This document shows positions 1 to 64,000 of a DNA stretch of 64,000 nucleotides, piece after piece. Position numbers and translations under genes: made by a program. This stretch comes from Methylobacterium sp. Its GTDB lineage: Bacteria > Pseudomonadota > Alphaproteobacteria > Rhizobiales > Beijerinckiaceae. Location: positions 620,001 through 684,000 of the forward strand of contig JADCBP010000005.1 in NCBI GenBank assembly GCA_020253445.1. The letters run 5' to 3'. How positions within the stretch are numbered: position 1 is the first letter of the stretch; every line of letters starts with the position of its first letter. The notes beneath the pieces were generated by a model. That model was given only the letters and a program-made list of their open reading frames with translations, did not search any database and was not told the DNA's origin.

Positions 1-306
1 TCCGTGGTGCCGGATTGCGTGACATTGCGGCCGGAGAGCATCGCCGATCTTCACTGGATGCCTCCAACCTGCGCCTATCGTCTGCTCGCGGATGGGCAGG
101 ATCTGCCGGCGTGGCACCCGCTGGTTTCGGGCCGCCCGGAAAGCGTGGTCGAGGCCGGCATCAGCGTGAAGGGCCGTCTCTCGGGCCAAGAGGAGGACTT
201 TTCCGTCCCCGAACTGGTCGAACGCATCCGCGCCTGGCCCGGGCGCTGGCCCAAGGGCGCGCGGCCGGCCCGGAAGGCGAAGGCAGACAGCAATCCCCGC
301 AGTTAA
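1..306 (+). CDS. YcgN/UPF0260 family cysteine-cluster protein, C-terminal part
   Basis: The 5' end lies outside the window; the reading frame is open from base 1 and stops at TAA 304-306, leaving about 101 residues. The visible part holds the family's conserved end: a DCV motif (Cys6 of the visible part), a TCAYRL motif (Cys24) and the HPLVSG segment. The family is thought to bind a zinc ion or metal cluster through conserved cysteines, but its biochemical role is not established. The last ~20 residues are basic and low in complexity. It is a housekeeping-type gene bordering the GTA cluster and is probably not part of it. Confidence 0.8.
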   Translation, partial: SVVPDCVTLRPESIADLHWMPPTCAYRLLADGQDLPAWHPLVSGRPESVVEAGISVKGRLSGQEEDFSVPELVERIRAWPGRWPKGARPARKAKADSNPRS

Positions 307-313
307 GGTTAAT

Positions 314-330
314 ATTCCTAGCATAGGAAT
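314..330. repeat. 17-bp palindrome upstream of the GTA cluster
   Basis: ATTCCTA-GCA-TAGGAAT is a perfect 7-bp inverted repeat with a 3-nt spacer, 8 bp after the stop of the YcgN-type gene and just before a TTGACA box. It is AT-rich compared with its surroundings. It could be an operator for GTA transcription; a small terminator is less likely because no T-run follows. Confidence 0.5.
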
Positions 331-337
331 TTAGTCA

Positions 338-366
338 TTGACACCGTCACGCTGATCGGGCATCCT
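338..366 (+). promoter_or_regulatory. candidate promoter of the GTA cluster
   Basis: TTGACA at 338-343 is followed after 17 nt by CATCCT at 361-366. The -35 box is perfect; the -10 box matches only three of six consensus bases. It would leave a leader of about 200 nt before the first GTA gene. The bases from here to 574 contain no gene I can support. Inference from sequence only. Confidence 0.35.
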
Positions 367-574
367 CTCTTCACGCTCCCGAATTGTGACCAGGACGCCC
401 GAGGCGTTTCAGCAGCGGGGGCTTCTCAGAGACCTTTTCATGATTGTCCTCCGGCCCGTTGCCGCGACGGGGCGGCATTTCGCGTTCTGCACGGAAATCA
501 TCCGGGCGGATGGTGCGCCGTGCTTCGCCCCTGATGCCGAACAGGACGGCGCTGTTCCTTGTGGGGGAAACCGA

Positions 575-949
575 ATGAACTCCAATGGATCCCATGCACC
601 ATCCACCGCATCGCGCGGCAAGCGGCCGGGCCATGCCCGGCGACGGCGCATCGTCTCCCGCCTCTGGCAGACGGCGGAGAAGCAGGTGGATGAGGTGGAA
701 AATCGCCTCGCCGCCCTGCGCGACGATCCGCAGGCCATGGAGCGCGAAGCCAAGACGCTCGCGATCATCGCACGCACGGTGCGCGATCTCGTGGCCATCG
801 ACGACGAGGCCGGGGTTTCCCGCCTGGCGGAGAATCGGAATGAAAGCGACAACGCCGCGCCGGCCCGCGCCCTTGCCGAGTTCCGTCGCGAACTTGCGGA
901 GCGCCTTGAGCAGCTGCGTCACGAGCGGGCAGGGCCCGGCGCTCCTTGA
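575..949 (+). CDS. GTA gp1-like protein, probable small terminase subunit
   Basis: A 124-residue protein starting at an ATG preceded by a GGGGGA ribosome site. It has a basic N-terminus (Arg-rich around residues 20-25) followed by predicted long helices with heptad-like leucines, and no cysteine. Position directly before the large terminase equals g1 of Rhodobacter GTA, which was reported as the small terminase that recognises or recruits DNA for packaging. The assignment rests on position and general character because these proteins diverge strongly. The frame is open upstream to a GTG at 386, but the start at 575 has the better ribosome site and the family's usual length. Its 3' end overlaps the proposed large terminase start. 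Confidence 0.7.
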   Translation: MNSNGSHAPSTASRGKRPGHARRRRIVSRLWQTAEKQVDEVENRLAALRDDPQAMEREAKTLAIIARTVRDLVAIDDEAGVSRLAENRNESDNAAPARALAEFRRELAERLEQLRHERAGPGAP

Positions 950-2225
950 GGGCCTTTCGCCGGCCGCCCTGCGCGCCTTCGCGACCGACTGGACGCTCTT
1001 CGCCCGCGAGGACCAGTTGCCCCCGGCGCGAGCACGGGATGGCGGAGCCTGGACGACCTGGCTGATCCTGGGTGGGCGAGGCGCGGGCAAGACCCGGACA
1101 GGTGCGGAATGGGTGAGGGGCCTCGCCCTGGGGTTGCCGCCCTTCAGCGCGAAGCCCGTGGGGCGGATCGCCATCGTGGCCGAGACGCAGAATGACCTGC
1201 GCGAGGTGATGGTCGAGGGTGTTTCCGGCCTGCGCGCGGTGCATCCGCCGGATGAACGCCCCGTCTGGAACACCAGCCGGAGGCGGCTTGAATGGCCGAA
1301 CGGGGCTGTTGCCCAAGGTTTTTCGGCGGAAGATCCCGAATCCCTGCGCGGGCCTCAGTTCGAGGCCGCGTGGTGCGATGAACTGGCGAAATGGCGCTAT
1401 GCCGAAGCGGCCTTCGACATGCTGCAATTCGGCTTGCGCCTCGGGGATCAGCCGCGGCAGATCGTCACGACAACGCCACGGCCGACACCCCTGCTGAAGC
1501 GGCTCGCCAATGACCCGCATGCGGCGGTGACGCGCGCTTCCACCCGGGCCAACGCGGCCAATCTCGCGCCGGCCTTCCTGGCGCAGGTGGTCGATCGTTA
1601 TGCCGGCACGGCTCTGGGCCGGCAGGAACTCGAGGGCCTCTTCGTCGAGGAGAACCCCGATGCGCTGTTCCGGCGCGAAACGATTGAACGCGGCCGGGTG
1701 GCCGAAGCGCCCGATCTCGAGCGGATCGTGGTGGCGGTTGACCCTCCTGCCGGCGGAAAGCGCGGCGGACGCAGCGGCATCGTGGTGGCGGGGCGGGCCG
1801 CTGATGGCGCGATCTATGTGCTGGAAGATGCTTCGCTGGAGGCAGCCAAGCCCGAGGCGTGGGCGGCGCGGGCCATCGCGGCCTTCCGCACGCATGAAGC
1901 GGACCAGCTTCTGGCCGAGATCAACCAGGGCGGCGACATGGTGGCCAGCGTGATTGCGGCCCTCGACGATGGCGTGCCGGTGACGACGGTGCGCGCGACA
2001 CGCGGCAAGCGCCTGCGCGCCGAGCCCGTCGCCGCCTTCTATGCGCAGGGAAGGGTGCACCATGTGGGGGCCTTCCCGGCGCTTGAAGACGAAATGACGG
2101 CTTTCGGGCCTGATGGCCTTGCGGATGGACGATCGCCGGACCGGCTCGACGCGCTGGTCTGGGCGGTCACCGCGCTTGTTTCACAGAATGATGGTGCCGC
2201 CCCGCGCGTGCGCCGCCTGAGCTGA
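840..2225 (+). CDS. GTA large terminase (gp2), DNA-packaging motor
   Basis: ATP-driven motor and nuclease that fills GTA heads with host DNA. Walker A (GGRGAGKT, about residues 78-85) starts the ATPase domain, and an acidic Walker B-like WCDE lies near residue 180. The C-terminal RNase H-like nuclease begins at VVAVDPP (about 300) and ends with the RLDALVWA segment near residue 440, which carries a conserved Asp. The ATG at 840 has GGAG 7 nt upstream and gives 461 residues, overlapping gp1 by 110 bp. A TTG at 906 with a closer GGAG would give 439 residues and a shorter overlap. The product is certain; the start is not. Confidence 0.93.
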   Translation: MKATTPRRPAPLPSSVANLRSALSSCVTSGQGPALLEGLSPAALRAFATDWTLFAREDQLPPARARDGGAWTTWLILGGRGAGKTRTGAEWVRGLALGLPPFSAKPVGRIAIVAETQNDLREVMVEGVSGLRAVHPPDERPVWNTSRRRLEWPNGAVAQGFSAEDPESLRGPQFEAAWCDELAKWRYAEAAFDMLQFGLRLGDQPRQIVTTTPRPTPLLKRLANDPHAAVTRASTRANAANLAPAFLAQVVDRYAGTALGRQELEGLFVEENPDALFRRETIERGRVAEAPDLERIVVAVDPPAGGKRGGRSGIVVAGRAADGAIYVLEDASLEAAKPEAWAARAIAAFRTHEADQLLAEINQGGDMVASVIAALDDGVPVTTVRATRGKRLRAEPVAAFYAQGRVHHVGAFPALEDEMTAFGPDGLADGRSPDRLDALVWAVTALVSQNDGAAPRVRRLS

Positions 2226-2247
2226 CTTTCTCGCCCTGGAGGCTTTC

Positions 2248-3441
2248 ATGACATCGATCCTCTCCCGTCTCCTCGGCCGGCAGCCGGGGCCGGAGATGCG
2301 TGCGCCCGAACGCAAGCAGGGCTTGCCCATGCTGGCTTTCCACCATCCCGGTCGCGGGCTGTTCGGCGAGGCGAGCGGCGTGGCGCTGGTGCGCGCGGGG
2401 TTCCATCGCAACCCGGTGGTGCATCGCTGCGTCCGGCTGATCGCCGAATCGGCGGCCAATGTGCCGCTCGCGCTCACGGTTGATGGCGCGGAGGTGACGG
2501 ATCACCCGCTCGAAAAGCTGCTGGAGCGGCCGAACCCGCGCGAGAGCGGAATTTCGCTGCTCGATGGCGTCTTCACGCATCTGCTGCTCTTCGGGAATGC
2601 CTATCTGCATCTCCTGACCGATGGCGAGACGGCCCCGCTCGAGATCCATGCCCTGCGGCCGGATCGGGTGCGGGTGGTGGCGGGGCCGGATGGCTGGCCG
2701 CGGGGCCATGAATACAGCCTCGGCGCGGCCCGCTCGCTGATCGCGATCGAGCCGGAAGGCTTGCAGCCGATCCTGCATCTCAGGCTTGCCGATCCGCTCG
2801 ATGACCACCAGGGCTACGCGCCGCTCTGCGCCGCACAGGTGCCGCTGGAAATGCATGAGGCGGCAAGCCGCTGGAACAAGGCGCTGCTCGACAATTCCGC
2901 CCGGCCCTCCGGCGCGCTGGTCTATGCCTCGCCGGAGAACCTGACCGATCTGCAGTTCGATCGCCTCAAGGCCGAGCTGGAACAGGCCTTCTCGGGCCAG
3001 AGCAATGCGGGCCGGCCGATCCTGCTGGAAGGCGGGCTCGACTGGAAGCCTTTGGCGCTGACGCCCAAGGACATGGATTTCCAGGAAGCGCGGAATGGCG
3101 CCGCGCGGGAAATCGCGCTCGCTTTCGGAGTGCCGCCCCTGCTGCTGGGCTTGCCCGGCGACAACACCTATTCGAACTATGCCGAGGCCAATCGCGCCTT
3201 CTGGCGGCAGACCATTGTGCCGCTGGTCCGGCGGGTATCGGGCGCCATGGCGCAATGGCTTCAGCCAGCCTATGCGGGACGCATCACCCTCCTGCCCGAT
3301 CTGGACCAGATCGAGGCGATTGCCGAGGACCGCAGCGCGCTCTGGAAGCGCGTGGCCGAAGCCAGCTTCCTGACCGACCAGGAAAAGCGCAACGCCCTCG
3401 GCTACGGTGCCAAGGCCAAACCGCGTGCGCCACGCCCATGA
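2248..3441 (+). CDS. GTA portal protein (gp3)
   Basis: Portal of the HK97 type: a dodecameric ring at one capsid vertex through which DNA enters and to which the tail joins. The 397 residues match the family's normal size. Recognisable stretches include the RNPVVHRCVRLIAES N-terminal helix region, the LLFGNAYLHL strand, and the FGVPPLLLGLPGDNTYSNYAEANRAFW motif near residues 294-320 (split here by a few residues), typical of phage_portal family members. GGAG precedes the ATG at 2248. It lies 22 bp after the terminase and overlaps the next gene by 4 bp, indicating translational coupling. Confidence 0.95.
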   Translation: MTSILSRLLGRQPGPEMRAPERKQGLPMLAFHHPGRGLFGEASGVALVRAGFHRNPVVHRCVRLIAESAANVPLALTVDGAEVTDHPLEKLLERPNPRESGISLLDGVFTHLLLFGNAYLHLLTDGETAPLEIHALRPDRVRVVAGPDGWPRGHEYSLGAARSLIAIEPEGLQPILHLRLADPLDDHQGYAPLCAAQVPLEMHEAASRWNKALLDNSARPSGALVYASPENLTDLQFDRLKAELEQAFSGQSNAGRPILLEGGLDWKPLALTPKDMDFQEARNGAAREIALAFGVPPLLLGLPGDNTYSNYAEANRAFWRQTIVPLVRRVSGAMAQWLQPAYAGRITLLPDLDQIEAIAEDRSALWKRVAEASFLTDQEKRNALGYGAKAKPRAPRP

Positions 3442-3635
3442 GCGCGGTGACGGAAAGCATCCTCGCACGCGGCGATCTCGCTCATCTCGTCCTGTTCCTC
3501 TGGGCGGGGGCGAGCTCGGGTGCCTGCATTCACCTGCTCAAGGAAAACGCGGCGGCCAATCGCCGATTCGATGCCTTCGTGCGCGAGATCGCGCGGTTCA
3601 ACCGACGCCAGGGAACCGGATCATCCGGGGGATAA
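3438..3635 (+). CDS. GTA gp3.5-like small membrane-associated protein
   Basis: A 65-residue protein whose ATG overlaps the portal stop codon (ATGA). A hydrophobic stretch (HLVLFLWAGASSGACI, about residues 15-30) may be a membrane segment, and a helical charged region follows. It occupies the place of the short g3.5 gene found between portal and protease in other GTAs. Its function is unknown. Position and tight coupling to the portal support it as a real gene; I cannot assign a role. Confidence 0.7.
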   Translation: MSAVTESILARGDLAHLVLFLWAGASSGACIHLLKENAAANRRFDAFVREIARFNRRQGTGSSGG

Positions 3636-3641
3636 CCAGCC

Positions 3642-3857
3642 ATGTGGCGATTCACACGACCGACCCTGTCCCGACGGGCCCGACGGTCGGCAGGGCCTTC
3701 TCTTGCGAATGGCATCGAGCCGGCGCGGCTCTTCAGGCGCTTTTTCGAGCTGATCGAGCGGCTGGAGCGCCCTGAGCCGCGGTTCGAGACGAAATCCGAG
3801 CCGCAGCGAAAGCTGCGCATCACGCGGCTCGACGACGATGCTGCGAGAAAGCCCTGA
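3642..3857 (+). CDS. small hypothetical protein between GTA g3.5 and g4
   Basis: A possible 71-residue, very basic protein (many Arg, N-terminal WRFTRPTLSRRARR). An ATG at 3642 is preceded by GGGGGAT at a normal distance, and the frame fills the 250-bp gap between g3.5 and the prohead protease. I do not recognise it and know of no GTA gene at this place. The middle (FRRFFELIERLERPEPRFE) would form a charged helix. It may be a real accessory gene or a leader region with a chance frame. Confidence 0.45.
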   Translation: MWRFTRPTLSRRARRSAGPSLANGIEPARLFRRFFELIERLERPEPRFETKSEPQRKLRITRLDDDAARKP

Positions 3858-3885
3858 ACCAGGCAACAGACCAAAGGAATAGCCC

Positions 3886-4476
3886 ATGCCGAACGCCTTG
3901 CATTTCGGTCGGTCCGCCTCCCTGCCGGCCGGAAGAAGCACCCGCGCGCCCGTTCAGAAGAGCGGGGGCGCGGGTGCCGCCCCGCGCATTGACGCGGAGG
4001 GCTATTTCGACGGCTATGCATCGCTCTTCGGCGTGGCCGATCTCGGACGCGACGTGGTGATGCCAGGTGCCTTCCGGGCGAGCCTTGCGCAGCGCACGGC
4101 CATCGGCGTGAAGCAGCTCTGGCAGCATGATCCCCGAAATCCGGTCGGGGAATGGCTGGAAATCGCCGAGGATCAGCGTGGCCTGCGGGTGCTGGGTCGG
4201 CTCGACCTCGAACTCCCCAAGGCGCGCGAGTTGCACCGCCTCATCACCCGCGGAAGCGTGGACGGGCTTTCCATCGGCTTCAAGGCCGAGAGTGAGAAGC
4301 GCGACCTGGAGACCGGGCTGAGGCGGCTCGAGAAGCTCGATCTTTGGGAGATTTCCATCGTTACCTTCCCCCTGTTGCCGCAGGCGCGCATCGCCCCGCG
4401 TGGCGATGGCAGGGGCCCATTGGGCAGCGGCGCACATGCCGCCGCCTTTTCCCGGCGCCGGATGGCGCAATTCTGA
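3886..4476 (+). CDS. GTA prohead protease (gp4)
   Basis: HK97-family (peptidase U35) maturation protease that cleaves the capsid N-terminus during head assembly. The 196 residues show the family core: GYFDGYASLFGVADLGRDVV near residues 42-61, the catalytic His in the LWQHDP motif (about residue 84), and the catalytic Ser in TRGSVDGLSIGF (about residues 122-133). The ATG has an AAGGA ribosome site. It sits directly before the capsid gene with a 15-bp gap, as in other GTAs and HK97-like phages. Confidence 0.94.
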   Translation: MPNALHFGRSASLPAGRSTRAPVQKSGGAGAAPRIDAEGYFDGYASLFGVADLGRDVVMPGAFRASLAQRTAIGVKQLWQHDPRNPVGEWLEIAEDQRGLRVLGRLDLELPKARELHRLITRGSVDGLSIGFKAESEKRDLETGLRRLEKLDLWEISIVTFPLLPQARIAPRGDGRGPLGSGAHAAAFSRRRMAQF

Positions 4477-4491
4477 ACCACGAGGATCACC

Positions 4492-5727
4492 ATGACCCAT
4501 CTGCGTCACCCGGAAGCCGCGGCTCCGGAAACGAAAGCGCTTTCGCAAGCCGAGGAGTTCGACAATCTGAACCGCCTCGTCGCTGAGTATCGCAGCGAGA
4601 ATGATGACCGCCGCGCGGCGGCAGACCCGCTTCAGGCGGAGAAGCTCGCCCGCATGGACCGCGCGATCGACCTGTGCATGGACCGGATCCGGACGCTGGA
4701 GACCAAGGGGCGTCGCCCGGCCCTGGGCTTCGGCGAGGAGGGTGTTTCGCTCGCGGCCCTCGAACACAAGGGCGCCTTCGAAAGCTATCTGCGCTCCGGC
4801 GAGACGCAGGCGTTGCAGCGCCTCGAAATCAAGTCGACCACCTCGATGACCGCACCGGATGGAGGCTACCTTCTCCCCATGCTCACGGAGGAGAGCGTGC
4901 TTGCGCGGATCGCCGGGCTCTCGCCGATCCGGTCGATCGCGAGCGTGCAGGCCGTTTCAGGCTCCGGCCTGCGCAAGGCGGTGACGCCGACCGGCGCGCA
5001 ATCGGGCTGGACGGGGGATGCCGCCCCGGGCAATGCCGTGCAGGCCAGCGCTTTCGTGGCGCTCGATTTCCCCACGGGCGAGCTCTTCACCCAGCCGGCC
5101 GCAACCCAGGCCATGCTCGATGACGTGGCCGTGGATATCGAGGGGTGGATCTCCAGCGAGATCGTCCGCGTCTTCGCGGCGGCCGAGACCACGGCCTTCG
5201 TGAACGGCAACGGCACAAACAAGCCGAAGGGCTTCCTCACCTACCCCACCTTGGCGCAGGCCAGCTGGAGTTGGAACAATCTCGGCTTTGTCACAACCGG
5301 TGCGGCGGGTGCCTTTGCGGCTTCCAACCCCTCCGACAGCCTTGTCGACCTCGCGCATGCGCTGAAAGCGGTCTATCGCCAGAACGGCACCTTCGTGATG
5401 AACCGGAAGACGCAGGGCGCCATCCGAAAGCTGAAGGACACGACCGGCAATTTCATCTGGCAGCCGCCCAGCATGGCCGGCGCGCGTTCGACGCTGCTCA
5501 ATTTCCCCGTGGTGGAAGCCGAGGACATGCCGGATATTGCCGCGAACAGCCTCTCGGTCGCCTTCGGTGATTTCCAGCGCGGCTATGTGGTGGTGGATCG
5601 CATCGGCATCCGCACGATGCGCGATCCGTTCTCCACCAAGCCCTTCGTGATCTTCTACACAACGAAGCGCGTGGGCGGCGGCGTGCAGGATTTCGATGCG
5701 ATCAAGCTGCTGCGCTTCTCGGTGTGA
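4492..5727 (+). CDS. GTA major capsid protein (gp5)
   Basis: HK97-fold capsid protein that forms the head shell. It has 411 residues. The N-terminal ~105 residues are charged and helical (delta domain), and the mature shell likely begins near the IKSTTSMTAPDGGYLLP region (about residue 120), which prohead protease gp4 would expose. Typical features are the AVDIEGWISSEIVRVFAAAETTAFVNGNG segment (E-loop/spine helix side, in parts) and the P-domain RVGGGVQDFDAIKLL end. It is the most abundant particle protein, so strong translation is expected. A 12-bp hairpin lies 15 bp after its stop. Confidence 0.96.
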   Translation: MTHLRHPEAAAPETKALSQAEEFDNLNRLVAEYRSENDDRRAAADPLQAEKLARMDRAIDLCMDRIRTLETKGRRPALGFGEEGVSLAALEHKGAFESYLRSGETQALQRLEIKSTTSMTAPDGGYLLPMLTEESVLARIAGLSPIRSIASVQAVSGSGLRKAVTPTGAQSGWTGDAAPGNAVQASAFVALDFPTGELFTQPAATQAMLDDVAVDIEGWISSEIVRVFAAAETTAFVNGNGTNKPKGFLTYPTLAQASWSWNNLGFVTTGAAGAFAASNPSDSLVDLAHALKAVYRQNGTFVMNRKTQGAIRKLKDTTGNFIWQPPSMAGARSTLLNFPVVEAEDMPDIAANSLSVAFGDFQRGYVVVDRIGIRTMRDPFSTKPFVIFYTTKRVGGGVQDFDAIKLLRFSV

Positions 5728-5735
5728 CAGCGTCA

Positions 5736-6542
5736 TCAGCGGGTCGGGCGGGGCCGAGCCTCGCCCGACCAGCGCGCGAGATTCTGCTCGATCCATCCCG
5801 CCTGCGGCGCCAGGCGCACCGCCTGGCCGATCGTGCCGCAGGAGCGGGCATCGCCGAAGCTCTCGCGGCCATAGACCACGCCGACGATGACCTTGCTGCC
5901 GAACCCGGTAGCGAGAACCGGGCCGCCGGAATCACCGGTGCAGATCGCGAAATCGGACAGATCCGCGCTTGGTGACGTGCCGATGCGCAGGAAGCGCGGG
6001 AAAAGCCGGGGAAGAACGCTTACCGAGGCGCTGCGAAGCGTGCCCGCGCTGGCCTCGTCGCTCTCGCGCTGCATGCCATAGCCCGCGATGAGGAATGTGG
6101 CGCCGACGCGATGCTCCACCTCGCCGCGGTCGAAAGGCAGCGGCGCGAAGCGCGCGGGCAGAGGAGATTCGAGCCGGATCAGCGCGAGATCGAGCGAAAC
6201 GCGCGCGCGTGCCGAAAAACCGGGATGGATCGCGCGGCTGATGACGCGCTGAAGCACATGGCTGCCATTCTCGGCATAGGCCACGACCACCTGCTTCTTG
6301 CCAGCCACGCAATGCGCGGCGGTGAGGATCACATCGCGGCCGATCACGGTTCCCGTGCAGGCACCATGCCGGGTGCCTTCACGCGAAAGCACCATGAGGA
6401 CATGCGGCTGCAAGCCCGGATCGGGTTGCGACTGCGCGCCACCCAGCGCGAAAGCCGGCAAGGCCAGGATCACGAGGCTCGCGGCGCCGGCCGCCCAGGA
6501 TGCAAGCCGCCGCGCGCGGCCGGATTTTCGAAACAGTTCCAC
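5736..6542 (-). CDS. secreted trypsin-like serine protease, antisense inside the GTA cluster
   Basis: A 268-residue protein with an N-terminal signal sequence (basic start, hydrophobic residues 14-34, likely cut after FALGGAQS). The chymotrypsin-fold triad is complete: His77 in LTAAHC, Asp118 in SLDLAL and Ser205 in GDSGGP. It should therefore be an active extracytoplasmic protease. It lies on the opposite strand between capsid (8 bp away, tail to tail) and gp6 (86 bp away, head to head), splitting the otherwise collinear GTA genes. Codon use resembles its neighbours. It could be a resident cargo gene, or a factor acting on GTA release or on the cell envelope. I know of no equivalent in the reference GTA. 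Confidence 0.92.
   Translation of the reverse strand: MELFRKSGRARRLASWAAGAASLVILALPAFALGGAQSQPDPGLQPHVLMVLSREGTRHGACTGTVIGRDVILTAAHCVAGKKQVVVAYAENGSHVLQRVISRAIHPGFSARARVSLDLALIRLESPLPARFAPLPFDRGEVEHRVGATFLIAGYGMQRESDEASAGTLRSASVSVLPRLFPRFLRIGTSPSADLSDFAICTGDSGGPVLATGFGSKVIVGVVYGRESFGDARSCGTIGQAVRLAPQAGWIEQNLARWSGEARPRPTR
5743..5769. repeat. 12-bp hairpin between capsid and antisense protease
   Basis: GTCGGGCGGGGC-CGA-GCCTCGCCCGAC pairs over 12 positions with one G-T type wobble. It lies 15 bp after the capsid stop and inside the last codons of the antisense protease. No T-run follows on either strand, so it is not a standard terminator. It could stabilise or shorten the capsid transcript. 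Confidence 0.45.
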
Positions 6543-6628
6543 AGCGCGGACCTTTGCACCGCGCCTTCCTGCCGCGCAAGTCCGATGGGCCGGCGCGGCG
6601 CGCTTCTGCGACAGAAAGGCACTGACCC

Positions 6629-7207
6629 ATGATCCCGCTTCTGGTGGATGGGCCGCAGCTCGAGCCCGTCAGTCTCGTCGAGGCCAAGGGCTGGCTCCGC
6701 GTCGAAGGCAGCGACGAGGACAGCCTCATCCAGGCATTGATCATCGCGGCCCGCCTGACGGTGGAAAGCGAGATCGGCCTCGTTCTCCTCGCGCAGAACT
6801 GGCGGATCATCGGCGACCAATGGCCGCCGTCGGAAACACTCCCCGTGCGGATCGGCCGCGTGATCTCGGTCGCCGGCGGGCGGGTGTTTCCGGCGGCTGG
6901 CGCGCCGCAGCTGCTCGCCGCTGCAGAATTCGAAATCGTGAAGGGCCAGGAGCACGACTCCATCCGCCCGCTTCTTCGCCCGGCGCCAGGCCGCCGACGC
7001 GGTGGCATCGAGATCGATGTCCGGCTCGGCTTTGGCGAATTCGCAAGCCAGGTACCCGAGCCCCTGCGCCTCGCGGTGCGCCAGCTCGTGGCCTACTGGT
7101 TCGAGAACAGGGGCGACGCCGCCATCGTCGAACGCGGATTGCCCGGCCAGGTGCGGGCCATGCTGAAGCCGTTCCGTAGCCTGCGCCTTGGAGGACTTTC
7201 GGCATGA
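6629..7207 (+). CDS. GTA head-tail connector (gp6)
   Basis: A 192-residue adaptor of the phiE125 gp8 / HK97 gp6 type that forms a ring beneath the portal. The family's N-terminal SLVEAKGWLRVEGSDEDSLI start is clear (residues 15-34), followed by the helical AARLTVESEIG and a C-terminal LRLAVRQLVAYWFENRG helix. It overlaps the next gene by 4 bp. It is the first GTA gene after the antisense protease, so its transcription needs either read-through across that gene or a promoter in 6543-6628; I see no convincing promoter there. Confidence 0.9.
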   Translation: MIPLLVDGPQLEPVSLVEAKGWLRVEGSDEDSLIQALIIAARLTVESEIGLVLLAQNWRIIGDQWPPSETLPVRIGRVISVAGGRVFPAAGAPQLLAAAEFEIVKGQEHDSIRPLLRPAPGRRRGGIEIDVRLGFGEFASQVPEPLRLAVRQLVAYWFENRGDAAIVERGLPGQVRAMLKPFRSLRLGGLSA

Positions 7208-7539
7208 GCAAGGCGCGCGTTTCCATCGCCCGCCGCCGCAATCGCCTGACGATCGAGCAACTCGCGGAAACCGCGACGCCGCTCGGCGGAGCGACCCTGG
7301 GCTGGCAGAATGTCGCGACCCTTTGGGGGGCGATCGAAATGACCGGCGGCCGCGAAACGGAAGAGGGCGGGCAGGCCATCGGCCCTCGCACCGGCCGCGT
7401 CACGCTGCCCTTCCGCGAGGGCATCGATGCGCGGCATCGGTTCCGTCTCGGCACTCGGATTCTGGAAATCACGGCGGTTTTCGACCCTGACGGCAACCGC
7501 CGACAGATCGTCTGCCTCGTGCGGGAGGTGACGCCATGA
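7204..7539 (+). CDS. GTA head closure protein (gp7)
   Basis: A 111-residue SPP1 gp16-like head-tail adaptor that closes the neck after packaging. Family features are the small beta-barrel with the WQNVATLWGAIEMTGGRE strand pair in the centre and the R-HRFRLGTRILEI stretch near residue 80. Start and stop overlap gp6 and gp8 by 4 bp each, so the three genes are translationally coupled. Confidence 0.85.
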   Translation: MSKARVSIARRRNRLTIEQLAETATPLGGATLGWQNVATLWGAIEMTGGRETEEGGQAIGPRTGRVTLPFREGIDARHRFRLGTRILEITAVFDPDGNRRQIVCLVREVTP

Positions 7540-7946
7540 GCACGACCCATCCGGTTCATGCATTGAAGACGGCTGTTCGGACGCGCCTCACGACGAACAG
7601 CGCCGTGACGGCGCTGATCGGCACGGCGGTGCATGATGCGCCCCCGCGGGGGGCCGAACCACCCTTCCTCATCCTGGGCGATTCCCAGCTTCGCGAGAAC
7701 GGCACCAACGAAGCCGAGGGTGTGGTTGTCGATCTCGATCTCGTTGCGGTCACGCGCGAGCGCGGAACGGCCGAGGCGCTGGCGATCCTGCACGCGGTGC
7801 AGGTGGCCATTGGCGCTTCGCCCCTCGCGGTGGCCGAGCACCAGCTCTCGCTGATCCTGATCCGGGAGACGCTCGTTCGGCATGATGAAGCCCGGGCGCT
7901 GACCCGTGCCACGGCGCGTCTGCGCGCCTTCCTCCACATCCTCTGA
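7536..7946 (+). CDS. GTA tail terminator (gp8, DUF3168)
   Basis: A 136-residue DUF3168 protein. In siphophage-like particles this protein caps the tail tube and joins it to the neck. Family signs are the VHALKTAVRTRLTTNSAVTALIG opening in parts, the PFLILGDSQ strand and the C-terminal ATARLRAFLH. It overlaps gp7 by 4 bp and lies 19 bp before the tail tube gene. Confidence 0.88.
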   Translation: MSTTHPVHALKTAVRTRLTTNSAVTALIGTAVHDAPPRGAEPPFLILGDSQLRENGTNEAEGVVVDLDLVAVTRERGTAEALAILHAVQVAIGASPLAVAEHQLSLILIRETLVRHDEARALTRATARLRAFLHIL

Positions 7947-7965
7947 CATTCCGAAGGAGAGCCTC

Positions 7966-8376
7966 ATGGCAGCCCAACGCGGCAAGGACATTCTGTTGAA
8001 GCTCGCGGATTCGATGAACGCCTTCGTGACCGTGGCGGGCCTGCGCACACGACGCTTCTCGCTCAATGCCGAGACGGTGGATGTGACCCACTCCGAATCC
8101 GCCGGGCGCTGGCGCGAATTGCTGGACGGCGCAGGCGTGCGCCGCGCCTCCATTTCCGGCTCCGGCATCTTCAAGGATGGCGCGTCGGACGAACTGGTGC
8201 GGCAGGTCTTCTTCGATGGCGCGATCCGCAACTGGAAGATCGTGCTGCCGGATTTCGGCGAGATCACCGGGCCGTTCCAGATCACCAGCCTCGATTATCG
8301 CGGCGAACACGCGGCCGAGATGACCTTCGAGATGGCGATGGAGAGCGCCGGCGCGCTCACCTTCACCGCGCTCTGA
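7966..8376 (+). CDS. GTA major tail protein (gp9)
   Basis: A 136-residue TP901-1-type tail tube protein that polymerises into the tail. The family pattern is clear: MAAQRGKDILLK start, TVAGLRTRRFSLN, VDVTHSES with the GRWRELLDGAG motif, then SGSGIFKD and FQITSLDYRGEH. AAGGAGA precedes the ATG at 7966, an excellent ribosome site that fits its need for high expression. The open frame extends upstream to 7906, but only the ATG at 7966 fits the family length. Confidence 0.94.
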   Translation: MAAQRGKDILLKLADSMNAFVTVAGLRTRRFSLNAETVDVTHSESAGRWRELLDGAGVRRASISGSGIFKDGASDELVRQVFFDGAIRNWKIVLPDFGEITGPFQITSLDYRGEHAAEMTFEMAMESAGALTFTAL

Positions 8377-8384
8377 GGCCGGCC

Positions 8385-8735
8385 ATGAAGAGCCAGCACA
8401 TGACCAACCGGCACAGGGGCGAAGTCAGCCTGAACCTGGGTGCGGAACGTTTCGCGCTCCGCCTCAGCCTGCAGGCGCTGGCGGAAATTGAAGCGGCTCT
8501 CGGCGCAGGCGATCTCCAGGGGCTCGGCGAGCGTTTCGCCGGCGGGCGGATCGCGGCGCGCGATCTCGTGGCCTTGCTTGGCGCGGCGATCCGCGGGGGT
8601 GGCGCGAAGCTCGCCGATGAGGAGGTCGCAAGCCGCATTGGCGCGGAGGATCTGCCGCGCGCGGTCGCGGCACTGGCCGACCTGTTCGCAATGTCCTTCG
8701 GCACCAAGGCCAGCGAACGCCCTCCCGCGCCGTAG
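8385..8735 (+). CDS. GTA gp10 family protein (tail assembly chaperone)
   Basis: A 116-residue protein of the gene transfer agent gp10 family. After the start it shows the conserved NRHRGEVSLNLG and LRLSLQALAEIEAALGAGDLQGL elements, and an RDLVALLGAAIRGGG helix. It lies between tail tube and tape measure, where siphophages encode tail assembly chaperones. A second in-frame ATG lies at codon 6; either may be used. Confidence 0.88.
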   Translation: MKSQHMTNRHRGEVSLNLGAERFALRLSLQALAEIEAALGAGDLQGLGERFAGGRIAARDLVALLGAAIRGGGAKLADEEVASRIGAEDLPRAVAALADLFAMSFGTKASERPPAP

Positions 8736-8782
8736 CAGGCAGGGCAACAGCCCGGCCGCGCGCCTTCCCCTGGGAGGAGGCG

Positions 8783-8971
8783 ATGGCGCTCGGGTTCGGC
8801 CTGCTGCGGCTTTCGCCCGAGGCTTTCTGGTCCATGACCTTGCCCGAACTCGCCGCCGCCCTGCGCGGATTGCGTGGCGAGACCTGGCTTCCAGACGCGC
8901 CCGATGGCGAGACCTTCCACGCGCTGATGCGCCTTTTCCCCGATGAGAGGACCAACGCCCATGATGGATGA
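8783..8971 (+). CDS. GTA gp10.1, phage tail assembly chaperone
   Basis: A 62-residue protein of the rcc01693 / phage_TAC family. The core (MALGFGLLRLSPEAFWSMT, then LPELAAALRGL) is typical. GGGAGGAGG sits just before the ATG at 8783. The codons immediately upstream in the same frame read AFPWEEA, which resembles the N-terminus of homologues, but there is no usable start codon in that extension; either the start is 8783 or a rare codon is used. The end overlaps the start of the tape measure gene by 11 bp. Confidence 0.8.
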   Translation: MALGFGLLRLSPEAFWSMTLPELAAALRGLRGETWLPDAPDGETFHALMRLFPDERTNAHDG

Positions 8972-9542
8972 GGAAACCGATATCGGCCTCGATGTATCGG
9001 GCGCCGTGACCGGCCTGACGCGGCAGATGCGCGCGCTCGATGCGGTGACATCGCAATTCGGTCGTTCACTCTCCCGCGCGCTGGCCAGCGGCATCACGCA
9101 GGGCAAGGGCTTCGATGATGTCCTCAAGAATATCGGCCAGCGATTTCTGGAAATCGCGTTGAAATCTGCCGTCAAGCCACTGGAAAACAGCCTTGGCTCG
9201 ATGTTCTCGAGCCTGTTCAGCGGATTCGGAGGGCTTGGAGGGCTGGGCGGAGGTGGCGGGCCGACGACCTTCTTCGCGGAAGGTGGCGTGATCAACACCC
9301 CGCATTTCTTCCCCATGGGGCGTGGCCTCGGCGTCGCCGGCGAGCGCGGCGCGGAGGCCATCCTGCCGCTCTCGCGTGGGCCGGATGGAAGGCTCGGCGT
9401 GGCGACAGGCGCAGGCGGGAACGGGCCGGTTCGCATCGTGATGAACATCTCCACGCCGGATGCGGAGAGCTTCCGCCGATCCGAGGCGCAGGTCAGCGCA
9501 AGCCTCGCGCGCGCCGTGGCGCGTGGCCAGCGCGCGTTGTGA
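8961..9542 (+). CDS. GTA tape measure protein (gp11)
   Basis: A 193-residue, short tape measure typical of GTAs, whose tails are short. The N-terminal half is helical (LTRQMRALDAVTSQFGRSLSRAL). A hydrophobic Gly-rich part near residues 86-105 (LFSGFGGLGGLGGGGG) may contact the membrane. The family hallmark FFAEGGVI and GERGAEAILPLSRGPDGRLGV follow. I chose the double ATG at 8961 because AGAGGA lies 9 nt upstream; an ATG at 8943 is also in frame. Confidence 0.9.
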   Translation: MMDEETDIGLDVSGAVTGLTRQMRALDAVTSQFGRSLSRALASGITQGKGFDDVLKNIGQRFLEIALKSAVKPLENSLGSMFSSLFSGFGGLGGLGGGGGPTTFFAEGGVINTPHFFPMGRGLGVAGERGAEAILPLSRGPDGRLGVATGAGGNGPVRIVMNISTPDAESFRRSEAQVSASLARAVARGQRAL

Positions 9543-9552
9543 GGAGAGGGCA

Positions 9553-10194
9553 ATGGCCGGATTTCATGAAGTGCGATTCCCCGTCGAGGTCGCGCTCGGC
9601 GCGCGCGGAGGGCCGGAGCGGCGCACGGAAATCGTGACGCTGGCAAGCGGCCGGGAAGAACGCAATGCGCGCTGGGCGCTCTCGCGCCGGAAATATGATG
9701 CAGGCTATGGCGTGCGCTCCATCGAGGGGCTTTCGGCCATCGTCGCGTTCTTCGAGGAGCGGCGGGGGAGGCTTTACGGCTTTCGCTTCCGCGACCGGCT
9801 CGACTGGACCTCCGCGCCGAAGAACGCACCGCCCCTGCCGAACGACCAGCTGCTCGGTACGGGAAACGGCACGCGGGCGGCCTTCCCGCTCATCAAGCGC
9901 TACGGCGCGGTGCATTCGCCTTATGAGCGCCCGATCGCGAAGCCGGTCGAGGGCAGCGTCCGCGTGGCGGTGAACGGCGCGGAGCGTGTCGCAGGAACGC
10001 ATTTCGATTGTGACGCGACAACCGGAATCGTGACCTTCCGCGCCGGGCATATCCCGCCGGCAGGGGCCTCCGTGACGGCGGGATTCGTGTTCGATGTGCC
10101 AGTGCGTTTCGACACGGATTTTCTCGAGGTCGATCTGTCGGCCTTCGAGGCCGGGGCCATTCCCAATATTCCGCTCATCGAAATCCGGGTTTGA
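9553..10194 (+). CDS. GTA distal tail / baseplate protein (gp12, DUF2460)
   Basis: A 213-residue DUF2460 protein that forms the distal tail ring joining tube and baseplate. Characteristic segments are FHEVRFPVEVALGARGGPER at the start, RNARWALSRRKYDAGYGVRS, the RLYGFRFRDRLDW motif near residue 80, and a C-terminal PVRFDTDFLEVDLSAFEAG. GGAGAGGG precedes the ATG. It is followed after 3 bp by gp13. Confidence 0.93.
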   Translation: MAGFHEVRFPVEVALGARGGPERRTEIVTLASGREERNARWALSRRKYDAGYGVRSIEGLSAIVAFFEERRGRLYGFRFRDRLDWTSAPKNAPPLPNDQLLGTGNGTRAAFPLIKRYGAVHSPYERPIAKPVEGSVRVAVNGAERVAGTHFDCDATTGIVTFRAGHIPPAGASVTAGFVFDVPVRFDTDFLEVDLSAFEAGAIPNIPLIEIRV

Positions 10195-10197
10195 GCC

Positions 10198-11082
10198 ATG
10201 AGATCGCTTCCCCCGACCATCGCCCTGGCGCTCGCCTCCGGGGTAACCACCCATTGCCAATGCTGGCTCCTGACGCGCAGGGATGGCGTGGCTTTGGGCT
10301 TCACCGACCATGACCGCGCGCTGAGGATCGGCATGCAGGTCTTCGAGGCTGCAAGCGGCATCGAGGCATCCGCCGTCGAGAGCGAGACGGGGCTTGCCGC
10401 CGCGAATGGCGAGATCACCGGCGCGCTTTCGAGCGCGCGCGTAACCGCAGAGGATATCGAGGCCGGACGCTATGATGGCGCGCAGTTGCGCCGCTGGCTG
10501 GTGGATTGGAGCGCCCCGGCGCTCGATTGCCTCATCGATGTCGTCACCATCGGCGAGATACGCCGGAAGGATGGCGCCTTCATCGCCGAGACACGCAATG
10601 CGCTGCATGCGCTCGACCTCGAAAAGGGACGGCTCTACAGCTCGGCCTGTTCGGCCGAACTGGGTGATGCGGATTGCGGGGTGGATCTCAACGACCCGGC
10701 CTGGCGCATCGCGGCGAATGTGGTGACAACAGATGGCCGGCATCGCATCAGTGCCCCGCCATTTGCCACGCCAACCGCAGGGCTTTTCGCGCGCGGGCGG
10801 TTGATGGTCCTGACCGGCGCGAATGCCGGGCTCTCTCGGCCGATCCGGGTCCATGAAGGGGAGACGATCACCCTCTGGGAGGGCTTGCCGGCTGATCTTC
10901 TCCCCGGCGATTCCGTGGTTGCGATCGCGGGCTGCGACAAGCGCTTCGCCACCTGCCGCGACCGTTTTGCCAATGCACTGAATTTCCGCGGATTTCCGCT
11001 GATTCCTTCGCCGGAATTCGCCTTTGTCTATGCCCAGCCGGGCGAGGGGCGGCATCTCGGTCGCCCCCTTGTGCAATTGTGA
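10198..11082 (+). CDS. GTA baseplate hub protein (gp13, DUF2163)
   Basis: A 294-residue member of the DUF2163 / phage BR0599 family, the hub of the GTA baseplate. The THCQCWLLTRRDGVALGFTDHD opening (in parts) is diagnostic, as are the cysteines at SSACSAELGDADCGVDLND (about residues 147-165) and the end CDKRFATCRDRFANALNFRGFP. In the Rhodobacter particle the hub proteins carry an iron-sulfur cluster bound by cysteines; the cysteine pattern here is compatible with that. Confidence 0.92.
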   Translation: MRSLPPTIALALASGVTTHCQCWLLTRRDGVALGFTDHDRALRIGMQVFEAASGIEASAVESETGLAAANGEITGALSSARVTAEDIEAGRYDGAQLRRWLVDWSAPALDCLIDVVTIGEIRRKDGAFIAETRNALHALDLEKGRLYSSACSAELGDADCGVDLNDPAWRIAANVVTTDGRHRISAPPFATPTAGLFARGRLMVLTGANAGLSRPIRVHEGETITLWEGLPADLLPGDSVVAIAGCDKRFATCRDRFANALNFRGFPLIPSPEFAFVYAQPGEGRHLGRPLVQL

Positions 11083-11089
11083 GGTTTCC

Positions 11090-11560
11090 ATGCCGCGAAT
11101 GAGCAAGGCCGAGCGCGAGGAAGCCGCGCGCCGAGAGGAAATCGTGCGCCTCGCGCGGGAATGGATCGGCACGCCCTACCAGCATCAGGCCTCGTTGAAG
11201 GGCGTGGGCGCGGATTGCCTCGGTTTCCTGCGCGGGGTGTGGCGTGAGGCGGTGGGCGAGGAGCCCGAAGCCATTCCAGCCTACTCGCCCGCCTGGGCGG
11301 AGCTGGGTGCGCCCGATCAGCTCATCGTCGGGGCCTTCCGGCATCTTCTGCCGCGCCCGATGGATGCGGAAATCCGCCCCGGCACCGTGCTGATCTTCCG
11401 CTGGCGCGCGCATCTGCCGGCGAAACATTGCGCCATCGCGACCGGCCCCGAAACCTTCGTGCATGCGCATGACGGGGCTTCGGTCGCCGAAGTGGCGCTT
11501 CTGCCGATCTGGCGACGGAAACTGGCGGGACTCTTTGATTTTCCGGCCCGGAGGGAATGA
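11090..11560 (+). CDS. GTA NlpC/P60 cell-wall hydrolase (gp14)
   Basis: A 156-residue peptidoglycan hydrolase of the NlpC/P60 cysteine peptidase family, located at the tail tip to open the recipient's wall during DNA entry. The catalytic Cys43 lies in GADCLGFLRGVWRE and the His113 in PAKHCAI. The N-terminal extension is charged and helical. The gene starts 7 bp after gp13 (an alternative ATG is three codons on) and overlaps gp15 by 4 bp. Confidence 0.93.
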   Translation: MPRMSKAEREEAARREEIVRLAREWIGTPYQHQASLKGVGADCLGFLRGVWREAVGEEPEAIPAYSPAWAELGAPDQLIVGAFRHLLPRPMDAEIRPGTVLIFRWRAHLPAKHCAIATGPETFVHAHDGASVAEVALLPIWRRKLAGLFDFPARRE

Positions 11561-14500
11561 TGGCGACCATCGCATTCGAATTGCTGGGCTCGACCTTGGG
11601 ACAGAGCCTCGGAGGCACTTTTGGCGCCGCCTTCGGCAAGACCGCCGGGGCGCTCGCGGGCGGGCTGATCGATCGCGCCTTTCTGGGGCAGGGTGCGCGA
11701 CGTGTGCAGCAAGGCCCGCGCCTGACCGATCTCGACGGGATTTCCGCAAGCGAGGGCGCGCCGATTCCGCGCATCTACGGCCGTGTGCGGCTGGGCGGGC
11801 AGGTGATCTGGGCGACGGAATTCGAAGAGCAGCAGGTCGTCGAAAAAAGCGGGGGCGTGGGTGGCAAGTCTGCCATTGGCGCTCGACAGAAGAGCATTCG
11901 CTATGTCTATTCGGCGAATGTCGCGATTGGCCTTTGCGAGGGGCCGGTTGCCTTCGTGCGGCGCATCTGGGCTGACGGGAAGGCGGTGGATCTCTCGGCG
12001 ATCACCTATCGCATCTATCGCGGCGAGGCCAACCAGCCCGCCGACCCGCTGATTGTGGCGAAGCAGGGAACGGGGCAGGTGCCCGCGTTCCGTGGGCTCG
12101 CCTATATCGTGTTCGAACGCTTTCCACTGGCGGATTACGGCAATCGCCTGCCGCAGTTCTCGTTCGAGATCGTGCGGCCGATGCCCGGTTTGCCGGATCG
12201 GCTGAAGGCCGTGAACATCTTCCCCGGCTCGACCGAATTCGGTTATGCCACGGAAGAGGTGCGCGAGGATTTCGGCTATGGCACCTCGCGCACGCTCAAC
12301 CGCTCGCAATGGACGCGCGGCACCGATTGGGAGCAATCCATCGACGATCTGCAGGCGCTCTGCCCCAATCTCGAACGCGCGACGCTGATCTGCGCGTGGT
12401 TCGGGGATGATCTGCGCGTGGGCAACTGCACGATCACGCCCCGCGTGGAGAAGAAGGGCAAGATCACCACCGGCCAGAGCTGGCAGGTTTGCGGATTGAC
12501 GCGCGAGACCGCTCAGGCGGTTTCCGCTTCGGAGGGGCGGCCCAATTACGGCGGCACGCCTTCGGATCTTTCGATCATCCAGGCGATCCGGGATCTGAAG
12601 GCGCGCGGGCTGAAGGTCGCGCTCCACCCCTTCATTCTGATGGATATTCCGCCCGGCAATGGCAGGCCCGATCCATATTCCAATGCAGCAGACCAGCCGG
12701 CCTTTCCCTGGCGGGGGCGGATGACCTGCAACCCCGCGCCGGAAAAGCCCGGAAGCCCTGCCGGGACGACCGGCGTGAATGCCGGGATTGCGAACTTCAT
12801 CGGATCGGCGCAGGCCAGCCATTTCGTGCTTTCCGGGGACACCGTGCTCTATGCCGGACCTGCGGAATGGAGCTTCCGGCGGATGGTGCTGCATCACGCC
12901 ATGCTCGCGAAGGCGGCCGGCGGGGTCGATACGTTCTTCATCGCTTCCGAGCTTGTCGGCCTCACCCATCTCTCTGCAGGCGGCGGAAGCTACCCCATGG
13001 TCGCGGCGCTCACGGGGCTTCTCGGAGAATTGCGTGGGATCCTCGGCCCCTCCACGTGCATCACCTATGCCGCCGACTGGACCGAATATGGCGCGCATGT
13101 GCGGGGCGGCGGGCAGGAGGTGCGCTTTCCGCTCGATCCCTTCTGGAGCCATCCGGAAGTCGCCGCGGTCGCGATCGATTTCTACCCTCCGGTGACGGAT
13201 TGGCGCGAAGAGCCCGCGCATTTCGATGCGAGCCTTGCGGAGACACCCCATGACCCCGCCTATCTGGTCGACCGGATTGGCGCAGGCGAAGGTTTTGACT
13301 GGTTTTACGCCGATGCCGGGTCGCGCGCGAACCAGATCCGGACGCCCATCTCCGACGGCGCTTACGGCAAGCCGTGGATCTACCGGCCGAAGGACCTTGT
13401 CGGCTGGTGGTCGAACACGCATCGCGAAAGGGTTGGCGGGGTGGAGATCGCGTCCAATACGGGCTGGCAGCCGCGTTCGAAGCCCATCCTGCTGGCTGAA
13501 ATCGGCTGTGGCGCGGTGGATAAGGGGACCAATCAGCCGAACATCTTTCCGGACCCGAAATCCGTCGAGAACGGGTTGCCCTATTTTTCCCGCGGCCATC
13601 GCGACGACATGATCCAGCGCCGGCTGCTGGAGGCGATGCTCGATCGGTTCGATCCGGCCAGCACCGGACATATTGCCGCGCATAACCCGGTCTCGCCGGT
13701 TTATGGCGGGCCGATGGTGATGCCGGATTTCATCGCGCCCTGGGCCTATGACGCACGTCCGTTTCCGGCCTTTCCCGCCATGCGCGACCAATGGGCGGAC
13801 GGGCAGAATTTTGCGCGCGGTCATTGGCTCAACGGCCGGCTCGAGATTGCGCCGCTTCCCGAATTGATTGCAACGGTGATCGCCGACCACGCGGCCGATC
13901 AGGGATCGGTTCAGCCAATCGGCGAGGCAATCGAAGGATTCGTCGTGGACCGCCCCATGACGGCGCGGGCCGTGCTGGAGCCTCTGCTGGACAGCTTTGG
14001 CCTCCTTGCTTCGGGCGATGGCGCTGAACTCTCGGTCAAGCCGCGTGCTGCCTTTCCGGTGGCGCTGATCGCGCGGGATGATCTCGTGGCACCGACGGGT
14101 CGGAATGGCGCGGAAATTGAAATCGCGCGGCTGGAAGAGCGCGACCTGCCCCGCAGCTTCCGGCTGGGCTTCGTCGATCCGGATCGCGATTTCCGCAAGA
14201 CGATGGTCGAGGCACGTCGCGATGGCAGCGCCGCCCAAAGGGAGGTCAGCGAGGACGTCGCGATGATCCTGCCCAAGGGGCGCGCGCGTCGACTCGCCGA
14301 GCAGCGTCTGGCCGAGGCCTGGGCCGCCCGCGAGGTCTTTCGTTTTGCCCTGCCGCCCAGTGCCCGTGCCATCGAGGCGGGCGATCTTGTTGCGATCGAG
14401 ACCGAGGCGGGGATCAGGCTGGTGCGCCTCACCCGCATCTCCGACCAGCGCGAACGGGTCTGCGAGGCTGTATCGCATGATCCGGAAACCATGGGTTTTG

Positions 14501-15480
14501 CGCCGATCGACGATGATGTGACCGAGCTGCCTGTGACCCCGGCGCTGCCCGGTGCGCCCTATGCCCGGCTCCTCGAATTGCCAATCCTGCGCTCCGAGAG
14601 TGCAAGCCCGTTGCATCTGGCCATGCGTGCGGAGCCCTGGCGCGGGCCCTATGCATTGACACGGACGGATCAGGGCGGAACCGTTCTGGGCGAGGCCGTG
14701 GCAGCAGCCCGCTTCGGCACCCTGATGACCGCGCTTGCGCCCGGGCCGCTCTGGCGGTGGGATCACGCCTCAAGTTGCGAGATCCTGCTCGTATCGGGTG
14801 CCCTTGCAAGCGTGGACGAGGCCGCCGTGCTCGCGGGCAACAACGCGCTGGCGCTGATGGGGCCGGATGGCGAGATCGAGATCGTCCTTTTCCGGCAGGC
14901 GACGCTTGTCGCCGACCGGCGATACAGGCTCTCGGGTCTGTTGCGCGGGGTGGGCCTTTCGGAGAGGGCGGCCCTGCGCATACTCGCGCCGGGCGCGCAA
15001 GCGATCGTCCTGGACGATGCCGTGGTTGATCTCGGCCTTGGCGTCGAGCATGTCGGGCAGAGAGTCGAACTCGCGATCATCCCGGCAGGGCGAGACATCG
15101 GTGATCCCGCCGTAGCCCGGACCGTTCAAGCAATCGCCGGCAAGACCTATCGTCCGCTTTCGCCGGTCCATGCAAGGGCGCGACGTGAGGCGGGTGGAAT
15201 CCGTCTGACTTTCATCCGGCGTGCGCGGTTTGGCGGCGATAACTGGGAACTTTACGAGGTTCCCCTCGCCGAGGAACGCGAGGAATACCGGATCGAGATC
15301 CGAGACGGGGCAACAGTGAAGCGAAGCGTCACGGTTGCGACGCCGGAATATCTCTACGGGACCGCCGAGGAAACGGCCGATTTCGGCGCGCCCCGGGGAA
15401 GTCTCGACGTCACCATTGTCCAGCTTTCCACCAGGATTGGCGCCGGCGATCCGCTGGTGACAACGCTCCGCGTGCAATGA
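11557..15480 (+). CDS. GTA host-contact / megatron protein (gp15)
   Basis: A 1307-residue baseplate giant. The N-terminus (residues 1-45) has a Gly/Ala-rich hydrophobic stretch that may insert in membranes. A GTA TIM-barrel-like, glycosidase-fold domain spans roughly residues 415-740. A phage tail protein domain follows (about 790-950), then a C-terminal Rcc01698-type region with beta domains that likely contact the recipient surface. ATG overlaps the gp14 stop. It is the final structural gene and by far the longest in the window. Confidence 0.95.
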   Translation: MMATIAFELLGSTLGQSLGGTFGAAFGKTAGALAGGLIDRAFLGQGARRVQQGPRLTDLDGISASEGAPIPRIYGRVRLGGQVIWATEFEEQQVVEKSGGVGGKSAIGARQKSIRYVYSANVAIGLCEGPVAFVRRIWADGKAVDLSAITYRIYRGEANQPADPLIVAKQGTGQVPAFRGLAYIVFERFPLADYGNRLPQFSFEIVRPMPGLPDRLKAVNIFPGSTEFGYATEEVREDFGYGTSRTLNRSQWTRGTDWEQSIDDLQALCPNLERATLICAWFGDDLRVGNCTITPRVEKKGKITTGQSWQVCGLTRETAQAVSASEGRPNYGGTPSDLSIIQAIRDLKARGLKVALHPFILMDIPPGNGRPDPYSNAADQPAFPWRGRMTCNPAPEKPGSPAGTTGVNAGIANFIGSAQASHFVLSGDTVLYAGPAEWSFRRMVLHHAMLAKAAGGVDTFFIASELVGLTHLSAGGGSYPMVAALTGLLGELRGILGPSTCITYAADWTEYGAHVRGGGQEVRFPLDPFWSHPEVAAVAIDFYPPVTDWREEPAHFDASLAETPHDPAYLVDRIGAGEGFDWFYADAGSRANQIRTPISDGAYGKPWIYRPKDLVGWWSNTHRERVGGVEIASNTGWQPRSKPILLAEIGCGAVDKGTNQPNIFPDPKSVENGLPYFSRGHRDDMIQRRLLEAMLDRFDPASTGHIAAHNPVSPVYGGPMVMPDFIAPWAYDARPFPAFPAMRDQWADGQNFARGHWLNGRLEIAPLPELIATVIADHAADQGSVQPIGEAIEGFVVDRPMTARAVLEPLLDSFGLLASGDGAELSVKPRAAFPVALIARDDLVAPTGRNGAEIEIARLEERDLPRSFRLGFVDPDRDFRKTMVEARRDGSAAQREVSEDVAMILPKGRARRLAEQRLAEAWAAREVFRFALPPSARAIEAGDLVAIETEAGIRLVRLTRISDQRERVCEAVSHDPETMGFAPIDDDVTELPVTPALPGAPYARLLELPILRSESASPLHLAMRAEPWRGPYALTRTDQGGTVLGEAVAAARFGTLMTALAPGPLWRWDHASSCEILLVSGALASVDEAAVLAGNNALALMGPDGEIEIVLFRQATLVADRRYRLSGLLRGVGLSERAALRILAPGAQAIVLDDAVVDLGLGVEHVGQRVELAIIPAGRDIGDPAVARTVQAIAGKTYRPLSPVHARARREAGGIRLTFIRRARFGGDNWELYEVPLAEEREEYRIEIRDGATVKRSVTVATPEYLYGTAEETADFGAPRGSLDVTIVQLSTRIGAGDPLVTTLRVQ

Positions 15481-15502
15481 AGCCATCCAATTGGAGAATG
15501 CC

Positions 15503-16264
15503 ATGGCTGCCGCCAACTTCGAGCGGGCGCTTGCGCTCGTTCTTCGACATGAAGGTGGTTTTTCCGACCATCCATCCGACCCCGGTGGCGCCACCATGAT
15601 GGGGATCACGCAGGCCACGCTTGGCGCATGGCGCGGACAGCCTGTGACCAGAGCGGATATTCGCGAGCTTTCGCGACAGGAAGCCACGTCAATTTACCGG
15701 GTTCGATACTGGAACGCCGTGGCCGGCGATGAACTCCCCGCCGGGATCGATCTCGCGGCTTTCGATTACGCCGTGAATTCCGGGCCACAGCGGGTTATCC
15801 GCACCCTTCAGGGTCTGGTGGCCGTTGAGGTTGATGGTTGGATGGGGCCGCAAACCCTCGGTGCCATCCGTGCTGCCGATCCCCGATCTCTGATCGAGGC
15901 GCTTTGCGCCGCGCGCCTGCGCTTTCTCCGGCAATTGCACACCTTTCCGATCTTCGGCCGGGGCTGGATGAGGCGCGTGGCCGAAATCGAGCGCGAAAGC
16001 CTCCGCCTCACCCTTTCCAGCCGGCCCGCCGGGACGGCAAACCAAAAGGAGAAGACCATGTTCGATACCAAGACGCTTCTGCAGAGCCGCACGGTCTGGG
16101 CCAATGTCGTTGGTTTCGGTTCGATCGCCCTTTCGCTCATGGGCTTCCAGACCATGGGGCTGGATCAGGGGCTCCTTACGGATCGGTTGCTCGAACTCGT
16201 GGCGGCTGGCAGCTTCGTGGCCTCGACAGTGTTTCGTGTCATCGCCACCAAGCGCCTGATCTGA
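15503..16264 (+). CDS. GH108 endolysin fused to a holin-like membrane domain
   Basis: Residues 1-~175 form a glycoside hydrolase 108 muramidase: the catalytic Glu17 in LRHEGGFSDHPSDPGG, then YWNAVAGDELP, AFDYAVNSGP and the C-terminal VDGWMGPQTLGAI peptidoglycan-binding part. Without any stop codon the frame runs on to a holin-like domain with two hydrophobic segments (WANVVGFGSIALSLMGF and LLELVAAGSFVASTVFRV). The whole is 253 residues. The start at 15503 has TTGGAG 6 nt upstream; the frame also has a TTG at 15491. An internal ATG at 16058 has its own strong ribosome site. It follows gp15 by 22 bp and should serve GTA release. Confidence 0.9.
   Translation: MAAANFERALALVLRHEGGFSDHPSDPGGATMMGITQATLGAWRGQPVTRADIRELSRQEATSIYRVRYWNAVAGDELPAGIDLAAFDYAVNSGPQRVIRTLQGLVAVEVDGWMGPQTLGAIRAADPRSLIEALCAARLRFLRQLHTFPIFGRGWMRRVAEIERESLRLTLSSRPAGTANQKEKTMFDTKTLLQSRTVWANVVGFGSIALSLMGFQTMGLDQGLLTDRLLELVAAGSFVASTVFRVIATKRLI
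16058..16264 (+). CDS. holin-like protein made from an internal start (alternative product)
   Basis: An in-frame ATG at codon 186 of the endolysin fusion is preceded by AAGGAG (16046-16051) with a 6-nt spacing, better than the ribosome site of most genes here. Translation from it would give a separate 68-residue protein, MFDTKTLLQSRTVWANVVG at its start, with two hydrophobic segments, resembling the small holin-type protein that follows GH108 genes in other alphaproteobacteria. Whether fusion, separate protein or both are made cannot be read from sequence. Confidence 0.6.
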   Translation: MFDTKTLLQSRTVWANVVGFGSIALSLMGFQTMGLDQGLLTDRLLELVAAGSFVASTVFRVIATKRLI

Positions 16265-16388
16265 TGGGAAAACCGTTCCAACGGGAATCGGTTGGTCTCG
16301 AAATTCCCTCAAAGCGGTGTATGAAGCAGAAGAACAAGCGGAGCAGGAATTGCCTGCCCGCCCGCACCGCCTTGGGGAGTTCGTTCGA

Positions 16389-17072
16389 ATGCGTCTGCTT
16401 GTGATCGAGGATGATCGCGACATCAACCGCCAGTTGACCTCGGCGCTGGAACATGCGGGCTATGCGGTTGACAGCGCCTTCGATGGCGAGGAGGGGCATT
16501 TCCTCGGCGATACGGAGCCCTACGATGGGGTGATCCTCGATATGGGCCTGCCGAAGATGGATGGCATTCGTGTGCTGGAGAAATGGCGACGCGAAGGCCG
16601 CAAGATGCCCGTTCTGATCCTCACGGCGCGCGACCGCTGGAGCGAGAAGGTGCAGGGCTTCGATGCTGGCGCCGATGACTACGTGACAAAGCCTTTCCAT
16701 ATGGAAGAGGTGCTTGCGCGCCTGCGGGCGCTGCTGCGGCGCGCAGCCGGCCACGCCACGAGCGAATTGACCTGTGGCCCGGTCATTCTCGATACGCGCT
16801 CGAGCCGCGTGGTGGTGGACGGCAACCCGATCCGGCTGACGAGCCACGAATATCGCTTGCTGGCCTATCTCATGCATCACCAGGGCCGCGTGGTGTCGCG
16901 GACCGAATTGGTCGAGCATCTCTATGATCAGGATTTCGACCGCGATTCCAACACGATCGAGGTGTTTGTCGGTCGCCTGCGCAAGAAGCTCGGCGTGGAT
17001 GTGATCGAAACTGTCCGAGGTCTGGGCTATATCGCGCAGGCTCCGCGCCTGCCGGCCCCGAAACCGAAGTGA
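16389..17072 (+). CDS. OmpR-family response regulator (FeuP/PhoP-like)
   Basis: A 227-residue transcriptional regulator. The receiver domain has the acidic pocket (EDD at residues 7-9), the phospho-acceptor Asp51 in VILDMGLP and the Lys in YVTKPF near residue 101. A winged-helix DNA-binding domain follows (SHEYRLLAYLMHHQGRVVS and the IEVFVGRLRKKLG recognition part). I chose the ATG at 16389, 9 nt after GGGGAG, since the receiver starts at once. The kinase gene follows after 4 bp. A FeuP/FeuQ identity is inferred from similarity in character and from proximity to ccm genes. Confidence 0.93.
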   Translation: MRLLVIEDDRDINRQLTSALEHAGYAVDSAFDGEEGHFLGDTEPYDGVILDMGLPKMDGIRVLEKWRREGRKMPVLILTARDRWSEKVQGFDAGADDYVTKPFHMEEVLARLRALLRRAAGHATSELTCGPVILDTRSSRVVVDGNPIRLTSHEYRLLAYLMHHQGRVVSRTELVEHLYDQDFDRDSNTIEVFVGRLRKKLGVDVIETVRGLGYIAQAPRLPAPKPK

Positions 17073-17076
17073 AACC

Positions 17077-18480
17077 ATGCGCTTCACGCTTCCCGGCCCC
17101 ACCGATCCACGCTCGCTGGCCGGGCGATTGTTCCTCACGGCCATCCTGCTCTCTGCCCTCGTGCTGGTATCGACCGGCACGATCCTGTCGGCCATCAACC
17201 GCCGATCCGTAGAGGCGGCCTTTGATGAACGCCTGAAGCTCTATCTGAAGGTGCTTGTGGCGGATGTAGCCGCATTGACCGATGGCAACAATGTCGAGCC
17301 CGGGAATCTCGGCGAGCCGCAGTTCCAGATTCCGTTATCCGGCTGGTACTGGCAGATCATGCGGATCGACATGGAGAGCAGCACGGCCGCAATCCTCCGC
17401 ACCTCGCGATCGCTTTTCAACCAGCGGCTTCCTCCGCTTGTCGAACCCGGGATGCCATCGTTGCGCGGAGACTTCCGCGATGGCTACCGCACGGGACCGG
17501 AGGGGAGGCGCATTCGAATTGTCGAGCAGGAAATCGACCTGGGCGAGCAGAATCGATTCCTGATTTCAGTGGCGGGGAATGCCGAAGAGATCGTGGAAGA
17601 GCGGCGACGCTTCGACTTCGCGGTGCTCACATTGTTGAGCCTGCTCGGCCTTGCGCTCGGAATCTCCGCCTATGTGCAGGTTCGCTACGGTCTGCGGCCG
17701 CTGCGCGAACTGAGCCAATCACTGGCCCAGGTGCGCAACGGCGAGCGCGAGCGCGTGGAGGGCGAATTCCCCGTGGAGGTCGCGCCTTTGGCCGGAGAAC
17801 TCAACCAGCTGCTGGACATGAACCGCGAGATCGTGAGCCGCGCCCGTGCTCAGGTCGGCAATCTCGCGCATGCGCTGAAGACGCCGCTTTCAGTACTCCT
17901 GAATGAAGCCGGGGGTGATTCCGGGCCATTGGGGGAGAAGATACGCGAACAATCCGCCATCATGCGCGATCAGTTGCAATATTATCTGGACCGGGCTCGC
18001 GCCGCCGCACGCGCCGCAGCGATCGGCAATTTCACCGAGGTCGAGCCGGTCCTCGCGGCCTTCACGCGCACATTCGAGAAGATCTACCGCGACCGGGATA
18101 TCCGTTTTTCCCTCGAGATCGAGACGCCGCTGCGCTTCCGGGGCGAGAAGCAGGACCTCGAGGAGATGGTGGGCAATCTCATCGACAATGCCGGAAAATG
18201 GGCGGCAAGCGAGGTTCGCATCCGCGTGCATGCAGCACCACAATTCGACCATGCGTCCAACCAGATCGATCTCATCGTCGATGACGATGGACCGGGCCTG
18301 CCTGACGAAAAGCGAATCGAGGCCACAAAGCGCGGCCGGCGCCTTGATGAAACCAAGCCCGGCTCCGGCCTGGGCCTGTCGATCGTGGTCGACCTTGCCG
18401 GCCTTTACGGGGGCAGCTTCGTGCTGGAAGATTCACCACTCGGCGGTCTTCGCGCGCGCCTCACCCTTCCCGCTTTGTGA
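17077..18480 (+). CDS. sensor histidine kinase (FeuQ/PhoQ-like)
   Basis: A 467-residue membrane kinase partnering the regulator just upstream. Transmembrane helices lie near residues 22-40 and 185-205 and enclose a periplasmic sensor domain. A HAMP domain follows, then the phospho-acceptor His265 in NLAHALKTPL and an ATPase domain with NLIDNAGKWA, DDDGPGLPD and the GSGLGLSIV box. The sensed signal is unknown; related FeuQ/PhoQ proteins respond to envelope or ionic conditions. The next 109 bp before ccmI contain no gene. Confidence 0.92.
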   Translation: MRFTLPGPTDPRSLAGRLFLTAILLSALVLVSTGTILSAINRRSVEAAFDERLKLYLKVLVADVAALTDGNNVEPGNLGEPQFQIPLSGWYWQIMRIDMESSTAAILRTSRSLFNQRLPPLVEPGMPSLRGDFRDGYRTGPEGRRIRIVEQEIDLGEQNRFLISVAGNAEEIVEERRRFDFAVLTLLSLLGLALGISAYVQVRYGLRPLRELSQSLAQVRNGERERVEGEFPVEVAPLAGELNQLLDMNREIVSRARAQVGNLAHALKTPLSVLLNEAGGDSGPLGEKIREQSAIMRDQLQYYLDRARAAARAAAIGNFTEVEPVLAAFTRTFEKIYRDRDIRFSLEIETPLRFRGEKQDLEEMVGNLIDNAGKWAASEVRIRVHAAPQFDHASNQIDLIVDDDGPGLPDEKRIEATKRGRRLDETKPGSGLGLSIVVDLAGLYGGSFVLEDSPLGGLRARLTLPAL

Positions 18481-18589
18481 CAACCGATTGCGTCTCCCAT
18501 CGCTGCTCTGTAGCAAAGCGGCCACATGAGGCAGGCCAATTGCGCCATGTCATGGAATGGCCCCGATTGCGGCCTAGTTGAGCAGTACG

Positions 18590-19717
18590 ATGACTCTCTG
18601 GCTCGGAATTGTGGTTTTGACCTTTGGTGCGGCCGCGCTAGCCTTGCGCCCGCTCCTTCGTCCGCCGAAGGACAAGTCCAGCCTCGACCACGCGATCCAT
18701 TTCTATGAAGCGCGGCGATTGGAACTGGACCGGCAGGTGAGCGCCGGCCTGATTTCCGAAAGCGAACGCACGGCTTCCGAGGCCGAGCAGGCGCGTCGTC
18801 TGCTTGCGCTCGCGCGACAACAGCAAGTCGAGGAAGAACAAAAGGCCGGCAGCGCCCGCCGCAGCAAGATCGCAGCCCTCCTGCTCTTGGTCGGACTCCC
18901 CGTGCTCTCCATTCCCCTCTACCTTCGCACCGGCACGCCCGACATGCCGGACCAGCCCATCGCGAGCCGGGTGACGCCCGGCAGCGATGCGGAGATGCAG
19001 AAGGCCCTTCAGCGCATCGAATTGCATCTCGCGAGCAATCCCAATGATGCGCGCGGCTTCGAGGTCATCGCGCCAGCCTATATGCGCCTCGGGCGATATC
19101 AGGACGCAGCTTTCGCGTTTCGCAGGGTGATCGCGATTTCGGGTGAAACACCGGATCGGCTGGCCAATCTTGGCGAGGCCCTGATTGCCAGCCAGAACGG
19201 CATCGTGAATGCCGAGGCCAGGGAGGCCTTCCAGAAGGCCGTCGCTCTCGATCCTGATCTTGGCAAGGCGCGGTTCTATCTGGCGATTGCCACCGAGCAG
19301 GACGGTGATATTCCAGGTGCCATTCGGAAACTCTCCGAATTGTCAGCCTCGCTCCCGGAAGGCCCTGGCAAGATGCGGGTTGAATCCGAACTCGACCGTT
19401 TCCGCGCCGAGGGCAAGGCGCCGCCGCGCCCAACGGGCGATCCGCAAAGCGAAGCGGGCAAGGCATTATCGGAACTGCCGCCGGATGAGCGCGCCCGCGC
19501 GATCGAAGGCATGGTCGATGGGCTTGCCGCCCGACTTGCTCAGCAAGGTGGGAGCCTTGATGAATGGCAGCGTCTCATCCAGGCGCGCGTGGTGCTGAAC
19601 CAGCGTGAGAAGGCTGCGGAATCTCTCGCCAAAGCCCGCAAGGCCCTGGGCGAAAGCGCCGCAGTCGAACTTGACCGGCTTGCCGCCGCGCTTGATCTGA
19701 AGGCTGCGAATCCGTGA
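18590..19717 (+). CDS. ccmI: cytochrome c maturation protein CcmI (CycH)
   Basis: Apocytochrome chaperone of the haem-ligation complex, 375 residues. Two transmembrane helices (about residues 1-22 and 92-110) flank a cytoplasmic loop with a leucine-zipper-like LDRQVSAGLISESERTASEAE segment. The periplasmic part has TPR repeats (RGFEVIAPAYMRLGRYQDAAFAFRRVI in parts) that bind the C-terminus of apocytochrome c. The frame begins at a TTG (18578), but the ATG at 18590 is the likelier start. First gene of a ccmI-ccmE-ccmF-ccmH run. Confidence 0.94.
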   Translation: MTLWLGIVVLTFGAAALALRPLLRPPKDKSSLDHAIHFYEARRLELDRQVSAGLISESERTASEAEQARRLLALARQQQVEEEQKAGSARRSKIAALLLLVGLPVLSIPLYLRTGTPDMPDQPIASRVTPGSDAEMQKALQRIELHLASNPNDARGFEVIAPAYMRLGRYQDAAFAFRRVIAISGETPDRLANLGEALIASQNGIVNAEAREAFQKAVALDPDLGKARFYLAIATEQDGDIPGAIRKLSELSASLPEGPGKMRVESELDRFRAEGKAPPRPTGDPQSEAGKALSELPPDERARAIEGMVDGLAARLAQQGGSLDEWQRLIQARVVLNQREKAAESLAKARKALGESAAVELDRLAAALDLKAANP

Positions 19718-19748
19718 CCATGATCCCGACCTGCTGGACCTTCTTCCC

Positions 19749-20207
19749 ATGACCCGCAAACAGAAGCGTCTCATGATTCTTGGCGGGTTTGGCCTCGTGC
19801 TGGTTTCGGCATTGGCCATGATTCTCGTGGGCCTGCGCGATCAGATCGTCTTCTTCCGCTCTCCCAGCGAAGTGATGGCGGGCAAGGTGAAGCCCGGCGA
19901 GGCTTTCCGGCTCGGCGGTCTTGTCGAAAAGGGCAGTGTGCTGCGTGAGCCCAACCAGATGGTGCGCTTCCGCGTGACCGACGGTTCCAATGCCATTGCG
20001 GTCACCTATCGGGGATTGCTCCCGGACCTGTTCCGAGAAGGGCAGGGTGTGGTGACGGAAGGTCGCCTTGACGCCTCAGGCGCCTTCACGGCATCCACGG
20101 TACTGGCGCGCCACGATGAAAACTACATGCCGCGCGAAGTTGCCGATGCCCTGAAACAGCAGGGGCACTGGCAGCCGGGCAAGGGAGACGGACCACCCAA
20201 ACCATGA
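19749..20207 (+). CDS. ccmE: haem chaperone CcmE (CycJ)
   Basis: Membrane-anchored periplasmic OB-fold protein that carries haem covalently from CcmC to the CcmF/H ligase. The 152 residues contain an N-terminal anchor (about residues 7-28) and the haem-binding His122 with Tyr126 in the RHDENYMP motif. All conserved features are present. It lies 31 bp after ccmI and 10 bp before ccmF. Confidence 0.96.
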   Translation: MTRKQKRLMILGGFGLVLVSALAMILVGLRDQIVFFRSPSEVMAGKVKPGEAFRLGGLVEKGSVLREPNQMVRFRVTDGSNAIAVTYRGLLPDLFREGQGVVTEGRLDASGAFTASTVLARHDENYMPREVADALKQQGHWQPGKGDGPPKP

Positions 20208-20217
20208 GCAGGGCGAA

Positions 20218-22194
20218 ATGATTGTTGAGATCGGCCATTACGCGCTGGTTCTGGCGCTGGTTCTGACCCTGTTTCAGGCCACCTTTCCGCTTTGGGGTGC
20301 GATCCGGCGCGATGCGGCGCTGGTCGCGCTCGGGCCGTATGCAGCAATCGCGCAATTCCTGCTGATCAGCGTATCCTTCGCGGCGCTGACCTATGCCTAT
20401 CTCGTGTCGGATTTCTCGGTCTCGAATGTCTACGAGAACTCGCATACCCTGAAGCCGCTGATCTACAAATGGAGCGGCGTCTGGGGCAACCATGAGGGCT
20501 CGATGCTGCTCTGGGTGCTGATCCTCGCCCTGTTCGGCGCCGGCGTCGCGGTGTTCTCCCGCAATCTTCCCAATGACCTGCTAGGCGCGACTCTCGCCGT
20601 TCAGGCGATGATCGCCGCGGCCTTCCTCGCCTTTGTTCTGTTCGCGTCCAATCCGTTCCTGCGCCTCGGCCCGGCTCCGTTCGAGGGGCGCGATCTGAAC
20701 CCGATCCTGCAGGACCCCGGCCTCGCGATCCATCCGCCGCTGCTCTATCTCGGCTATGTCGGCTACTCGATCGTGTTTTCCTTCGCGGCCGGCGCGTTGA
20801 TCGTCGGTCGGATCGATGCGGCCTTCGCGCGCATGTTGCGTCCATGGAACCTCGTGGCCTGGATTACGCTGACCCTGGGCATCGCGATGGGCTCCTACTG
20901 GGCCTATTACGAGCTTGGCTGGGGCGGCTACTGGTTCTGGGACCCGGTGGAGAACGCCTCCCTGATGCCGTGGCTCACCGGAACGGCGCTCCTGCATTCC
21001 GCGATCGTGATGGAGAAGCGCGAGGCGCTGAAGATCTGGACCATCCTGCTCGCGATCATCACCTTCTCGCTCTCGCTTCTCGGAACATTCCTGGTGCGTT
21101 CCGGCGTGCTGACCTCGGTGCATGCCTTCGCGGTGGACCCGGAGCGCGGATTGTTCATTCTCATCATCCTCATTGCCTTCATCGGCGGCTCCTTCACGTT
21201 GTTCGCATTCCGTGCCCGGGCGATGGAATCCGGCGGGCTCTTCGCGCCGGTCAGCCGGGAGGGTGCTCTGGTGCTGAACAACCTGTTCCTCGCCGTGGCG
21301 GCGCTGGCAGTGTTGGTGGGGACGCTTTATCCGCTCGCGCTCGAGGGTGTAACCGGCCAGAAGATCTCGGTGGGCCCGCCCTTCTTCAACCTTACCATCG
21401 TGCCGCTGATGTTGCCGCTCTTCGTGGCCATTCCCTTCGGCCAGCGCCTCGCCTGGAAGCGAGGGGATCTGCTGGGTGTCGCCCAGCGCATGGTCTTTGC
21501 GATGGGGCTGAGCCTGCTCGCGACACTCGTTGTTGCCTACCACATTGGACGTGGTCCGGCTCTGGCGATCATTGCGATCGGTCTCGGGATCTTCATCCTG
21601 CTGGCTTCGCTCGACGAGATCCGCGAACGCGTCATGCGCGGCGGCACCGCTGGTGCCTTGCACCGTCTCATCGGCCTGCCGCGCACCTTCCTTGCCACTG
21701 CACTGGCCCATGCCGGTGTGGGTATCATGGTGATTGGTATCGCCTTCACCGCTTTCGAGAAGGAGGCGATCGTCTCGATGAAGCCGGGCGAGACGGTGAA
21801 GCTGGGTGAATACTCGCTCACCCTTCGTGGCATCGCGCCATATTCCGGCCCGAACTACACATCCACCGTGGCGCATTTCGTGGTGCATGACGGAACGCGG
21901 CAGGTGGCCGAACTGCGCCCGGCGAAACGCGTCTATATCGGTCGCCAGATGCCAACCTCCGAGGTCGGTCGCCATCGCGTCGGCTTCTCGGAGGTCTATG
22001 TCGCGATTGGCGAGACCTCGGATGGCAACCATGTCGATCTGCGCGCCTACTGGAAGCCTTTCGTGACGCTCATCTGGATCGGGCCTGTGCTGATGGCGCT
22101 GGCCGGCCTCCTCTCGCTCTCGGATCGTCGCCTGCGGGTTGGCGCTCCGCGGGTTGCTGCCCGCCGTCCCGAGCGTCTGGAGCCGGCCGAATGA
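20218..22194 (+). CDS. ccmF: cytochrome c haem lyase subunit CcmF (CycK)
   Basis: Polytopic inner-membrane protein that attaches haem to CXXCH motifs. It has 658 residues, about 15 transmembrane helices and the tryptophan-rich WGGYWFWDPVENASLMPWL motif near residues 237-256 that binds haem on the periplasmic face. Conserved His residues follow, as in LLHSAIV. Its stop overlaps the ccmH start by 4 bp (ATGA). Confidence 0.97.
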   Translation: MIVEIGHYALVLALVLTLFQATFPLWGAIRRDAALVALGPYAAIAQFLLISVSFAALTYAYLVSDFSVSNVYENSHTLKPLIYKWSGVWGNHEGSMLLWVLILALFGAGVAVFSRNLPNDLLGATLAVQAMIAAAFLAFVLFASNPFLRLGPAPFEGRDLNPILQDPGLAIHPPLLYLGYVGYSIVFSFAAGALIVGRIDAAFARMLRPWNLVAWITLTLGIAMGSYWAYYELGWGGYWFWDPVENASLMPWLTGTALLHSAIVMEKREALKIWTILLAIITFSLSLLGTFLVRSGVLTSVHAFAVDPERGLFILIILIAFIGGSFTLFAFRARAMESGGLFAPVSREGALVLNNLFLAVAALAVLVGTLYPLALEGVTGQKISVGPPFFNLTIVPLMLPLFVAIPFGQRLAWKRGDLLGVAQRMVFAMGLSLLATLVVAYHIGRGPALAIIAIGLGIFILLASLDEIRERVMRGGTAGALHRLIGLPRTFLATALAHAGVGIMVIGIAFTAFEKEAIVSMKPGETVKLGEYSLTLRGIAPYSGPNYTSTVAHFVVHDGTRQVAELRPAKRVYIGRQMPTSEVGRHRVGFSEVYVAIGETSDGNHVDLRAYWKPFVTLIWIGPVLMALAGLLSLSDRRLRVGAPRVAARRPERLEPAE

Positions 22195-22673
22195 GCGCGC
22201 TTTCCCGCCGGGCGCTGGTTTTCGGGTCGCTCGTCCTGTCGGGCACGGCGATGGCCGTGCAGCCCGGCGAGCAGCTGAAGGATGCCGCGCAGGAAGCGCG
22301 CGCCCGCAAGCTCTCGGCGGAGCTGCGTTGCCTGGTCTGTCAGAACCAGTCGATCGACGATTCGGACGCCGAACTCGCGCGCGACTTGCGCCGCCTCGTG
22401 CGGGAGCGGATCTCGGCCGGCGACAGCGACAGCGCCATCCGCCAGTTTCTTGTCGCGCGCTATGGCGAATTCGTGCTGCTCCGGCCGCCGTTTTCCCTCT
22501 CGACCGCGCTGCTCTGGAGCCTTCCGGCCATTGCGCTGGCGGGAGGCATCTTCGCTGCGCGTTCGCTGTTCGGGCGGCCCGCCGAGGCTGTCGCCACGCC
22601 CGAGTCCGCCCCCTTGGCCGAAGCCGAGAAGCAGGCGCTCGAAGCACTGCTGGCCAGGCGCGACCAGGCCTGA
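22191..22673 (+). CDS. ccmH: cytochrome c maturation thiol oxidoreductase CcmH (CycL)
   Basis: Periplasmic thiol-disulfide protein that keeps the apocytochrome CXXCH cysteines reduced. 160 residues: signal sequence, the LRCLVCQNQ active-site motif (Cys47, Cys50), and a C-terminal transmembrane helix near residues 105-125. It corresponds to the N-terminal half of E. coli CcmH; the TPR half is the separate ccmI here. The cassette in this window has no ccmA, B, C, D or G, which must be encoded elsewhere. Confidence 0.95.
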   Translation: MSALSRRALVFGSLVLSGTAMAVQPGEQLKDAAQEARARKLSAELRCLVCQNQSIDDSDAELARDLRRLVRERISAGDSDSAIRQFLVARYGEFVLLRPPFSLSTALLWSLPAIALAGGIFAARSLFGRPAEAVATPESAPLAEAEKQALEALLARRDQA

Positions 22674-22876
22674 CTTCCTTACCGAAATGTCATGCGCCCG
22701 AAAGCTTCGGGCCAGTTGCGGGCAGGCATTGTTGGCATCGAGGTCCTGTGGCTGGCCGTAGCACTCTCCGTCGCCCCCCGCTTCACTGCCGGACGCAGGA
22801 CCGAACCCACCTTCGCCTTGACGGCGCTGGCTCGCGCATGGCGTTGTAACCGGGCAGCTGAGTGAGCCATGTCCGC
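22674..22876. other. intergenic region between ccmH and the second two-component pair
   Basis: 203 bp with no supported gene. It contains an inverted repeat GCCCGAA-AGC-TTCGGGC near 22690-22710 without a T-run. From memory, related rhizobial genomes often have a DegP-type protease gene at this place; no remnant of one is readable here. Confidence 0.5.
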
Positions 22877-23557
22877 ATGAAAATCCTCGTCGTCGAAGAT
22901 GATTCCGAAGCCGGTCGCTATCTGGCCCGCGCGCTGAACGAGGCCGGTCACGTCGCTGACCTCGCGGCGGATGGCGAGACTGGCCTCGAGATGGCGCTCG
23001 CCGGCACTTATGATGTTTTGGTCGTCGATCGCATGCTGCCAAAGCGCGATGGTCTTTCGCTCATCATGGCCCTTCGCGCCGAGCAGCGCACAACGCCGGT
23101 CCTCATTCTCTCCGCGCTCGGGCAGGTGGATGATCGCGTGCTCGGCTTGCGCGCCGGTGGCGACGATTACCTGACCAAGCCCTATGCCTTCACCGAATGC
23201 CTCGCGCGTGTCGAGGCGCTCGCGCGCCGCCAGAACCCGCAAAGCGCGCAGCTGACCTACAAGGTGGGCGATCTCGTGCTTGATCGCCTTGCCCATCGGG
23301 TGAGCCGGGCAGGGGAGGACATTCCCCTCCAGCCGCGTGAATTCCGCCTGCTCGAATATCTGATGCGCCATGCCGGGCAGGTGGTGACGCGCACGATGCT
23401 GCTCGAGAATGTTTGGGATTACCATTTCGACCCCCAGACCAATGTCATTGACGTCCATGTCTCGCGCCTGCGCGGCAAGATCGAGCGCAAGGGGCAGGCG
23501 ACGTTGCTCCATACCATTCGAGGTGCGGGCTACATGATCCGCGATCCCGGCCGCTGA
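22877..23557 (+). CDS. OmpR-family response regulator
   Basis: A 226-residue regulator with receiver (EDD at 7-9, phospho-acceptor Asp51 in VLVVDRMLP, TKPY with the conserved Lys) and winged-helix domain (LQPREFRLLEYLMRHAGQVV, then NVIDVHVSRLRGKIE). The ATG at 22877 starts directly at the receiver. It is followed after 3 bp by its kinase and then glnE, all tightly spaced, suggesting one transcript. The target genes are unknown; CusR/QseB-like regulators are the nearest in character. Confidence 0.92.
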   Translation: MKILVVEDDSEAGRYLARALNEAGHVADLAADGETGLEMALAGTYDVLVVDRMLPKRDGLSLIMALRAEQRTTPVLILSALGQVDDRVLGLRAGGDDYLTKPYAFTECLARVEALARRQNPQSAQLTYKVGDLVLDRLAHRVSRAGEDIPLQPREFRLLEYLMRHAGQVVTRTMLLENVWDYHFDPQTNVIDVHVSRLRGKIERKGQATLLHTIRGAGYMIRDPGR

Positions 23558-23560
23558 GGC

Positions 23561-25039
23561 ATGGCTCCGGCTTCGCCCTCCACAGGAAACCAGGGAGGCT
23601 GGCTGGGCGGGCTGGGCCGCATGGCGCGCACCACGGCCTTCAAGCTGTCCGCCTTCTACCTTCTCATCTTCGCGCTCTTCTCGGGCATCATCCTCGGATA
23701 CATTGCCTGGAACACGCGTCGCCTGCTCGATGCGCAGATCACCGAGACCATCGAGACCGAGATCAACGCGCTGGCCGAGCAATACCGGCAGGGCGGCTTG
23801 CGGCGCCTCGTGGCGGTGATCGAGCGGCGCGGGCGCCAGAGCGGGTCGTTTCTTTATCTGCTGGTTGATGGGCGTGGCGATGCGATGACCGGTAACGCGA
23901 TCCTCCGCGTGCCCGTGCAATCGGTCAGCCCCGGATGGGGCGAGATTCGCTACAACTGGCCGGACGAGGCGGAGGAGGTTGCACGCCTTGCCAAGGTGCG
24001 CACCTTCATCCTGCCCTCCGGCCTGCGCCTTTTCGTGGGGCGAGATCTCGAAGAGCAGGATCGCTTGCGCGTCACCATCCGCCGCGCGCGCGGGCTCTCC
24101 CTGCTCCTGGTGGTGCTGATGGGTGGCTTCGGGGCGTGGTTTGTCACACGCCGCGTGCTCTCGCGCGTCGAGGGCGTGGCGACGACCTCCGCTGCGATCA
24201 TGGCCGGCAATCTCGCCGAACGCCTGCCGGTGACCAATACCAACGACGAATTCGATCGTCTCGCGCTCCATCTCAACGCCATGCTCGATCGCATCGGCGA
24301 GTTGATGACCGGTCTGCGTGACCTCTCGGACAATGTCGCGCATGACCTGCGAACACCGCTCACGCGCCTGCGCAATGGCGCGGAAGACGCTCTTCGCAAG
24401 GCCGAAACGCTGGAGGACGCCAAGACTGCGCTGGAGCGCGCCATCGAGGAAAGCGACAACCTGCTTCGCATCTTTGATGCGCTGCAAATGATCGCGCGCG
24501 CCGAGAGCGGCAACCTTGCGACTTCCCTCAAGCCGCAGAAGCTCGAAGAGATCGTCTCAAGCCTCGCCGAGCTTTACGAACCGCTCGCGGAAGAGGCAGG
24601 TCTCGCATTTCAAACGAAGCTCGGCACCGGTCTCGTGGCGAATGCCAATCGGGAATTGATTGGGCAGGCGCTTTCGAACCTCATCGACAATGCGCTGAAA
24701 TATGGCCTGAACCCGGAAGGCGGTGGCTCGCTTTCCATCACGGCGGAAAAATCCGGCGGGCAGATCCGCATCGCGGTCGCCGATCGCGGCAAGGGCATTC
24801 CGGAAGACAAGCGTCAGGCGGTGGTGGAACGTTTCGTGCGCCTTGATGCCAGCCGCGCCAAGCCCGGCCTTGGCCTCGGGCTGTCGCTCGTTGCAGCCAT
24901 CGCCCGGCTCCATGGCGGCGAATTGCGGCTGGAGGACAACGCGCCGGGCCTCAAGGCCGTGCTCGTGCTGCCGGAAGCCGGGGGTTCCGCCGGAAGGAGC
25001 CTTGCATCAGGCCCTGCACTGCCCGAAAAAGAGGCATGA
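23561..25039 (+). CDS. sensor histidine kinase with HAMP domain
   Basis: A 492-residue kinase paired with the regulator just before it. Transmembrane helices near residues 27-50 and 178-200 bound a periplasmic domain of about 125 residues; then a HAMP domain, phospho-acceptor His261 in NVAHDLRTPLTRLRNG, and an ATPase domain (NLIDNALKYG, DRGKGIPED, GLGLGLSLV). The stop overlaps the glnE start by 4 bp, so kinase and GlnE are translationally coupled. Confidence 0.92.
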   Translation: MAPASPSTGNQGGWLGGLGRMARTTAFKLSAFYLLIFALFSGIILGYIAWNTRRLLDAQITETIETEINALAEQYRQGGLRRLVAVIERRGRQSGSFLYLLVDGRGDAMTGNAILRVPVQSVSPGWGEIRYNWPDEAEEVARLAKVRTFILPSGLRLFVGRDLEEQDRLRVTIRRARGLSLLLVVLMGGFGAWFVTRRVLSRVEGVATTSAAIMAGNLAERLPVTNTNDEFDRLALHLNAMLDRIGELMTGLRDLSDNVAHDLRTPLTRLRNGAEDALRKAETLEDAKTALERAIEESDNLLRIFDALQMIARAESGNLATSLKPQKLEEIVSSLAELYEPLAEEAGLAFQTKLGTGLVANANRELIGQALSNLIDNALKYGLNPEGGGSLSITAEKSGGQIRIAVADRGKGIPEDKRQAVVERFVRLDASRAKPGLGLGLSLVAAIARLHGGELRLEDNAPGLKAVLVLPEAGGSAGRSLASGPALPEKEA

Positions 25040-27945
25040 ACGTTCCCGCCTCGCTCCTCTCCCGCCTTGTCTCCGCCCCGAAATCCGGAAAGCCCGGCAC
25101 CTCCCGCCTTGCGGATATGCTGGCTGAGGAGGAGGCTCGTCCGCTCGCCGCCCTCCTCGAAGGGCAGGAGATGGCGAAGTTGCTGCTTGCAGGCATTTCC
25201 GAAGGTTCGCCCTTCCTCTGGCGCCTGGTGCGGCGTGACCCGGCCGCGGTGGCGGATTTCTTGGCGACCTCGCCCGAAGCCAGCCTCGAAACCATTTTCG
25301 AAGGGATGCGCGCCGCCGGCCGCGCGGGCGATCTTCAGGCCGGCATGAAGGCCCTGCGGCAGGCCCGGAACCGTCATGCGCTTCTCGTCGCGATGGCTGA
25401 TCTCGGTGGCGTGTTCGATATCGTTGCTGTCACGCGCGCGCTGTCCGATCTCGCGGATGAGGCCACGCGCGCCGCGCTCCGGATCGCGATTCACCATCAT
25501 GGGAACGACCTCGCGATTCCGGATCGCCAGAAGCCTTTCGAGGGCCTCGGCCTCTTCGTGCTCGCCCTCGGCAAGCATGGCGCGCGCGAACTGAACTACT
25601 CCTCCGATATCGATCTCGGCTGCTTTTATGATCCGCAAGCGCCTGCCTTGCGCGACCATTCGGATCATCTCGATCGCTGCGTCGCGATCATCAAGGCGAT
25701 GGCCAGCATTCTCTCGCAGCGCACGGCGGATGGATATGTTCTCCGCGTGGACCTGCGCCTCCGGCCCGATCCTGGCACCACGCCCATCGCCATGCCCGTC
25801 AATGCCGCGCTCGCCTATTATGAGACCGTGGGCCAGAACTGGGAACGCGCGGCGATGATCAAGGCCCGCGTGGTCGCGGGCGACGAGGCCGCAGGCAAGG
25901 CCTATCTCCAGGAATTGCAGCCTTTCATCTGGCGGAAATACTTCGATTATGGCGCGATTGCCGATATCCACGCGATGAAGCGGCAGATCTACGCCGTGAA
26001 GGGCCACGACCAGATCGCGATTTCCGGCCACGATCTCAAGCTTGGCCGTGGCGGCATCCGCGAAATCGAGTTTTTTGTGCAGACCCAGCAACTGGTCTAT
26101 GGCGGGCGACGGCCCTCCTTGCGCGGCTCCCGCACGCTCGACATGCTCGATGCCCTCTGCCGCGAGACCTGGATCACGCCGGAGGCCGCCAGGGACCTGA
26201 CAGAGGCATATGGTGTTTTGCGCACGCTCGAGCATCGGGTGCAGATGATCAACGACGAGCAAACGCAGAAACTGCCGAAAACCGAGGAGGAACTCGCCAG
26301 TTTCGCCCGGTTCTGCGGCATGACGCGGGCGCAGTTCGACAAACACCTGACGCGCGCGCTGCGGCGTGTGGAGCACCATTACGCGCGCCTGTTCGAAGGC
26401 GGCCCGGCGCTCGCCTCTGGTGCGGGCAGCCTTGTTTTCACGGGTGTCGACACAGACCCCGAGACGCGCGAAACGCTGAAGCGCCTGGGCTTCAAGCAGC
26501 CAGAAAGAGTGGCGGAAACCGTGCGCGGCTGGCATTTCGGCCGCCGCCCGGCGGTGACGACGCCGCGCGCGCGGGAGGTGCTGACGGAACTCGTGCCAGG
26601 CCTGCTCGAAAGCTTCGGCCGCGCCTCCGATCCCGATGGCGCGATTCTGGCGCTGGATGGCGCGCTCCAGCGCATGCCGGCGGCGGTGGAACTCTTCACG
26701 ATCCTCAATTCCAATGCGAGCCTGCGCCAGCTTTTTGCGGAATGCCTCGGGACTGCGCCGCGTCTCTCGCAGATGGTGGCGCAATCTCCGCATGTGCTCG
26801 ATGTGCTGATCGACCCGGATTTCGCCAATCTCGGGCCAGATCCGGAAACGCGCCTCGGTCCGCGCCTCGAACGCGAGACGGATTACGAGATGGCGCTGGA
26901 GCGTGTGCGCCACCTCCTGCGCGGCGAGCGCTTCCTCATCGGCACGCGCGCGCTGTCCCGCCTCATCCCGGTGGGGGATCTCGGTGAGGTGCATACCGTG
27001 CTGGCAGAGGCCATCCTGCGGCTTGTTCTTGCTCGCGTGCGACGCGAATTCGCCGATCGCCATGGAGAAATTCCGGGCGGGCAGGTTGCCATCATCGGTT
27101 ATGGGAAGGCCGGTTCGCGCGAACTCACGGCCAATTCCGATCTCGACCTTGTCGTTGTCTACGAGGCGCCCGGCGATGCGTGGTCGGATGGCGACAAGCC
27201 GCTGATGACCAGCGAATACTACGCCAAGCTCACCCAGCGCCTCGTTGCGGCGCTCTCCGCGCCGATGCGCGCGGGCACGCTTTACGAGGTGGATCTGCGC
27301 CTGCGGCCCTCGGGCAAGAAGGGGCCGGTGGCGGCCTCGCTCTCGGCCTTCCAGGAGTACTTCGCCTCGGAAGAGAGCGATCTCTGGGAGCATCTCGCAT
27401 TGTCCCGTGCGCGCGTGCTGACGGGGGATGCCGGACTCTCGCGCGTCCTGACGGACAGCATTCGTGCGCTCGTTGCCCTGAAGCGCGACGAGGTCCGGGT
27501 CAAGCGCGAAACCGCCGCCATGCGCGCGCTGATGCATACGGAAAAGCCGGGCCGCGACCGCTTCGACGTGAAGGATCGTCCTGGCGGGCTCGTCGATCTC
27601 GAATTCATCACGCAGGCCTTCGCGCTGCTGCACGCGGCGGAACATCCTGCCTTGACGGAAGGCAACACCCGCTCCCGTTTGGCGCTTGCGGGAGAGGTTG
27701 GCCTGCTGACGGCGGAGGAAACGGAGACGCTGCTCGTCGCCTGGGACCTTCAGATCGGCTTCCAGCAGGTGGCGCGGCTGGTATTGCCGGGCGCATTTGC
27801 CGAAAACGAGACCAGCATCACCTTACGTCGGCAGATCGCGCGTCTGCTCGATTACCCGGATTTCCCGCCGCTTTCGGCGGATCTCGATCGCCTTCAGCAC
27901 GAGGTGCGCGCCATCTTCTCCCGGCGGATCGGTCCTGTGAAGTAA
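25036..27945 (+). CDS. glnE: bifunctional glutamine synthetase adenylyltransferase/adenylyl-removing enzyme
   Basis: GlnE sets nitrogen assimilation by adding AMP to, or removing it from, glutamine synthetase, under control of PII and glutamine. The 969 residues are full length. The N-terminal removase nucleotidyltransferase domain has SSDIDLG (Asp191, Asp193) and the C-terminal transferase domain has NSDLDLVV (Asp702, Asp704). Both active sites are intact. KLGRGGIREIEFFVQ and DRPGGLVDLEFITQ, the two family repeats, follow each domain. It is tail to tail with the next gene at a 1-bp gap, so no terminator fits between them. Confidence 0.97.
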   Translation: MNVPASLLSRLVSAPKSGKPGTSRLADMLAEEEARPLAALLEGQEMAKLLLAGISEGSPFLWRLVRRDPAAVADFLATSPEASLETIFEGMRAAGRAGDLQAGMKALRQARNRHALLVAMADLGGVFDIVAVTRALSDLADEATRAALRIAIHHHGNDLAIPDRQKPFEGLGLFVLALGKHGARELNYSSDIDLGCFYDPQAPALRDHSDHLDRCVAIIKAMASILSQRTADGYVLRVDLRLRPDPGTTPIAMPVNAALAYYETVGQNWERAAMIKARVVAGDEAAGKAYLQELQPFIWRKYFDYGAIADIHAMKRQIYAVKGHDQIAISGHDLKLGRGGIREIEFFVQTQQLVYGGRRPSLRGSRTLDMLDALCRETWITPEAARDLTEAYGVLRTLEHRVQMINDEQTQKLPKTEEELASFARFCGMTRAQFDKHLTRALRRVEHHYARLFEGGPALASGAGSLVFTGVDTDPETRETLKRLGFKQPERVAETVRGWHFGRRPAVTTPRAREVLTELVPGLLESFGRASDPDGAILALDGALQRMPAAVELFTILNSNASLRQLFAECLGTAPRLSQMVAQSPHVLDVLIDPDFANLGPDPETRLGPRLERETDYEMALERVRHLLRGERFLIGTRALSRLIPVGDLGEVHTVLAEAILRLVLARVRREFADRHGEIPGGQVAIIGYGKAGSRELTANSDLDLVVVYEAPGDAWSDGDKPLMTSEYYAKLTQRLVAALSAPMRAGTLYEVDLRLRPSGKKGPVAASLSAFQEYFASEESDLWEHLALSRARVLTGDAGLSRVLTDSIRALVALKRDEVRVKRETAAMRALMHTEKPGRDRFDVKDRPGGLVDLEFITQAFALLHAAEHPALTEGNTRSRLALAGEVGLLTAEETETLLVAWDLQIGFQQVARLVLPGAFAENETSITLRRQIARLLDYPDFPPLSADLDRLQHEVRAIFSRRIGPVK

Positions 27946-27946
27946 C

Positions 27947-30268
27947 TCAGGCCATCGGCAGGTCGAGCTGGTGCGGGCGCTGCACAATCGGCAGGTGCAG
28001 CATCATGATGGCACCGAGCTCCGGCGCGGAGCGGATGCGCAATGTGCCGCCCTGCAGTTCGATGAGCCCGCGCGCGATGGCGACGCTGAGGCCGGAGCCC
28101 TTGCAGCCATCATGCAGCATGCCGTCGATATGCCCGAAGGGCTTCGTGAGCGTGCCGATATCGCTCTGCGAGAGATGGCAACCCCTGTCCGAGATGAAGA
28201 TGTTGATGTAGTCGCCCTGCCGGCGCGCGCGCATCGTGACCGTTCCATGCGTGGGCGAGAGGCGGATGGCATTGCGGGTGAGGTGGATGAGGGCCTGCGT
28301 CGTCGCGCGGATATCGAGTTCCACGGGCAGGAGGCCTTCCGGCCTGGCCGAAGTCGGATCGATCTCGATGCGCACATGCTTCTTGGCGGCATCGAGTGCC
28401 ACGCCTGTCGCCGCATCCTCGAGCAGGTTGGCGATGGCGCTGGAGGAGCGCTCGATCTTCACGCGGCCGGCCTCGATATGGGCCATCTCGAGGATGTCAT
28501 CGATGATGGTGAGCAGGTTTCCGCCGGAAATCCGGATATGTGCGGCGTAATCGCGGTATTTCGCGCAGGTAACAGGGCCAAGAACCTCGTTCTCGATCAC
28601 TTCCGCAAAGCCGAGGATGGCGTTCAGCGGTGTCCGGATCTCGTGGTTCATATTGGCCAGGAACTCGGCCTTCAGCTTCGTGGCGCTCAACACCTCGGCC
28701 TTCTGGTCGCGGTAAAGATTGGCAAGATCGGCAAGCTCCTGCGCCTGCTTGCGCAAGGCTTCACGCGAGGCCGCGAGATCGGCGATGGTGATGCGCAGCT
28801 GGCGTTCGTTTTCCAGCAGTCGGTCTTCCTGTGCCTTTCGCGTGGTGATGTCGGTGCCCACCGAAACGAAGCCGCCGGCGCGAGTCGGGCGCTCGCTGAT
28901 CAGCAGCCAGCGTCCATCCTCGAATTGCGCCTCATAGGCACAGGATTTGTTGTCGTCATCGGTTTCCCGGTCGATCTCGATCATGATGCGCGGCTCCTGC
29001 GCCTCGGCCATCACGTTCTGGTAGCGCGTGCCGCGACGGGTGGCCGTGTCGCTGAGCTGGTGGAAGGAACGGTACTTCGAGTTGCAGAGCACAAGCTGGT
29101 TGTTCTCGTCCCAGAGGACGAAGGCTTCGGAAATGCTCTCGATGGCATCGCGCAGGCGCATTTCCGCCCGCTCGCTCTCGGCGGCGGCCTCGCGCTCGGC
29201 GGTCACATCCATCACCACGCCCAGCAGGCGCTGCGGCTGCGAGTTGTTTTCCGCAAGGCGCGCGGCGCGCATATGCAGCCACACCCAATGGCCCTTGGCA
29301 TGCTGCATCCGGAAGATATGGTCGATCTCGCCCGCCTGGAACGCGCTCTTCTCCACCGCATCAAGCGGGGAGAGATCGGCCGGATGGATCAGCGCTTCGA
29401 TGCCACTGCGCGATACCATGCGCTCGCGCGGCTCCAGCCCGAGAAGACGAAACATGGAATTCGACAGCCAGAGATGGCTTGCGCCGATCCGGCAATCCCA
29501 CAGGCCGACATTCCCACGGTCGAGAGCCAGCTCGAACCGGTTGAAGAGGCGCTGGGCACTCTGCTCGGTGTCTCTTGCGCGGGAGCGCTGCTTGTAGAAG
29601 GCGAGGCAGAAGGCGATCGTGACGGCGCCGAAGGCCAGCAGCAAGGCGGAGATGACCGAGGCATGATGCTGCCAGTTGGTGAGTTCATCCTCGACCGGCT
29701 GATAGGCGACAAGGGTCTGGCCGGTCACGATTTCGCGGGTAATCAGGCTCGCAGGTCGACCATCCGCCAGCGTTATCTGGCGCATCTCGCCAAGCGCGCG
29801 CGGCGAGAGCACATCCTCGCCCGCCGCGAACAGACTCACGGCCATCCGACCATAGGTGATGTCGAGGCGACTGGAACGGTGCACCCGGCCCTCACGCCCG
29901 ATGATGAGGAAGGCCCGGCCCGGAAGATCGGCGCCCGGTGGCACATGGAGAACGGAATCGGCGGCATCTCCGCCCGAATGATGGCGCGCGGCGGCTTCCG
30001 ACACGAACATCTGCGCCGCGACGGCAAGAGCCTGCTCGCTGGTGACGAGCATGTCACGCCGGCTGGTCGTGTATTGGGCGAACATGCTGTAGCCCGCGAT
30101 GATCAGGAAGGTGACAACCAGCGCTGGCACCACCCGGTCCAGCAGCGGATCGGTGGCTTCGGGGAGATCATTCCGGACAGCCCGACCCGGATTGTGCGAC
30201 TGGCCTGAACCAAGAAACTTGGAAAATGGACGCAATAAGCCCCAGCTGGCCGCGAAATCCCGCACCAT
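27947..30268 (-). CDS. PAS-domain sensor histidine kinase of the PleC/DivJ/PdhS group
   Basis: A 773-residue membrane kinase. Helices near residues 45-67 and 205-225 enclose a periplasmic domain; two or three PAS domains follow (WDCRIGASHLWLSN, then the HWVWLHMRAARL PAC segment, then ISEAFVLWDENNQLVLCN). The phospho-acceptor is His542 in NMNHEIRTPLNAIL; the IIDDILEMAHIEAG sequence after it is typical of cell-cycle kinases acting on DivK-type regulators. The ATPase domain is short of one classical G box: GCHLSQSDIG stands where DxGxG is usual, so activity may be altered. Confidence 0.88.
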   Translation of the reverse strand: MVRDFAASWGLLRPFSKFLGSGQSHNPGRAVRNDLPEATDPLLDRVVPALVVTFLIIAGYSMFAQYTTSRRDMLVTSEQALAVAAQMFVSEAAARHHSGGDAADSVLHVPPGADLPGRAFLIIGREGRVHRSSRLDITYGRMAVSLFAAGEDVLSPRALGEMRQITLADGRPASLITREIVTGQTLVAYQPVEDELTNWQHHASVISALLLAFGAVTIAFCLAFYKQRSRARDTEQSAQRLFNRFELALDRGNVGLWDCRIGASHLWLSNSMFRLLGLEPRERMVSRSGIEALIHPADLSPLDAVEKSAFQAGEIDHIFRMQHAKGHWVWLHMRAARLAENNSQPQRLLGVVMDVTAEREAAAESERAEMRLRDAIESISEAFVLWDENNQLVLCNSKYRSFHQLSDTATRRGTRYQNVMAEAQEPRIMIEIDRETDDDNKSCAYEAQFEDGRWLLISERPTRAGGFVSVGTDITTRKAQEDRLLENERQLRITIADLAASREALRKQAQELADLANLYRDQKAEVLSATKLKAEFLANMNHEIRTPLNAILGFAEVIENEVLGPVTCAKYRDYAAHIRISGGNLLTIIDDILEMAHIEAGRVKIERSSSAIANLLEDAATGVALDAAKKHVRIEIDPTSARPEGLLPVELDIRATTQALIHLTRNAIRLSPTHGTVTMRARRQGDYINIFISDRGCHLSQSDIGTLTKPFGHIDGMLHDGCKGSGLSVAIARGLIELQGGTLRIRSAPELGAIMMLHLPIVQRPHQLDLPMA

Positions 30269-30604
30269 TCCTGCCCCCTCGACGATCCTATTGAATCAGG
30301 AGAATGTGCCGCATCGCCCCCGAATCACCTGCAGTTGAATCGACGTTCGACTCGCTGTCCAGAGGAGGGGGGCGGCCGTTCGGTGCACCTTTGGGTTGGA
30401 AAAAACGCATCGCATCTTGCGGTTGCGCCAAGGGCGCAAAAATGGATTCCTTGCGGACTCTATCTGTTCTTTTTATGTTCGGGCCGAGTCATGGCAATCG
30501 CGGAGATGCTTGCAATAACTTCACCCAAAAGTTGCATTAAAAATTTTTTAACTTTTGTCGAGCGTGCAGCCCGGCCACCGATGGCGACCGGGCCGATTTC
30601 GGCC
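30269..30604. other. intergenic region between the PAS kinase and pepN
   Basis: 336 bp with no supported gene. The centre is less GC-rich, and 30536-30557 is an A/T run. AACTT (30517-30521) and AAGTT (30529-30533) form a short inverted repeat flanked by TGCA on both sides. This region must hold the promoter of the kinase and the end of the pepN transcript. Confidence 0.6.
30541..30593 (-). terminator. possible imperfect terminator of pepN
   Basis: An 11-bp arm at 30569-30579 pairs with 30583-30593 at nine positions (loop GAT). On the - strand it lies 12 bp after the pepN stop and is followed, about 15 nt later, by a T/A run. The T-run is not adjacent, so this is only a weak candidate. Confidence 0.3.
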
Positions 30605-33217
30605 TCAGGCGAGGGACCGCTCGAGGATGTCCGACAGATCGCGTGATCGGTCCGGGGCCACCAGCCCGCGCAGCGCCTTTTCTGCTTCCGCTCGACGGCC
30701 GGCTTCCAGCGCCTTCCAGGTGCGGAATGCCGTCGCCAGCCGCGCGGCGATCTGCGGGTTCTTGCCATCCACCTCGCCGATCACGTTGGCCACGAGGCGG
30801 TAGCCCGCGCCATCCGCCGCATGGAAGCCACGCGGGTTTCCGTTGGCGAAGGCGCCCACCAGAGCGCGCACGCGGTTGGGGTTGCCGAGCGTAAATTTCG
30901 GGTGCCTCAGCAGCGCCTCCACCCGCTCTCGGCCCGCCTTGCCGGGAATGCTGGCATTGAGCGTGAACCAGAGGTCAAGCAGCAGCGGATCATCGCGGAA
31001 CCGCGCTTCCGCCGCCGCGAAAGCCTGATCGCGCTCCGGGCGATCCGCCGTCACCAGCGCCCAGAGGGCATTGGCGCGGTCGCTCATGTTGTTTGCGCGC
31101 TCGAACTGGGCGAGAGCAAGGCCTGCCCCTTCGGCCGGATTGGCGGCAATCAGGTAATTCAGCAGCCGAAGGGCCAGAGCGCGCTTGCCTGCGCTCGCCG
31201 CATCGGGGCTGAACGGCACGGGCTTCGATAAGGCGTCGTAGCGCTCGCGCGCGAGACTGCCGACGCTCTGGCCGATGGACTTCCAGAGCGCTGTGACCGC
31301 CGTGCCGATGGCATCGGGGTCCACATCCTGCCCGATCTCGCGGGCCATCTCTGTTTCGCGCGGCAGCGCGATGGCGAGCGCCGCAAAGGCAGGATCGGCA
31401 TCCGAGTGACGGATGAGGCGCTCCAGCGCTGCTGCGAGCGTCGGATCGGCCAGCGGTGCTTCGCCCTTGCGGATGCCCGCGATCGAACGCTTCAGCAGGT
31501 CGATCTCGACATCCTGCAAAGCCTGCCAGCGGTTGAACGGGTCCGGATCATGCCCCGCGAGCACGAGCAGGTCGCCCGGCTGCCGGTTGATCTCCACACG
31601 CACCGGCGCGGAGAAGCCGCGGAACAGCGACGGGATGGGCCGCGCGGGCATGTTATCCCAGGTCTTTTGCCCTTCCGCGCCATCGAGCACGAAAAGATCG
31701 TCGGAAACGAGGCTTTGGCCTTGCGGATCAAGCAGGCCGAGCCTTACGGGGATCACCTGCGGGTGCTTTTCGGGTTGGCCTGGCGTGGGTTTCGTCGTCT
31801 GCTGGAAATGCAGCGTGTAGCGCCCCGTGGCTGCGTCAAACGCGTCGCGCACGGTCACCAGCGGCGTGCCGGCCTGATCGTACCAGCGCATGAACGGCGT
31901 GAAATCTCGGCCCGAGACATCGGCAAAGCAGCGGATGAACTGTTCCACCGTGCAGGCCTCGCCATCGTGGCGTTCGAAATAGAGATCCATGCCCTCGCGG
32001 AACTTCGCCGGCCCGATCAGGAGCCGGAGCATCTGGATCACCTCGGACCCCTTGTTATAGACCGTAGCCGTATAGAAGTTGTTGATTTCCTTGTATTGAT
32101 GCGGCCGGACCGGATGCGCCAGCGGTCCCGCATCCTCCACGAACTGTGCCGCGCGCAGGGTCTGCACATTCGCGATCCGCTCCACCGGGCGAGAGCGCTC
32201 GTCGGAGGAAAATTCCTGGTCACGGAAAACGGTCAGCCCTTCCTTCAGGCAGAGCTGGAACCAGTCGCGGCAGGTGATGCGATTACCCGTCCAGTTGTGA
32301 AAGTATTCATGCGCCACAATGGCTTCGATGTTGTGGTAATCCTGATCGGTGGCGGTCTCCGGCGTCGCGAGAATGTAGCGATCGTTGAAGATGTTCAGGC
32401 CCTTGTTCTCCATCGCGCCCATGTTGAAATCCGATACGGCGACGATGTTGAACAGGTCGAGATCATATTCGCGCCCGAACTTCTCCTCGTCCCACTTCAT
32501 GGAGCGGATGAGGCTGTCCATCGCATAGGCCGCGCGGTTCCCCTTGCCCTTCTCGACATAGACATTGAGCGTCACGCGACGGCCGGAGGGTGTTGTGTGA
32601 GTGTCGGTTACCCGATCGAGATCACCGGCGACCAGCGCAAAAAGATAGGCCGGCTTCCGGTGCGGGTCTTCCCACAGCGCGAAATGGCGCGTGGTGCCGG
32701 GAATGTCGCCAGCGCCCACGGGGTTGCCGTTCGAAAGCAACAGCGGCGCTTCCGCCTTTTCCGCCTCGATGCGCACGGAATAGGTCGACATCACATCGGG
32801 TCGGTCGAGGAAGTATGTGATGCGCCGGAAGGCATCCGCCTCGCATTGCGTGCAATAGACGCCATTCGAGCGGTAAAGGCCCATCAGGCGGGTATTCGTG
32901 GCCGGGTTGATCTCGGTTTTCAGCGCCAGCGTGAAAGCATCGGGAACATCCGGAATGACGAGTTTCTCCGGGCTCACCTCATAGGCCGAGGCCGTGAGTT
33001 CCTTTCCTTCCAGCGCCACGGAGAGCAGCGTCAGGTCCTCGCCATCGAGCGACAGGGCCGCGCCGGCGCGGCCCTTGGGGTTGCGGCGAAGCGTGAGCAC
33101 CGCGTCCACCACCGTCCCGGATGGATGCAGCCGGAAATCGAGCGCGACGTGGTCGATCAGGAAATCCGGCGGACGGTATTCCGAAAGACGGATGACGGGC
33201 GATTGATCGGGGCGCAT
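30605..33217 (-). CDS. pepN: aminopeptidase N (M1 family)
   Basis: Zinc aminopeptidase that trims N-terminal residues from peptides in the cytoplasm. 870 residues, equal in length to E. coli PepN. The exopeptidase motif GAMEN lies at residues 267-271, the zinc site HEYFH at 303-307 followed by the second zinc ligand Glu in the LKEGLT segment about 19 residues on. I chose the ATG at 33217, preceded by CGGAG, over upstream in-frame starts because homology-type sequence begins there. Twelve-base direct repeats lie 68-103 bp upstream. Confidence 0.96.
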   Translation of the reverse strand: MRPDQSPVIRLSEYRPPDFLIDHVALDFRLHPSGTVVDAVLTLRRNPKGRAGAALSLDGEDLTLLSVALEGKELTASAYEVSPEKLVIPDVPDAFTLALKTEINPATNTRLMGLYRSNGVYCTQCEADAFRRITYFLDRPDVMSTYSVRIEAEKAEAPLLLSNGNPVGAGDIPGTTRHFALWEDPHRKPAYLFALVAGDLDRVTDTHTTPSGRRVTLNVYVEKGKGNRAAYAMDSLIRSMKWDEEKFGREYDLDLFNIVAVSDFNMGAMENKGLNIFNDRYILATPETATDQDYHNIEAIVAHEYFHNWTGNRITCRDWFQLCLKEGLTVFRDQEFSSDERSRPVERIANVQTLRAAQFVEDAGPLAHPVRPHQYKEINNFYTATVYNKGSEVIQMLRLLIGPAKFREGMDLYFERHDGEACTVEQFIRCFADVSGRDFTPFMRWYDQAGTPLVTVRDAFDAATGRYTLHFQQTTKPTPGQPEKHPQVIPVRLGLLDPQGQSLVSDDLFVLDGAEGQKTWDNMPARPIPSLFRGFSAPVRVEINRQPGDLLVLAGHDPDPFNRWQALQDVEIDLLKRSIAGIRKGEAPLADPTLAAALERLIRHSDADPAFAALAIALPRETEMAREIGQDVDPDAIGTAVTALWKSIGQSVGSLARERYDALSKPVPFSPDAASAGKRALALRLLNYLIAANPAEGAGLALAQFERANNMSDRANALWALVTADRPERDQAFAAAEARFRDDPLLLDLWFTLNASIPGKAGRERVEALLRHPKFTLGNPNRVRALVGAFANGNPRGFHAADGAGYRLVANVIGEVDGKNPQIAARLATAFRTWKALEAGRRAEAEKALRGLVAPDRSRDLSDILERSLA

Positions 33218-33284
33218 GGCTACTCCGCGAGGGGTGGGAACGAGGCTCTGCAAGCCCTGGGACAAAGATGGCAGGCGGCTTGTC

Positions 33285-33320
33285 GCATCGCAACCCGCAT
33301 CACAACCTGCATCGCGATCA
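33285..33320. repeat. three 12-bp direct repeats upstream of pepN
   Basis: GCATCGCAACCC, GCATCACAACCT and GCATCGCGATCA lie head to tail at 33285-33296, 33297-33308 and 33309-33320. The last copy ends on the stop codon of the MFS gene. Twelve-base spacing (about one helical turn) would place three equal half-sites on one face of the DNA, as in regulator arrays; a replication-slippage origin is also possible. Confidence 0.55.
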
Positions 33321-34544
33321 CGCGACGGCGTGCCGGTTGCAATGGCGCGAGAGAAGCACCATCAGGCTCATCGCGAGGAAGCCCATCGCCATGAAGGCGA
33401 TCGTGATGCCCGAGGCGCCCGATCGGTCGATGATCAGCCCGCCGAGCACCGGCGCGACGGTCGCGGCCACGCTGGGCAGCAAGGTCACCTTGCCGAGCCG
33501 TTCCCCATAGCCTTGCGAGCCGAAGAGTGCGAGGGTCAGTGTGCCCTTCACGATGGTGTTGAGGCCGTTCGCGATGCCATAGGCTGCCGCGAACAGGATG
33601 CCGCCGAGAAGCACGCCCTTCGACAGCGCGAGCAGCACGAAGCTGATGGCAAAGAGCGTGTTGGAGACCTGCGCCGTGCGCAAGGCCGTGTGCCTTTGTG
33701 CTGTGGCCATCTCACCCAGCCGTCCCAGCACCTGAAAGACTCCAACAAGGCTCGCGACCAGCACGGCTTCGGAGAAGGTGAAGCCCAGCCCCTCCAGCAC
33801 GGGAAAGGCGAGCATCGACCAGCCATTGCCCACGAGCGCGATGCAGGCGAGCATCACGGTCATCAGCAGGAAGGCCATCCTCTGTCCCTCGGGCTTCAGG
33901 CCCGCGGGCACGGGTTGAGGCAGGGGCGCGCCATCGAGTTGTTGTTCGCGCCCGTCCAGCAGCCAGGCATGAAGCGGCGCGCAGGTCAGGATATTCACCA
34001 CGCCAAAGATCAGCACGAGGCTGCGCCATTCGAGCACATTCAGCAGCGCCGCAGTCACCGGCCAGACGATCGAGGAGGCGAGCCCGCCGATCAGCGTCAG
34101 CAGCACGATGGCGCGGCGGGCGTTCTGGCCGGACATCCGCGCCAGCGAGGTGAAGGAGGCGTTGTAGAGCGAGAGCGGCGAGCCCAGGGCCACGATGCCC
34201 CAGCCCACGAAATAGAGCACCGGCCCCTTGGCGATCGCGATCACTAGCAGGCCAAGCCCCATCAGCACCGACCCCAGGGCCATCACCACGCGCGAGCCCT
34301 GGCGATCCTGGAAGCGGCCGACCAGCGGCCCGGCGAGGCCAGAGGTCAGCAGCGTGAGCGATACGCCCGCGAGCATCACGGATTTGGACAGGCCGAGATC
34401 GCGCATCATCAGCGTGCCCATGAGCCCCAGCAGGTAATAGGTGGTTCCGTAGCCGATGATCTGCGTGAAGCCGAGGCCCCAGATGGCTTTCCGAACGCGC
34501 GGAGACAGAGGCGGCAGGGAAGGCTGTTCGGTGGGGGCGGTCAT
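33318..34544 (-). CDS. major facilitator superfamily transporter
   Basis: A 408-residue membrane protein with 12 predicted transmembrane helices. The loop-2/3 motif reads GPLVGRFQDRQGSRVVM (about residues 73-89), matching the MFS G-x-x-x-D-R-x-G-R pattern. The long central loop near residues 195-220 is Pro-rich (DGREQQLDGAPLPQPVPAG). It resembles the monocarboxylate/oxalate-formate antiporter type, but the substrate cannot be told. It lies 90 bp after tctC and its terminator, so it has its own transcript. Confidence 0.85.
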   Translation of the reverse strand: MTAPTEQPSLPPLSPRVRKAIWGLGFTQIIGYGTTYYLLGLMGTLMMRDLGLSKSVMLAGVSLTLLTSGLAGPLVGRFQDRQGSRVVMALGSVLMGLGLLVIAIAKGPVLYFVGWGIVALGSPLSLYNASFTSLARMSGQNARRAIVLLTLIGGLASSIVWPVTAALLNVLEWRSLVLIFGVVNILTCAPLHAWLLDGREQQLDGAPLPQPVPAGLKPEGQRMAFLLMTVMLACIALVGNGWSMLAFPVLEGLGFTFSEAVLVASLVGVFQVLGRLGEMATAQRHTALRTAQVSNTLFAISFVLLALSKGVLLGGILFAAAYGIANGLNTIVKGTLTLALFGSQGYGERLGKVTLLPSVAATVAPVLGGLIIDRSGASGITIAFMAMGFLAMSLMVLLSRHCNRHAVA

Positions 34545-34572
34545 GTCGCACCACGGTTAGGCTCGGCCGCGG

Positions 34573-34609
34573 AAAAAGGAAAGGCCGCGCCTCGCAGGGA
34601 GACGCGGCC
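34573..34609 (-). terminator. rho-independent terminator after tctC
   Basis: Read on the - strand: an 11-bp stem GGCCGCGTCTC / GAGGCGCGGCC with one G-T wobble, 5-nt loop, followed by TTTCCTTTTT. It starts 25 bp after the tctC stop. Confidence 0.85.
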
Positions 34610-34634
34610 GTGACTGTTCCGGGAAGAACAGGCC

Positions 34635-35609
34635 TTACTGTTTCACACGCTCCTTCAGCAGCGCCACCCAGCGGGTGTTTTCCGAGCGCACGAGTTCCGC
34701 CAGCGCTTCCGGCGAAGCGCCCCTGGCATCCGGCACCACGCCGCCGAGATCCTCGAGTTTCTTCCTGGTGCCGGGATCGGTCACGGCCTTCACCAACGCG
34801 TCGCGGAGCTTGGCGAGCACATCCGGCGGGGTGCCCTTCGGCGCGAAGACCGCGTTCCAGGCCGAGACCTGGAATTCCGGCAGGCCGCCTTCGATGGTGG
34901 TCGGCACATCGGGCAGCGACGGGCTGCGGGCGGGCGTCGCGATGCCATAGGCCCTGATCGTGCCGCCCTTCACCTGCTCGGAGACGCTCACGATCTGATC
35001 GCAGACATAATCGACCTTGCCGGCCACGAGATCGTTGATGGCCGGACCCGTGCCGCGATACGGGATCTCGTTCACATCGACCTTCAGCATGGAATGCAGC
35101 AATACGCAGGTGATATGCGAGACCGAGCCGACGCCGGCATGGGCGGCATTCAGCGTCTTCTGGTTCGCCTGCACGTATTTCATGAATTCCTGCAGGTTAT
35201 TGGCCGGGAAATCCTTGCGCGCCACGATCACGATCGGCGTGCCGGCTGCGAGCCCAATCGGCTCGAAGTCCTTTTGCGGGTCATAGCCCAGGTTCGGGTA
35301 GAGGCCCGCGGCCGCGCCATGCGTGCCCATATGGCCCATGGCAATGGTATAGCCGTCGGGCGTGGATTTTGCCGCGCGGGTGATGCCGGTGGTGCCGCCG
35401 GCGCCGGCAACGTTCTCGATCACGATGGTCTGGCCCAGCGTGCGGGACATATGTTCGCCCACGATGCGGGCGATGGTATCCGTCGGGCCACCGGCCGCGA
35501 AGGGAACGATCATGGTGATCGGCTTGTTGGGGAAGGCCTGCGCAGCCGCGCTGGCAATACCCAGCAGCAGCGCCGAACCGGCCATGAATAGGCGACGAGT
35601 AAACGACAT
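34635..35609 (-). CDS. tctC: tripartite tricarboxylate transporter substrate-binding protein (TctC/Bug)
   Basis: Periplasmic receptor of 324 residues for a carboxylate such as citrate. A signal sequence (SFTRRLFMAGSALLLGIASA, cut after AQA) is followed by the family's FPNKPITMIVPFAAGGPTDTIAR and the AGAGGTTG loop that binds a carboxylate via water. I chose the ATG at 35609 because GGGAGAAAC lies upstream and the signal peptide begins there. It is transcribed after tctA but separated from it by a terminator, so it is its own unit. Confidence 0.94.
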   Translation of the reverse strand: MSFTRRLFMAGSALLLGIASAAAQAFPNKPITMIVPFAAGGPTDTIARIVGEHMSRTLGQTIVIENVAGAGGTTGITRAAKSTPDGYTIAMGHMGTHGAAAGLYPNLGYDPQKDFEPIGLAAGTPIVIVARKDFPANNLQEFMKYVQANQKTLNAAHAGVGSVSHITCVLLHSMLKVDVNEIPYRGTGPAINDLVAGKVDYVCDQIVSVSEQVKGGTIRAYGIATPARSPSLPDVPTTIEGGLPEFQVSAWNAVFAPKGTPPDVLAKLRDALVKAVTDPGTRKKLEDLGGVVPDARGASPEALAELVRSENTRWVALLKERVKQ

Positions 35610-35720
35610 CAGTTTCTCCCTCGTTTTTGTGTCGTGATCTTTCTTCCCCTTGAACGGTAGCGCGAAGCGCGGTTCCGGCAAGTCCGTGGAATCCACATCC
35701 GGCTCTCGCCGGCGGGGCGC

Positions 35721-35754
35721 AAAAAACCGAAAGGGCGGGAAAGACCCGCCCTTT
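35721..35754 (-). terminator. rho-independent terminator after tctA
   Basis: Read on the - strand: a perfect 10-bp stem AAAGGGCGGG / CCCGCCCTTT, 5-nt loop, then CGG and TTTTTT. It begins 6 bp after the tctA stop and divides tctBA from tctC, presumably letting the receptor gene be expressed at a different level. Confidence 0.9.
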
Positions 35755-35759
35755 CCAGA

Positions 35760-37271
35760 TCAATCCTCGACGAAGACCTCATCGCGCTTTCTTCGCAGGG
35801 CCGGTGTGATGGCCAGCGCCAGCAACGCCACGGAGACCACGATCAGCACGGTCGAGATCGGATGGCGCGAGAAATCCACGAAGGTCCATGGATCGCCACG
35901 CGAGAGCAGCATTGCCTGGCGCAGCTTCTCTTCCATGATCTTGCCGAGCACGAAGGCCACGAGCATGGGCGCCGGCTCGAAGCCCAGCTTGATCAGCAGG
36001 TAGCCCATCAGCCCGAAAAAGGCTGTGAGCACCACATCGAAGGGCTGGTTGTTGATCGAATAGACGCCGATCGCGCAGAAGAACAGGATGGCCGGGAAGA
36101 GCATGCGGTAGGGCACGCGCAACAGGCGCACCCACAGGCCCACCAGCGGCAGGTTGATGATGACAAGCATCAGGTTGCCGATCCACATCGAGGCGATCAG
36201 GCCCCAGAAGAGATCGGGCTGCTTCGTCATGATCTGCGGACCGGGCACGATGCCGTGGATGGTCATCGCGCCGACCATCACGGCCATCACGGCATTCGGC
36301 GGAATGCCGAGCGTGAGGAGCGGGATGAACGAGGTCTGCGCAGCGGCATTATTGGCCGATTCCGGCCCCGCGACACCGGCAATGGCTCCCTTCCCAAATT
36401 CCTGAGGCTTCTTCGAGAGCTTCTTCTCGAGCGTATAGGCACCGAAGGCCGCCAGAACCGCGCCGCCGCCCGGCAGGATGCCCAGGATCGAACCGAGCAG
36501 CGTGCCGCGTGCCATGGCAGGCGCGGCTTCCGCCATGTCCGCTTTTGTCGGCATCAGGTTCGTCACCTTCTGCTGCACGAGATCGCGGCTCTCCTGATTC
36601 TCGAGGTTGCGGAGAATCTCGGCAAAGCCGAACATGCCCATCGCGAGCGTCACGAACTCGATGCCATCCGCCAGCGGCAGGAAGCCGAAGGTCATGCGCT
36701 GCTCGCCCGTCTCGAGATCGGTGCCGATGGTCGAGAGCAGGAGGCCGAGAAAGATCATCGCGATCGCCTTGAGCACCGAGCCCGAGGCCAGCACGATGGC
36801 GCAGACAAGGCCGAGCACCATCAGCGAGAAATAATCCGCCGGGCCGAAAGCCTGCGCCACGGCGGTCAGCGGCTTGCCCAGAGCCGCCACGAGAATCGTG
36901 CCGAAGGTGCCGGCGATGAACGAACCGATGGCCGCGATGGCGAGCGCCGCGCCGGCCCGGCCCTTCTTCGCCATCTGGTGGCCGTCGATCGCGGTCACGA
37001 CCGATGAGCTTTCCCCTGGCAGGTTTACGAGGATGGCCGTGGTGGAGCCGCCATATTGCGCACCATAATAGATGCCGGCGAGCATGATGAGCGCGCCGGT
37101 GGGGTCGAGCTTGTAGGTGATCGGCAACAGCATCGCGATGGTCGCGATCGGACCGATGCCGGGGAGAACGCCGATCAGCGTGCCGACCAGCGCGCCGATC
37201 AGGCAGAGCAGGATGTTCGTGGGCGTGACGGCAACGGCAAAACCGTGGCCAAGGTTGGCAAGAAGTTCCAT
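35760..37271 (-). CDS. tctA: tripartite tricarboxylate transporter large permease (TctA)
   Basis: Twelve-helix membrane subunit, 503 residues, that moves the carboxylate with a cation gradient. Family motifs are GTLIGVLPGIGP near residue 30, YYGAQYGGSTTAILVNLPGE near 66-85, and a second half with LLGSILGILPGGGA, PESANNAAAQTSFIPLLTLGIP. The ATG at 37271 gives the usual MELLANLGHGF start; a GTG two codons earlier would overlap the tctB stop by 4 bp. It is coupled to tctB. Confidence 0.95.
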   Translation of the reverse strand: MELLANLGHGFAVAVTPTNILLCLIGALVGTLIGVLPGIGPIATIAMLLPITYKLDPTGALIMLAGIYYGAQYGGSTTAILVNLPGESSSVVTAIDGHQMAKKGRAGAALAIAAIGSFIAGTFGTILVAALGKPLTAVAQAFGPADYFSLMVLGLVCAIVLASGSVLKAIAMIFLGLLLSTIGTDLETGEQRMTFGFLPLADGIEFVTLAMGMFGFAEILRNLENQESRDLVQQKVTNLMPTKADMAEAAPAMARGTLLGSILGILPGGGAVLAAFGAYTLEKKLSKKPQEFGKGAIAGVAGPESANNAAAQTSFIPLLTLGIPPNAVMAVMVGAMTIHGIVPGPQIMTKQPDLFWGLIASMWIGNLMLVIINLPLVGLWVRLLRVPYRMLFPAILFFCAIGVYSINNQPFDVVLTAFFGLMGYLLIKLGFEPAPMLVAFVLGKIMEEKLRQAMLLSRGDPWTFVDFSRHPISTVLIVVSVALLALAITPALRRKRDEVFVED

Positions 37272-37273
37272 CG

Positions 37274-37858
37274 TCACTTGCCCTTCCTGCCCTGCACGAC
37301 ACGCCGCGCGACATAAATCAGGGCGGCCAGAACCACGCCCCCCGCGATGGCCTGGACGATGATCGCCGTGGGCTTGCCGGGCGTCATGTCAAGGAAAGGC
37401 GGCCAGAGCGGGATCGGCTGGCCCAGGACCGTGGGGAAGAGCAGGCCGCAGAACGCCGTCATTCCCACACCGAAATAGAGCGATTCCACCGCCCGGAACT
37501 GCTTGTCGGCCAGAGAGGCCAGCACCACCATCGGCACGCCGATGAGCGCGAGCCCGACAACCCGGATGCCGACCGCAAAAACCAGCACCGAGCCAAGAAT
37601 GGTGGCGAGGCCACGCCAGTTCAGGCTGCCGATCGAGGGGCCTTCCCTGAAGATGCCCGCGATCATGATCCAGGCACCCAGTGCCATCAGCCCATAGGCG
37701 AAGAGGCGCGGTGCCGTTCCCGAGGCGAAGCCGACCCGGCCGGAGGCGGGCAGATGGTTGACGAGATACAGGGCCAAAGCCGCGATCGCGACAAGAAATA
37801 CCCCTCCCAGGATGTCCTGCATCGATCGGGCGCTCCCGCCCGGCGGTTTCGCAATCAT
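37274..37858 (-). CDS. tctB: tripartite tricarboxylate transporter small permease (TctB)
   Basis: A 194-residue membrane protein with four predicted helices, the small subunit of the TctABC importer. After an N-terminal extension the DILGGVFLVAIAALALYLV helix and the GFASGTAPRLFAYGLMALGAW segment are typical. GGGGG precedes the ATG. A later in-frame ATG at codon 13 is also possible. First gene of the tctBA transcript; its promoter must lie in the AT-rich region before it. Confidence 0.92.
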   Translation of the reverse strand: MIAKPPGGSARSMQDILGGVFLVAIAALALYLVNHLPASGRVGFASGTAPRLFAYGLMALGAWIMIAGIFREGPSIGSLNWRGLATILGSVLVFAVGIRVVGLALIGVPMVVLASLADKQFRAVESLYFGVGMTAFCGLLFPTVLGQPIPLWPPFLDMTPGKPTAIIVQAIAGGVVLAALIYVARRVVQGRKGK

Positions 37859-38310
37859 GCGCTGCCCCCTATATCGTTCCCCGCAATGCCAAACCGGCTC
37901 GCGGCGCTCCCGTTGTTTTCTGGCCGCCAGCAGCTTTGCTTCAGAGTGTAAAGTTCACGATTTGCAGCGAATTGCAAGCACTCAATCCGCCACAGGAAAA
38001 TGTATATTAGAGCATTAGAAAGCAATTCAAAAAGACAAATAACAGAAAAAATGGACGTTTTTCAAAAAATAGAGAGAACATATAATGCCTATCCACCCGA
38101 AAAAAGGTAGAATTAAACTGGCAATTCATTGAATTATTACTTGTAATAATCAGAATATAGGCAGGATATCAGGCAATAATTCATGAAAGATGTGGGCGTG
38201 GCGGAGCGGATTTGGCCGCGTTTCTCTCAGGTGTCCTGCCGTTCGATTTGCGCCGGACCTGCGCCTGCGTTACAGCCGTTCCGCATCCATTCCCATCGGA
38301 AATCCACATC
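37859..38310. other. AT-rich intergenic island between tctB and the TSUP exporter
   Basis: 452 bp between divergent genes. The part from about 37,980 to 38,190 is strikingly AT-rich in an otherwise GC-rich window. It contains runs of A, two perfect palindromes (38123-38135, 38133-38150) and a 19-codon frame at 38051-38110 with A/T-rich codons. No full gene is readable. It should contain promoters for both neighbours; it may be a remnant of transferred DNA. Confidence 0.75.
38123..38150. repeat. two overlapping AT-rich palindromes
   Basis: AATTCA-T-TGAATT (38123-38135) and ATTATTA-CTTG-TAATAAT (38133-38150) are both perfect. Shape and AT content suit a regulator operator upstream of the TSUP gene at 38311; no partner regulator gene is adjacent. 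Confidence 0.6.
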
Positions 38311-39141
38311 ATGCTCGGAATCCCCCTCGGCGACCTCGTTCCGCTGGTCCTCGCGCTGCTCGCCGCAGGTGTCGTGACAGGGCTTCTCGCCGGCATGTTC
38401 GGGGTGGGCGGCGGCGCGGTCATCGTGCCCGTGCTCTACCAGATTTTCGGCTTTCTCGGGGTGCCGGAAGATGTGCGGATGCATCTCTGTGTCGGCACTT
38501 CGCTGGCCATCATCATCCCGACATCCGTGCAATCCTACCGGGCGCATCGCGCGAAGGGGAAGGTGCTGGAGGATGTGCTGAAGGTCTGGGCCGTTCCGGT
38601 GGCGCTCTCGGTGCTGGCGGGAGGGGCGATTGCCGCTTTTGCGCCACCCCTGGTCCTGAAACTCGTCTTCGTGCTGGTCGCCGCCTCGAATGCGACGAAG
38701 CTGCTCGCGGGCCGGGATGACTGGCGCATCGCGCCGGAACTGCCGGGGAAGGTCGGCATGCGGGCCTATGGCGTGCTGATCGGTCTTGCCTCGTCTCTCA
38801 TGGGCATCGGCGGCGGAGCCATTTCGAACATGATCCTCACGTTGCATGGAAAGGCGATCCACAATGCCGTGGCGACCTCTTCCGGCCTCGGCGTGCTGAT
38901 CTCCATTCCCGGGGCGATCAGCTACATTCTCGCAGGCTGGTCGAAGATGCCGGTGCTGCCGCCGCTTTCGGTGGGTTATGTTTCCATTCTCGGATTCGCG
39001 CTCATCGCGCCGGTTTCGGCCTATTTCGCGCCCTTCGGCGCGCGCCTGGCGCACCGGATGCAGAAGCGCACGCTGGAAGTGGCGTTCGGCCTGTTCCTCG
39101 TGGTGGTGTCGGCCCGGTTCATCTGGGGCATTTTCTTCTAG
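38311..39141 (+). CDS. TSUP family (TauE/SafE) membrane exporter
   Basis: A 276-residue protein with about eight transmembrane helices. Both family repeats are visible: LLAGMFGVGGGAVIVPVLY near residues 25-43 and GLASSLMGIGGGAISNMIL near 158-176. The family exports or imports sulfur compounds such as sulfite, sulfoacetate or thiosulfate; the substrate here is unknown. I chose the ATG at 38311 because the first helix follows; the frame is open upstream to 38212. The AT-rich palindromes lie 160-190 bp upstream. Confidence 0.9.
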   Translation: MLGIPLGDLVPLVLALLAAGVVTGLLAGMFGVGGGAVIVPVLYQIFGFLGVPEDVRMHLCVGTSLAIIIPTSVQSYRAHRAKGKVLEDVLKVWAVPVALSVLAGGAIAAFAPPLVLKLVFVLVAASNATKLLAGRDDWRIAPELPGKVGMRAYGVLIGLASSLMGIGGGAISNMILTLHGKAIHNAVATSSGLGVLISIPGAISYILAGWSKMPVLPPLSVGYVSILGFALIAPVSAYFAPFGARLAHRMQKRTLEVAFGLFLVVVSARFIWGIFF

Positions 39142-39189
39142 CCAGCGGCGCATGCCCGGCTATCCTCTCGCAGGAAGCGGGGAGAAGCC

Positions 39190-40485
39190 ATGGTCGCGGC
39201 GGATACCATCAGCCGTCTTTTCGCGCGGATCGATGCCTCGCGCGCGGCCCTTGTGAGCCTCACGCAGGATCTGCTTCGTTTTCCCACCATCAACCCGCCG
39301 GGCGCGGATTATCGCGCGATCTGCGCCTATCTCGGGGAGTGGCTGGAAGCGCGGGGCGGCGCGGTGCGCCATATCCGGGCGCTGGGGGAGCCGGATGACA
39401 GCGAAGCCTTCCCGCGCTGGAACGTGATCGGCCGCTTCGAAGGCGCGGAGGCCGGTCCTTGCGTGCATTTCAACGGTCATATCGATGTCGTCGAGGTTGG
39501 CCTGGGCTGGACCGTCCCGCCCTTCGAGGGCGTGGTGAAGGATGGCCGCGTCTATGGCCGCGGCGCCTGTGACATGAAGGGCGGCATCGCCGCGAGCCTC
39601 ATCGCGATCGATGCATTGCTCGCCTGCGGGCTTCTCACCCGCGGCGCGCTCGAATTCTCCGGCACGGCGGACGAGGAATCCGGCGGTTTCGGAGGCGCGG
39701 GCTATCTTGCGCGGCAGGGTTTTTTTGATCGCTCGCGCGTTGATCACGTGATCATCCCCGAGCCGCTGAACCCGGATCGAATCTGCCTCGGCCATCGCGG
39801 CGTGTGGTGGGCGGAGGTGGAGATCACCGGCGCCATCGGGCATGGCGCGATGCCCTTCCTCGGTGTCAACGCGATCGCCGGGATGGGCGACCTGCTGGCG
39901 CTGATCGAGAAGGACCTGATGCCCCGTCTGGGCAATCGGGTCACGGCCATGCCCTGCATGCCGGAGGGCGCGCGACGCGCGACGCTGAATTTCAACTCGA
40001 TCCATGGCGGCCAGCCCGAGCCCGGCGATGGCCGCCCCGCCCCTGTCGTGGCGGATCGCTGCCGTCTGGTGCTCGACCGGCGCTACCTCGTCGAGGAGGA
40101 TTTCGCCGCCGTCAAGGGCGAGATCGTCGAACTGCTCGGGCGCGTGAAGGCCGCGCGCGCCGGGATCGACTATTCGATCCGCGAGATCATGAGTTTCGAG
40201 CCGACGATGACCGCACCCGATGCGCCGCTCGTGCAGAGCCTGGAGCACTGGATCGAGAAGCTCTTCGACCGGCCGGCGAGCCTCGTCGCCTCGCCCGGAA
40301 CCTACGACCAGAAGCACATCACCCGGCACGGTTCGGTGCAGGCATGCGTGGCCTATGGGCCGGGAATCCTCGATCTCGCCCACCAGCCGGATGAATGGAT
40401 CGGAATTGATGATATGCTCGCTTCCGCCAAGGTCATGGCGGCCGCCGCGCTCACGCTGTTGCACGAGCGCACGGAGAATGCATAA
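39190..40485 (+). CDS. M20 family metallopeptidase (ArgE/DapE-like)
   Basis: A 431-residue dizinc hydrolase that cleaves amide bonds of N-acyl amino acids or small peptides. Zinc ligands and catalytic residues are visible: His97 and Asp99 in HFNGHIDV, Asp128 in GRGACDMKGG, and Glu162/Glu163 in GTADEESGG; the C-terminal zinc His is probably in TYDQKHITRHG. The gene lies 46 bp before a complete oligopeptide ABC transporter on the same strand, which suggests that it processes the imported peptide or acylated amino acid. Confidence 0.93.
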   Translation: MVAADTISRLFARIDASRAALVSLTQDLLRFPTINPPGADYRAICAYLGEWLEARGGAVRHIRALGEPDDSEAFPRWNVIGRFEGAEAGPCVHFNGHIDVVEVGLGWTVPPFEGVVKDGRVYGRGACDMKGGIAASLIAIDALLACGLLTRGALEFSGTADEESGGFGGAGYLARQGFFDRSRVDHVIIPEPLNPDRICLGHRGVWWAEVEITGAIGHGAMPFLGVNAIAGMGDLLALIEKDLMPRLGNRVTAMPCMPEGARRATLNFNSIHGGQPEPGDGRPAPVVADRCRLVLDRRYLVEEDFAAVKGEIVELLGRVKAARAGIDYSIREIMSFEPTMTAPDAPLVQSLEHWIEKLFDRPASLVASPGTYDQKHITRHGSVQACVAYGPGILDLAHQPDEWIGIDDMLASAKVMAAAALTLLHERTENA

Positions 40486-40531
40486 GTCCGGTTGCGCGAA
40501 AGCGCATCGCATGTCTGGGGAGGATCGTCGC

Positions 40532-42028
40532 ATGCAACATTCATCCTGCCGCCTGGCGCTTTCCCTGAGGCTTGCCGCCCTCGCCCTGCCGCTCGCCCTG
40601 CCCGCCTTGGCGCAGGCACCGAGGGACTCCGTGGTGGTTTGCCAGACCCTGGAACCGCCGATCCTCGATCCCGCCGGTGGTGCGGCAGCAGCCATTCGCG
40701 AAGTCACCTATGACAATGTGTTCGAGACGCTGCTCGCCTTCAACGCCGAGGGGCGCATCGAGCCGCGCCTCGCCGAGAAGATCGAATCAAGCGCCGACGG
40801 CCTGATCCACACCATCACTCTGCGTTCCGGCGTGACCTTCCATGATGGCGCGGCGCTGACGGCGGAGGATGTGAAATTCTCCTTCGAGCGTGCGATGGCG
40901 CCCGATTCCAAGAACAGCCAGAAATGGATTTTCGCACCCATCGACCGCATCGAGGCGCGTGATACCCGCACGGTCATCATCACGCTCAAGAGCTATGTGG
41001 GCGATTTCCTTGATGGACTGGCCTGGGCGGATGCCACGATCTTTTCGGCGAAATCCGCCGACAAGGCCGCCACCGAGCCGGTGGGCACGGGCCCCTACCA
41101 GCTCGTGCGCTGGAACCGGGGCGACCGCCTCGTGCTGAAGCGCAACGAGAATTACTGGGGCAGGAAGCCGGCGATCGCCAATGCCACCTTCCGCTTCATC
41201 TCCGATCCGCAGGCGCAGGTCGCGGCGCTCACGGCCGGCGATTGCGACGCGCATACCAATCTGAGCGCGCCGGAAGCCGTGCCTCAACTGCGCGCCAATC
41301 CGAACCTGCGCGTCAGCATCGGGCGTACCGAGGGCGAGACGATCGTCGCCATGAACAACGGCAAGGCGCCTTTCAACAATCCGAAGGTGCGCGAGGCGAT
41401 CTCCAAGGCCATCGACCGCGCGCAGGTGAATGAAGGGGCGATATCGGGCTTCGGCACGCTGATCGGCACGCATTTCTCGCCGAACCATCCGGCTTATGTC
41501 GATCTCACGGGCGCGGTGAAACATGATCCCGCCGCCGCGAAGAAGCTGCTCGCCGAAGCCGGTTACCCCAACGGCTTCTCTGTCACCCTGCGCCTGCCGC
41601 CGCCGGCTTATGCCCAGCGCGGCGGCGAGATCGTCGCGGCGATGCTCGGGCAGGTGGGGATCAAGGTTTCGATCGAGCCGGTGCAATGGGCCCAGTGGCT
41701 GGAACGCGTTTTTCGCCAGCGTGATTACGATCTCACCATCATTGCCCATGTCGAGCCGCTCGACATCAACATCTATGCGCGGGACGGCTATTATTTCGGC
41801 TATGTCTCCGAGGCTGTGAAGGCTGCCGTGGCGCGCACGAAATCGGCGAAGACCGAGGCGGAGCGGATCGCGGCCTACCAGGAGGCCCAGCGCCTGATCA
41901 CCGCGGACCATGTCAATGTCTATCTCTTCATGCTGCCGAAGATCACGGTCAGCCGCGCCGGCCTCAAGGGCATGTGGAACAACTGGCCGGTGCCCGCCAA
42001 TCCGCTGGCTCAACTGAGCTGGGAGTGA
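40532..42028 (+). CDS. ABC transporter peptide-binding protein (SBP family 5)
   Basis: A 498-residue periplasmic receptor of the DppA/OppA type. A signal sequence (residues 1-~29, LALPALAQA) precedes the mature part. Family motifs are EPRLAEKIESSADGLIHTITLR in parts, FHDGAALTAEDVKFSFER and TGPYQLVRWNRGDRLVLKRNENYWG in parts. The ATG at 40532 has GGGGAGG 8 nt upstream; another in-frame ATG at 40511 lacks one. First gene of the five-gene importer, following the peptidase. Confidence 0.94.
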   Translation: MQHSSCRLALSLRLAALALPLALPALAQAPRDSVVVCQTLEPPILDPAGGAAAAIREVTYDNVFETLLAFNAEGRIEPRLAEKIESSADGLIHTITLRSGVTFHDGAALTAEDVKFSFERAMAPDSKNSQKWIFAPIDRIEARDTRTVIITLKSYVGDFLDGLAWADATIFSAKSADKAATEPVGTGPYQLVRWNRGDRLVLKRNENYWGRKPAIANATFRFISDPQAQVAALTAGDCDAHTNLSAPEAVPQLRANPNLRVSIGRTEGETIVAMNNGKAPFNNPKVREAISKAIDRAQVNEGAISGFGTLIGTHFSPNHPAYVDLTGAVKHDPAAAKKLLAEAGYPNGFSVTLRLPPPAYAQRGGEIVAAMLGQVGIKVSIEPVQWAQWLERVFRQRDYDLTIIAHVEPLDINIYARDGYYFGYVSEAVKAAVARTKSAKTEAERIAAYQEAQRLITADHVNVYLFMLPKITVSRAGLKGMWNNWPVPANPLAQLSWE

Positions 42029-42058
42029 GCGCCTGAGGCGGCCGCGCAGCTTCCTGTC

Positions 42059-43018
42059 ATGTTCGCCTTCCTCGCGCGCCGGCTGGCGACGCTGCTGACC
42101 ACCCTTGCGGTGGCGGCGATCCTGATCTTCGCCGTCACGGAAATCCTGCCGGGCGATCCCGCTGCCGCGATGCTGGGGCTCACGGCCACTCCGGAAACGG
42201 TGGCTGCCTTGCGCGCCGAACTCGGGCTTGATGCCCCGGCATTCGTTCGGTTTTTCGGCTGGATCGCCGGTTTCTTCACGGGCGATCTCGGCATCTCCTA
42301 TGCGTATCGCGTGCCGGTGGCGGGCCTGATCGCCGAGCGCCTGCCAGTCACGCTGCCTCTGGCAATCATGGCGAGCCTCTTCGCTTCCATTCTGGGCATC
42401 ACGCTCGGGGCGCTGGCTGCCAGCCGCGCGAACAGCCTTGTCGATTCCGCGCTGATGGCCGGAGCGCAGGTGGGGCTCGCCATCCCGAATTTCTGGTTCG
42501 GAATCCTCATGGTCCTGCTCTTATCGATCACCCTCGGCTGGTTTCCGGCGGGGGGCTTTCCGGGCTGGGAGACCGGTTTTTTCAAGGGGCTTCAGGCGCT
42601 TTTCCTTCCGGCGATCGCGCTGGCCCTGCCGCAGGGCGCCGTGCTCGCGCGCCTGACGCGAACGGCCGTGCTGGAAGCCCTGGGGGAGGATTTCGTGCGC
42701 ACCGCACGCGCCAAGGGGCTGACACGAGGGCAGACCTTGCGCCGGCATGTGCTGCGCAACGCCATGGTGCCGGTCATCACCATGCTGGCCCTGCAATTCT
42801 CCTTCCTGATCACCGGGACGATCATCATCGAGAATGTCTTCGCGCTGCCCGGCCTCGGGCGGCTGATTTTTCAGTCGGTCGGCGGGCATGACCTCGTGAC
42901 CGTGAAGAGCCTTGTGATGATCTATGTCGGCGCGGTCATTCTCGTGAACGCGCTGGTGGATATCGCCTATGGGCTGATTGATCCGCGCCTGCGCTTCGGG
43001 CGAGGGGTCGGTCGATGA
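42059..43018 (+). CDS. peptide ABC transporter permease (DppB-like)
   Basis: A 319-residue inner-membrane permease with six helices. The N-terminal FLARRLATLLTTLAVAAILIF segment is typical of DppB/OppB proteins, and the EAA loop that meets the ATPase reads EALGEDFVRTARAKGL near residues 205-220. It overlaps the next permease by 4 bp. Confidence 0.94.
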   Translation: MFAFLARRLATLLTTLAVAAILIFAVTEILPGDPAAAMLGLTATPETVAALRAELGLDAPAFVRFFGWIAGFFTGDLGISYAYRVPVAGLIAERLPVTLPLAIMASLFASILGITLGALAASRANSLVDSALMAGAQVGLAIPNFWFGILMVLLLSITLGWFPAGGFPGWETGFFKGLQALFLPAIALALPQGAVLARLTRTAVLEALGEDFVRTARAKGLTRGQTLRRHVLRNAMVPVITMLALQFSFLITGTIIIENVFALPGLGRLIFQSVGGHDLVTVKSLVMIYVGAVILVNALVDIAYGLIDPRLRFGRGVGR

Positions 43019-43842
43019 TCGGCCGGGCTTTGCGCCATCCGAGCTTCGTTTTGGGCCTCGCCATCACGCTGCTGGTGCTGGGCGTCGCCTTCCTCGCGAC
43101 GTTCTGGACTCCCCATGACGCCACCGCGATGCGGATTTCGGCCCGTCTGCGTCCGCCTTCCGCCACGAACTGGCTTGGCACGGATCAGTTCGGCCGGGAT
43201 GTTCTCTCGATGCTGATGATGGGCGCGCGCAACGCCCTGCTCGTGGGCGTGGTCGCGGTGGGAATCGGTCTTTCGATCGGCGTGGCGCTGGGCATGATGG
43301 CCGCGACTCGCGAAGGCAGCCTCGCGGATGAGGCGATCATGCGTCTCTGCGATTTCACCTTCGCTTTTCCGGCCGTGCTGACCGCGATCCTGATCCTCAC
43401 CTTTCTCGGTCCGGGATTGGTGAATGCGATCCTTGCCATCGGCATCTTCAACATCCCGGTTTTCGCCCGCATCGCGCGGGGCGCGTCCCTGCAGGTGATG
43501 GCGCGCGACTATATCCGCGCCGCGCAGGCGGCAGGGCGTTCCACCTTCGGCATCCTGCATCGCCATGTCCTGCCGAACATCAGGGGCATCCTCATCGTGC
43601 AGGCCAGCGTGCAATTCGCGCTGGCGATCCTTGCGGAAGCAGGGCTTTCCTATCTCGGCATCGGCACGCAGCCGCCGAACCCTTCCTGGGGGCGGATGCT
43701 GAATGACAGCCAGACCTTCCTCGCGCAGGCACCCTATCTCGCGATCTTTCCCGGCGCGGCGATCGCGCTGGCCGTGCTCGGCTTCAACCTGCTGGGCGAC
43801 GGATTGCGCGACGTGCTCGATCCGAAATCGAAGGAACGCTGA
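43015..43842 (+). CDS. peptide ABC transporter permease (DppC-like)
   Basis: A 275-residue second permease, six helices. The GTDQFGRDVLSMLMMGARNALLVG segment (in parts, about residues 58-80) is the DppC/OppC hallmark, and the EAA-type loop lies at LQVMARDYIRAAQAAG. The C-terminus, FNLLGDGLRDVLDPK, is also classical. It starts in the stop of the first permease and ends 3 bp before the ATPase. Confidence 0.95.
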   Translation: MIGRALRHPSFVLGLAITLLVLGVAFLATFWTPHDATAMRISARLRPPSATNWLGTDQFGRDVLSMLMMGARNALLVGVVAVGIGLSIGVALGMMAATREGSLADEAIMRLCDFTFAFPAVLTAILILTFLGPGLVNAILAIGIFNIPVFARIARGASLQVMARDYIRAAQAAGRSTFGILHRHVLPNIRGILIVQASVQFALAILAEAGLSYLGIGTQPPNPSWGRMLNDSQTFLAQAPYLAIFPGAAIALAVLGFNLLGDGLRDVLDPKSKER

Positions 43843-43845
43843 ACC

Positions 43846-44787
43846 ATGCTCCGGGTCGAGCATCTGCGCATCCGCTTCCGGGGCACGCCGATCCTGCGGG
43901 ACCTGTCCTTCGCCATCGACCGGGGCGAGGCGCTGGGACTCGTGGGCGAAAGCGGTTCGGGCAAGTCCATGGCGGCGCTGGCCATCATGGGGCTCCTGCC
44001 GCCGGGCATGGAGGCCAGCGGGCGGATCTTGCTGGATGGCGAAGATCTCCTCGCCCTGGACGAGGCGAGTCTCTGCAGCATCCGCGGCCGCCGCATCGGC
44101 ATGATCTTCCAGGAGCCGATGACGGCACTCAACCCCGTGCATCGCATCGGCGAGCAGATCGCCGAACCCCTCGTTCTGCATGGCGTCATGGAACATGCCG
44201 AAGCCTTGCGGGAGGCCGAAAGCCTGCTCGAGCGGGTGGGGATCGAGGAGCCCTGCCGCCGGCTCCACTCCTATCCGCATGAATTGTCCGGCGGGCAGCG
44301 CCAGCGCGTGATGATCGCCATGGCCATGGCCTGCAAGCCCGCCCTGCTGATCGCCGATGAGCCCACTTCCGCGCTGGATGTCACCGTGCAGAGCGAGATT
44401 CTCGACCTGTTGCGCGACCTTCGCCTGCAAGAGGGCATGGCCACGCTCTTCATCAGCCATGATCTCGCGGTGATCGCGCGCGTCGCCCGGCATACCCTTG
44501 TTCTCTATGGCGGCGCGGCGATGGAAACCGGCGACACGATCGCCCTGCTGCGCCAGCCGCGCCACCCCTATACGCAAGGCTTGCTCGCCGCGCTGCCGCA
44601 TGGGCGCTCAAAGGGAACGCGTCTCCAGCCCATCCCGGGCTTCGTGCCCCCTGCGCGGCTGCTCGCGGAAGGCTGTCCCTTCCACGGCCGCTGCCCGCGC
44701 GGAGATGCGCGATGCGCGGCCGAGCAGCCACCGCTCACCGTCGAGCATACGCGCGCCTGGTGCTTCCATCCCGGGAGGGTGGAATGA
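43846..44787 (+). CDS. peptide ABC transporter ATPase (DppD-like)
   Basis: A 313-residue ATPase energising the importer. Walker A GESGSGKS at residues 34-41, signature LSGGQRQRV near 148-156, Walker [13 protein letters not shown], and the switch His in LFISHD. The C-terminal oligopeptide extension carries the Cys-rich [15 protein letters not shown] segment that may bind an iron-sulfur cluster, as in other DppD/OppD proteins. It overlaps the next ATPase gene by 4 bp. Confidence 0.95.
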
Positions 44788-45581
44788 CCCGCGTGCTGGA
44801 AGCCCGAAACCTCCACAAATCCTACATCCTGCCGCGGGCCTCATGGCTGGAGCAGCGCGCGCGAATCGAGGCGGTGCGTGATGTCTCGCTCCATGTCGAT
44901 GCGGGCGAAACCCTGGGAATCGTGGGTGAGAGCGGTTCCGGAAAATCGACGCTCGCGCGCCTGCTGATGGCCTTGGAGCGGCCCGATTCCGGCAGGCTGT
45001 TCTGGCAGGGCGAAGAGATCACGGCGCTTTCGGCGGCTGAATTGCGTGCGCGGCGCCACGGCATCCAGATGGTGTTTCAGGACCCCTATGGCTCGCTCGA
45101 CCCGCGCATGCGCATCCTCGACACCGTCGCGGAGCCGCTTGATGTTGCCGAGCCCGGCCTCGCGCGGGAGCAACGCCGGGCGCGCGTGGCCGAGATGCTG
45201 GAACGCGTGGGCCTCAATGCCGATATGCTGGTCCGCTACCCTCACCAGTTTTCCGGCGGGCAACGGCAGAGGATCGCCATTGCCCGCGCGCTCATCACGC
45301 GGCCGCGCATCCTCGTGGCGGATGAGCCGGCCTCCGCGCTCGATGTCTCGATCCAGGCGCAGATCCTGAACCTGTTGAGCGATTTGAAGCTCGAATTCGG
45401 GTTGGCCATGGTTTTCATCAGCCATGATCTTGGCATCGTGCGCTATCTCTCGGATCGCATGATGGTGATGCAGCACGGCCTTGTCGTGGAAGAGGGCGAG
45501 ACCGAGCGCGTCTTCACGGTGCCCGGGCACCCCTATACCCGCGCGCTGATCGCCGCGATGCCCAAGCTCGCAACGGAATAA
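44784..45581 (+). CDS. peptide ABC transporter ATPase (DppF-like)
   Basis: A 265-residue second ATPase. Walker [10 protein letters not shown] (residues 48-56), signature FSGGQRQRIAIAR, Walker B ILVADEPASALDVS and switch His in VFISHDLG. It is shorter than many DppF proteins and lacks the cysteine-rich extension, as is usual for the second ATPase. It starts at the ATGA overlap with the first ATPase and closes the importer operon. Confidence 0.94.
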   Translation: MTRVLEARNLHKSYILPRASWLEQRARIEAVRDVSLHVDAGETLGIVGESGSGKSTLARLLMALERPDSGRLFWQGEEITALSAAELRARRHGIQMVFQDPYGSLDPRMRILDTVAEPLDVAEPGLAREQRRARVAEMLERVGLNADMLVRYPHQFSGGQRQRIAIARALITRPRILVADEPASALDVSIQAQILNLLSDLKLEFGLAMVFISHDLGIVRYLSDRMMVMQHGLVVEEGETERVFTVPGHPYTRALIAAMPKLATE

Positions 45582-45641
45582 GCGCGGTTGCCCTCTCGGC
45601 TGCGATTTGGCCTTTTCGCGCATCCGCGCTATGTCCGGTCC

Positions 45642-46664
45642 ATGCTTTCGCCTGAAGACATTCGCTTTTCCGTCGCGCCGATGATGGATTGGACCGACCG
45701 GCACTGCCGGTTTTTCCACCGGCTCCTGAGCCGTCGCGCGCGCCTCTACACGGAAATGGTCACCACCGGCGCCGTGCTCCACGGCGATCGCCGGCGCCTG
45801 CTGGGCTTCTCGCCACAGGAGCAACCCGTCGCGTTGCAACTCGGCGGCTCCGACCCCGAGGATTTGGCCCGCGCCGCGCGGATCGGCGAGGAACATGGCT
45901 ATGTCGAGATCAACCTGAATTGCGGCTGCCCGTCGGACCGCGTGCAGAACGGCCGCTTCGGCGCCTGCCTCATGCGCGAGCCGCAGCTAGTCGCCGAATG
46001 CGTCGCGGCGATGAAGAGCGCGGTTTCCATCCCCGTCACCGTGAAGTGCCGGCTCGGCGTGGATGATCAGGATACGGAAGAGGCGCTTGATGCGCTGGCC
46101 GATGCCGTGGTCGTGGCGGGCTGCGATGCGCTGTTCGTTCATGCCCGGAAAGCGTGGCTGCAGGGCCTTTCCCCCAAGGAGAACCGCGACATCCCGCCGC
46201 TGGATCATGCGCGCGTGAGGCGTCTCAAGGCGCGGCTTCCCACGGTGCCCATCGCCATCAATGGCGGCATCGCGAGCATCGCAGAAGCACAGGTGCTTCT
46301 TGCCGCCGATGGCGAACTTCCCGGCCTCGATGGCGTGATGCTCGGCCGCGCGGCCTATCACAATCCCGGCCTGCTGCTGGAGGTCGATCCGCGACTGTTC
46401 GGCGAGCGAGCACCGGCGGGGGATCTGTTCGAGGCGCTGGAGCGGCTGATGCCTTATCTCGAAAGCCTCGTGCTGGCCGGGCATTCGCCCCATGCCCTCA
46501 CGCGGCACCTTCTCGGCCTGTTTCATGGCCAGCCCGGTGCGCGGGGCTTTCGCCGTCACCTTTCCACGGAAGCGGTGAAGGCCGGCGCGGGTGCCGAGGT
46601 GCTGCGCGAGGCGCTCGGCCATCTCCGTCGCAGGCCGGGTGGCGCACGGGAGATTGCCGCATGA
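45642..46664 (+). CDS. dusA: tRNA-dihydrouridine synthase A
   Basis: Flavin enzyme that reduces uridines in the D-loop of tRNA (positions 20/20a for DusA). 340 residues: FMN-binding TIM barrel starting with FSVAPMMDWTDRH, the catalytic Cys96 in NLNCGCPSDRVQ, the DusA-specific FGACLM and VHARKAWLQGLSPKENRDIPP segments, and a C-terminal helical domain. I chose the ATG at 45642 because FSVAPM should lie close to the start; the frame opens with a TTG at 45588. It overlaps the following gene by 4 bp. Confidence 0.95.
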   Translation: MLSPEDIRFSVAPMMDWTDRHCRFFHRLLSRRARLYTEMVTTGAVLHGDRRRLLGFSPQEQPVALQLGGSDPEDLARAARIGEEHGYVEINLNCGCPSDRVQNGRFGACLMREPQLVAECVAAMKSAVSIPVTVKCRLGVDDQDTEEALDALADAVVVAGCDALFVHARKAWLQGLSPKENRDIPPLDHARVRRLKARLPTVPIAINGGIASIAEAQVLLAADGELPGLDGVMLGRAAYHNPGLLLEVDPRLFGERAPAGDLFEALERLMPYLESLVLAGHSPHALTRHLLGLFHGQPGARGFRRHLSTEAVKAGAGAEVLREALGHLRRRPGGAREIAA

Positions 46665-47101
46665 ACGAGGATGCCGTCTTTGCCCGCGTGTTCGAGAGTT
46701 TCTCCCGGCAAGGGCTGATGGCGACTTTGGGTGCTGTCCTGGATCACGCAAGCCCCGGGCGGATCGTGATCGGCCTGCCATCCTCCCCGGCCATCACCCA
46801 GCAGCACGGGTTCGGCCATGCCGGGGCAATCGCTTCCATCCTCGACAGCGCCTGCGGCTATGCCGCGCTGACGCTGATGCCCGAGGGCAAGGCCGTGCTG
46901 ACGAGCGAGTTCAAGATCAACCTGCTCGCTCCCGCCGCCGGCGAGCGTTTCGAGGCGGAGGGGCGCATCATCCGCGCCGGCAAGCGCCAGCATGTGGCGA
47001 TGGGCGAGGCTTTCGCCATCCGGAATGGCCTGCGCAAATCCGTCGCCGTGATGCTCGCGACCCTCGTGGTGGTCGATGGCGAGGGCGGATTGTCGAACTG
47101 A
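46661..47101 (+). CDS. hotdog-fold thioesterase (PaaI family)
   Basis: A 146-residue acyl-CoA thioesterase-like protein. The PaaI signature is visible: QQHGFGHAGAIASILDSACGYAAL (in parts, residues 47-70), where an Asp usually serves as catalytic residue (here Asp63), and TSEFKINLLAPA. The substrate is unknown. The start overlaps the dusA stop. The downstream small membrane gene converges on it with a 5-bp gap. Confidence 0.88.
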   Translation: MNEDAVFARVFESFSRQGLMATLGAVLDHASPGRIVIGLPSSPAITQQHGFGHAGAIASILDSACGYAALTLMPEGKAVLTSEFKINLLAPAAGERFEAEGRIIRAGKRQHVAMGEAFAIRNGLRKSVAVMLATLVVVDGEGGLSN

Positions 47102-47106
47102 AACAA

Positions 47107-47379
47107 TCAGCTCGCGAAGCCGAGCATCGCCTTGTTCTGGTAGCCGAAGACCAGAATGAGCAAGACCACGCCCCAGATGAGCAGGTTCCTGAGGCTCTCG
47201 CCCATATTGCCGCGGATTTCCGCGAGGGCCCATGTGCCCATCATCGTCAGCACGATACCGAAGGCGACGATGCTGGCCATGTCGTCGCCGGAGAGGCTGG
47301 GAAGGCCACCGCTGACGGCCAGAACCAGAGCGACGCCGAGGGCAAGCAGGATCAGCAGGGTCACGCGGGGCGAATTCAT
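47107..47379 (-). CDS. small membrane protein resembling the membrane half of TIGR02281-type proteases
   Basis: A 90-residue protein with three predicted helices (LLILLALGVALVLAVSG, MASIVAFGIVLTMMGTWAL, NLLIWGVVLLILVFGY). The second and third helices with GESLRNLLIW between them resemble the N-terminal membrane part of alphaproteobacterial retropepsin-like aspartic proteases, but no protease domain follows. GAGGAGG before the ATG overlaps the cobS stop, so it is translated in the cobS operon. Function unknown. Confidence 0.75.
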   Translation of the reverse strand: MNSPRVTLLILLALGVALVLAVSGGLPSLSGDDMASIVAFGIVLTMMGTWALAEIRGNMGESLRNLLIWGVVLLILVFGYQNKAMLGFAS

Positions 47380-47388
47380 GTTTCCTCC

Positions 47389-48228
47389 TCAAAACGGGCC
47401 GCGCGCGGCGCTCGCGCCCGCAATGGCCAGAAGCAAAGCGATTTCGGTGAGCTGCTGGGTTGCGCCCAGAAGATCGCCGGTGAAACCGCCAATCTTGTGA
47501 CGCATGAGCCGCACGGCAAGCCCCAACACAGGGAGAACGGACAGAATCGCCACCCAGATCGCGCCTGGCAGTTCCAGCAGCAGCATGCTGCCGGCAAAGA
47601 GCAGGGCGCCAATCCCGATCGCGGCGAAGAGGCCGCTCCGGCCCGGCATCAGTGTCGCCGCCGCAATCCCCCCGGTCCGTGCCGGAGGCAGGACAAGCGT
47701 CGGGAGCAGCGAAAGAGCGCGCGACAGGCCGCCAACCGGTGCAATGGCGATGGCCGCGAAGGGCCCCATCAGGCGGAACAGTTCGGCGAGGATCGCGAAG
47801 CGCAACAGCAGGTTCAGCGCGAGGCCTGCCGCACCATAGGCGCCGACGCGGCTGTCGCGCATGATCTCGAGGCGCCGCTCGACCGTCATGCCGCCCCAAA
47901 GGCCGTCGCAGGCATCGGCAAAGCCATCCTCGTGGAAACATCCGGTGATGATGACGATGGTGCAGAGGGTGAGGGCGGCGGCGATGCCTGGCGAGAGGCC
48001 GAAAATCATGGCGCCCGCCCCCACCAAGGCACCAATGCCGCCAAGGATGGTGCCGGCCACGGGCACCGCCGGTGCAATCGCCGTGAAATTCGGCATCCCA
48101 TGCGGGTTCGCCTCGAAGGGCAGGCGAGGAACCGGCAGGCGGGAATAGAATCGCAGCGCCTGCGCCAGCCGGATCGGCGGCTTCGCGAGAAGGGGAATTC
48201 CGGTCTTGCCCCGGGGCTGCTCATTCAT
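47389..48228 (-). CDS. cobS: adenosylcobinamide-GDP ribazoletransferase (CobS/CobV)
   Basis: Membrane enzyme of 279 residues that joins adenosylcobinamide-GDP to alpha-ribazole, the last assembly step of vitamin B12. Family motifs: ALRFYSRLPVP near residue 25-35, the acidic HEDGFADACDGLWGG motif (about 96-111) that binds metal, and RDSRVGAYGAAGL. It lies divergent to cobT, the enzyme making its substrate's lower ligand. Confidence 0.95.
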   Translation of the reverse strand: MNEQPRGKTGIPLLAKPPIRLAQALRFYSRLPVPRLPFEANPHGMPNFTAIAPAVPVAGTILGGIGALVGAGAMIFGLSPGIAAALTLCTIVIITGCFHEDGFADACDGLWGGMTVERRLEIMRDSRVGAYGAAGLALNLLLRFAILAELFRLMGPFAAIAIAPVGGLSRALSLLPTLVLPPARTGGIAAATLMPGRSGLFAAIGIGALLFAGSMLLLELPGAIWVAILSVLPVLGLAVRLMRHKIGGFTGDLLGATQQLTEIALLLAIAGASAARGPF

Positions 48229-48351
48229 CCGATATGCCTTTCGGCTCGCCCCTTGCCTTTGGCAATAGGCGCGGGAATCGCCGCCTTGCCGCGGGCCTCC
48301 CGCGCATGGTAGCGACCCCGAGTTCCCTCCGCCAGTTCAGGAAATCGTCCC

Positions 48352-49371
48352 GTGCCTCCCACCGGCCTGCCCTTCGACGACATTCGCGCCCTGCTGCGTG
48401 CGCTTCCCGGCCCGGACGAGACCTCGCGGGCGCAGGTGCTGGCGCGCGAGGCTGAGCTCATCAAGCCGGCGGGCGCACTCGGGCGGTTGGAAGAAATCGT
48501 CGCGCATCTCGCGGCCTGGCAGCACCGGGCGCCGCCGCGCATCAACCGGCCGCTGGTGGCGATTTTTGCCGGCGCGCATGGCGTGGCGAAGAAGGGCGTC
48601 TCGGCCTATCCGTCCGAGGTGAACAAGGCGATGCTCGCGAGCTTCTCGAACGGGCAGGCCGCCATCAACCAGATCTGCAAGGCGCATGATCTGGGCCTGA
48701 AGGTCTTCGATCTCGCGATCGAGTTGCCCACGGTGGATTTCACGGAGGGACCGGCGCTCGAGGAGGCGGCCTGCGCCGCCACCATCGCCTTCGGCATGGA
48801 AGCCATCGCCAATGGCACGGATCTCCTCTGCCTGGGCGAGATGGGCATCGGCAACACCACGGCCGCCGCAGCGATCCATGCCGCGCTCTATGGCGGGCCG
48901 GTCGTGCAATGGGTGGGGCGTGGCACGGGGGTGGATGATGCCGGCCATGCCCGCAAGGTGGCGGCGGTCGAGGCCGGGCTCGCGCTCCACCGTGGCGCCC
49001 TGAAGGACCCTCTGGAGGTGCTGCGCCGGCTCGGCGGTCGCGAGATCGCGGCCATTGCCGGGGCGATCCTTGCCGCGCGCATCGAGCGCGTGCCGGTCAT
49101 TCTCGACGGCTATGTCGCGACCTCGGCCGCGGCGGTCTTGCACGCGCTGGAGCCCTCAAGCATCGCGCATTGCCTTGCGGGCCATGTCGCGGCCGAAGGC
49201 GCGCATGCCGAAGTGCTGAAGCGGCTTGGCCTCGCGCCCATCCTCGATCTCGGCCTGCGGCTGGGGGAGGGGAGCGGAGCGGCCTTGGCCTGCGCGATCG
49301 TGAAGACGGCACTGGCATGCCATGCCGGCATGGCGACCTTTGCCGAAGCCGGCGTGCCGGAAAAGGTTTAG
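48352..49371 (+). CDS. cobT: nicotinate-nucleotide-dimethylbenzimidazole phosphoribosyltransferase
   Basis: Activates dimethylbenzimidazole to alpha-ribazole phosphate for B12 synthesis. 339 residues with the typical KPAGALGRLEE near the start, AGAHGVAKKGVSAYP, the EMGIGNTTAAAAI loop and the C-terminal active-site Glu337 in VPEKV. The start is GTG at 48352. The 123 bp shared with divergent cobS are too short for both a promoter pair and a full B12 riboswitch, and I see no such element. Its 3' end overlaps the next, convergent gene by 4 bp. Confidence 0.95.
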   Translation: MPPTGLPFDDIRALLRALPGPDETSRAQVLAREAELIKPAGALGRLEEIVAHLAAWQHRAPPRINRPLVAIFAGAHGVAKKGVSAYPSEVNKAMLASFSNGQAAINQICKAHDLGLKVFDLAIELPTVDFTEGPALEEAACAATIAFGMEAIANGTDLLCLGEMGIGNTTAAAAIHAALYGGPVVQWVGRGTGVDDAGHARKVAAVEAGLALHRGALKDPLEVLRRLGGREIAAIAGAILAARIERVPVILDGYVATSAAAVLHALEPSSIAHCLAGHVAAEGAHAEVLKRLGLAPILDLGLRLGEGSGAALACAIVKTALACHAGMATFAEAGVPEKV

Positions 49372-50936
49372 GCCGCGCGGATCGCGCCTGGCAGGTTCTG
49401 CTGCAGGCTGGAGGCCGCTGGCCTGGGGCTGTCGGGATCGATGGCGGCCATCGCGGTCATCACGCGCGTCGCGGGGAAGATGGCGATCACCTCCGTGCCC
49501 TCGCGCAGCTTGGAGGTGAGGCGGAACGCGCCGCCATGCAGTTCCACGAGGCTTTTCACGATCGACAGACCAAGGCCTGAGCCGGGATCGGCATTTTTCA
49601 GTGCCTGCGAGCCACGCCCGAAGGTCGAGAGCACGGTCTCGATCTCCTCTTCGGGAATGCCCATTCCGTTGTCGCGCACCGAGAAATACTGGCCACCCGA
49701 GGCCGTCCAGCCCGCCTTCACGATGATTTCGGCGCCTTGCGGTGTAAACTTGATGGCGTTCGAGAGCAGGTTCAGCGCCACCTGACGCACGGCGCGCTCA
49801 TCCGCCCAGAGGCGCGGCATGTTCTCCGTATAGGCGGTGCGGATGATCAGCCCGCGACCTTTGGCGCGCAGATCGAGCATATGCACGCAGGCAGCGACCG
49901 TGGAGACGAGGTCGATCGCTTCCTCCTGCAGTTCATGCTTGCCGGCCTCGATGCGCGAGAGGTCCAGAACCTCGTTGATGAGTTCCAGCAGGTGCGAGCC
50001 GCTCGAATGGATGTCGTTCACATAGGACTTGTAGTGTTCGTTCCCGATCGGACCGAACATCTCGCCCCGGATGACCTCCGAGAAACCGAGGATGGCGTTG
50101 AGTGGCGTGCGCAGTTCATGGCTCATGGTGGCCAGGAATTTCGATTTCGCGGCATTCGCGTTTTCCGCGTGCTTCGTCGCTTCCTTGAGGCGGATATTGG
50201 CCTGCTCGACCTCGTGGATCAATTCGTCTTTCTCGGCGCGCGCCTGCAGGCCGTCGAGGGTCATCTGGTAAAGGCGGCTCGCCAGCACAACGAAGAGCAG
50301 CACAGCGCCGAAGCTCAATCCGGCGATCATCCAGCGCTCGGTCGGCTGGCGGTCCACCATGAGGAAAACGATCGCCGCGCCAATCGGAAGGATGGCACCA
50401 TAGACCGCCGCCGGCAACGGATGCGACAGAACCGCCGAAAGTGCCGCGAAAAGCAGGATCGAGAACAGCAGGAAGAGTTTCAGCCCTTCCGATTCCGGCA
50501 CCCCCACGACAACCGGAAGCAAGGCCCAGCAAAAGACAAGCGCCACCTCGCTCAGCATCAGGCGGATCATCCAGGCCCGCAGCGCGGAGGCCGGATTCTC
50601 GAGCTTCAGAAAGGCACGGCAGACCATCCATTGCGCGGCAATCGCCAGAATTGTGATGGTGAGCCACACGAGCGAGCGGCCAGGGGCGGTCCAGGTGAGT
50701 GTTGCCGCGGCAATCACCATGGCGAAAGCATGGACAATCACAACGGCGTCGAGATGCGATCTGGCAAAAAGCCGCGCCAGTTCAATCTCGAAGATACGCC
50801 GCAGGCCGGAGAGGGAGGTGATCTTCTCGCGCGTGTCCCGCACCGCGCGTGTCAGATCGCGCCGGCGCGCATCGGCCTTCTCGGCCTGCGCCTGCCTGCG
50901 TTCGATCTCGGCAGCCGTTTGAATGTGCGGACGCAT
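49368..50936 (-). CDS. membrane sensor histidine kinase, DivJ/PdhS-like
   Basis: A 522-residue kinase. A basic helical N-terminus (residues 1-60) precedes six predicted helices (about 65-225) with almost no periplasmic domain; a coiled coil (about 228-260) leads to phospho-acceptor His273 in TMSHELRTPLNAILGFSE. The ELINEVLDLSRIEAGK segment is typical of kinases acting on DivK. The ATPase domain is complete (NLLSNAIKFT, DNGMGIPEEE, GSGLGLSIV). Architecture matches DivJ of Caulobacter; the identity is inferred. Confidence 0.88.
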   Translation of the reverse strand: MRPHIQTAAEIERRQAQAEKADARRRDLTRAVRDTREKITSLSGLRRIFEIELARLFARSHLDAVVIVHAFAMVIAAATLTWTAPGRSLVWLTITILAIAAQWMVCRAFLKLENPASALRAWMIRLMLSEVALVFCWALLPVVVGVPESEGLKLFLLFSILLFAALSAVLSHPLPAAVYGAILPIGAAIVFLMVDRQPTERWMIAGLSFGAVLLFVVLASRLYQMTLDGLQARAEKDELIHEVEQANIRLKEATKHAENANAAKSKFLATMSHELRTPLNAILGFSEVIRGEMFGPIGNEHYKSYVNDIHSSGSHLLELINEVLDLSRIEAGKHELQEEAIDLVSTVAACVHMLDLRAKGRGLIIRTAYTENMPRLWADERAVRQVALNLLSNAIKFTPQGAEIIVKAGWTASGGQYFSVRDNGMGIPEEEIETVLSTFGRGSQALKNADPGSGLGLSIVKSLVELHGGAFRLTSKLREGTEVIAIFPATRVMTAMAAIDPDSPRPAASSLQQNLPGAIRAA

Positions 50937-51070
50937 CGGAAAGTTTGGGAAAACGGATCGCTCTCGTCGACCAGAATGCCTGACAAATCGTTAATCGAAG
51001 CTTGGCGGAATGGCGCAAGGGGCAAGAAATTTGTGATCTATTCCGGCTTTGCCGGGGAATCAGCTAGGCC

Positions 51071-51598
51071 ATGCCAATGTTTCGCCCCCGCTTTCTCTCT
51101 GCGGCCCTGTTCATCGCGGCCTGCGTGATGTTTGCCGCCGCCCTCAACCGCAAGGCGGAGGAAATGGTTGTCGGCAGCGCCCGCGCGCTGGATGGCGACA
51201 GTCTCGTCGTTGAAGGTCGCGAGATGCGCCTGCAAGGCATCGATGCGCCGGAATCCCGCCAGCTCTGCAATCTGGGCGGTCAATCCGTGCCCTGCGGTCG
51301 ACATGCCACGCAAGCGCTGCAGCGCTGGCTCACGCGCGGGCCGGTGGCCTGCACGGGCCACGAATCCGATCATTATGGACGTCTGCTCGTCACCTGCCGC
51401 GTTCATGGCACGGATATCAACGCCGATCTCGTACGGAATGGCTTCGCGGTGGATTTCGGCCGCTACCCTGCCGAGGAGAAGGAAGCGCGCGCAGCCTTTC
51501 GCGGTCTCTGGGCCGGAACTTTCGAGCCGCCGGCCGAATATCGCCGCCGCATGCGCGCCGAGGCCGAGGCGAGGCGCGAGAACCCACCGCAACCTTGA
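51071..51598 (+). CDS. membrane-anchored thermonuclease family protein
   Basis: A 175-residue staphylococcal nuclease-like protein. An N-terminal hydrophobic segment (about residues 5-22) anchors or exports it. The SNase core has DGDSLVVEGREMRLQGIDAPE (in parts, about residues 41-60) with the Asp, Arg and Glu expected for calcium-dependent phosphodiester cleavage, and YGRLLVTCRVHGTDINADLVRNGFA. An extra pair of cysteines (QLCNLGG, VPCG) fits an exported protein. Confidence 0.9.
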   Translation: MPMFRPRFLSAALFIAACVMFAAALNRKAEEMVVGSARALDGDSLVVEGREMRLQGIDAPESRQLCNLGGQSVPCGRHATQALQRWLTRGPVACTGHESDHYGRLLVTCRVHGTDINADLVRNGFAVDFGRYPAEEKEARAAFRGLWAGTFEPPAEYRRRMRAEAEARRENPPQP

Positions 51599-51653
51599 CC
51601 CGCCGCGCCGGGCGTGATCCCGTTCCGGGGTTGTGATTTGCAGGGAGACGAAG

Positions 51654-52265
51654 ATGCGCCTCTTCGATGGCGGACGGGTGCCCAATGCCCGGCGCGTGCG
51701 GATCTACCTCGCCGAGAAGGGGATCGACATCCCGAAAGTGCCGGTCGATCTCGGCAGGATGGATCACCGCACAGCCGAATTCACCGCGCGCAACCCCTTG
51801 CAGCGCGTGCCGGTGCTCGAACTGGATGATGGCAGCCACCTCAGCGAATCGATCGCGATCTGCCGCTATTTCGAGGAGTTGCACCCCGCGCCGCCGCTCT
51901 TCGGGACCGGAGCGCGGGAGCGCGCCTTTGTGGAAATGTGGCAGAGGCGGGTGGAGTTCGAGCTCTATCAGGCGGTTCAGGCCGCTTTTCGCCATACCCA
52001 TCCCGGCATGGTGGAGTACGAGGTTCCGCAGATTCCGGCCTGGGGTGAGGCCAATCGCCCGCGCGCGCTCGCCATGATGGCGCTGCTGGATCGCGAACTG
52101 GCGGACAAGCCTTTCCTCGTCGGCTCCCGTTTCACCGTTGCGGATATCACCCTGCTGGTGACCCTGGATTTCCTCAAGCCCGCGAAGATCGCCCTGCCGG
52201 AGCAGCTCTCAAACCTCGGTCGCTGGCTTGGCGAGGTTTCCAGCCGGCCGAGTGCCACCGCGTGA
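51654..52265 (+). CDS. glutathione S-transferase family protein
   Basis: A 203-residue cytosolic GST. The N-terminal thioredoxin-like domain includes NARRVRIYLAEKGID and the cis-Pro with VPVLELDDGSHLSESIAICRYFE, which binds glutathione. The helical C-terminal domain carries FLVGSRFTVADITLLV near residues 155-170. GGGAGACG precedes the ATG at 51654. The substrate is unknown. Its stop overlaps the next gene's GTG start. Confidence 0.92.
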   Translation: MRLFDGGRVPNARRVRIYLAEKGIDIPKVPVDLGRMDHRTAEFTARNPLQRVPVLELDDGSHLSESIAICRYFEELHPAPPLFGTGARERAFVEMWQRRVEFELYQAVQAAFRHTHPGMVEYEVPQIPAWGEANRPRALAMMALLDRELADKPFLVGSRFTVADITLLVTLDFLKPAKIALPEQLSNLGRWLGEVSSRPSATA

Positions 52266-52759
52266 GACGCCCGCTCATCCTGCTCCTGTTGGTCCTCGCA
52301 TTCCCGGCCATGGCGGGCGAGAAGCTCTCCGGCGAGGCCATTCGTGAGGCTTTTCAGGGGAATACCGTCGCCGGAGCCTACAGCAATGGCGGGCTTTTCA
52401 GCGAATATCACGCGCCGGACGGACGTGCGCTGGGTGATAACGGGCTCACGCTCAATGTCGATGCCTGCTGGAACATCGATGGCGATGCGATCTGCTATCA
52501 TTACGGCCCGCCCAAGGATCGTCGCACCTATTGCTTCACGGTGGAGAAGCAGGGCGAGGAATACCGGCTCTCGGTGCGCGATGATGGTCGGCTCAACGCC
52601 ATCGCGCGTATCTTCAAGGGCAACCCGGAAAATCATGATGATGGCGGCAGGCGCTGGTCTTGCGACGATCTGCTCGCGGGGCTTGCTTCCCCTTCGGCTC
52701 TTGCGCGGTCGTCTCTTGCAGGGCCGTCTTTTGCAGGGCCGTCTTTTGCACGGCGTTGA
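52262..52759 (+). CDS. small secreted protein of unknown function with a C-terminal repeat
   Basis: A 165-residue protein that I do not recognise by name. It has a clear signal peptide (RRPLILLLLVLAFPAMA). The core (about residues 20-135) has the GEAIREAFQGNTVAGAYSNGG segment and four cysteines, possibly two disulfides, resembling small alphaproteobacterial exported proteins. The last 20 residues are made of a five-residue repeat (SSLAGP, SFAGP, SFARR) encoded by a 15-bp tandem repeat. GTG start overlaps the GST stop. Confidence 0.75.
   Translation: MRRPLILLLLVLAFPAMAGEKLSGEAIREAFQGNTVAGAYSNGGLFSEYHAPDGRALGDNGLTLNVDACWNIDGDAICYHYGPPKDRRTYCFTVEKQGEEYRLSVRDDGRLNAIARIFKGNPENHDDGGRRWSCDDLLAGLASPSALARSSLAGPSFAGPSFARR
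52696..52755 (+). repeat. 15-bp tandem repeat, four copies
   Basis: GGCTCTTGCGCGGTC (52696), GTCTCTTGCAGGGCC (52711), GTCTTTTGCAGGGCC (52726) and GTCTTTTGCACGGCG (52741). The middle two copies differ by one base. The repeat is in frame and codes for the C-terminus of the preceding gene; unit number could vary by slippage. Confidence 0.85.
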
Positions 52760-52901
52760 GGCACGGCAGGGAAGCGCGGTCGCAGCGGCCCAATCTGACC
52801 ATGTTCCCGACATCGTTCGGGCGTCCAATGCCGTTGCCCGAGGTTCATCCGGGAACCATTAGCCTGAAACCTGCTTTCTCACGCGTGGAAGGAGATGATC
52901 C

Positions 52902-55343
52902 ATGCAACGGATTTCTGCCATGCAACCCCAGCGCTTGTTCTGCCGGCTGATGGCGACCGGGTTGATGGCCCTCGCCATGCTGGTCGTGGTGCTCCAGCCG
53001 GGCTTCGCGCAGTCGGGCAAGCGCCTCGCCTTCGTGGTGGGCCTCGCGGATTACGGCGCGACGCAGCACCCCACGGCGCTGGGCGATGCCGGCCTTGTCG
53101 CGCAGACCCTGAAAGGCGCGGGATTCGAGGTCACAGAGGCGGCGAACCTCAACCAGGGGGAATTCCGAACCCTGTTCCGCGACTTCTCCGACAAGGCCAT
53201 GGAGGCCGGCGCGGATGTGGTGATCGCGGTCTATGTCTCCGGTCTCGCCCTGCAGGATGATGGCGACAACATTCTCATTCCCGTCGATGCCCGCCTGCGC
53301 CAGCGCAACGACCTTGCGACCGAGGGCCTGCGCATAGCCGATTTCCTGCGCGGCATTTCGGGCCTGCCCGCCCGCGCGCGCTTCGTGTTTCTCGATGCCG
53401 CCTACCAGCATCCCGTCTTGCAGCTCGTGGCCGATGGCGGTCGCGGCCTCTCGCTGGCGGATCGCGCCGGAGGCACGCTCATCGGCTTCAATCAATCGCC
53501 GGGGCGGGCGGCGCCGCTGCCCACGACCAGCTACGGCCCTTTCGCGATGGCGCTGGCGGAGGTCCTGATCGAACCGGGCCTGCCGGTCGAGGGGATGATG
53601 GAGCGCCTGCGCCTGCGTGTGCATGATCTCACCCAGGGCGTCGTCACGCCGTGGTTGCTGAACGGCATCGCGCCGGGTTTCGCGCTCAATCCGGGCGCTC
53701 CGGGTGTCGCGGCGGCAGTGGCGCCGGAGGCCAATCTCCTGCGCGAGCGCCCCATGGCGCAACTCACCCCCGAACAGGGCTATGCCCGTGCCGTGGAGAT
53801 CGACACGATCGCCGCTTACGAGGAATTCATCCGCGCCTTCCCCGGCCATGTCCTGGCCCGTCGCGCGCGCGCCACCGTGGCGGCCCGGCGCGAGGCGGCC
53901 TACTGGCAGCGCACCCGTCGCGCCAATACCGAGCGCGCCTACTGGACCTATCTCAAGCGCTACCCCAGAGGCGCCCATGCGGCCGAGGCCGAAGATCGGT
54001 TGATCCGGCTCTCGGCACCCGTGGCACCGCCGCCCTCCTTCGAAGAGGTCATTTATGACGACCTTCCGCCGCCGCTGGTCGATGAGGTGGTGATTTACGA
54101 GGAGGTCGTTCTGGCTGAACGCTGGGAGCGCCTGCCGCCGCCCTGGGCCGGGCCGGTGGGCTTCCTGCCGCCCCCACCGCTCGCGATCATCGAGTTGCCG
54201 CCCCCGCCGCCGCCGCGCCTCGAGGAGCGCGGTCTGCCGGTTGTGGCCATCGCGGCCGGTGTCGCGGGGATCACCGCAGCCGCCATCCTCGCCAACCGCG
54301 CCTGGCGTCGACCGCCTCGGATTCGCGAAACAACTTTCGTTCCGCCGCCGCGCCCGCCGCGCGAGCCCGGTTTCGGGCGTCGGCCGGTGGTTCTCCCGGC
54401 CGGCCTTGACCCGCGCGGGCTGACCGCGCCACAGGTGACGAACCGGCCACCGCTGGTTCGGCCCAATGTGCCGCCGCCCGCTCCCGGAAGCATTCCCGGT
54501 GTGCTGAACCCGACGCGTCCCGGCACCATTCCCCAGCCGGTTCCGCCTGTGACAAGGCCCGAGACGAGTGTCGTCCAGCCTCCTGCGCAGAGGCCCACCA
54601 CGCTGCCGCCCCCGCCCAATGGTCGGCCGGTTCCGCCAACCGCGCCGGGCATCCGGCCGGATGTCGCGCCGGCTCCTCCCGGCCAGCCCGGTCGCGGGGG
54701 CCTGCCGGGCATTGCCAATCCGTCGCCCGGAACGGTTGGTCCGGCGCAGCGGCCGGCAATCGGCACTCCGCCAGCAAATCCGCCCGCCGTCAATCCGCCA
54801 ACGCAGAGGCCGGCGGCCGTCAGCCCGCCTCCAGGACCCACCGGTCCGGCGATACGCCCCCAGGGGCTCACGCCGCCCACGGCACCCGCAGTCAATCCAC
54901 CGCGTCCGCCGGGCTGGCGCGATCCCGCCATGGCCAATCCGGATGATCGGCGGCCCGTCAATCGTGATCCCCTTTTGCGCCAGCGGCAGATCGAACTCCG
55001 GCCGCCGCCGCCGCAGGGGCGCCCCATGCCGCAGCAGAACGGGCTTGGCGTGAACCCCATGCCGCGCATGCCGCCCCGCGAGGCTCAACCGCAGATGCGA
55101 ACGCCACAGCCGCAAGCGCGGCCAATGCCTCCGATGACGCGCCCGGCCCAGCCGGCACCTCCGCCGCCACAGCCGCAAGCGCGGCCGTCGCCGCCCATGG
55201 CACAGCCAACACCGCCGACGCCGCCGCCGGCCGTGCGTCCGGTGGCGCCCCCGCCCGTGGCGCGGCCAGCGCCGCAGGCGCCCCCGCCAACAGGCCGACC
55301 GGTTGATTGCACGCCGCAGAGACGGGCAGCGGGCCAGTGCTGA
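52902..55343 (+). CDS. secreted caspase-fold protein lacking catalytic residues, with proline-rich tail
   Basis: An 813-residue protein. Signal peptide (residues 1-~37, ending PGFAQ), then a caspase (peptidase C14) domain about residues 40-255 opening with KRLAFVVGLADYG. Where active members have SGHG the sequence reads SGLAL (Leu115), and where they have DAC it reads DAAYQHP (Ala167), so both dyad residues are missing. Two YEEFI-PGHVLARRA / YWTYLKRYPRGAHAAEA repeats follow (about 305-365), then one hydrophobic segment (about 448-465) and a ~340-residue Pro/Arg-rich tail. Possibly a scaffold in the envelope; function unknown. Confidence 0.88.
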   Translation: MQRISAMQPQRLFCRLMATGLMALAMLVVVLQPGFAQSGKRLAFVVGLADYGATQHPTALGDAGLVAQTLKGAGFEVTEAANLNQGEFRTLFRDFSDKAMEAGADVVIAVYVSGLALQDDGDNILIPVDARLRQRNDLATEGLRIADFLRGISGLPARARFVFLDAAYQHPVLQLVADGGRGLSLADRAGGTLIGFNQSPGRAAPLPTTSYGPFAMALAEVLIEPGLPVEGMMERLRLRVHDLTQGVVTPWLLNGIAPGFALNPGAPGVAAAVAPEANLLRERPMAQLTPEQGYARAVEIDTIAAYEEFIRAFPGHVLARRARATVAARREAAYWQRTRRANTERAYWTYLKRYPRGAHAAEAEDRLIRLSAPVAPPPSFEEVIYDDLPPPLVDEVVIYEEVVLAERWERLPPPWAGPVGFLPPPPLAIIELPPPPPPRLEERGLPVVAIAAGVAGITAAAILANRAWRRPPRIRETTFVPPPRPPREPGFGRRPVVLPAGLDPRGLTAPQVTNRPPLVRPNVPPPAPGSIPGVLNPTRPGTIPQPVPPVTRPETSVVQPPAQRPTTLPPPPNGRPVPPTAPGIRPDVAPAPPGQPGRGGLPGIANPSPGTVGPAQRPAIGTPPANPPAVNPPTQRPAAVSPPPGPTGPAIRPQGLTPPTAPAVNPPRPPGWRDPAMANPDDRRPVNRDPLLRQRQIELRPPPPQGRPMPQQNGLGVNPMPRMPPREAQPQMRTPQPQARPMPPMTRPAQPAPPPPQPQARPSPPMAQPTPPTPPPAVRPVAPPPVARPAPQAPPPTGRPVDCTPQRRAAGQC
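55104..55186 (+). repeat. 20-bp direct repeat in the proline-rich tail
   Basis: The same 20 bases, beginning CCACAGCCGCAAG, occur at 55104-55123 and 55167-55186, both coding for a PQPQARP-type peptide in the tail of the caspase-fold protein. Confidence 0.8.
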
Positions 55344-55352
55344 GACAACAAG

Positions 55353-55378
55353 AGGCCGGGGCGACCCGGCCTTTCTCA
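55353..55378 (+). terminator. probable terminator after the caspase-fold gene
   Basis: AGGCCGGG-GCGA-CCCGGCCT, a perfect 8-bp stem with a stable GCGA loop, 9 bp after the stop codon and followed by TTCTC. The T-run is weak. Confidence 0.55.
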
Positions 55379-55534
55379 TCCGCGAGGGGCAGGTGGCCTT
55401 CCGCAACGGCTATGGGTGGCTAAATTCCCGCAGATTTATTCCCCATTCCCGAGGGTTTATTCTCCGCCCTCAGCGAAAAGTGGCACGGTCTCGGGTGCCC
55501 GGCAGGGCCGCGCCCCCGAAACCGGGTCCTGACC

Positions 55535-55640
55535 CTAGAGCGGCTCCGATCTGATTGAATGAGGCCGTCCGCTCTCATTTCTGGTTTTTCACGCATTTTC
55601 TTCGACCAAGCGCTGTCCACACGGTCGGACAATGCTCTAG
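55535..55640. repeat. interspersed repeat-like element with CTAGAGC/GCTCTAG ends
   Basis: A 106-bp non-coding segment bounded by the perfect 7-bp inverted ends CTAGAGC (55535-55541) and GCTCTAG (55634-55640). It is less GC-rich than its surroundings and has short internal inverted segments. From memory, similar CTAGAGC-ended segments are scattered between genes in several Hyphomicrobiales. The stop codon of the adjacent dehydrogenase gene (TAG on the - strand) lies inside its right end. Confidence 0.6.
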
Positions 55641-56506
55641 CGTTCGAGCCGCGCGACAAGGCTGGACGTATCCCAGCGGCTGCCACCCATCTTCTGCACC
55701 TCGGAATAGAACTGATCCACCAGGGCAGTCACCGGCAGATGAGCGCCATTCTTGCGGGCTTCATCGAGCACGATGCCAAGATCCTTGCGCATCCAGTCCA
55801 CCGCAAAGCCGAAATCGAACTTGCCCTGGTTCATCGTCCTGCCGCGATTCTCCATCTGCCAGGAGCCGGCCGCGCCCTTGGAGATCACCTCCAGCACCGC
55901 TTCGATATCGAGGCCCGCGCGCTTGCCGAAATGAATCGCCTCGGAAAGGCCTTGCACGAGGCCCGCGATGCAGATCTGGTTCATCATCTTGGTGAGCTGC
56001 CCCGCGCCGGAGGGGCCGAGCAGGCGGCAGGCGCGTGCAAAGCTCATGATCACCGGCTCGGCCTTCGCATAGGGCTCGGCATCGCCGCCGCACATCACGG
56101 TGAGAACGCCGTTTTCGGCCCCGGCCTGGCCACCGGAAACCGGGGCATCGATGAAGGCGCAGCCCTTCTTCCGCGCCGCGACATGCAGTTCGCGCGCGAC
56201 TTCCGCGCTGGCCGTGGTGTTGTCGACGAAGATCGCCCCCGCCTTCGCCCCATGGAATGCGCCGTCCGGCCCGGCCATCACGGCGCGGAGATCGTCGTCA
56301 TTGCCCACGCAGGCGAAGATGAAATCCTGCCCCTCGGCGGCCTCCTTCGGCGTGCGCGCGACCTTGCCGCCATGCTGGGCCGCCCATTTCTCGGCTTTCG
56401 CGGGTGTGCGGTTGTAGACCGTCACCTCGTGCCCGCCCTTGTTCGCAAGGTGGCCGGCCATGGGGTAGCCCATCACGCCCAGCCCGAGGAATGCGACCTT
56501 CGCCAT
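55637..56506 (-). CDS. NAD(P)-dependent beta-hydroxyacid dehydrogenase (HIBADH/GarR family)
   Basis: A 289-residue oxidoreductase such as 3-hydroxyisobutyrate dehydrogenase or 2-hydroxy-3-oxopropionate reductase. The Rossmann motif GLGVMGYPMAGHL lies at residues 8-20, the family signature DAPVSGG near 118-124, and the catalytic Lys in GQLTKMMNQ near residue 171. Which acid it uses cannot be told. The C-terminus ends in the repeat element described at this locus. It lies 36 bp after an ABC permease gene and may share its transcript. Confidence 0.93.
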   Translation of the reverse strand: MAKVAFLGLGVMGYPMAGHLANKGGHEVTVYNRTPAKAEKWAAQHGGKVARTPKEAAEGQDFIFACVGNDDDLRAVMAGPDGAFHGAKAGAIFVDNTTASAEVARELHVAARKKGCAFIDAPVSGGQAGAENGVLTVMCGGDAEPYAKAEPVIMSFARACRLLGPSGAGQLTKMMNQICIAGLVQGLSEAIHFGKRAGLDIEAVLEVISKGAAGSWQMENRGRTMNQGKFDFGFAVDWMRKDLGIVLDEARKNGAHLPVTALVDQFYSEVQKMGGSRWDTSSLVARLER

Positions 56507-56542
56507 CGTTTTCTCCGTTGTTCCTGTTCCGGCGGGGATGGC

Positions 56543-57259
56543 TCAGCGCAGCGCGAGATGGCGCGTGAGCCGCGTTTCCATGAGGCCCCAGACCCGCCGG
56601 ATGATCTCCACCAGCGCGAGATAGATCAGCGCCGTCCAGAGGTAAATGGACAGGTCGAAACTTCGCGCGAAGGCGAGGCGTGTCGCGCCCATCAGGTCGA
56701 AGAGGGTCACCAGCGAGGCAATCGCACTCACCTTGATCATGGTGATCAGCTCGTTGCCCAGCGGGCGCAGGCCGATGATCAGGGCTTGCGGCATCTCGAT
56801 CTTCAGGAAGATGGCCTGAGCGCGCATCCCCAGCGCGCGCCCGGCCTCCACCTGTCCCTTCGGCAGCGCCTGAAGGGAGCCGCGCAGGATCTCGGCCTGG
56901 TAGGCCGCGGTGTTGAGGGTGAAGGCGAGCAGGCAGCAATAGATGGGCTCGCGGAAGAACCACCACAATCCGATTTCCTGCCAGAACGGCCGGAAGGCTC
57001 CGAGCCCGTAATAGATCAGGAAGAGCTGGCAGAGCAGCGGCGTGCCTCGGAAAAGGGTGGTGTAGCCGGCAACCGCATAGCGCGCCGGCGCCGGCCCGTG
57101 CAGGCGCAGCAGCGCCAGACCAATCGCGAAGACAAAGCCGAGCGCGGAGGAAATGCCCACCAGTTGCAGCGTGAGCACAAGGCCATCGGCCATGCGGCAG
57201 CCATAGCGCTGCAGCACCTCATGGCCGAGATAGAAACCGGGAGCCTCGCACCAGGTCAT
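56543..57259 (-). CDS. polar amino acid ABC transporter permease (HisM/GlnP type)
   Basis: A 238-residue membrane permease. The EAA-type loop reads QALPKGQVEAGRALGM near residues 128-143, and the FRGTPLLCQLFLIYYGLG segment is typical of amino acid uptake permeases. I chose the ATG at 57259, overlapping the stop of the other permease by 4 bp. With the receptor and second permease it forms a transporter; no ATPase gene is adjacent, so it must borrow one encoded elsewhere. Confidence 0.93.
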   Translation of the reverse strand: MTWCEAPGFYLGHEVLQRYGCRMADGLVLTLQLVGISSALGFVFAIGLALLRLHGPAPARYAVAGYTTLFRGTPLLCQLFLIYYGLGAFRPFWQEIGLWWFFREPIYCCLLAFTLNTAAYQAEILRGSLQALPKGQVEAGRALGMRAQAIFLKIEMPQALIIGLRPLGNELITMIKVSAIASLVTLFDLMGATRLAFARSFDLSIYLWTALIYLALVEIIRRVWGLMETRLTRHLALR

Positions 57260-57966
57260 CGGGCATATCCCCGGTTGGCGCGCATTTCCATGCGGCCGAT
57301 GCCCCATGCCGAGAGCACGGAGAAGATGAGGTAGATGAAAAGCGCGGCGGAGAAGAACAGGAAGGGCTCCTTCGTCGCCACATTCGCGCGGGTGGCGATG
57401 AACATCAGGTCCTGCAGGGTGATGACCGAGACGAGCGAGGTCTCCTTCAGCAGCACCATCCAGTTATTGCCGAGGCCGGGCAGGGCCACGCGGAAGAGCT
57501 GTGGCAACACCACCAGCCGGAAGGCCTGCCCGCGCGTGAGGCCGAGCGCCGCCGCGCCCTCGCGCTGCCCCTTCGGAATGGAATTGAGTGCCCCCACCCA
57601 AACCTCGGAGGAGAAGGCGGCGAGAACCAGGCCGAGCGCCACCATGCCGGCGATGAAGGGCGAGATCGACAGCGAACCCGGGAAGCCCATTCCTGTCCAG
57701 AGTTTCTGGATGAGGATCTGCCCGCCGAAATAGATGATGTAGAGCGTGAGAAGCTCCGGCACGCCGCGAAACACCGTGGTGTAGAGCGTTGCGAGCCCGG
57801 AAACGATCTTCGATTGCGAGCGGCTCGCCAGCGCGACCAGCAATCCCAGCGCCAGCCCGAAGGGCAGGGTGGCAATCGCGATGGAAATGGTGACAAGAGC
57901 ACCCTGCAGCAGTTCGTCGCCCCAGCCTGTATCGCCGAAGGAGAGCAGGGAGAGATATTTTTCCAT
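57256..57966 (-). CDS. polar amino acid ABC transporter permease (HisQ/GlnP type)
   Basis: A 236-residue permease with the VFRGVPELLTLYIIYFGG segment near residues 68-85 and the EAA loop NSIPKGQREGAAALGLTRGQAF near 132-153 (in parts). It starts 90 bp after the binding protein gene and is coupled to the second permease by a 4-bp overlap. Confidence 0.93.
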   Translation of the reverse strand: MEKYLSLLSFGDTGWGDELLQGALVTISIAIATLPFGLALGLLVALASRSQSKIVSGLATLYTTVFRGVPELLTLYIIYFGGQILIQKLWTGMGFPGSLSISPFIAGMVALGLVLAAFSSEVWVGALNSIPKGQREGAAALGLTRGQAFRLVVLPQLFRVALPGLGNNWMVLLKETSLVSVITLQDLMFIATRANVATKEPFLFFSAALFIYLIFSVLSAWGIGRMEMRANRGYAR

Positions 57967-58056
57967 GCGGGGAGAGGCCTCGCCGGCGGGCCGTCACAGG
58001 GGGAAGGCGGGGCCGGTTCCAGCCCCGCCTCGCGGGTTCAGGCGAAAGGCCGATCC

Positions 58057-58836
58057 TTACTGGATGGCCTTTTTGCCCAGCCACTTCATGGCATGCTTGT
58101 CGAGCGTGCCATCGGCTTTGGATTCCGCGATCGCCTTGTTCAGCATCGCCTTGAGCGCCGCATCTTCCTTGCGGATCGCCATGCCGACGCCCGGGCCGTG
58201 GATCGCCGGATCGCGCTTCACCTCGGCGATCACCTTGCAGCAATCCTTGCCCTTGTCCTTGATGAAGCTCTCGAGTGCCTCGAGGTCAGCCACGATGTAG
58301 TCGAGGCGACCATTCAGCAGGTCGAGGTTGGCCTCCTCCTGGGTGGGGTAGGGGCGGATCGTCGAGTTCTTGTAATAGGCCTCGAGGAAGTTCATGTGAA
58401 TGGTCGAGCCCTGCGCGCCGATGGCCTTGCCCCTCAGCGCTGCGGGCGAAATGTCCGTCGAGGTGATCGACTTCGCGCCCACCATGGCGATCGGCGTGGA
58501 GGTGTAGACATCCGTGAAATCCACGCGCTTCTGGCGCTCCGGCGTGGCGTTCATGCCGGCGACGATCACGTCATATTTCTTCGAGAGCAGCGCGGGGATG
58601 ATGCCATCCCAATCCTGCACCACCCAGGTGCACTTCACCTTCATCTTCGCGCAGAGATCGTTCATGTAATCGATCTCGAAGCCCTCAAGCTCCTTCTTGG
58701 CGTTCAGGTTGTTGTAGGGCGGGTAGGCCCCCTCGGTGCCGATCTTGATCTCGGTGATGGCCTGGGCCTGCGCGCCCGTGGCAAATCCCGCCATGGCAAG
58801 AGCGGCCGCCGCGAGAAGAACGCGTTTGGTGGTCAT
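58057..58836 (-). CDS. polar amino acid ABC transporter substrate-binding protein
   Basis: A 259-residue periplasmic receptor of SBP family 3. Signal sequence (residues 1-~24, ATGAQAQA), then IKIGTEGAYPPYNNLNAKKELEGFEIDYMNDLC (in parts), the family pattern for amino acid binding, with Arg and Asp residues that hold the amino acid backbone. It resembles the lysine/arginine/ornithine or octopine/nopaline receptors; the ligand is not certain. First gene of the transporter, with a cluster of inverted repeats 67-110 bp upstream. Confidence 0.93.
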   Translation of the reverse strand: MTTKRVLLAAAALAMAGFATGAQAQAITEIKIGTEGAYPPYNNLNAKKELEGFEIDYMNDLCAKMKVKCTWVVQDWDGIIPALLSKKYDVIVAGMNATPERQKRVDFTDVYTSTPIAMVGAKSITSTDISPAALRGKAIGAQGSTIHMNFLEAYYKNSTIRPYPTQEEANLDLLNGRLDYIVADLEALESFIKDKGKDCCKVIAEVKRDPAIHGPGVGMAIRKEDAALKAMLNKAIAESKADGTLDKHAMKWLGKKAIQ

Positions 58837-59263
58837 GGATCAACTCTCCCTGTTTTCGTTTGGGCATCGGCAGCTTTCGGCCACCGCTCCTGAACGCGAG
58901 ACTGCCAAGGAATAATCGGCTTGGCAATCGAAGCGGATTGCCAATCTGCATGACGATTTGCCCAAGATGCAGCGCATGCTGCGGTGGCGACTGGAGCGGG
59001 CTCGCCGCCGATGATGCCTTCGCTGCAGGCCCGCGAGGCATCATCCGCGCTTCCCAAGGGTCGGCCATGTGCTGTCAGGCGCTGGAGGAATGACGCAGAT
59101 TGCCAAAAGTCGCGCCCAAACCGGGGCAGATCACCCTTCGCGACCCCTGAGCCCGATGCTCCGGCGCATGAGTTCCGGATGCGGAAGCATTGACCTCGTG
59201 CGCTTTCCGCCCATAACCGGAACAACGAGTCGATCCGAGCTGACAAACAGAAGAAAAGCTGAA
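58837..59263. other. shared upstream region of the amino acid transporter and mrp
   Basis: 427 bp between divergent genes without a supported gene. It holds the TGCCAA/TTGGCA boxes at 58903-58944 and another GATTGCCAA at 59098-59106, and must contain promoters for both directions. The long frames crossing it lack ribosome sites or recognisable sequence. Confidence 0.7.
58903..58944. promoter_or_regulatory. nested TTGGCAATC palindromes, probable operator
   Basis: TTGGCAATC (58921-58929) and GATTGCCAA (58936-58944) form a perfect 9-bp inverted repeat with a 6-nt spacer. A second pair, TGCCAAG (58903-58909) and CTTGGCA (58920-58926), shares its inner arm. A third GATTGCCAA lies at 59098-59106. 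Placed just ahead of the amino acid receptor gene, this looks like a multi-site operator; the regulator is not encoded next to it. Confidence 0.6.
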
Positions 59264-60388
59264 ATGTCCGATAAAGCCGCCATTCTCAAAGCACTCGAAC
59301 AGGTCTCGATGCCCGGTGGCGGCACTCTTGCGGCCAGTGGCGCGCTGTCAGACATCATCGTGCATCAGGGAAAGGCCTATTTCTCCCTTTCCGTGGCGGC
59401 CGATCAGGTCGCCAATTCCGAACCTCTGCGGAAGGCGGCGGAGGAGGCCGCAAAGGCCGTGCCGGGCATTGCCTCCGCGCTGGTGACGCTGACGGCCGAG
59501 AAGGCACCTTCGCGCGCCGCGCCTGCCTCAGCGCAGGAAAAGCCCGCCGCCCCTGCCGCATCCGGCCCCATGAATCCCGCCCGCATCGCCGTTCAGGGCG
59601 TGAAGCACATCATCGCCGTCGCGAGCGGCAAGGGCGGGGTGGGCAAATCCACGACATCCTGCAATCTCGCGCTCGCCTTCGCCGCGCGCGGGCTGAAGGT
59701 CGGCGTGCTGGATGCCGACATCTACGGCCCCTCGATGCCGAAGCTTTTCGCGATTCATGGCAAGCCGACGCTCGCGGGAGGGCGCACGCTGAACCCGATG
59801 CAGAATTATGGCGTGAAGGTCATGTCGATCGGCTTTCTCGTGGATGAGGAAGCCGCGATGATCTGGCGCGGGCCCATGGTCATCTCCGCCATCCAGCAGA
59901 TGCTGCGCGAGGTCGCCTGGGGCGAACTCGACATCCTCGTGGTCGACATGCCGCCGGGAACCGGTGATGCGCAGTTGACCATGGCGCAGAACGTGCCGCT
60001 CGCCGGTGCGGTGATCGTCTCGACCCCGCAGGATCTCGCGCTGATCGATGCGCGGCGCGGCGTGGCGATGTTCCGCAAGGTCGAGGTGCCGATCCTCGGC
60101 GTCATCGAGAACATGAGCTATTTCATCGCGCCCGATACGGGCAAGCGCTACGATATCTTCGGCCATGGCGGCGCGCAGGCAGAAGCGGTTCGACAGGGCG
60201 TGCCGTTCCTCGGCGAAATCCCGCTCGCGATGAATATTCGCGAGCGCTCGGATTCCGGCCTGCCGGTGGTCGTCACCGAGCCGGATGGCCCTCATGCCGC
60301 CGCGTATCTCGCCATTGCCGACCGCGTGTGGGGGCTGCTGGAGAGGGACAGCGCCCGGAAAGCCGCCCCGCGCATTGTCTTCGATTGA
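59264..60388 (+). CDS. mrp: Mrp/ApbC family iron-sulfur cluster carrier ATPase
   Basis: A 374-residue P-loop ATPase that helps deliver iron-sulfur clusters. An N-terminal MIP18-like domain (residues 1-~80) and a linker precede the deviant Walker A SGKGGVGKSTT at about 121-131; DADIYGPSMP and DMPPGTGDAQLT follow. The paired cysteines (CPxC) that hold the bridging cluster in many homologues are replaced by APDTG in ENMSYFIAPDTGKRYDIFGHGG (in parts). The ATG at 59264 is chosen because family sequence begins there; the frame is open upstream. Confidence 0.93.
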   Translation: MSDKAAILKALEQVSMPGGGTLAASGALSDIIVHQGKAYFSLSVAADQVANSEPLRKAAEEAAKAVPGIASALVTLTAEKAPSRAAPASAQEKPAAPAASGPMNPARIAVQGVKHIIAVASGKGGVGKSTTSCNLALAFAARGLKVGVLDADIYGPSMPKLFAIHGKPTLAGGRTLNPMQNYGVKVMSIGFLVDEEAAMIWRGPMVISAIQQMLREVAWGELDILVVDMPPGTGDAQLTMAQNVPLAGAVIVSTPQDLALIDARRGVAMFRKVEVPILGVIENMSYFIAPDTGKRYDIFGHGGAQAEAVRQGVPFLGEIPLAMNIRERSDSGLPVVVTEPDGPHAAAYLAIADRVWGLLERDSARKAAPRIVFD

Positions 60389-60468
60389 AGTGCCGCACAC
60401 TTGCAGCTGCCTCATGGATCACATGCAAAAAACGCATGGTGTGCTGTCTGTTCCTGGCACAAAAACGG

Positions 60469-60496
60469 TTGCGTAAAGCGCAGGCTTGCCTACAAG
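60469..60496 (+). promoter_or_regulatory. candidate promoter of the TRAP binding protein
   Basis: TTGCGT (60469-60474), 16-nt spacer, TACAAG (60491-60496), about 70 bp before the start codon. The boxes match consensus at three and four of six positions. Weak evidence. Confidence 0.33.
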
Positions 60497-60564
60497 TCTC
60501 GCCGTGAATTTGAAGCTCCGGGAGAGAACCGTCTTTAAGTTCGCGCGAAAAAGGGAGAAAATGA

Positions 60565-61653
<1,089 letters not shown>

Positions 61654-61678
61654 TTGGCCCACGCCACGCAAGATCAGG

Positions 61679-61706
61679 AACGGCGGCCTTCGGGTCGCCG
61701 TTTTTT
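61679..61706 (+). terminator. rho-independent terminator after the TRAP binding protein
   Basis: AACGGCGGCC-TTCG-GGTCGCCGTT, a 10-bp stem with one G-T wobble and a UUCG tetraloop, running into TTTTTT at 61701-61706, 25 bp after the stop. Confidence 0.93.
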
Positions 61707-61734
61707 GTTGTGATCGGGCCCGCCCGTGACGCGC

Positions 61735-61764
61735 AAAAAAAAGCCCGGTCGCAAGACCGGGCTT
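61735..61764 (-). terminator. rho-independent terminator after the TRAP large permease
   Basis: On the - strand, AAGCCCGGTC-TTGC-GACCGGGCTT is a perfect 10-bp stem followed by a run of eight T (plus-strand A at 61735-61742), 25 bp after the stop at 61790. It faces the terminator of the convergent gene. Confidence 0.93.
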
Positions 61765-61789
61765 TCGTCTTTCGGAAAGTGCCTGGCCC

Positions 61790-63628
61790 TTACGGCGCCT
61801 TGGGCTGGGGCATGCCCGGCATGATGATGCCGCCCGGCGCGCCGCCACCCGGGCCGCCGAGGCCCGGAATGCCGCCCCCGAATCCTGGCGGGGGGCCGAA
61901 GCCGCCACCCGGAATGGTGAGGTTGCGCATCTGCTCTTCCACCTTTTTCGGGTCGATGGTGACCTGCTGGCCCTTGTAGACCATGACCATCTGCGGAAAG
62001 GCGATGACGAGGCCGACCATGATGCACTGGATGACCACGAATGGCACCGCGCCCCAGTAGATCTGCCCGGTTGTCACCGGCTCCATCGACTTGCCGGTCA
62101 CCTTGTCGGTGTAGGGCAGCTTCGGTGCCACGGATCGCAGATAGAAGAGCGCGAAGCCGAAGGGCGGATGCATGAAGCTCGTCTGCATGTTCACCGCGAG
62201 GATGACACCGAACCAGATCAGGTCGATCCCCAGCTTCTCCGCCGGCGGGCCGAGCAACGGCACGACGATGAAGGCGAGCTCGAAGAAGTCGAGGAAGAAG
62301 GCGAGCAGGAAGACCATCACGTTCACGACGATCAGGAAGCCCGTCTGGCCACCCGGCAGCGAGATCAGCAGATCCTCCACCCAGCGATGGCCGTTCACCC
62401 CGTAGAAGGTGAGCGAGAACACGCGCGCGCCGACCAGGATGAACACCACGAAAGCCGAGAGCTTCGCGGTGGAATCCAGCGCCTGGCTCATCAGGCTGAG
62501 GTTCAGGCGGCGCTTGGCCAGAGCGATGATCATGGCACCGGCGGCACCCATCGCGCCACCTTCCGTCGGGGTTGCGAGCCCGATGAAGATGGTGCCGAGC
62601 ACGAGGAAGATGAGGCCCAGCGGCGGCATCAGCACCACGATGACCTCGGTCGCCAGACGCGAGAGCAGGTTCAGCTTCAACGCCTTGTTCGCCACCGCGA
62701 TCGCGTAGGCCACGATCATGGCCGCAAACCCGGCGATGATGCCTTCTGACCCCTTCTGCACATAGCCGACGAGCAGGTTGGACTTCCAGAAGGCGAGGCC
62801 GAAGGTCAACAGCGCCACCACGGCCAGCGAGGTCACGCCGCCGCCGAGAGTCCGCGCCTCGCTCGGCAAGGCCGGGCAGGATTTCGGATAGAGGACCGAC
62901 ATCAGGAACACGTAGCCGGCATAGAGGCAGGCCAGCACGATGCCCGGGATGAAGGCGCCCTCATACATGTCACCCACCGAACGGCCGAGCTGGTCGGCCA
63001 TGACGATGAGAACGAGCGAGGGCGGGATGATCTGCGCCAGCGTGCCGGAGGCCGCGATGACGCCCGAGGCGAGACGGCGATCATAGCCGTAGCGCAGCAT
63101 GATCGGCAGCGAGATCAGGCCCATCGAGATGACCGAGGCCGCGACAACGCCCGTGGTGGCCGCGAGCAGCGCGCCCACGAAGATGACCGCATAGGCAAGG
63201 CCGCCGCGGATCGGGCCGAAGAGCTGGCCGATCGTGTCCAGCAGGTCTTCCGCCATGCCCGAGCGCTCAAGGATGAGACCCATGAAGGTGAAGAACGGGA
63301 TCGCGAGCAGCACGTCGTTGTTCATCGTGCCATAAACGCGTTCCGGCAGGGCCTGCAGGAAGTTGGGCACGAAGAGGCCCATCTCGATGCCCACCACGGC
63401 GTAGAAGAGGCCGCAGGCGGCGAGCGCGAAGGCCACGGGGTAGCCCAGCAGCAGGAAGATCACCAGCGAGGTGAACATGATGGGCGCCATGTAATACTCG
63501 ACCCATCCGAGGAAACCCGGCTTTTTCACCACGGGCAAGCCAGAGGCAAGAGCGGGGTCGGAAAGGAGCAGCGCCACGATTGCCACGGCGATCAGCGCGC
63601 CCGCGATACGAACAAAGCGATTGAACAT
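61790..63628 (-). CDS. TRAP transporter large permease (DctM family) with Gly/Pro-rich tail
   Basis: A 612-residue membrane subunit that uses the sodium gradient for organic acid uptake. After an N-terminal helix it has DctM sequence: AIPFFTFMGLILERSGMAEDLL, GALLAATTGVVAASVISMG, ASGTLAQIIPPSLVLIV and IFIGLATPTEGGAMGA. It is longer than the common ~430 residues: an inserted segment (about residues 230-310) and a C-terminal tail (about 573-612) rich in Gly, Pro and Met extend it. It lies 17 bp after the small subunit gene. Confidence 0.93.
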   Translation of the reverse strand: MFNRFVRIAGALIAVAIVALLLSDPALASGLPVVKKPGFLGWVEYYMAPIMFTSLVIFLLLGYPVAFALAACGLFYAVVGIEMGLFVPNFLQALPERVYGTMNNDVLLAIPFFTFMGLILERSGMAEDLLDTIGQLFGPIRGGLAYAVIFVGALLAATTGVVAASVISMGLISLPIMLRYGYDRRLASGVIAASGTLAQIIPPSLVLIVMADQLGRSVGDMYEGAFIPGIVLACLYAGYVFLMSVLYPKSCPALPSEARTLGGGVTSLAVVALLTFGLAFWKSNLLVGYVQKGSEGIIAGFAAMIVAYAIAVANKALKLNLLSRLATEVIVVLMPPLGLIFLVLGTIFIGLATPTEGGAMGAAGAMIIALAKRRLNLSLMSQALDSTAKLSAFVVFILVGARVFSLTFYGVNGHRWVEDLLISLPGGQTGFLIVVNVMVFLLAFFLDFFELAFIVVPLLGPPAEKLGIDLIWFGVILAVNMQTSFMHPPFGFALFYLRSVAPKLPYTDKVTGKSMEPVTTGQIYWGAVPFVVIQCIMVGLVIAFPQMVMVYKGQQVTIDPKKVEEQMRNLTIPGGGFGPPPGFGGGIPGLGGPGGGAPGGIIMPGMPQPKAP

Positions 63629-63645
63629 GGGACTGATCCTGACCG

Positions 63646-64000
63646 TTACTTCTTGACGATGCCGGCTTCTTCGGCGGCCTTCAGCAGGCGCTCGGCTTCG
63701 GCTTCCGCCGCAGCACCATGGCCCACCACCGCGTGCACATCCTCAAGGTCGCCGCGGATGATGGCGACGCGCTTGATGAGTTCCGAGAAGGCCTGCAGCA
63801 GCAGCAGCGCGAAGCCGAGCGGCACGAGGATCTTCGCCGGCCAGACCGTGAGGCCGCCGGCATTCATCGATTGCTCGTTGATCTGGAACGAACGCAGGAA
63901 GAACGGCCAGCCGTGCCAGATCATGATCCAGCAGAAGGGGATCAGGAAAAAGACATGGCCGAAAACATCGATCCAGTCGCGTGTGCGCTTGGCGAAATGG
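63646..64000 (-). CDS. TRAP transporter small permease (DctQ family), partial
   Basis: The 5' end lies beyond the window; 118 residues are visible. The frame is open to base 64000 (reading TRDWIDVFGHVFFLIPFCWIM), so the in-frame ATG at 63924 is not the start. Two transmembrane helices are visible, with the DctQ-like WPAKILVPLGFALLLLQAFSELIKR near the C-terminal half. Together with the large permease and the binding protein it forms the tripartite importer. The last residues are Ala/Glu-rich and helical. Confidence 0.9.
   Translation of the reverse strand, partial: HFAKRTRDWIDVFGHVFFLIPFCWIMIWHGWPFFLRSFQINEQSMNAGGLTVWPAKILVPLGFALLLLQAFSELIKRVAIIRGDLEDVHAVVGHGAAAEAEAERLLKAAEEAGIVKK

Follow-up and report, generated by a model that had tools for sequence, protein, structure and literature searches.

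Background

Clusters for gene transfer agents (GTAs) are commonly regarded as collinear operons of structural genes that are kept for GTA function, and the RcGTA cluster is itself collinear. In prophages, accessory genes that are not needed for the phage cycle are known as morons, and one moron candidate, STMMW_20121 of prophage ST64B, lies antisense to the lytic genes, has its own promoter and helps the host (PMC7067206). In Caulobacter, LypA and LypC, trypsin-like serine peptidases of a CARD-NLR-like GTA lysis system, are needed for GTA lysis (PMC13236601).

Here we describe an RcGTA-like cluster in a window of 64,000 nucleotides (Methylobacterium sp., contig JADCBP010000005.1, positions 620,001 to 684,000), in which the order g1-g15 is that of RcGTA and a protease gene lies on the opposite strand between the capsid gene g5 and the connector gene g6 (Table 1). 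The protease resembles LypA and LypC in being trypsin-like and linked to a GTA, whereas those peptidases are multi-domain and have an operon of their own (PMC13236601), and the protein described here is a single exported-type domain encoded inside the structural cluster, with neither a CARD/ATPase nor a nuclease domain fused to the peptidase. It shares its cluster with the prohead protease g4 but is unrelated to it: g4 is an assembly protein of family S78 encoded on the same strand as the other GTA genes, whereas the S1 protease is antisense. The closest likeness is to prophage morons such as STMMW_20121 (PMC7067206), in that the gene sits among phage-type genes in antisense direction, as it does in 49 of 49 loci measured, these being the loci, among 68 supplied, that have g5, g6 and the protease together. 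Unlike STMMW_20121, the protease gene sits in a GTA rather than a prophage, its own promoter is putative, it is conserved across several family-level lineages, and it stays at the locus after the phage-like genes have been lost. Its position and direction are those of a moron; that it works like one is a proposal rather than a proven status. We found no description of this protease gene in the open-access literature on gene transfer agents, a search whose coverage took in few subscription papers, and the main text of a paper on how GTAs and their hosts co-evolve makes no mention of trypsin. On the evidence below, the protease is probably an ancient host gene, accessory and moron-like, that lies antisense within the RcGTA-like cluster and has a putative envelope role independent of the GTA.

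Table 1. Features of the GTA locus and of the g5-g6 gap (window coordinates, except where a locus number precedes the range)
Feature	Coordinates	Strand	Remarks
g2, large terminase	585..2225	+	
g3, portal	2248..3441	+	
g4, prohead protease (S78)	3886..4476	+	the GTA's own, unrelated protease
g5, HK97-type major capsid protein of GTA	4492..5727	+	convergent with the protease gene
S1 (chymotrypsin-fold) serine protease	5736..6542	-	268 aa, GTG start, stop codon included; signal-peptide-like N-terminus; triad His77/Asp118/Ser205
Promoter-like element CTTGC-N17-TGCAAA	6553..6580	-	upstream of protease start; genus-conserved; putative
g6, head-tail connector of GTA	6629..7207	+	
g15, GTA megatron baseplate protein	11557..15480	+	1594 bits to NF048004
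GH108 muramidase-like gene	15491..16264	+	follows g15; last codons are the right deletion end in SD176
Response regulator and histidine kinase	16389..18480	+	right flank markers of the GTA locus
Secreted-looking proteins of ~103-105 aa	L185 6763-7074; L191 6754-7065; L199 7583-7894; L212 7530-7847	-	GTA-oriented coordinates

A chymotrypsin-fold protease with an intact triad

The length of the reading frame is by itself weak evidence for a gene, a stop-free run of at least 268 codons having appeared in 10 of 500 mononucleotide shuffles. That the gene is real follows from its family match, its conservation and its purifying selection. Pfam Trypsin (PF00089) matches residues 40-251 with E 9.2e-24 (84.9 bits, cut-off 20.6), Trypsin and Trypsin_2 being the only domain matches in the protein; the closest solved structure by sequence is chymotrypsin (E 1.2e-10); and an AlphaFold2 model built on 33 sequences (mean pLDDT 82.6) has chymotrypsinogen as its top Foldseek match (E 5.6e-13, TM 0.65 and 0.70). 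Membership of peptidase family S1 is thus indicated by domain, model and structural match alike, and the His-Asp-Ser triad expected of that family is invariant in all 105 aligned relatives, as are four cysteines. In all 12 genome pairs compared within the genus, dN/dS of the protease (simple Nei-Gojobori counts) is 0.07-0.20, like that of its GTA neighbours. The preliminary description, a complete secreted-type serine protease with an intact triad lying antisense between capsid and connector, is borne out by reading frame, domain, fold and position, and the Pfam match, purifying selection and conserved triad together rule out a chance reading frame. Two further candidates were set aside: the GTA prohead protease is g4 and not this gene, and a second protease copy is excluded by a single match at E 0.01 in the genome of the window.

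By eye, the N-terminus resembles a Sec signal peptide ending in AFA directly before LGG. Among the 105 relatives, A-x-A directly precedes an end that starts with I, V, L or M in 64, by a loose pattern that 41 do not fit; the commonest such end is IVGG (17). Trypsin-type enzymes require an N-terminal end of this kind for activity, and for this reason the enzyme may become active on removal of the signal peptide, bypassing a zymogen step. The four invariant cysteines are consistent with two disulfides and an oxidising compartment. At the position of Asp189, which defines the trypsin specificity subgroup, the aligned residue is Gly in 77, Ala in 20, Ser in 7 and Gln in 1 of the 105 proteins, and since Asp189 is absent, cleavage after Lys or Arg would not be expected.

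Conservation of place and direction among relatives

The protease is present in each of the 16 other genomes sampled from the genus, and in 15 it lies within the GTA cluster, which removes the possibility that this strain alone carries it here; the exception, Rhabdaerophilum sp. SD176 (G002), has the protease and no GTA genes. When related GTA clusters were searched for a protease between g5 and g6 in a family sample of 60 genomes, window included, it was found in-cluster in 44 of the 46 genomes with an RcGTA-like cluster. The order is g5-protease-g6 in 41 of these 44, and in the other three (G039, G046, G054) it is protease-g6 near a contig end, with the g5 side not found. The two clusters without the protease are those of G033 and G057. 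In eight genomes the protease is present at a locus devoid of GTA genes (G002, G025, G029, G042, G052, G053, G058 and, as a broken copy, G055), and six have no protease (G019, G022, G037, G043, G048, G050), five of which, all except G043, have no GTA either. G053 also has a diverged GTA-like gene run on another contig, between whose g5 and g6 no protease was detected. The GTA locus of G043 is truncated by one gap that removes part of g2 through part of g6, capsid, portal and protease included, so that part of g2 is joined to part of g6 (L241, 13353-14119) and the tail genes remain.

An antisense protease in a GTA operon is found in many related soil and water bacteria, and the arrangement is common to the family of the window and the Xanthobacteraceae and Phreatobacter lineages; named records include Bosea, Microvirga, Chelatococcus, Alsobacter, Salinarimonas, Ancylobacter and Phreatobacter. 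Across 397 genomes of the order, capsid matches at 1e-60 are present in 265 and protease-profile matches at 1e-8 in 101. The protease lies near the capsid in at least 21 of 23 capsid-bearing genomes of family f1 (19 from listed coordinates, plus G047 and G396 by inspection of the locus; G362 has both genes, their adjacency lying outside the matches listed, and G033 is without the protease), in at least 6 of 7 of family f20, which groups with Phreatobacter in the tree, and in 6 of 6 of family f36, which groups with Bradyrhizobium, Rhodopseudomonas and Ancylobacter, one of these having 7 kb in between. Family f49 has tandem protease copies and no GTA at the locus. As the preliminary description implied, the arrangement is unusual: outside these four family-level lineages, among the matches listed, no protease stands beside a capsid in the RcGTA-like clusters of other families of the order. 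A class sample of 289 genomes gave eight matches at 1e-15, four strong ones from f1 and four weak ones from elsewhere.

In a tree of 105 proteases, GTA-less copies nest among those that their relatives carry inside the cluster, and the placements of SD176, the Bosea pair, G430/G255, G245/G294 and Bradyrhizobium have starred support; some deep joins involve long branches and are unsure, and the broken G055 copy was left out by a 180-aa filter. The Bradyrhizobium copies lie elsewhere, yet group inside the in-cluster Xanthobacteraceae clade (100/99). Protease distances correlate with those of g5, g6, g9 and g12 (Mantel r 0.64, 0.77, 0.67 and 0.65; 32 loci, 0 of 999 permutations for each gene). 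Alignment A2 omits 5 of 37 loci that have a stop inside the quoted range. Tandem pairs of the protease are present in several genera. The simplest history would be a single insertion that predates the split of these families, followed by inheritance together with the cluster, tandem duplication in some lineages, and repeated loss of the GTA around a retained protease; one published clock dates the common ancestor of the order as a whole to about 1,569 Mya (PMC7363004). The preliminary description had offered a tolerated insertion point as one explanation, and an insertion there is indeed what is seen, but it is old and under selection, not neutral.

An origin as a gene of known phages was also considered and ruled out: none of 50,697 phage records matches the protease at E 1e-3, and a single PHROG family named protease matches weakly (E 0.001). 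GTA genes adjoin the protease in 18 of 20 IMG/VR loci that carry it, and these contigs therefore look like GTA fragments. Those numbered L201-L218 appear to be bacterial fragments filed as viruses, and the protease of L201 is ~91% identical to that of the window.

Retention of the protease after GTA loss

Old GTA loci can be recognised by their flanks, a class A penicillin-binding protein and YcgN on the left and GH108, response regulator, histidine kinase and Ccm genes on the right. Among 31 loci without GTA genes (G002 counted once), 20 keep the protease or a tandem pair beside one or both old flanks, in 14 genomes (G002, G025, G029, G042, G052, G053, G055, G058, G430, G255, G245, G294, G107, G194) and 6 named loci (L138, L149, L151, L157, L162, L166), with both flanks visible in seven (G002, G025, G042, G107, G194, L151, L162). 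Neither old flank was seen in the other 11, most of them Bradyrhizobium.

The clearest deletion is that of SD176. Aligned with the GTA-bearing genome G012, it matches up to the end of YcgN, lacks the next 5,642 bp (g1 to g5), retains an island of 886 bp at 94.7% identity, lacks a further 9,369 bp (from g6 almost as far as the GH108 stop), and then matches again at 91.5%. The island consists of the protease gene, extended by roughly one base beyond the stop codon at one end and by ~70 bp upstream of the start at the other. The protease it encodes is 98.1% identical to that of G012, with a dN/dS of 0.071 that indicates purifying selection, and no capsid, distal tail protein or megatron gene was found in SD176. 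A comparable difference is seen on the left side in Bosea, where ~0.4 kb separates flank and protease pair in B. psychrotolerans versus ~5.2 kb in Bosea sp. Root483D1.

A genome-wide megatron search had no match in G002, G029, G052, G058, G245, G294, G107, G194, G094 or G404; G025, G042, G053 and G055 carry pieces of a megatron gene, and G430 and G255 have full-length genes at sites outside the locus. The search was also positive in two of the 14 controls, E. coli and Caulobacter, and one of these matches exceeded the cut-off. At 1e-5, the gene for g12, the distal tail protein, is missing from 12 of the 14 genomes of the family in which it was sought, among them SD176; the two that have it are G043 and G053. 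The megatron genes of G430 (C1:5393661-5397563) and G255 (C33 and C111) are of GTA type and perhaps belong to GTA-like prophages; neither genome has a capsid match at 1e-60.

Since it has stayed at its position in several lineages that lost the particle genes, the protease probably works for the bacterium and not for the particle. Purifying selection after GTA loss, as read from the sequences, suggests a benefit of the protease to the host. The retained copies show that the GTA is not needed for keeping the protease; an additional effect on the GTA where both are present remains compatible with this.

The strongest alternative, though an unlikely one, is that the protease serves the GTA itself, in particle release, recipient entry or the processing of particle proteins, and that GTA-less copies are leftovers or were later reused. 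Its near-constant place in GTA-bearing family genomes would fit such a service, as would the need for LypA and LypC in Caulobacter GTA lysis (PMC13236601) and the joint loss of protease and head genes in G043. Presence of protease and GTA is also associated (Fisher p 0.0013, in a test that predates the closer look at G043 and G053; p 0.0008 without G053), an association that linkage or shared function could explain. Against this stand the 20 loci that kept the protease beside the old flanks, the selection on the SD176 copy, the intact clusters of G033 and G057 that do without it, and the clusters of other families, which have no protease near the capsid among the matches listed. Lying on the other strand, the gene is, moreover, no part of the GTA transcript. 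The suggestion that the protease helps particles leave or be processed is accordingly unsupported as a main role, since the same place is kept where the GTA genes are gone.

A promoter-like element and convergent transcription

Upstream of the protease start, read from 6580 to 6553 on the minus strand of the window, is an element whose two parts resemble -35 and -10 boxes (Table 1). CTTG[CA] occurs at the matching distance in 15 of 17 genus members versus 1.04 expected, in 10 of 66 other family copies versus 5.1 expected, and in 3 of 22 further copies versus 1.5, and the element is thus confined to the genus. It falls within the piece kept by SD176; a generic sigma-70 scan did not call it. Under our preferred reading, a moron-like host gene, the protease would be transcribed from a promoter of its own while the GTA is silent, and would then be exported. 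Cleavage of the signal peptide would often expose an I/V/L-x-G-G end able to act as Ile16, yielding an active enzyme, which may cleave envelope or extracellular proteins, probably not after Lys or Arg, to the benefit of the cell and independently of GTA particles.

In the window, g5 ends 8 bp before the stop codon of the protease, and such tight convergence is common: the two stop codons lie no more than 30 bp apart in 32 of 49 loci and abut or overlap in 10. GTA transcripts that cross the protease gene may yield antisense RNA, as the preliminary description proposed. With stop-to-stop spacing this tight, most loci have almost no space for a terminator between the genes, and a scan of window positions 5600-6800 found no terminator-like site. 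The tight convergence could itself be selected. One rather improbable form of this idea is a switch between producers and non-producers, in which convergent transcription makes the protease-on and GTA-on states exclusive and an envelope protease marks and equips non-producing recipients; the clade would then keep the convergent geometry because it couples the two states. We regard as more doubtful still an antisense regulatory device, by which protease transcription restrains g6-g15 in non-producers and GTA transcription silences the protease in producers. The invariant opposite orientation, the closeness of the stop codons and the terminator scan all agree with it, but the gap exceeds 300 bp in 8 of 49 loci (7 kb in one), protein-level purifying selection and an intact triad require an enzyme, and retention without a GTA is left unexplained. 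That the gene is a functionless, neutral passenger at a tolerant site is very improbable, for although the g5-g6 gap holds other reading frames in some lineages and the G055 copy is broken, the triad is intact in every aligned relative, dN/dS is low in every pair, and the protease survives where deletions took out its neighbours on either side.

Significance and other genes in the g5-g6 gap

The moron-like protease is a real, clade-wide antisense gene of a GTA operon that is able to outlive the GTA, and more than a single odd insertion. There is, then, a clade in which an unrelated, opposite-strand gene sits inside the GTA cluster and survives the loss of the GTA, so that selection on the locus may act in part on the passenger, which bears on why GTA genes persist. 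The arrangement makes transcriptional interference in a GTA operon testable, and it points to a candidate envelope protease in related genera, among them Rhabdaerophilum, Bosea, Microvirga and Bradyrhizobium.

The gap between g5 and g6 holds other genes as well. In two genera a pair of small plus-strand reading frames lies between tandem proteases (L093 9342-10191 and L183 7063-7930, GTA-oriented); the longer L093 protein has no Pfam match. In loci of Xanthobacteraceae type, secreted-looking proteins of ~103-105 aa adjoin the protease on the same antisense strand (Table 1) and share the motif ADL..HS.(L/I)G..FAEP with a YGCGWYGYC-like end. The one member tested has no Pfam match; it is possible that this protein is a partner or inhibitor of the protease. 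A further antisense gene is found in the same gap in L185 (7141-7893) and L191 (7150-7899; both minus, GTA-oriented), and because the L185 copy matches META and YscW domains, the gap appears to hold more than one cargo gene of secreted type.
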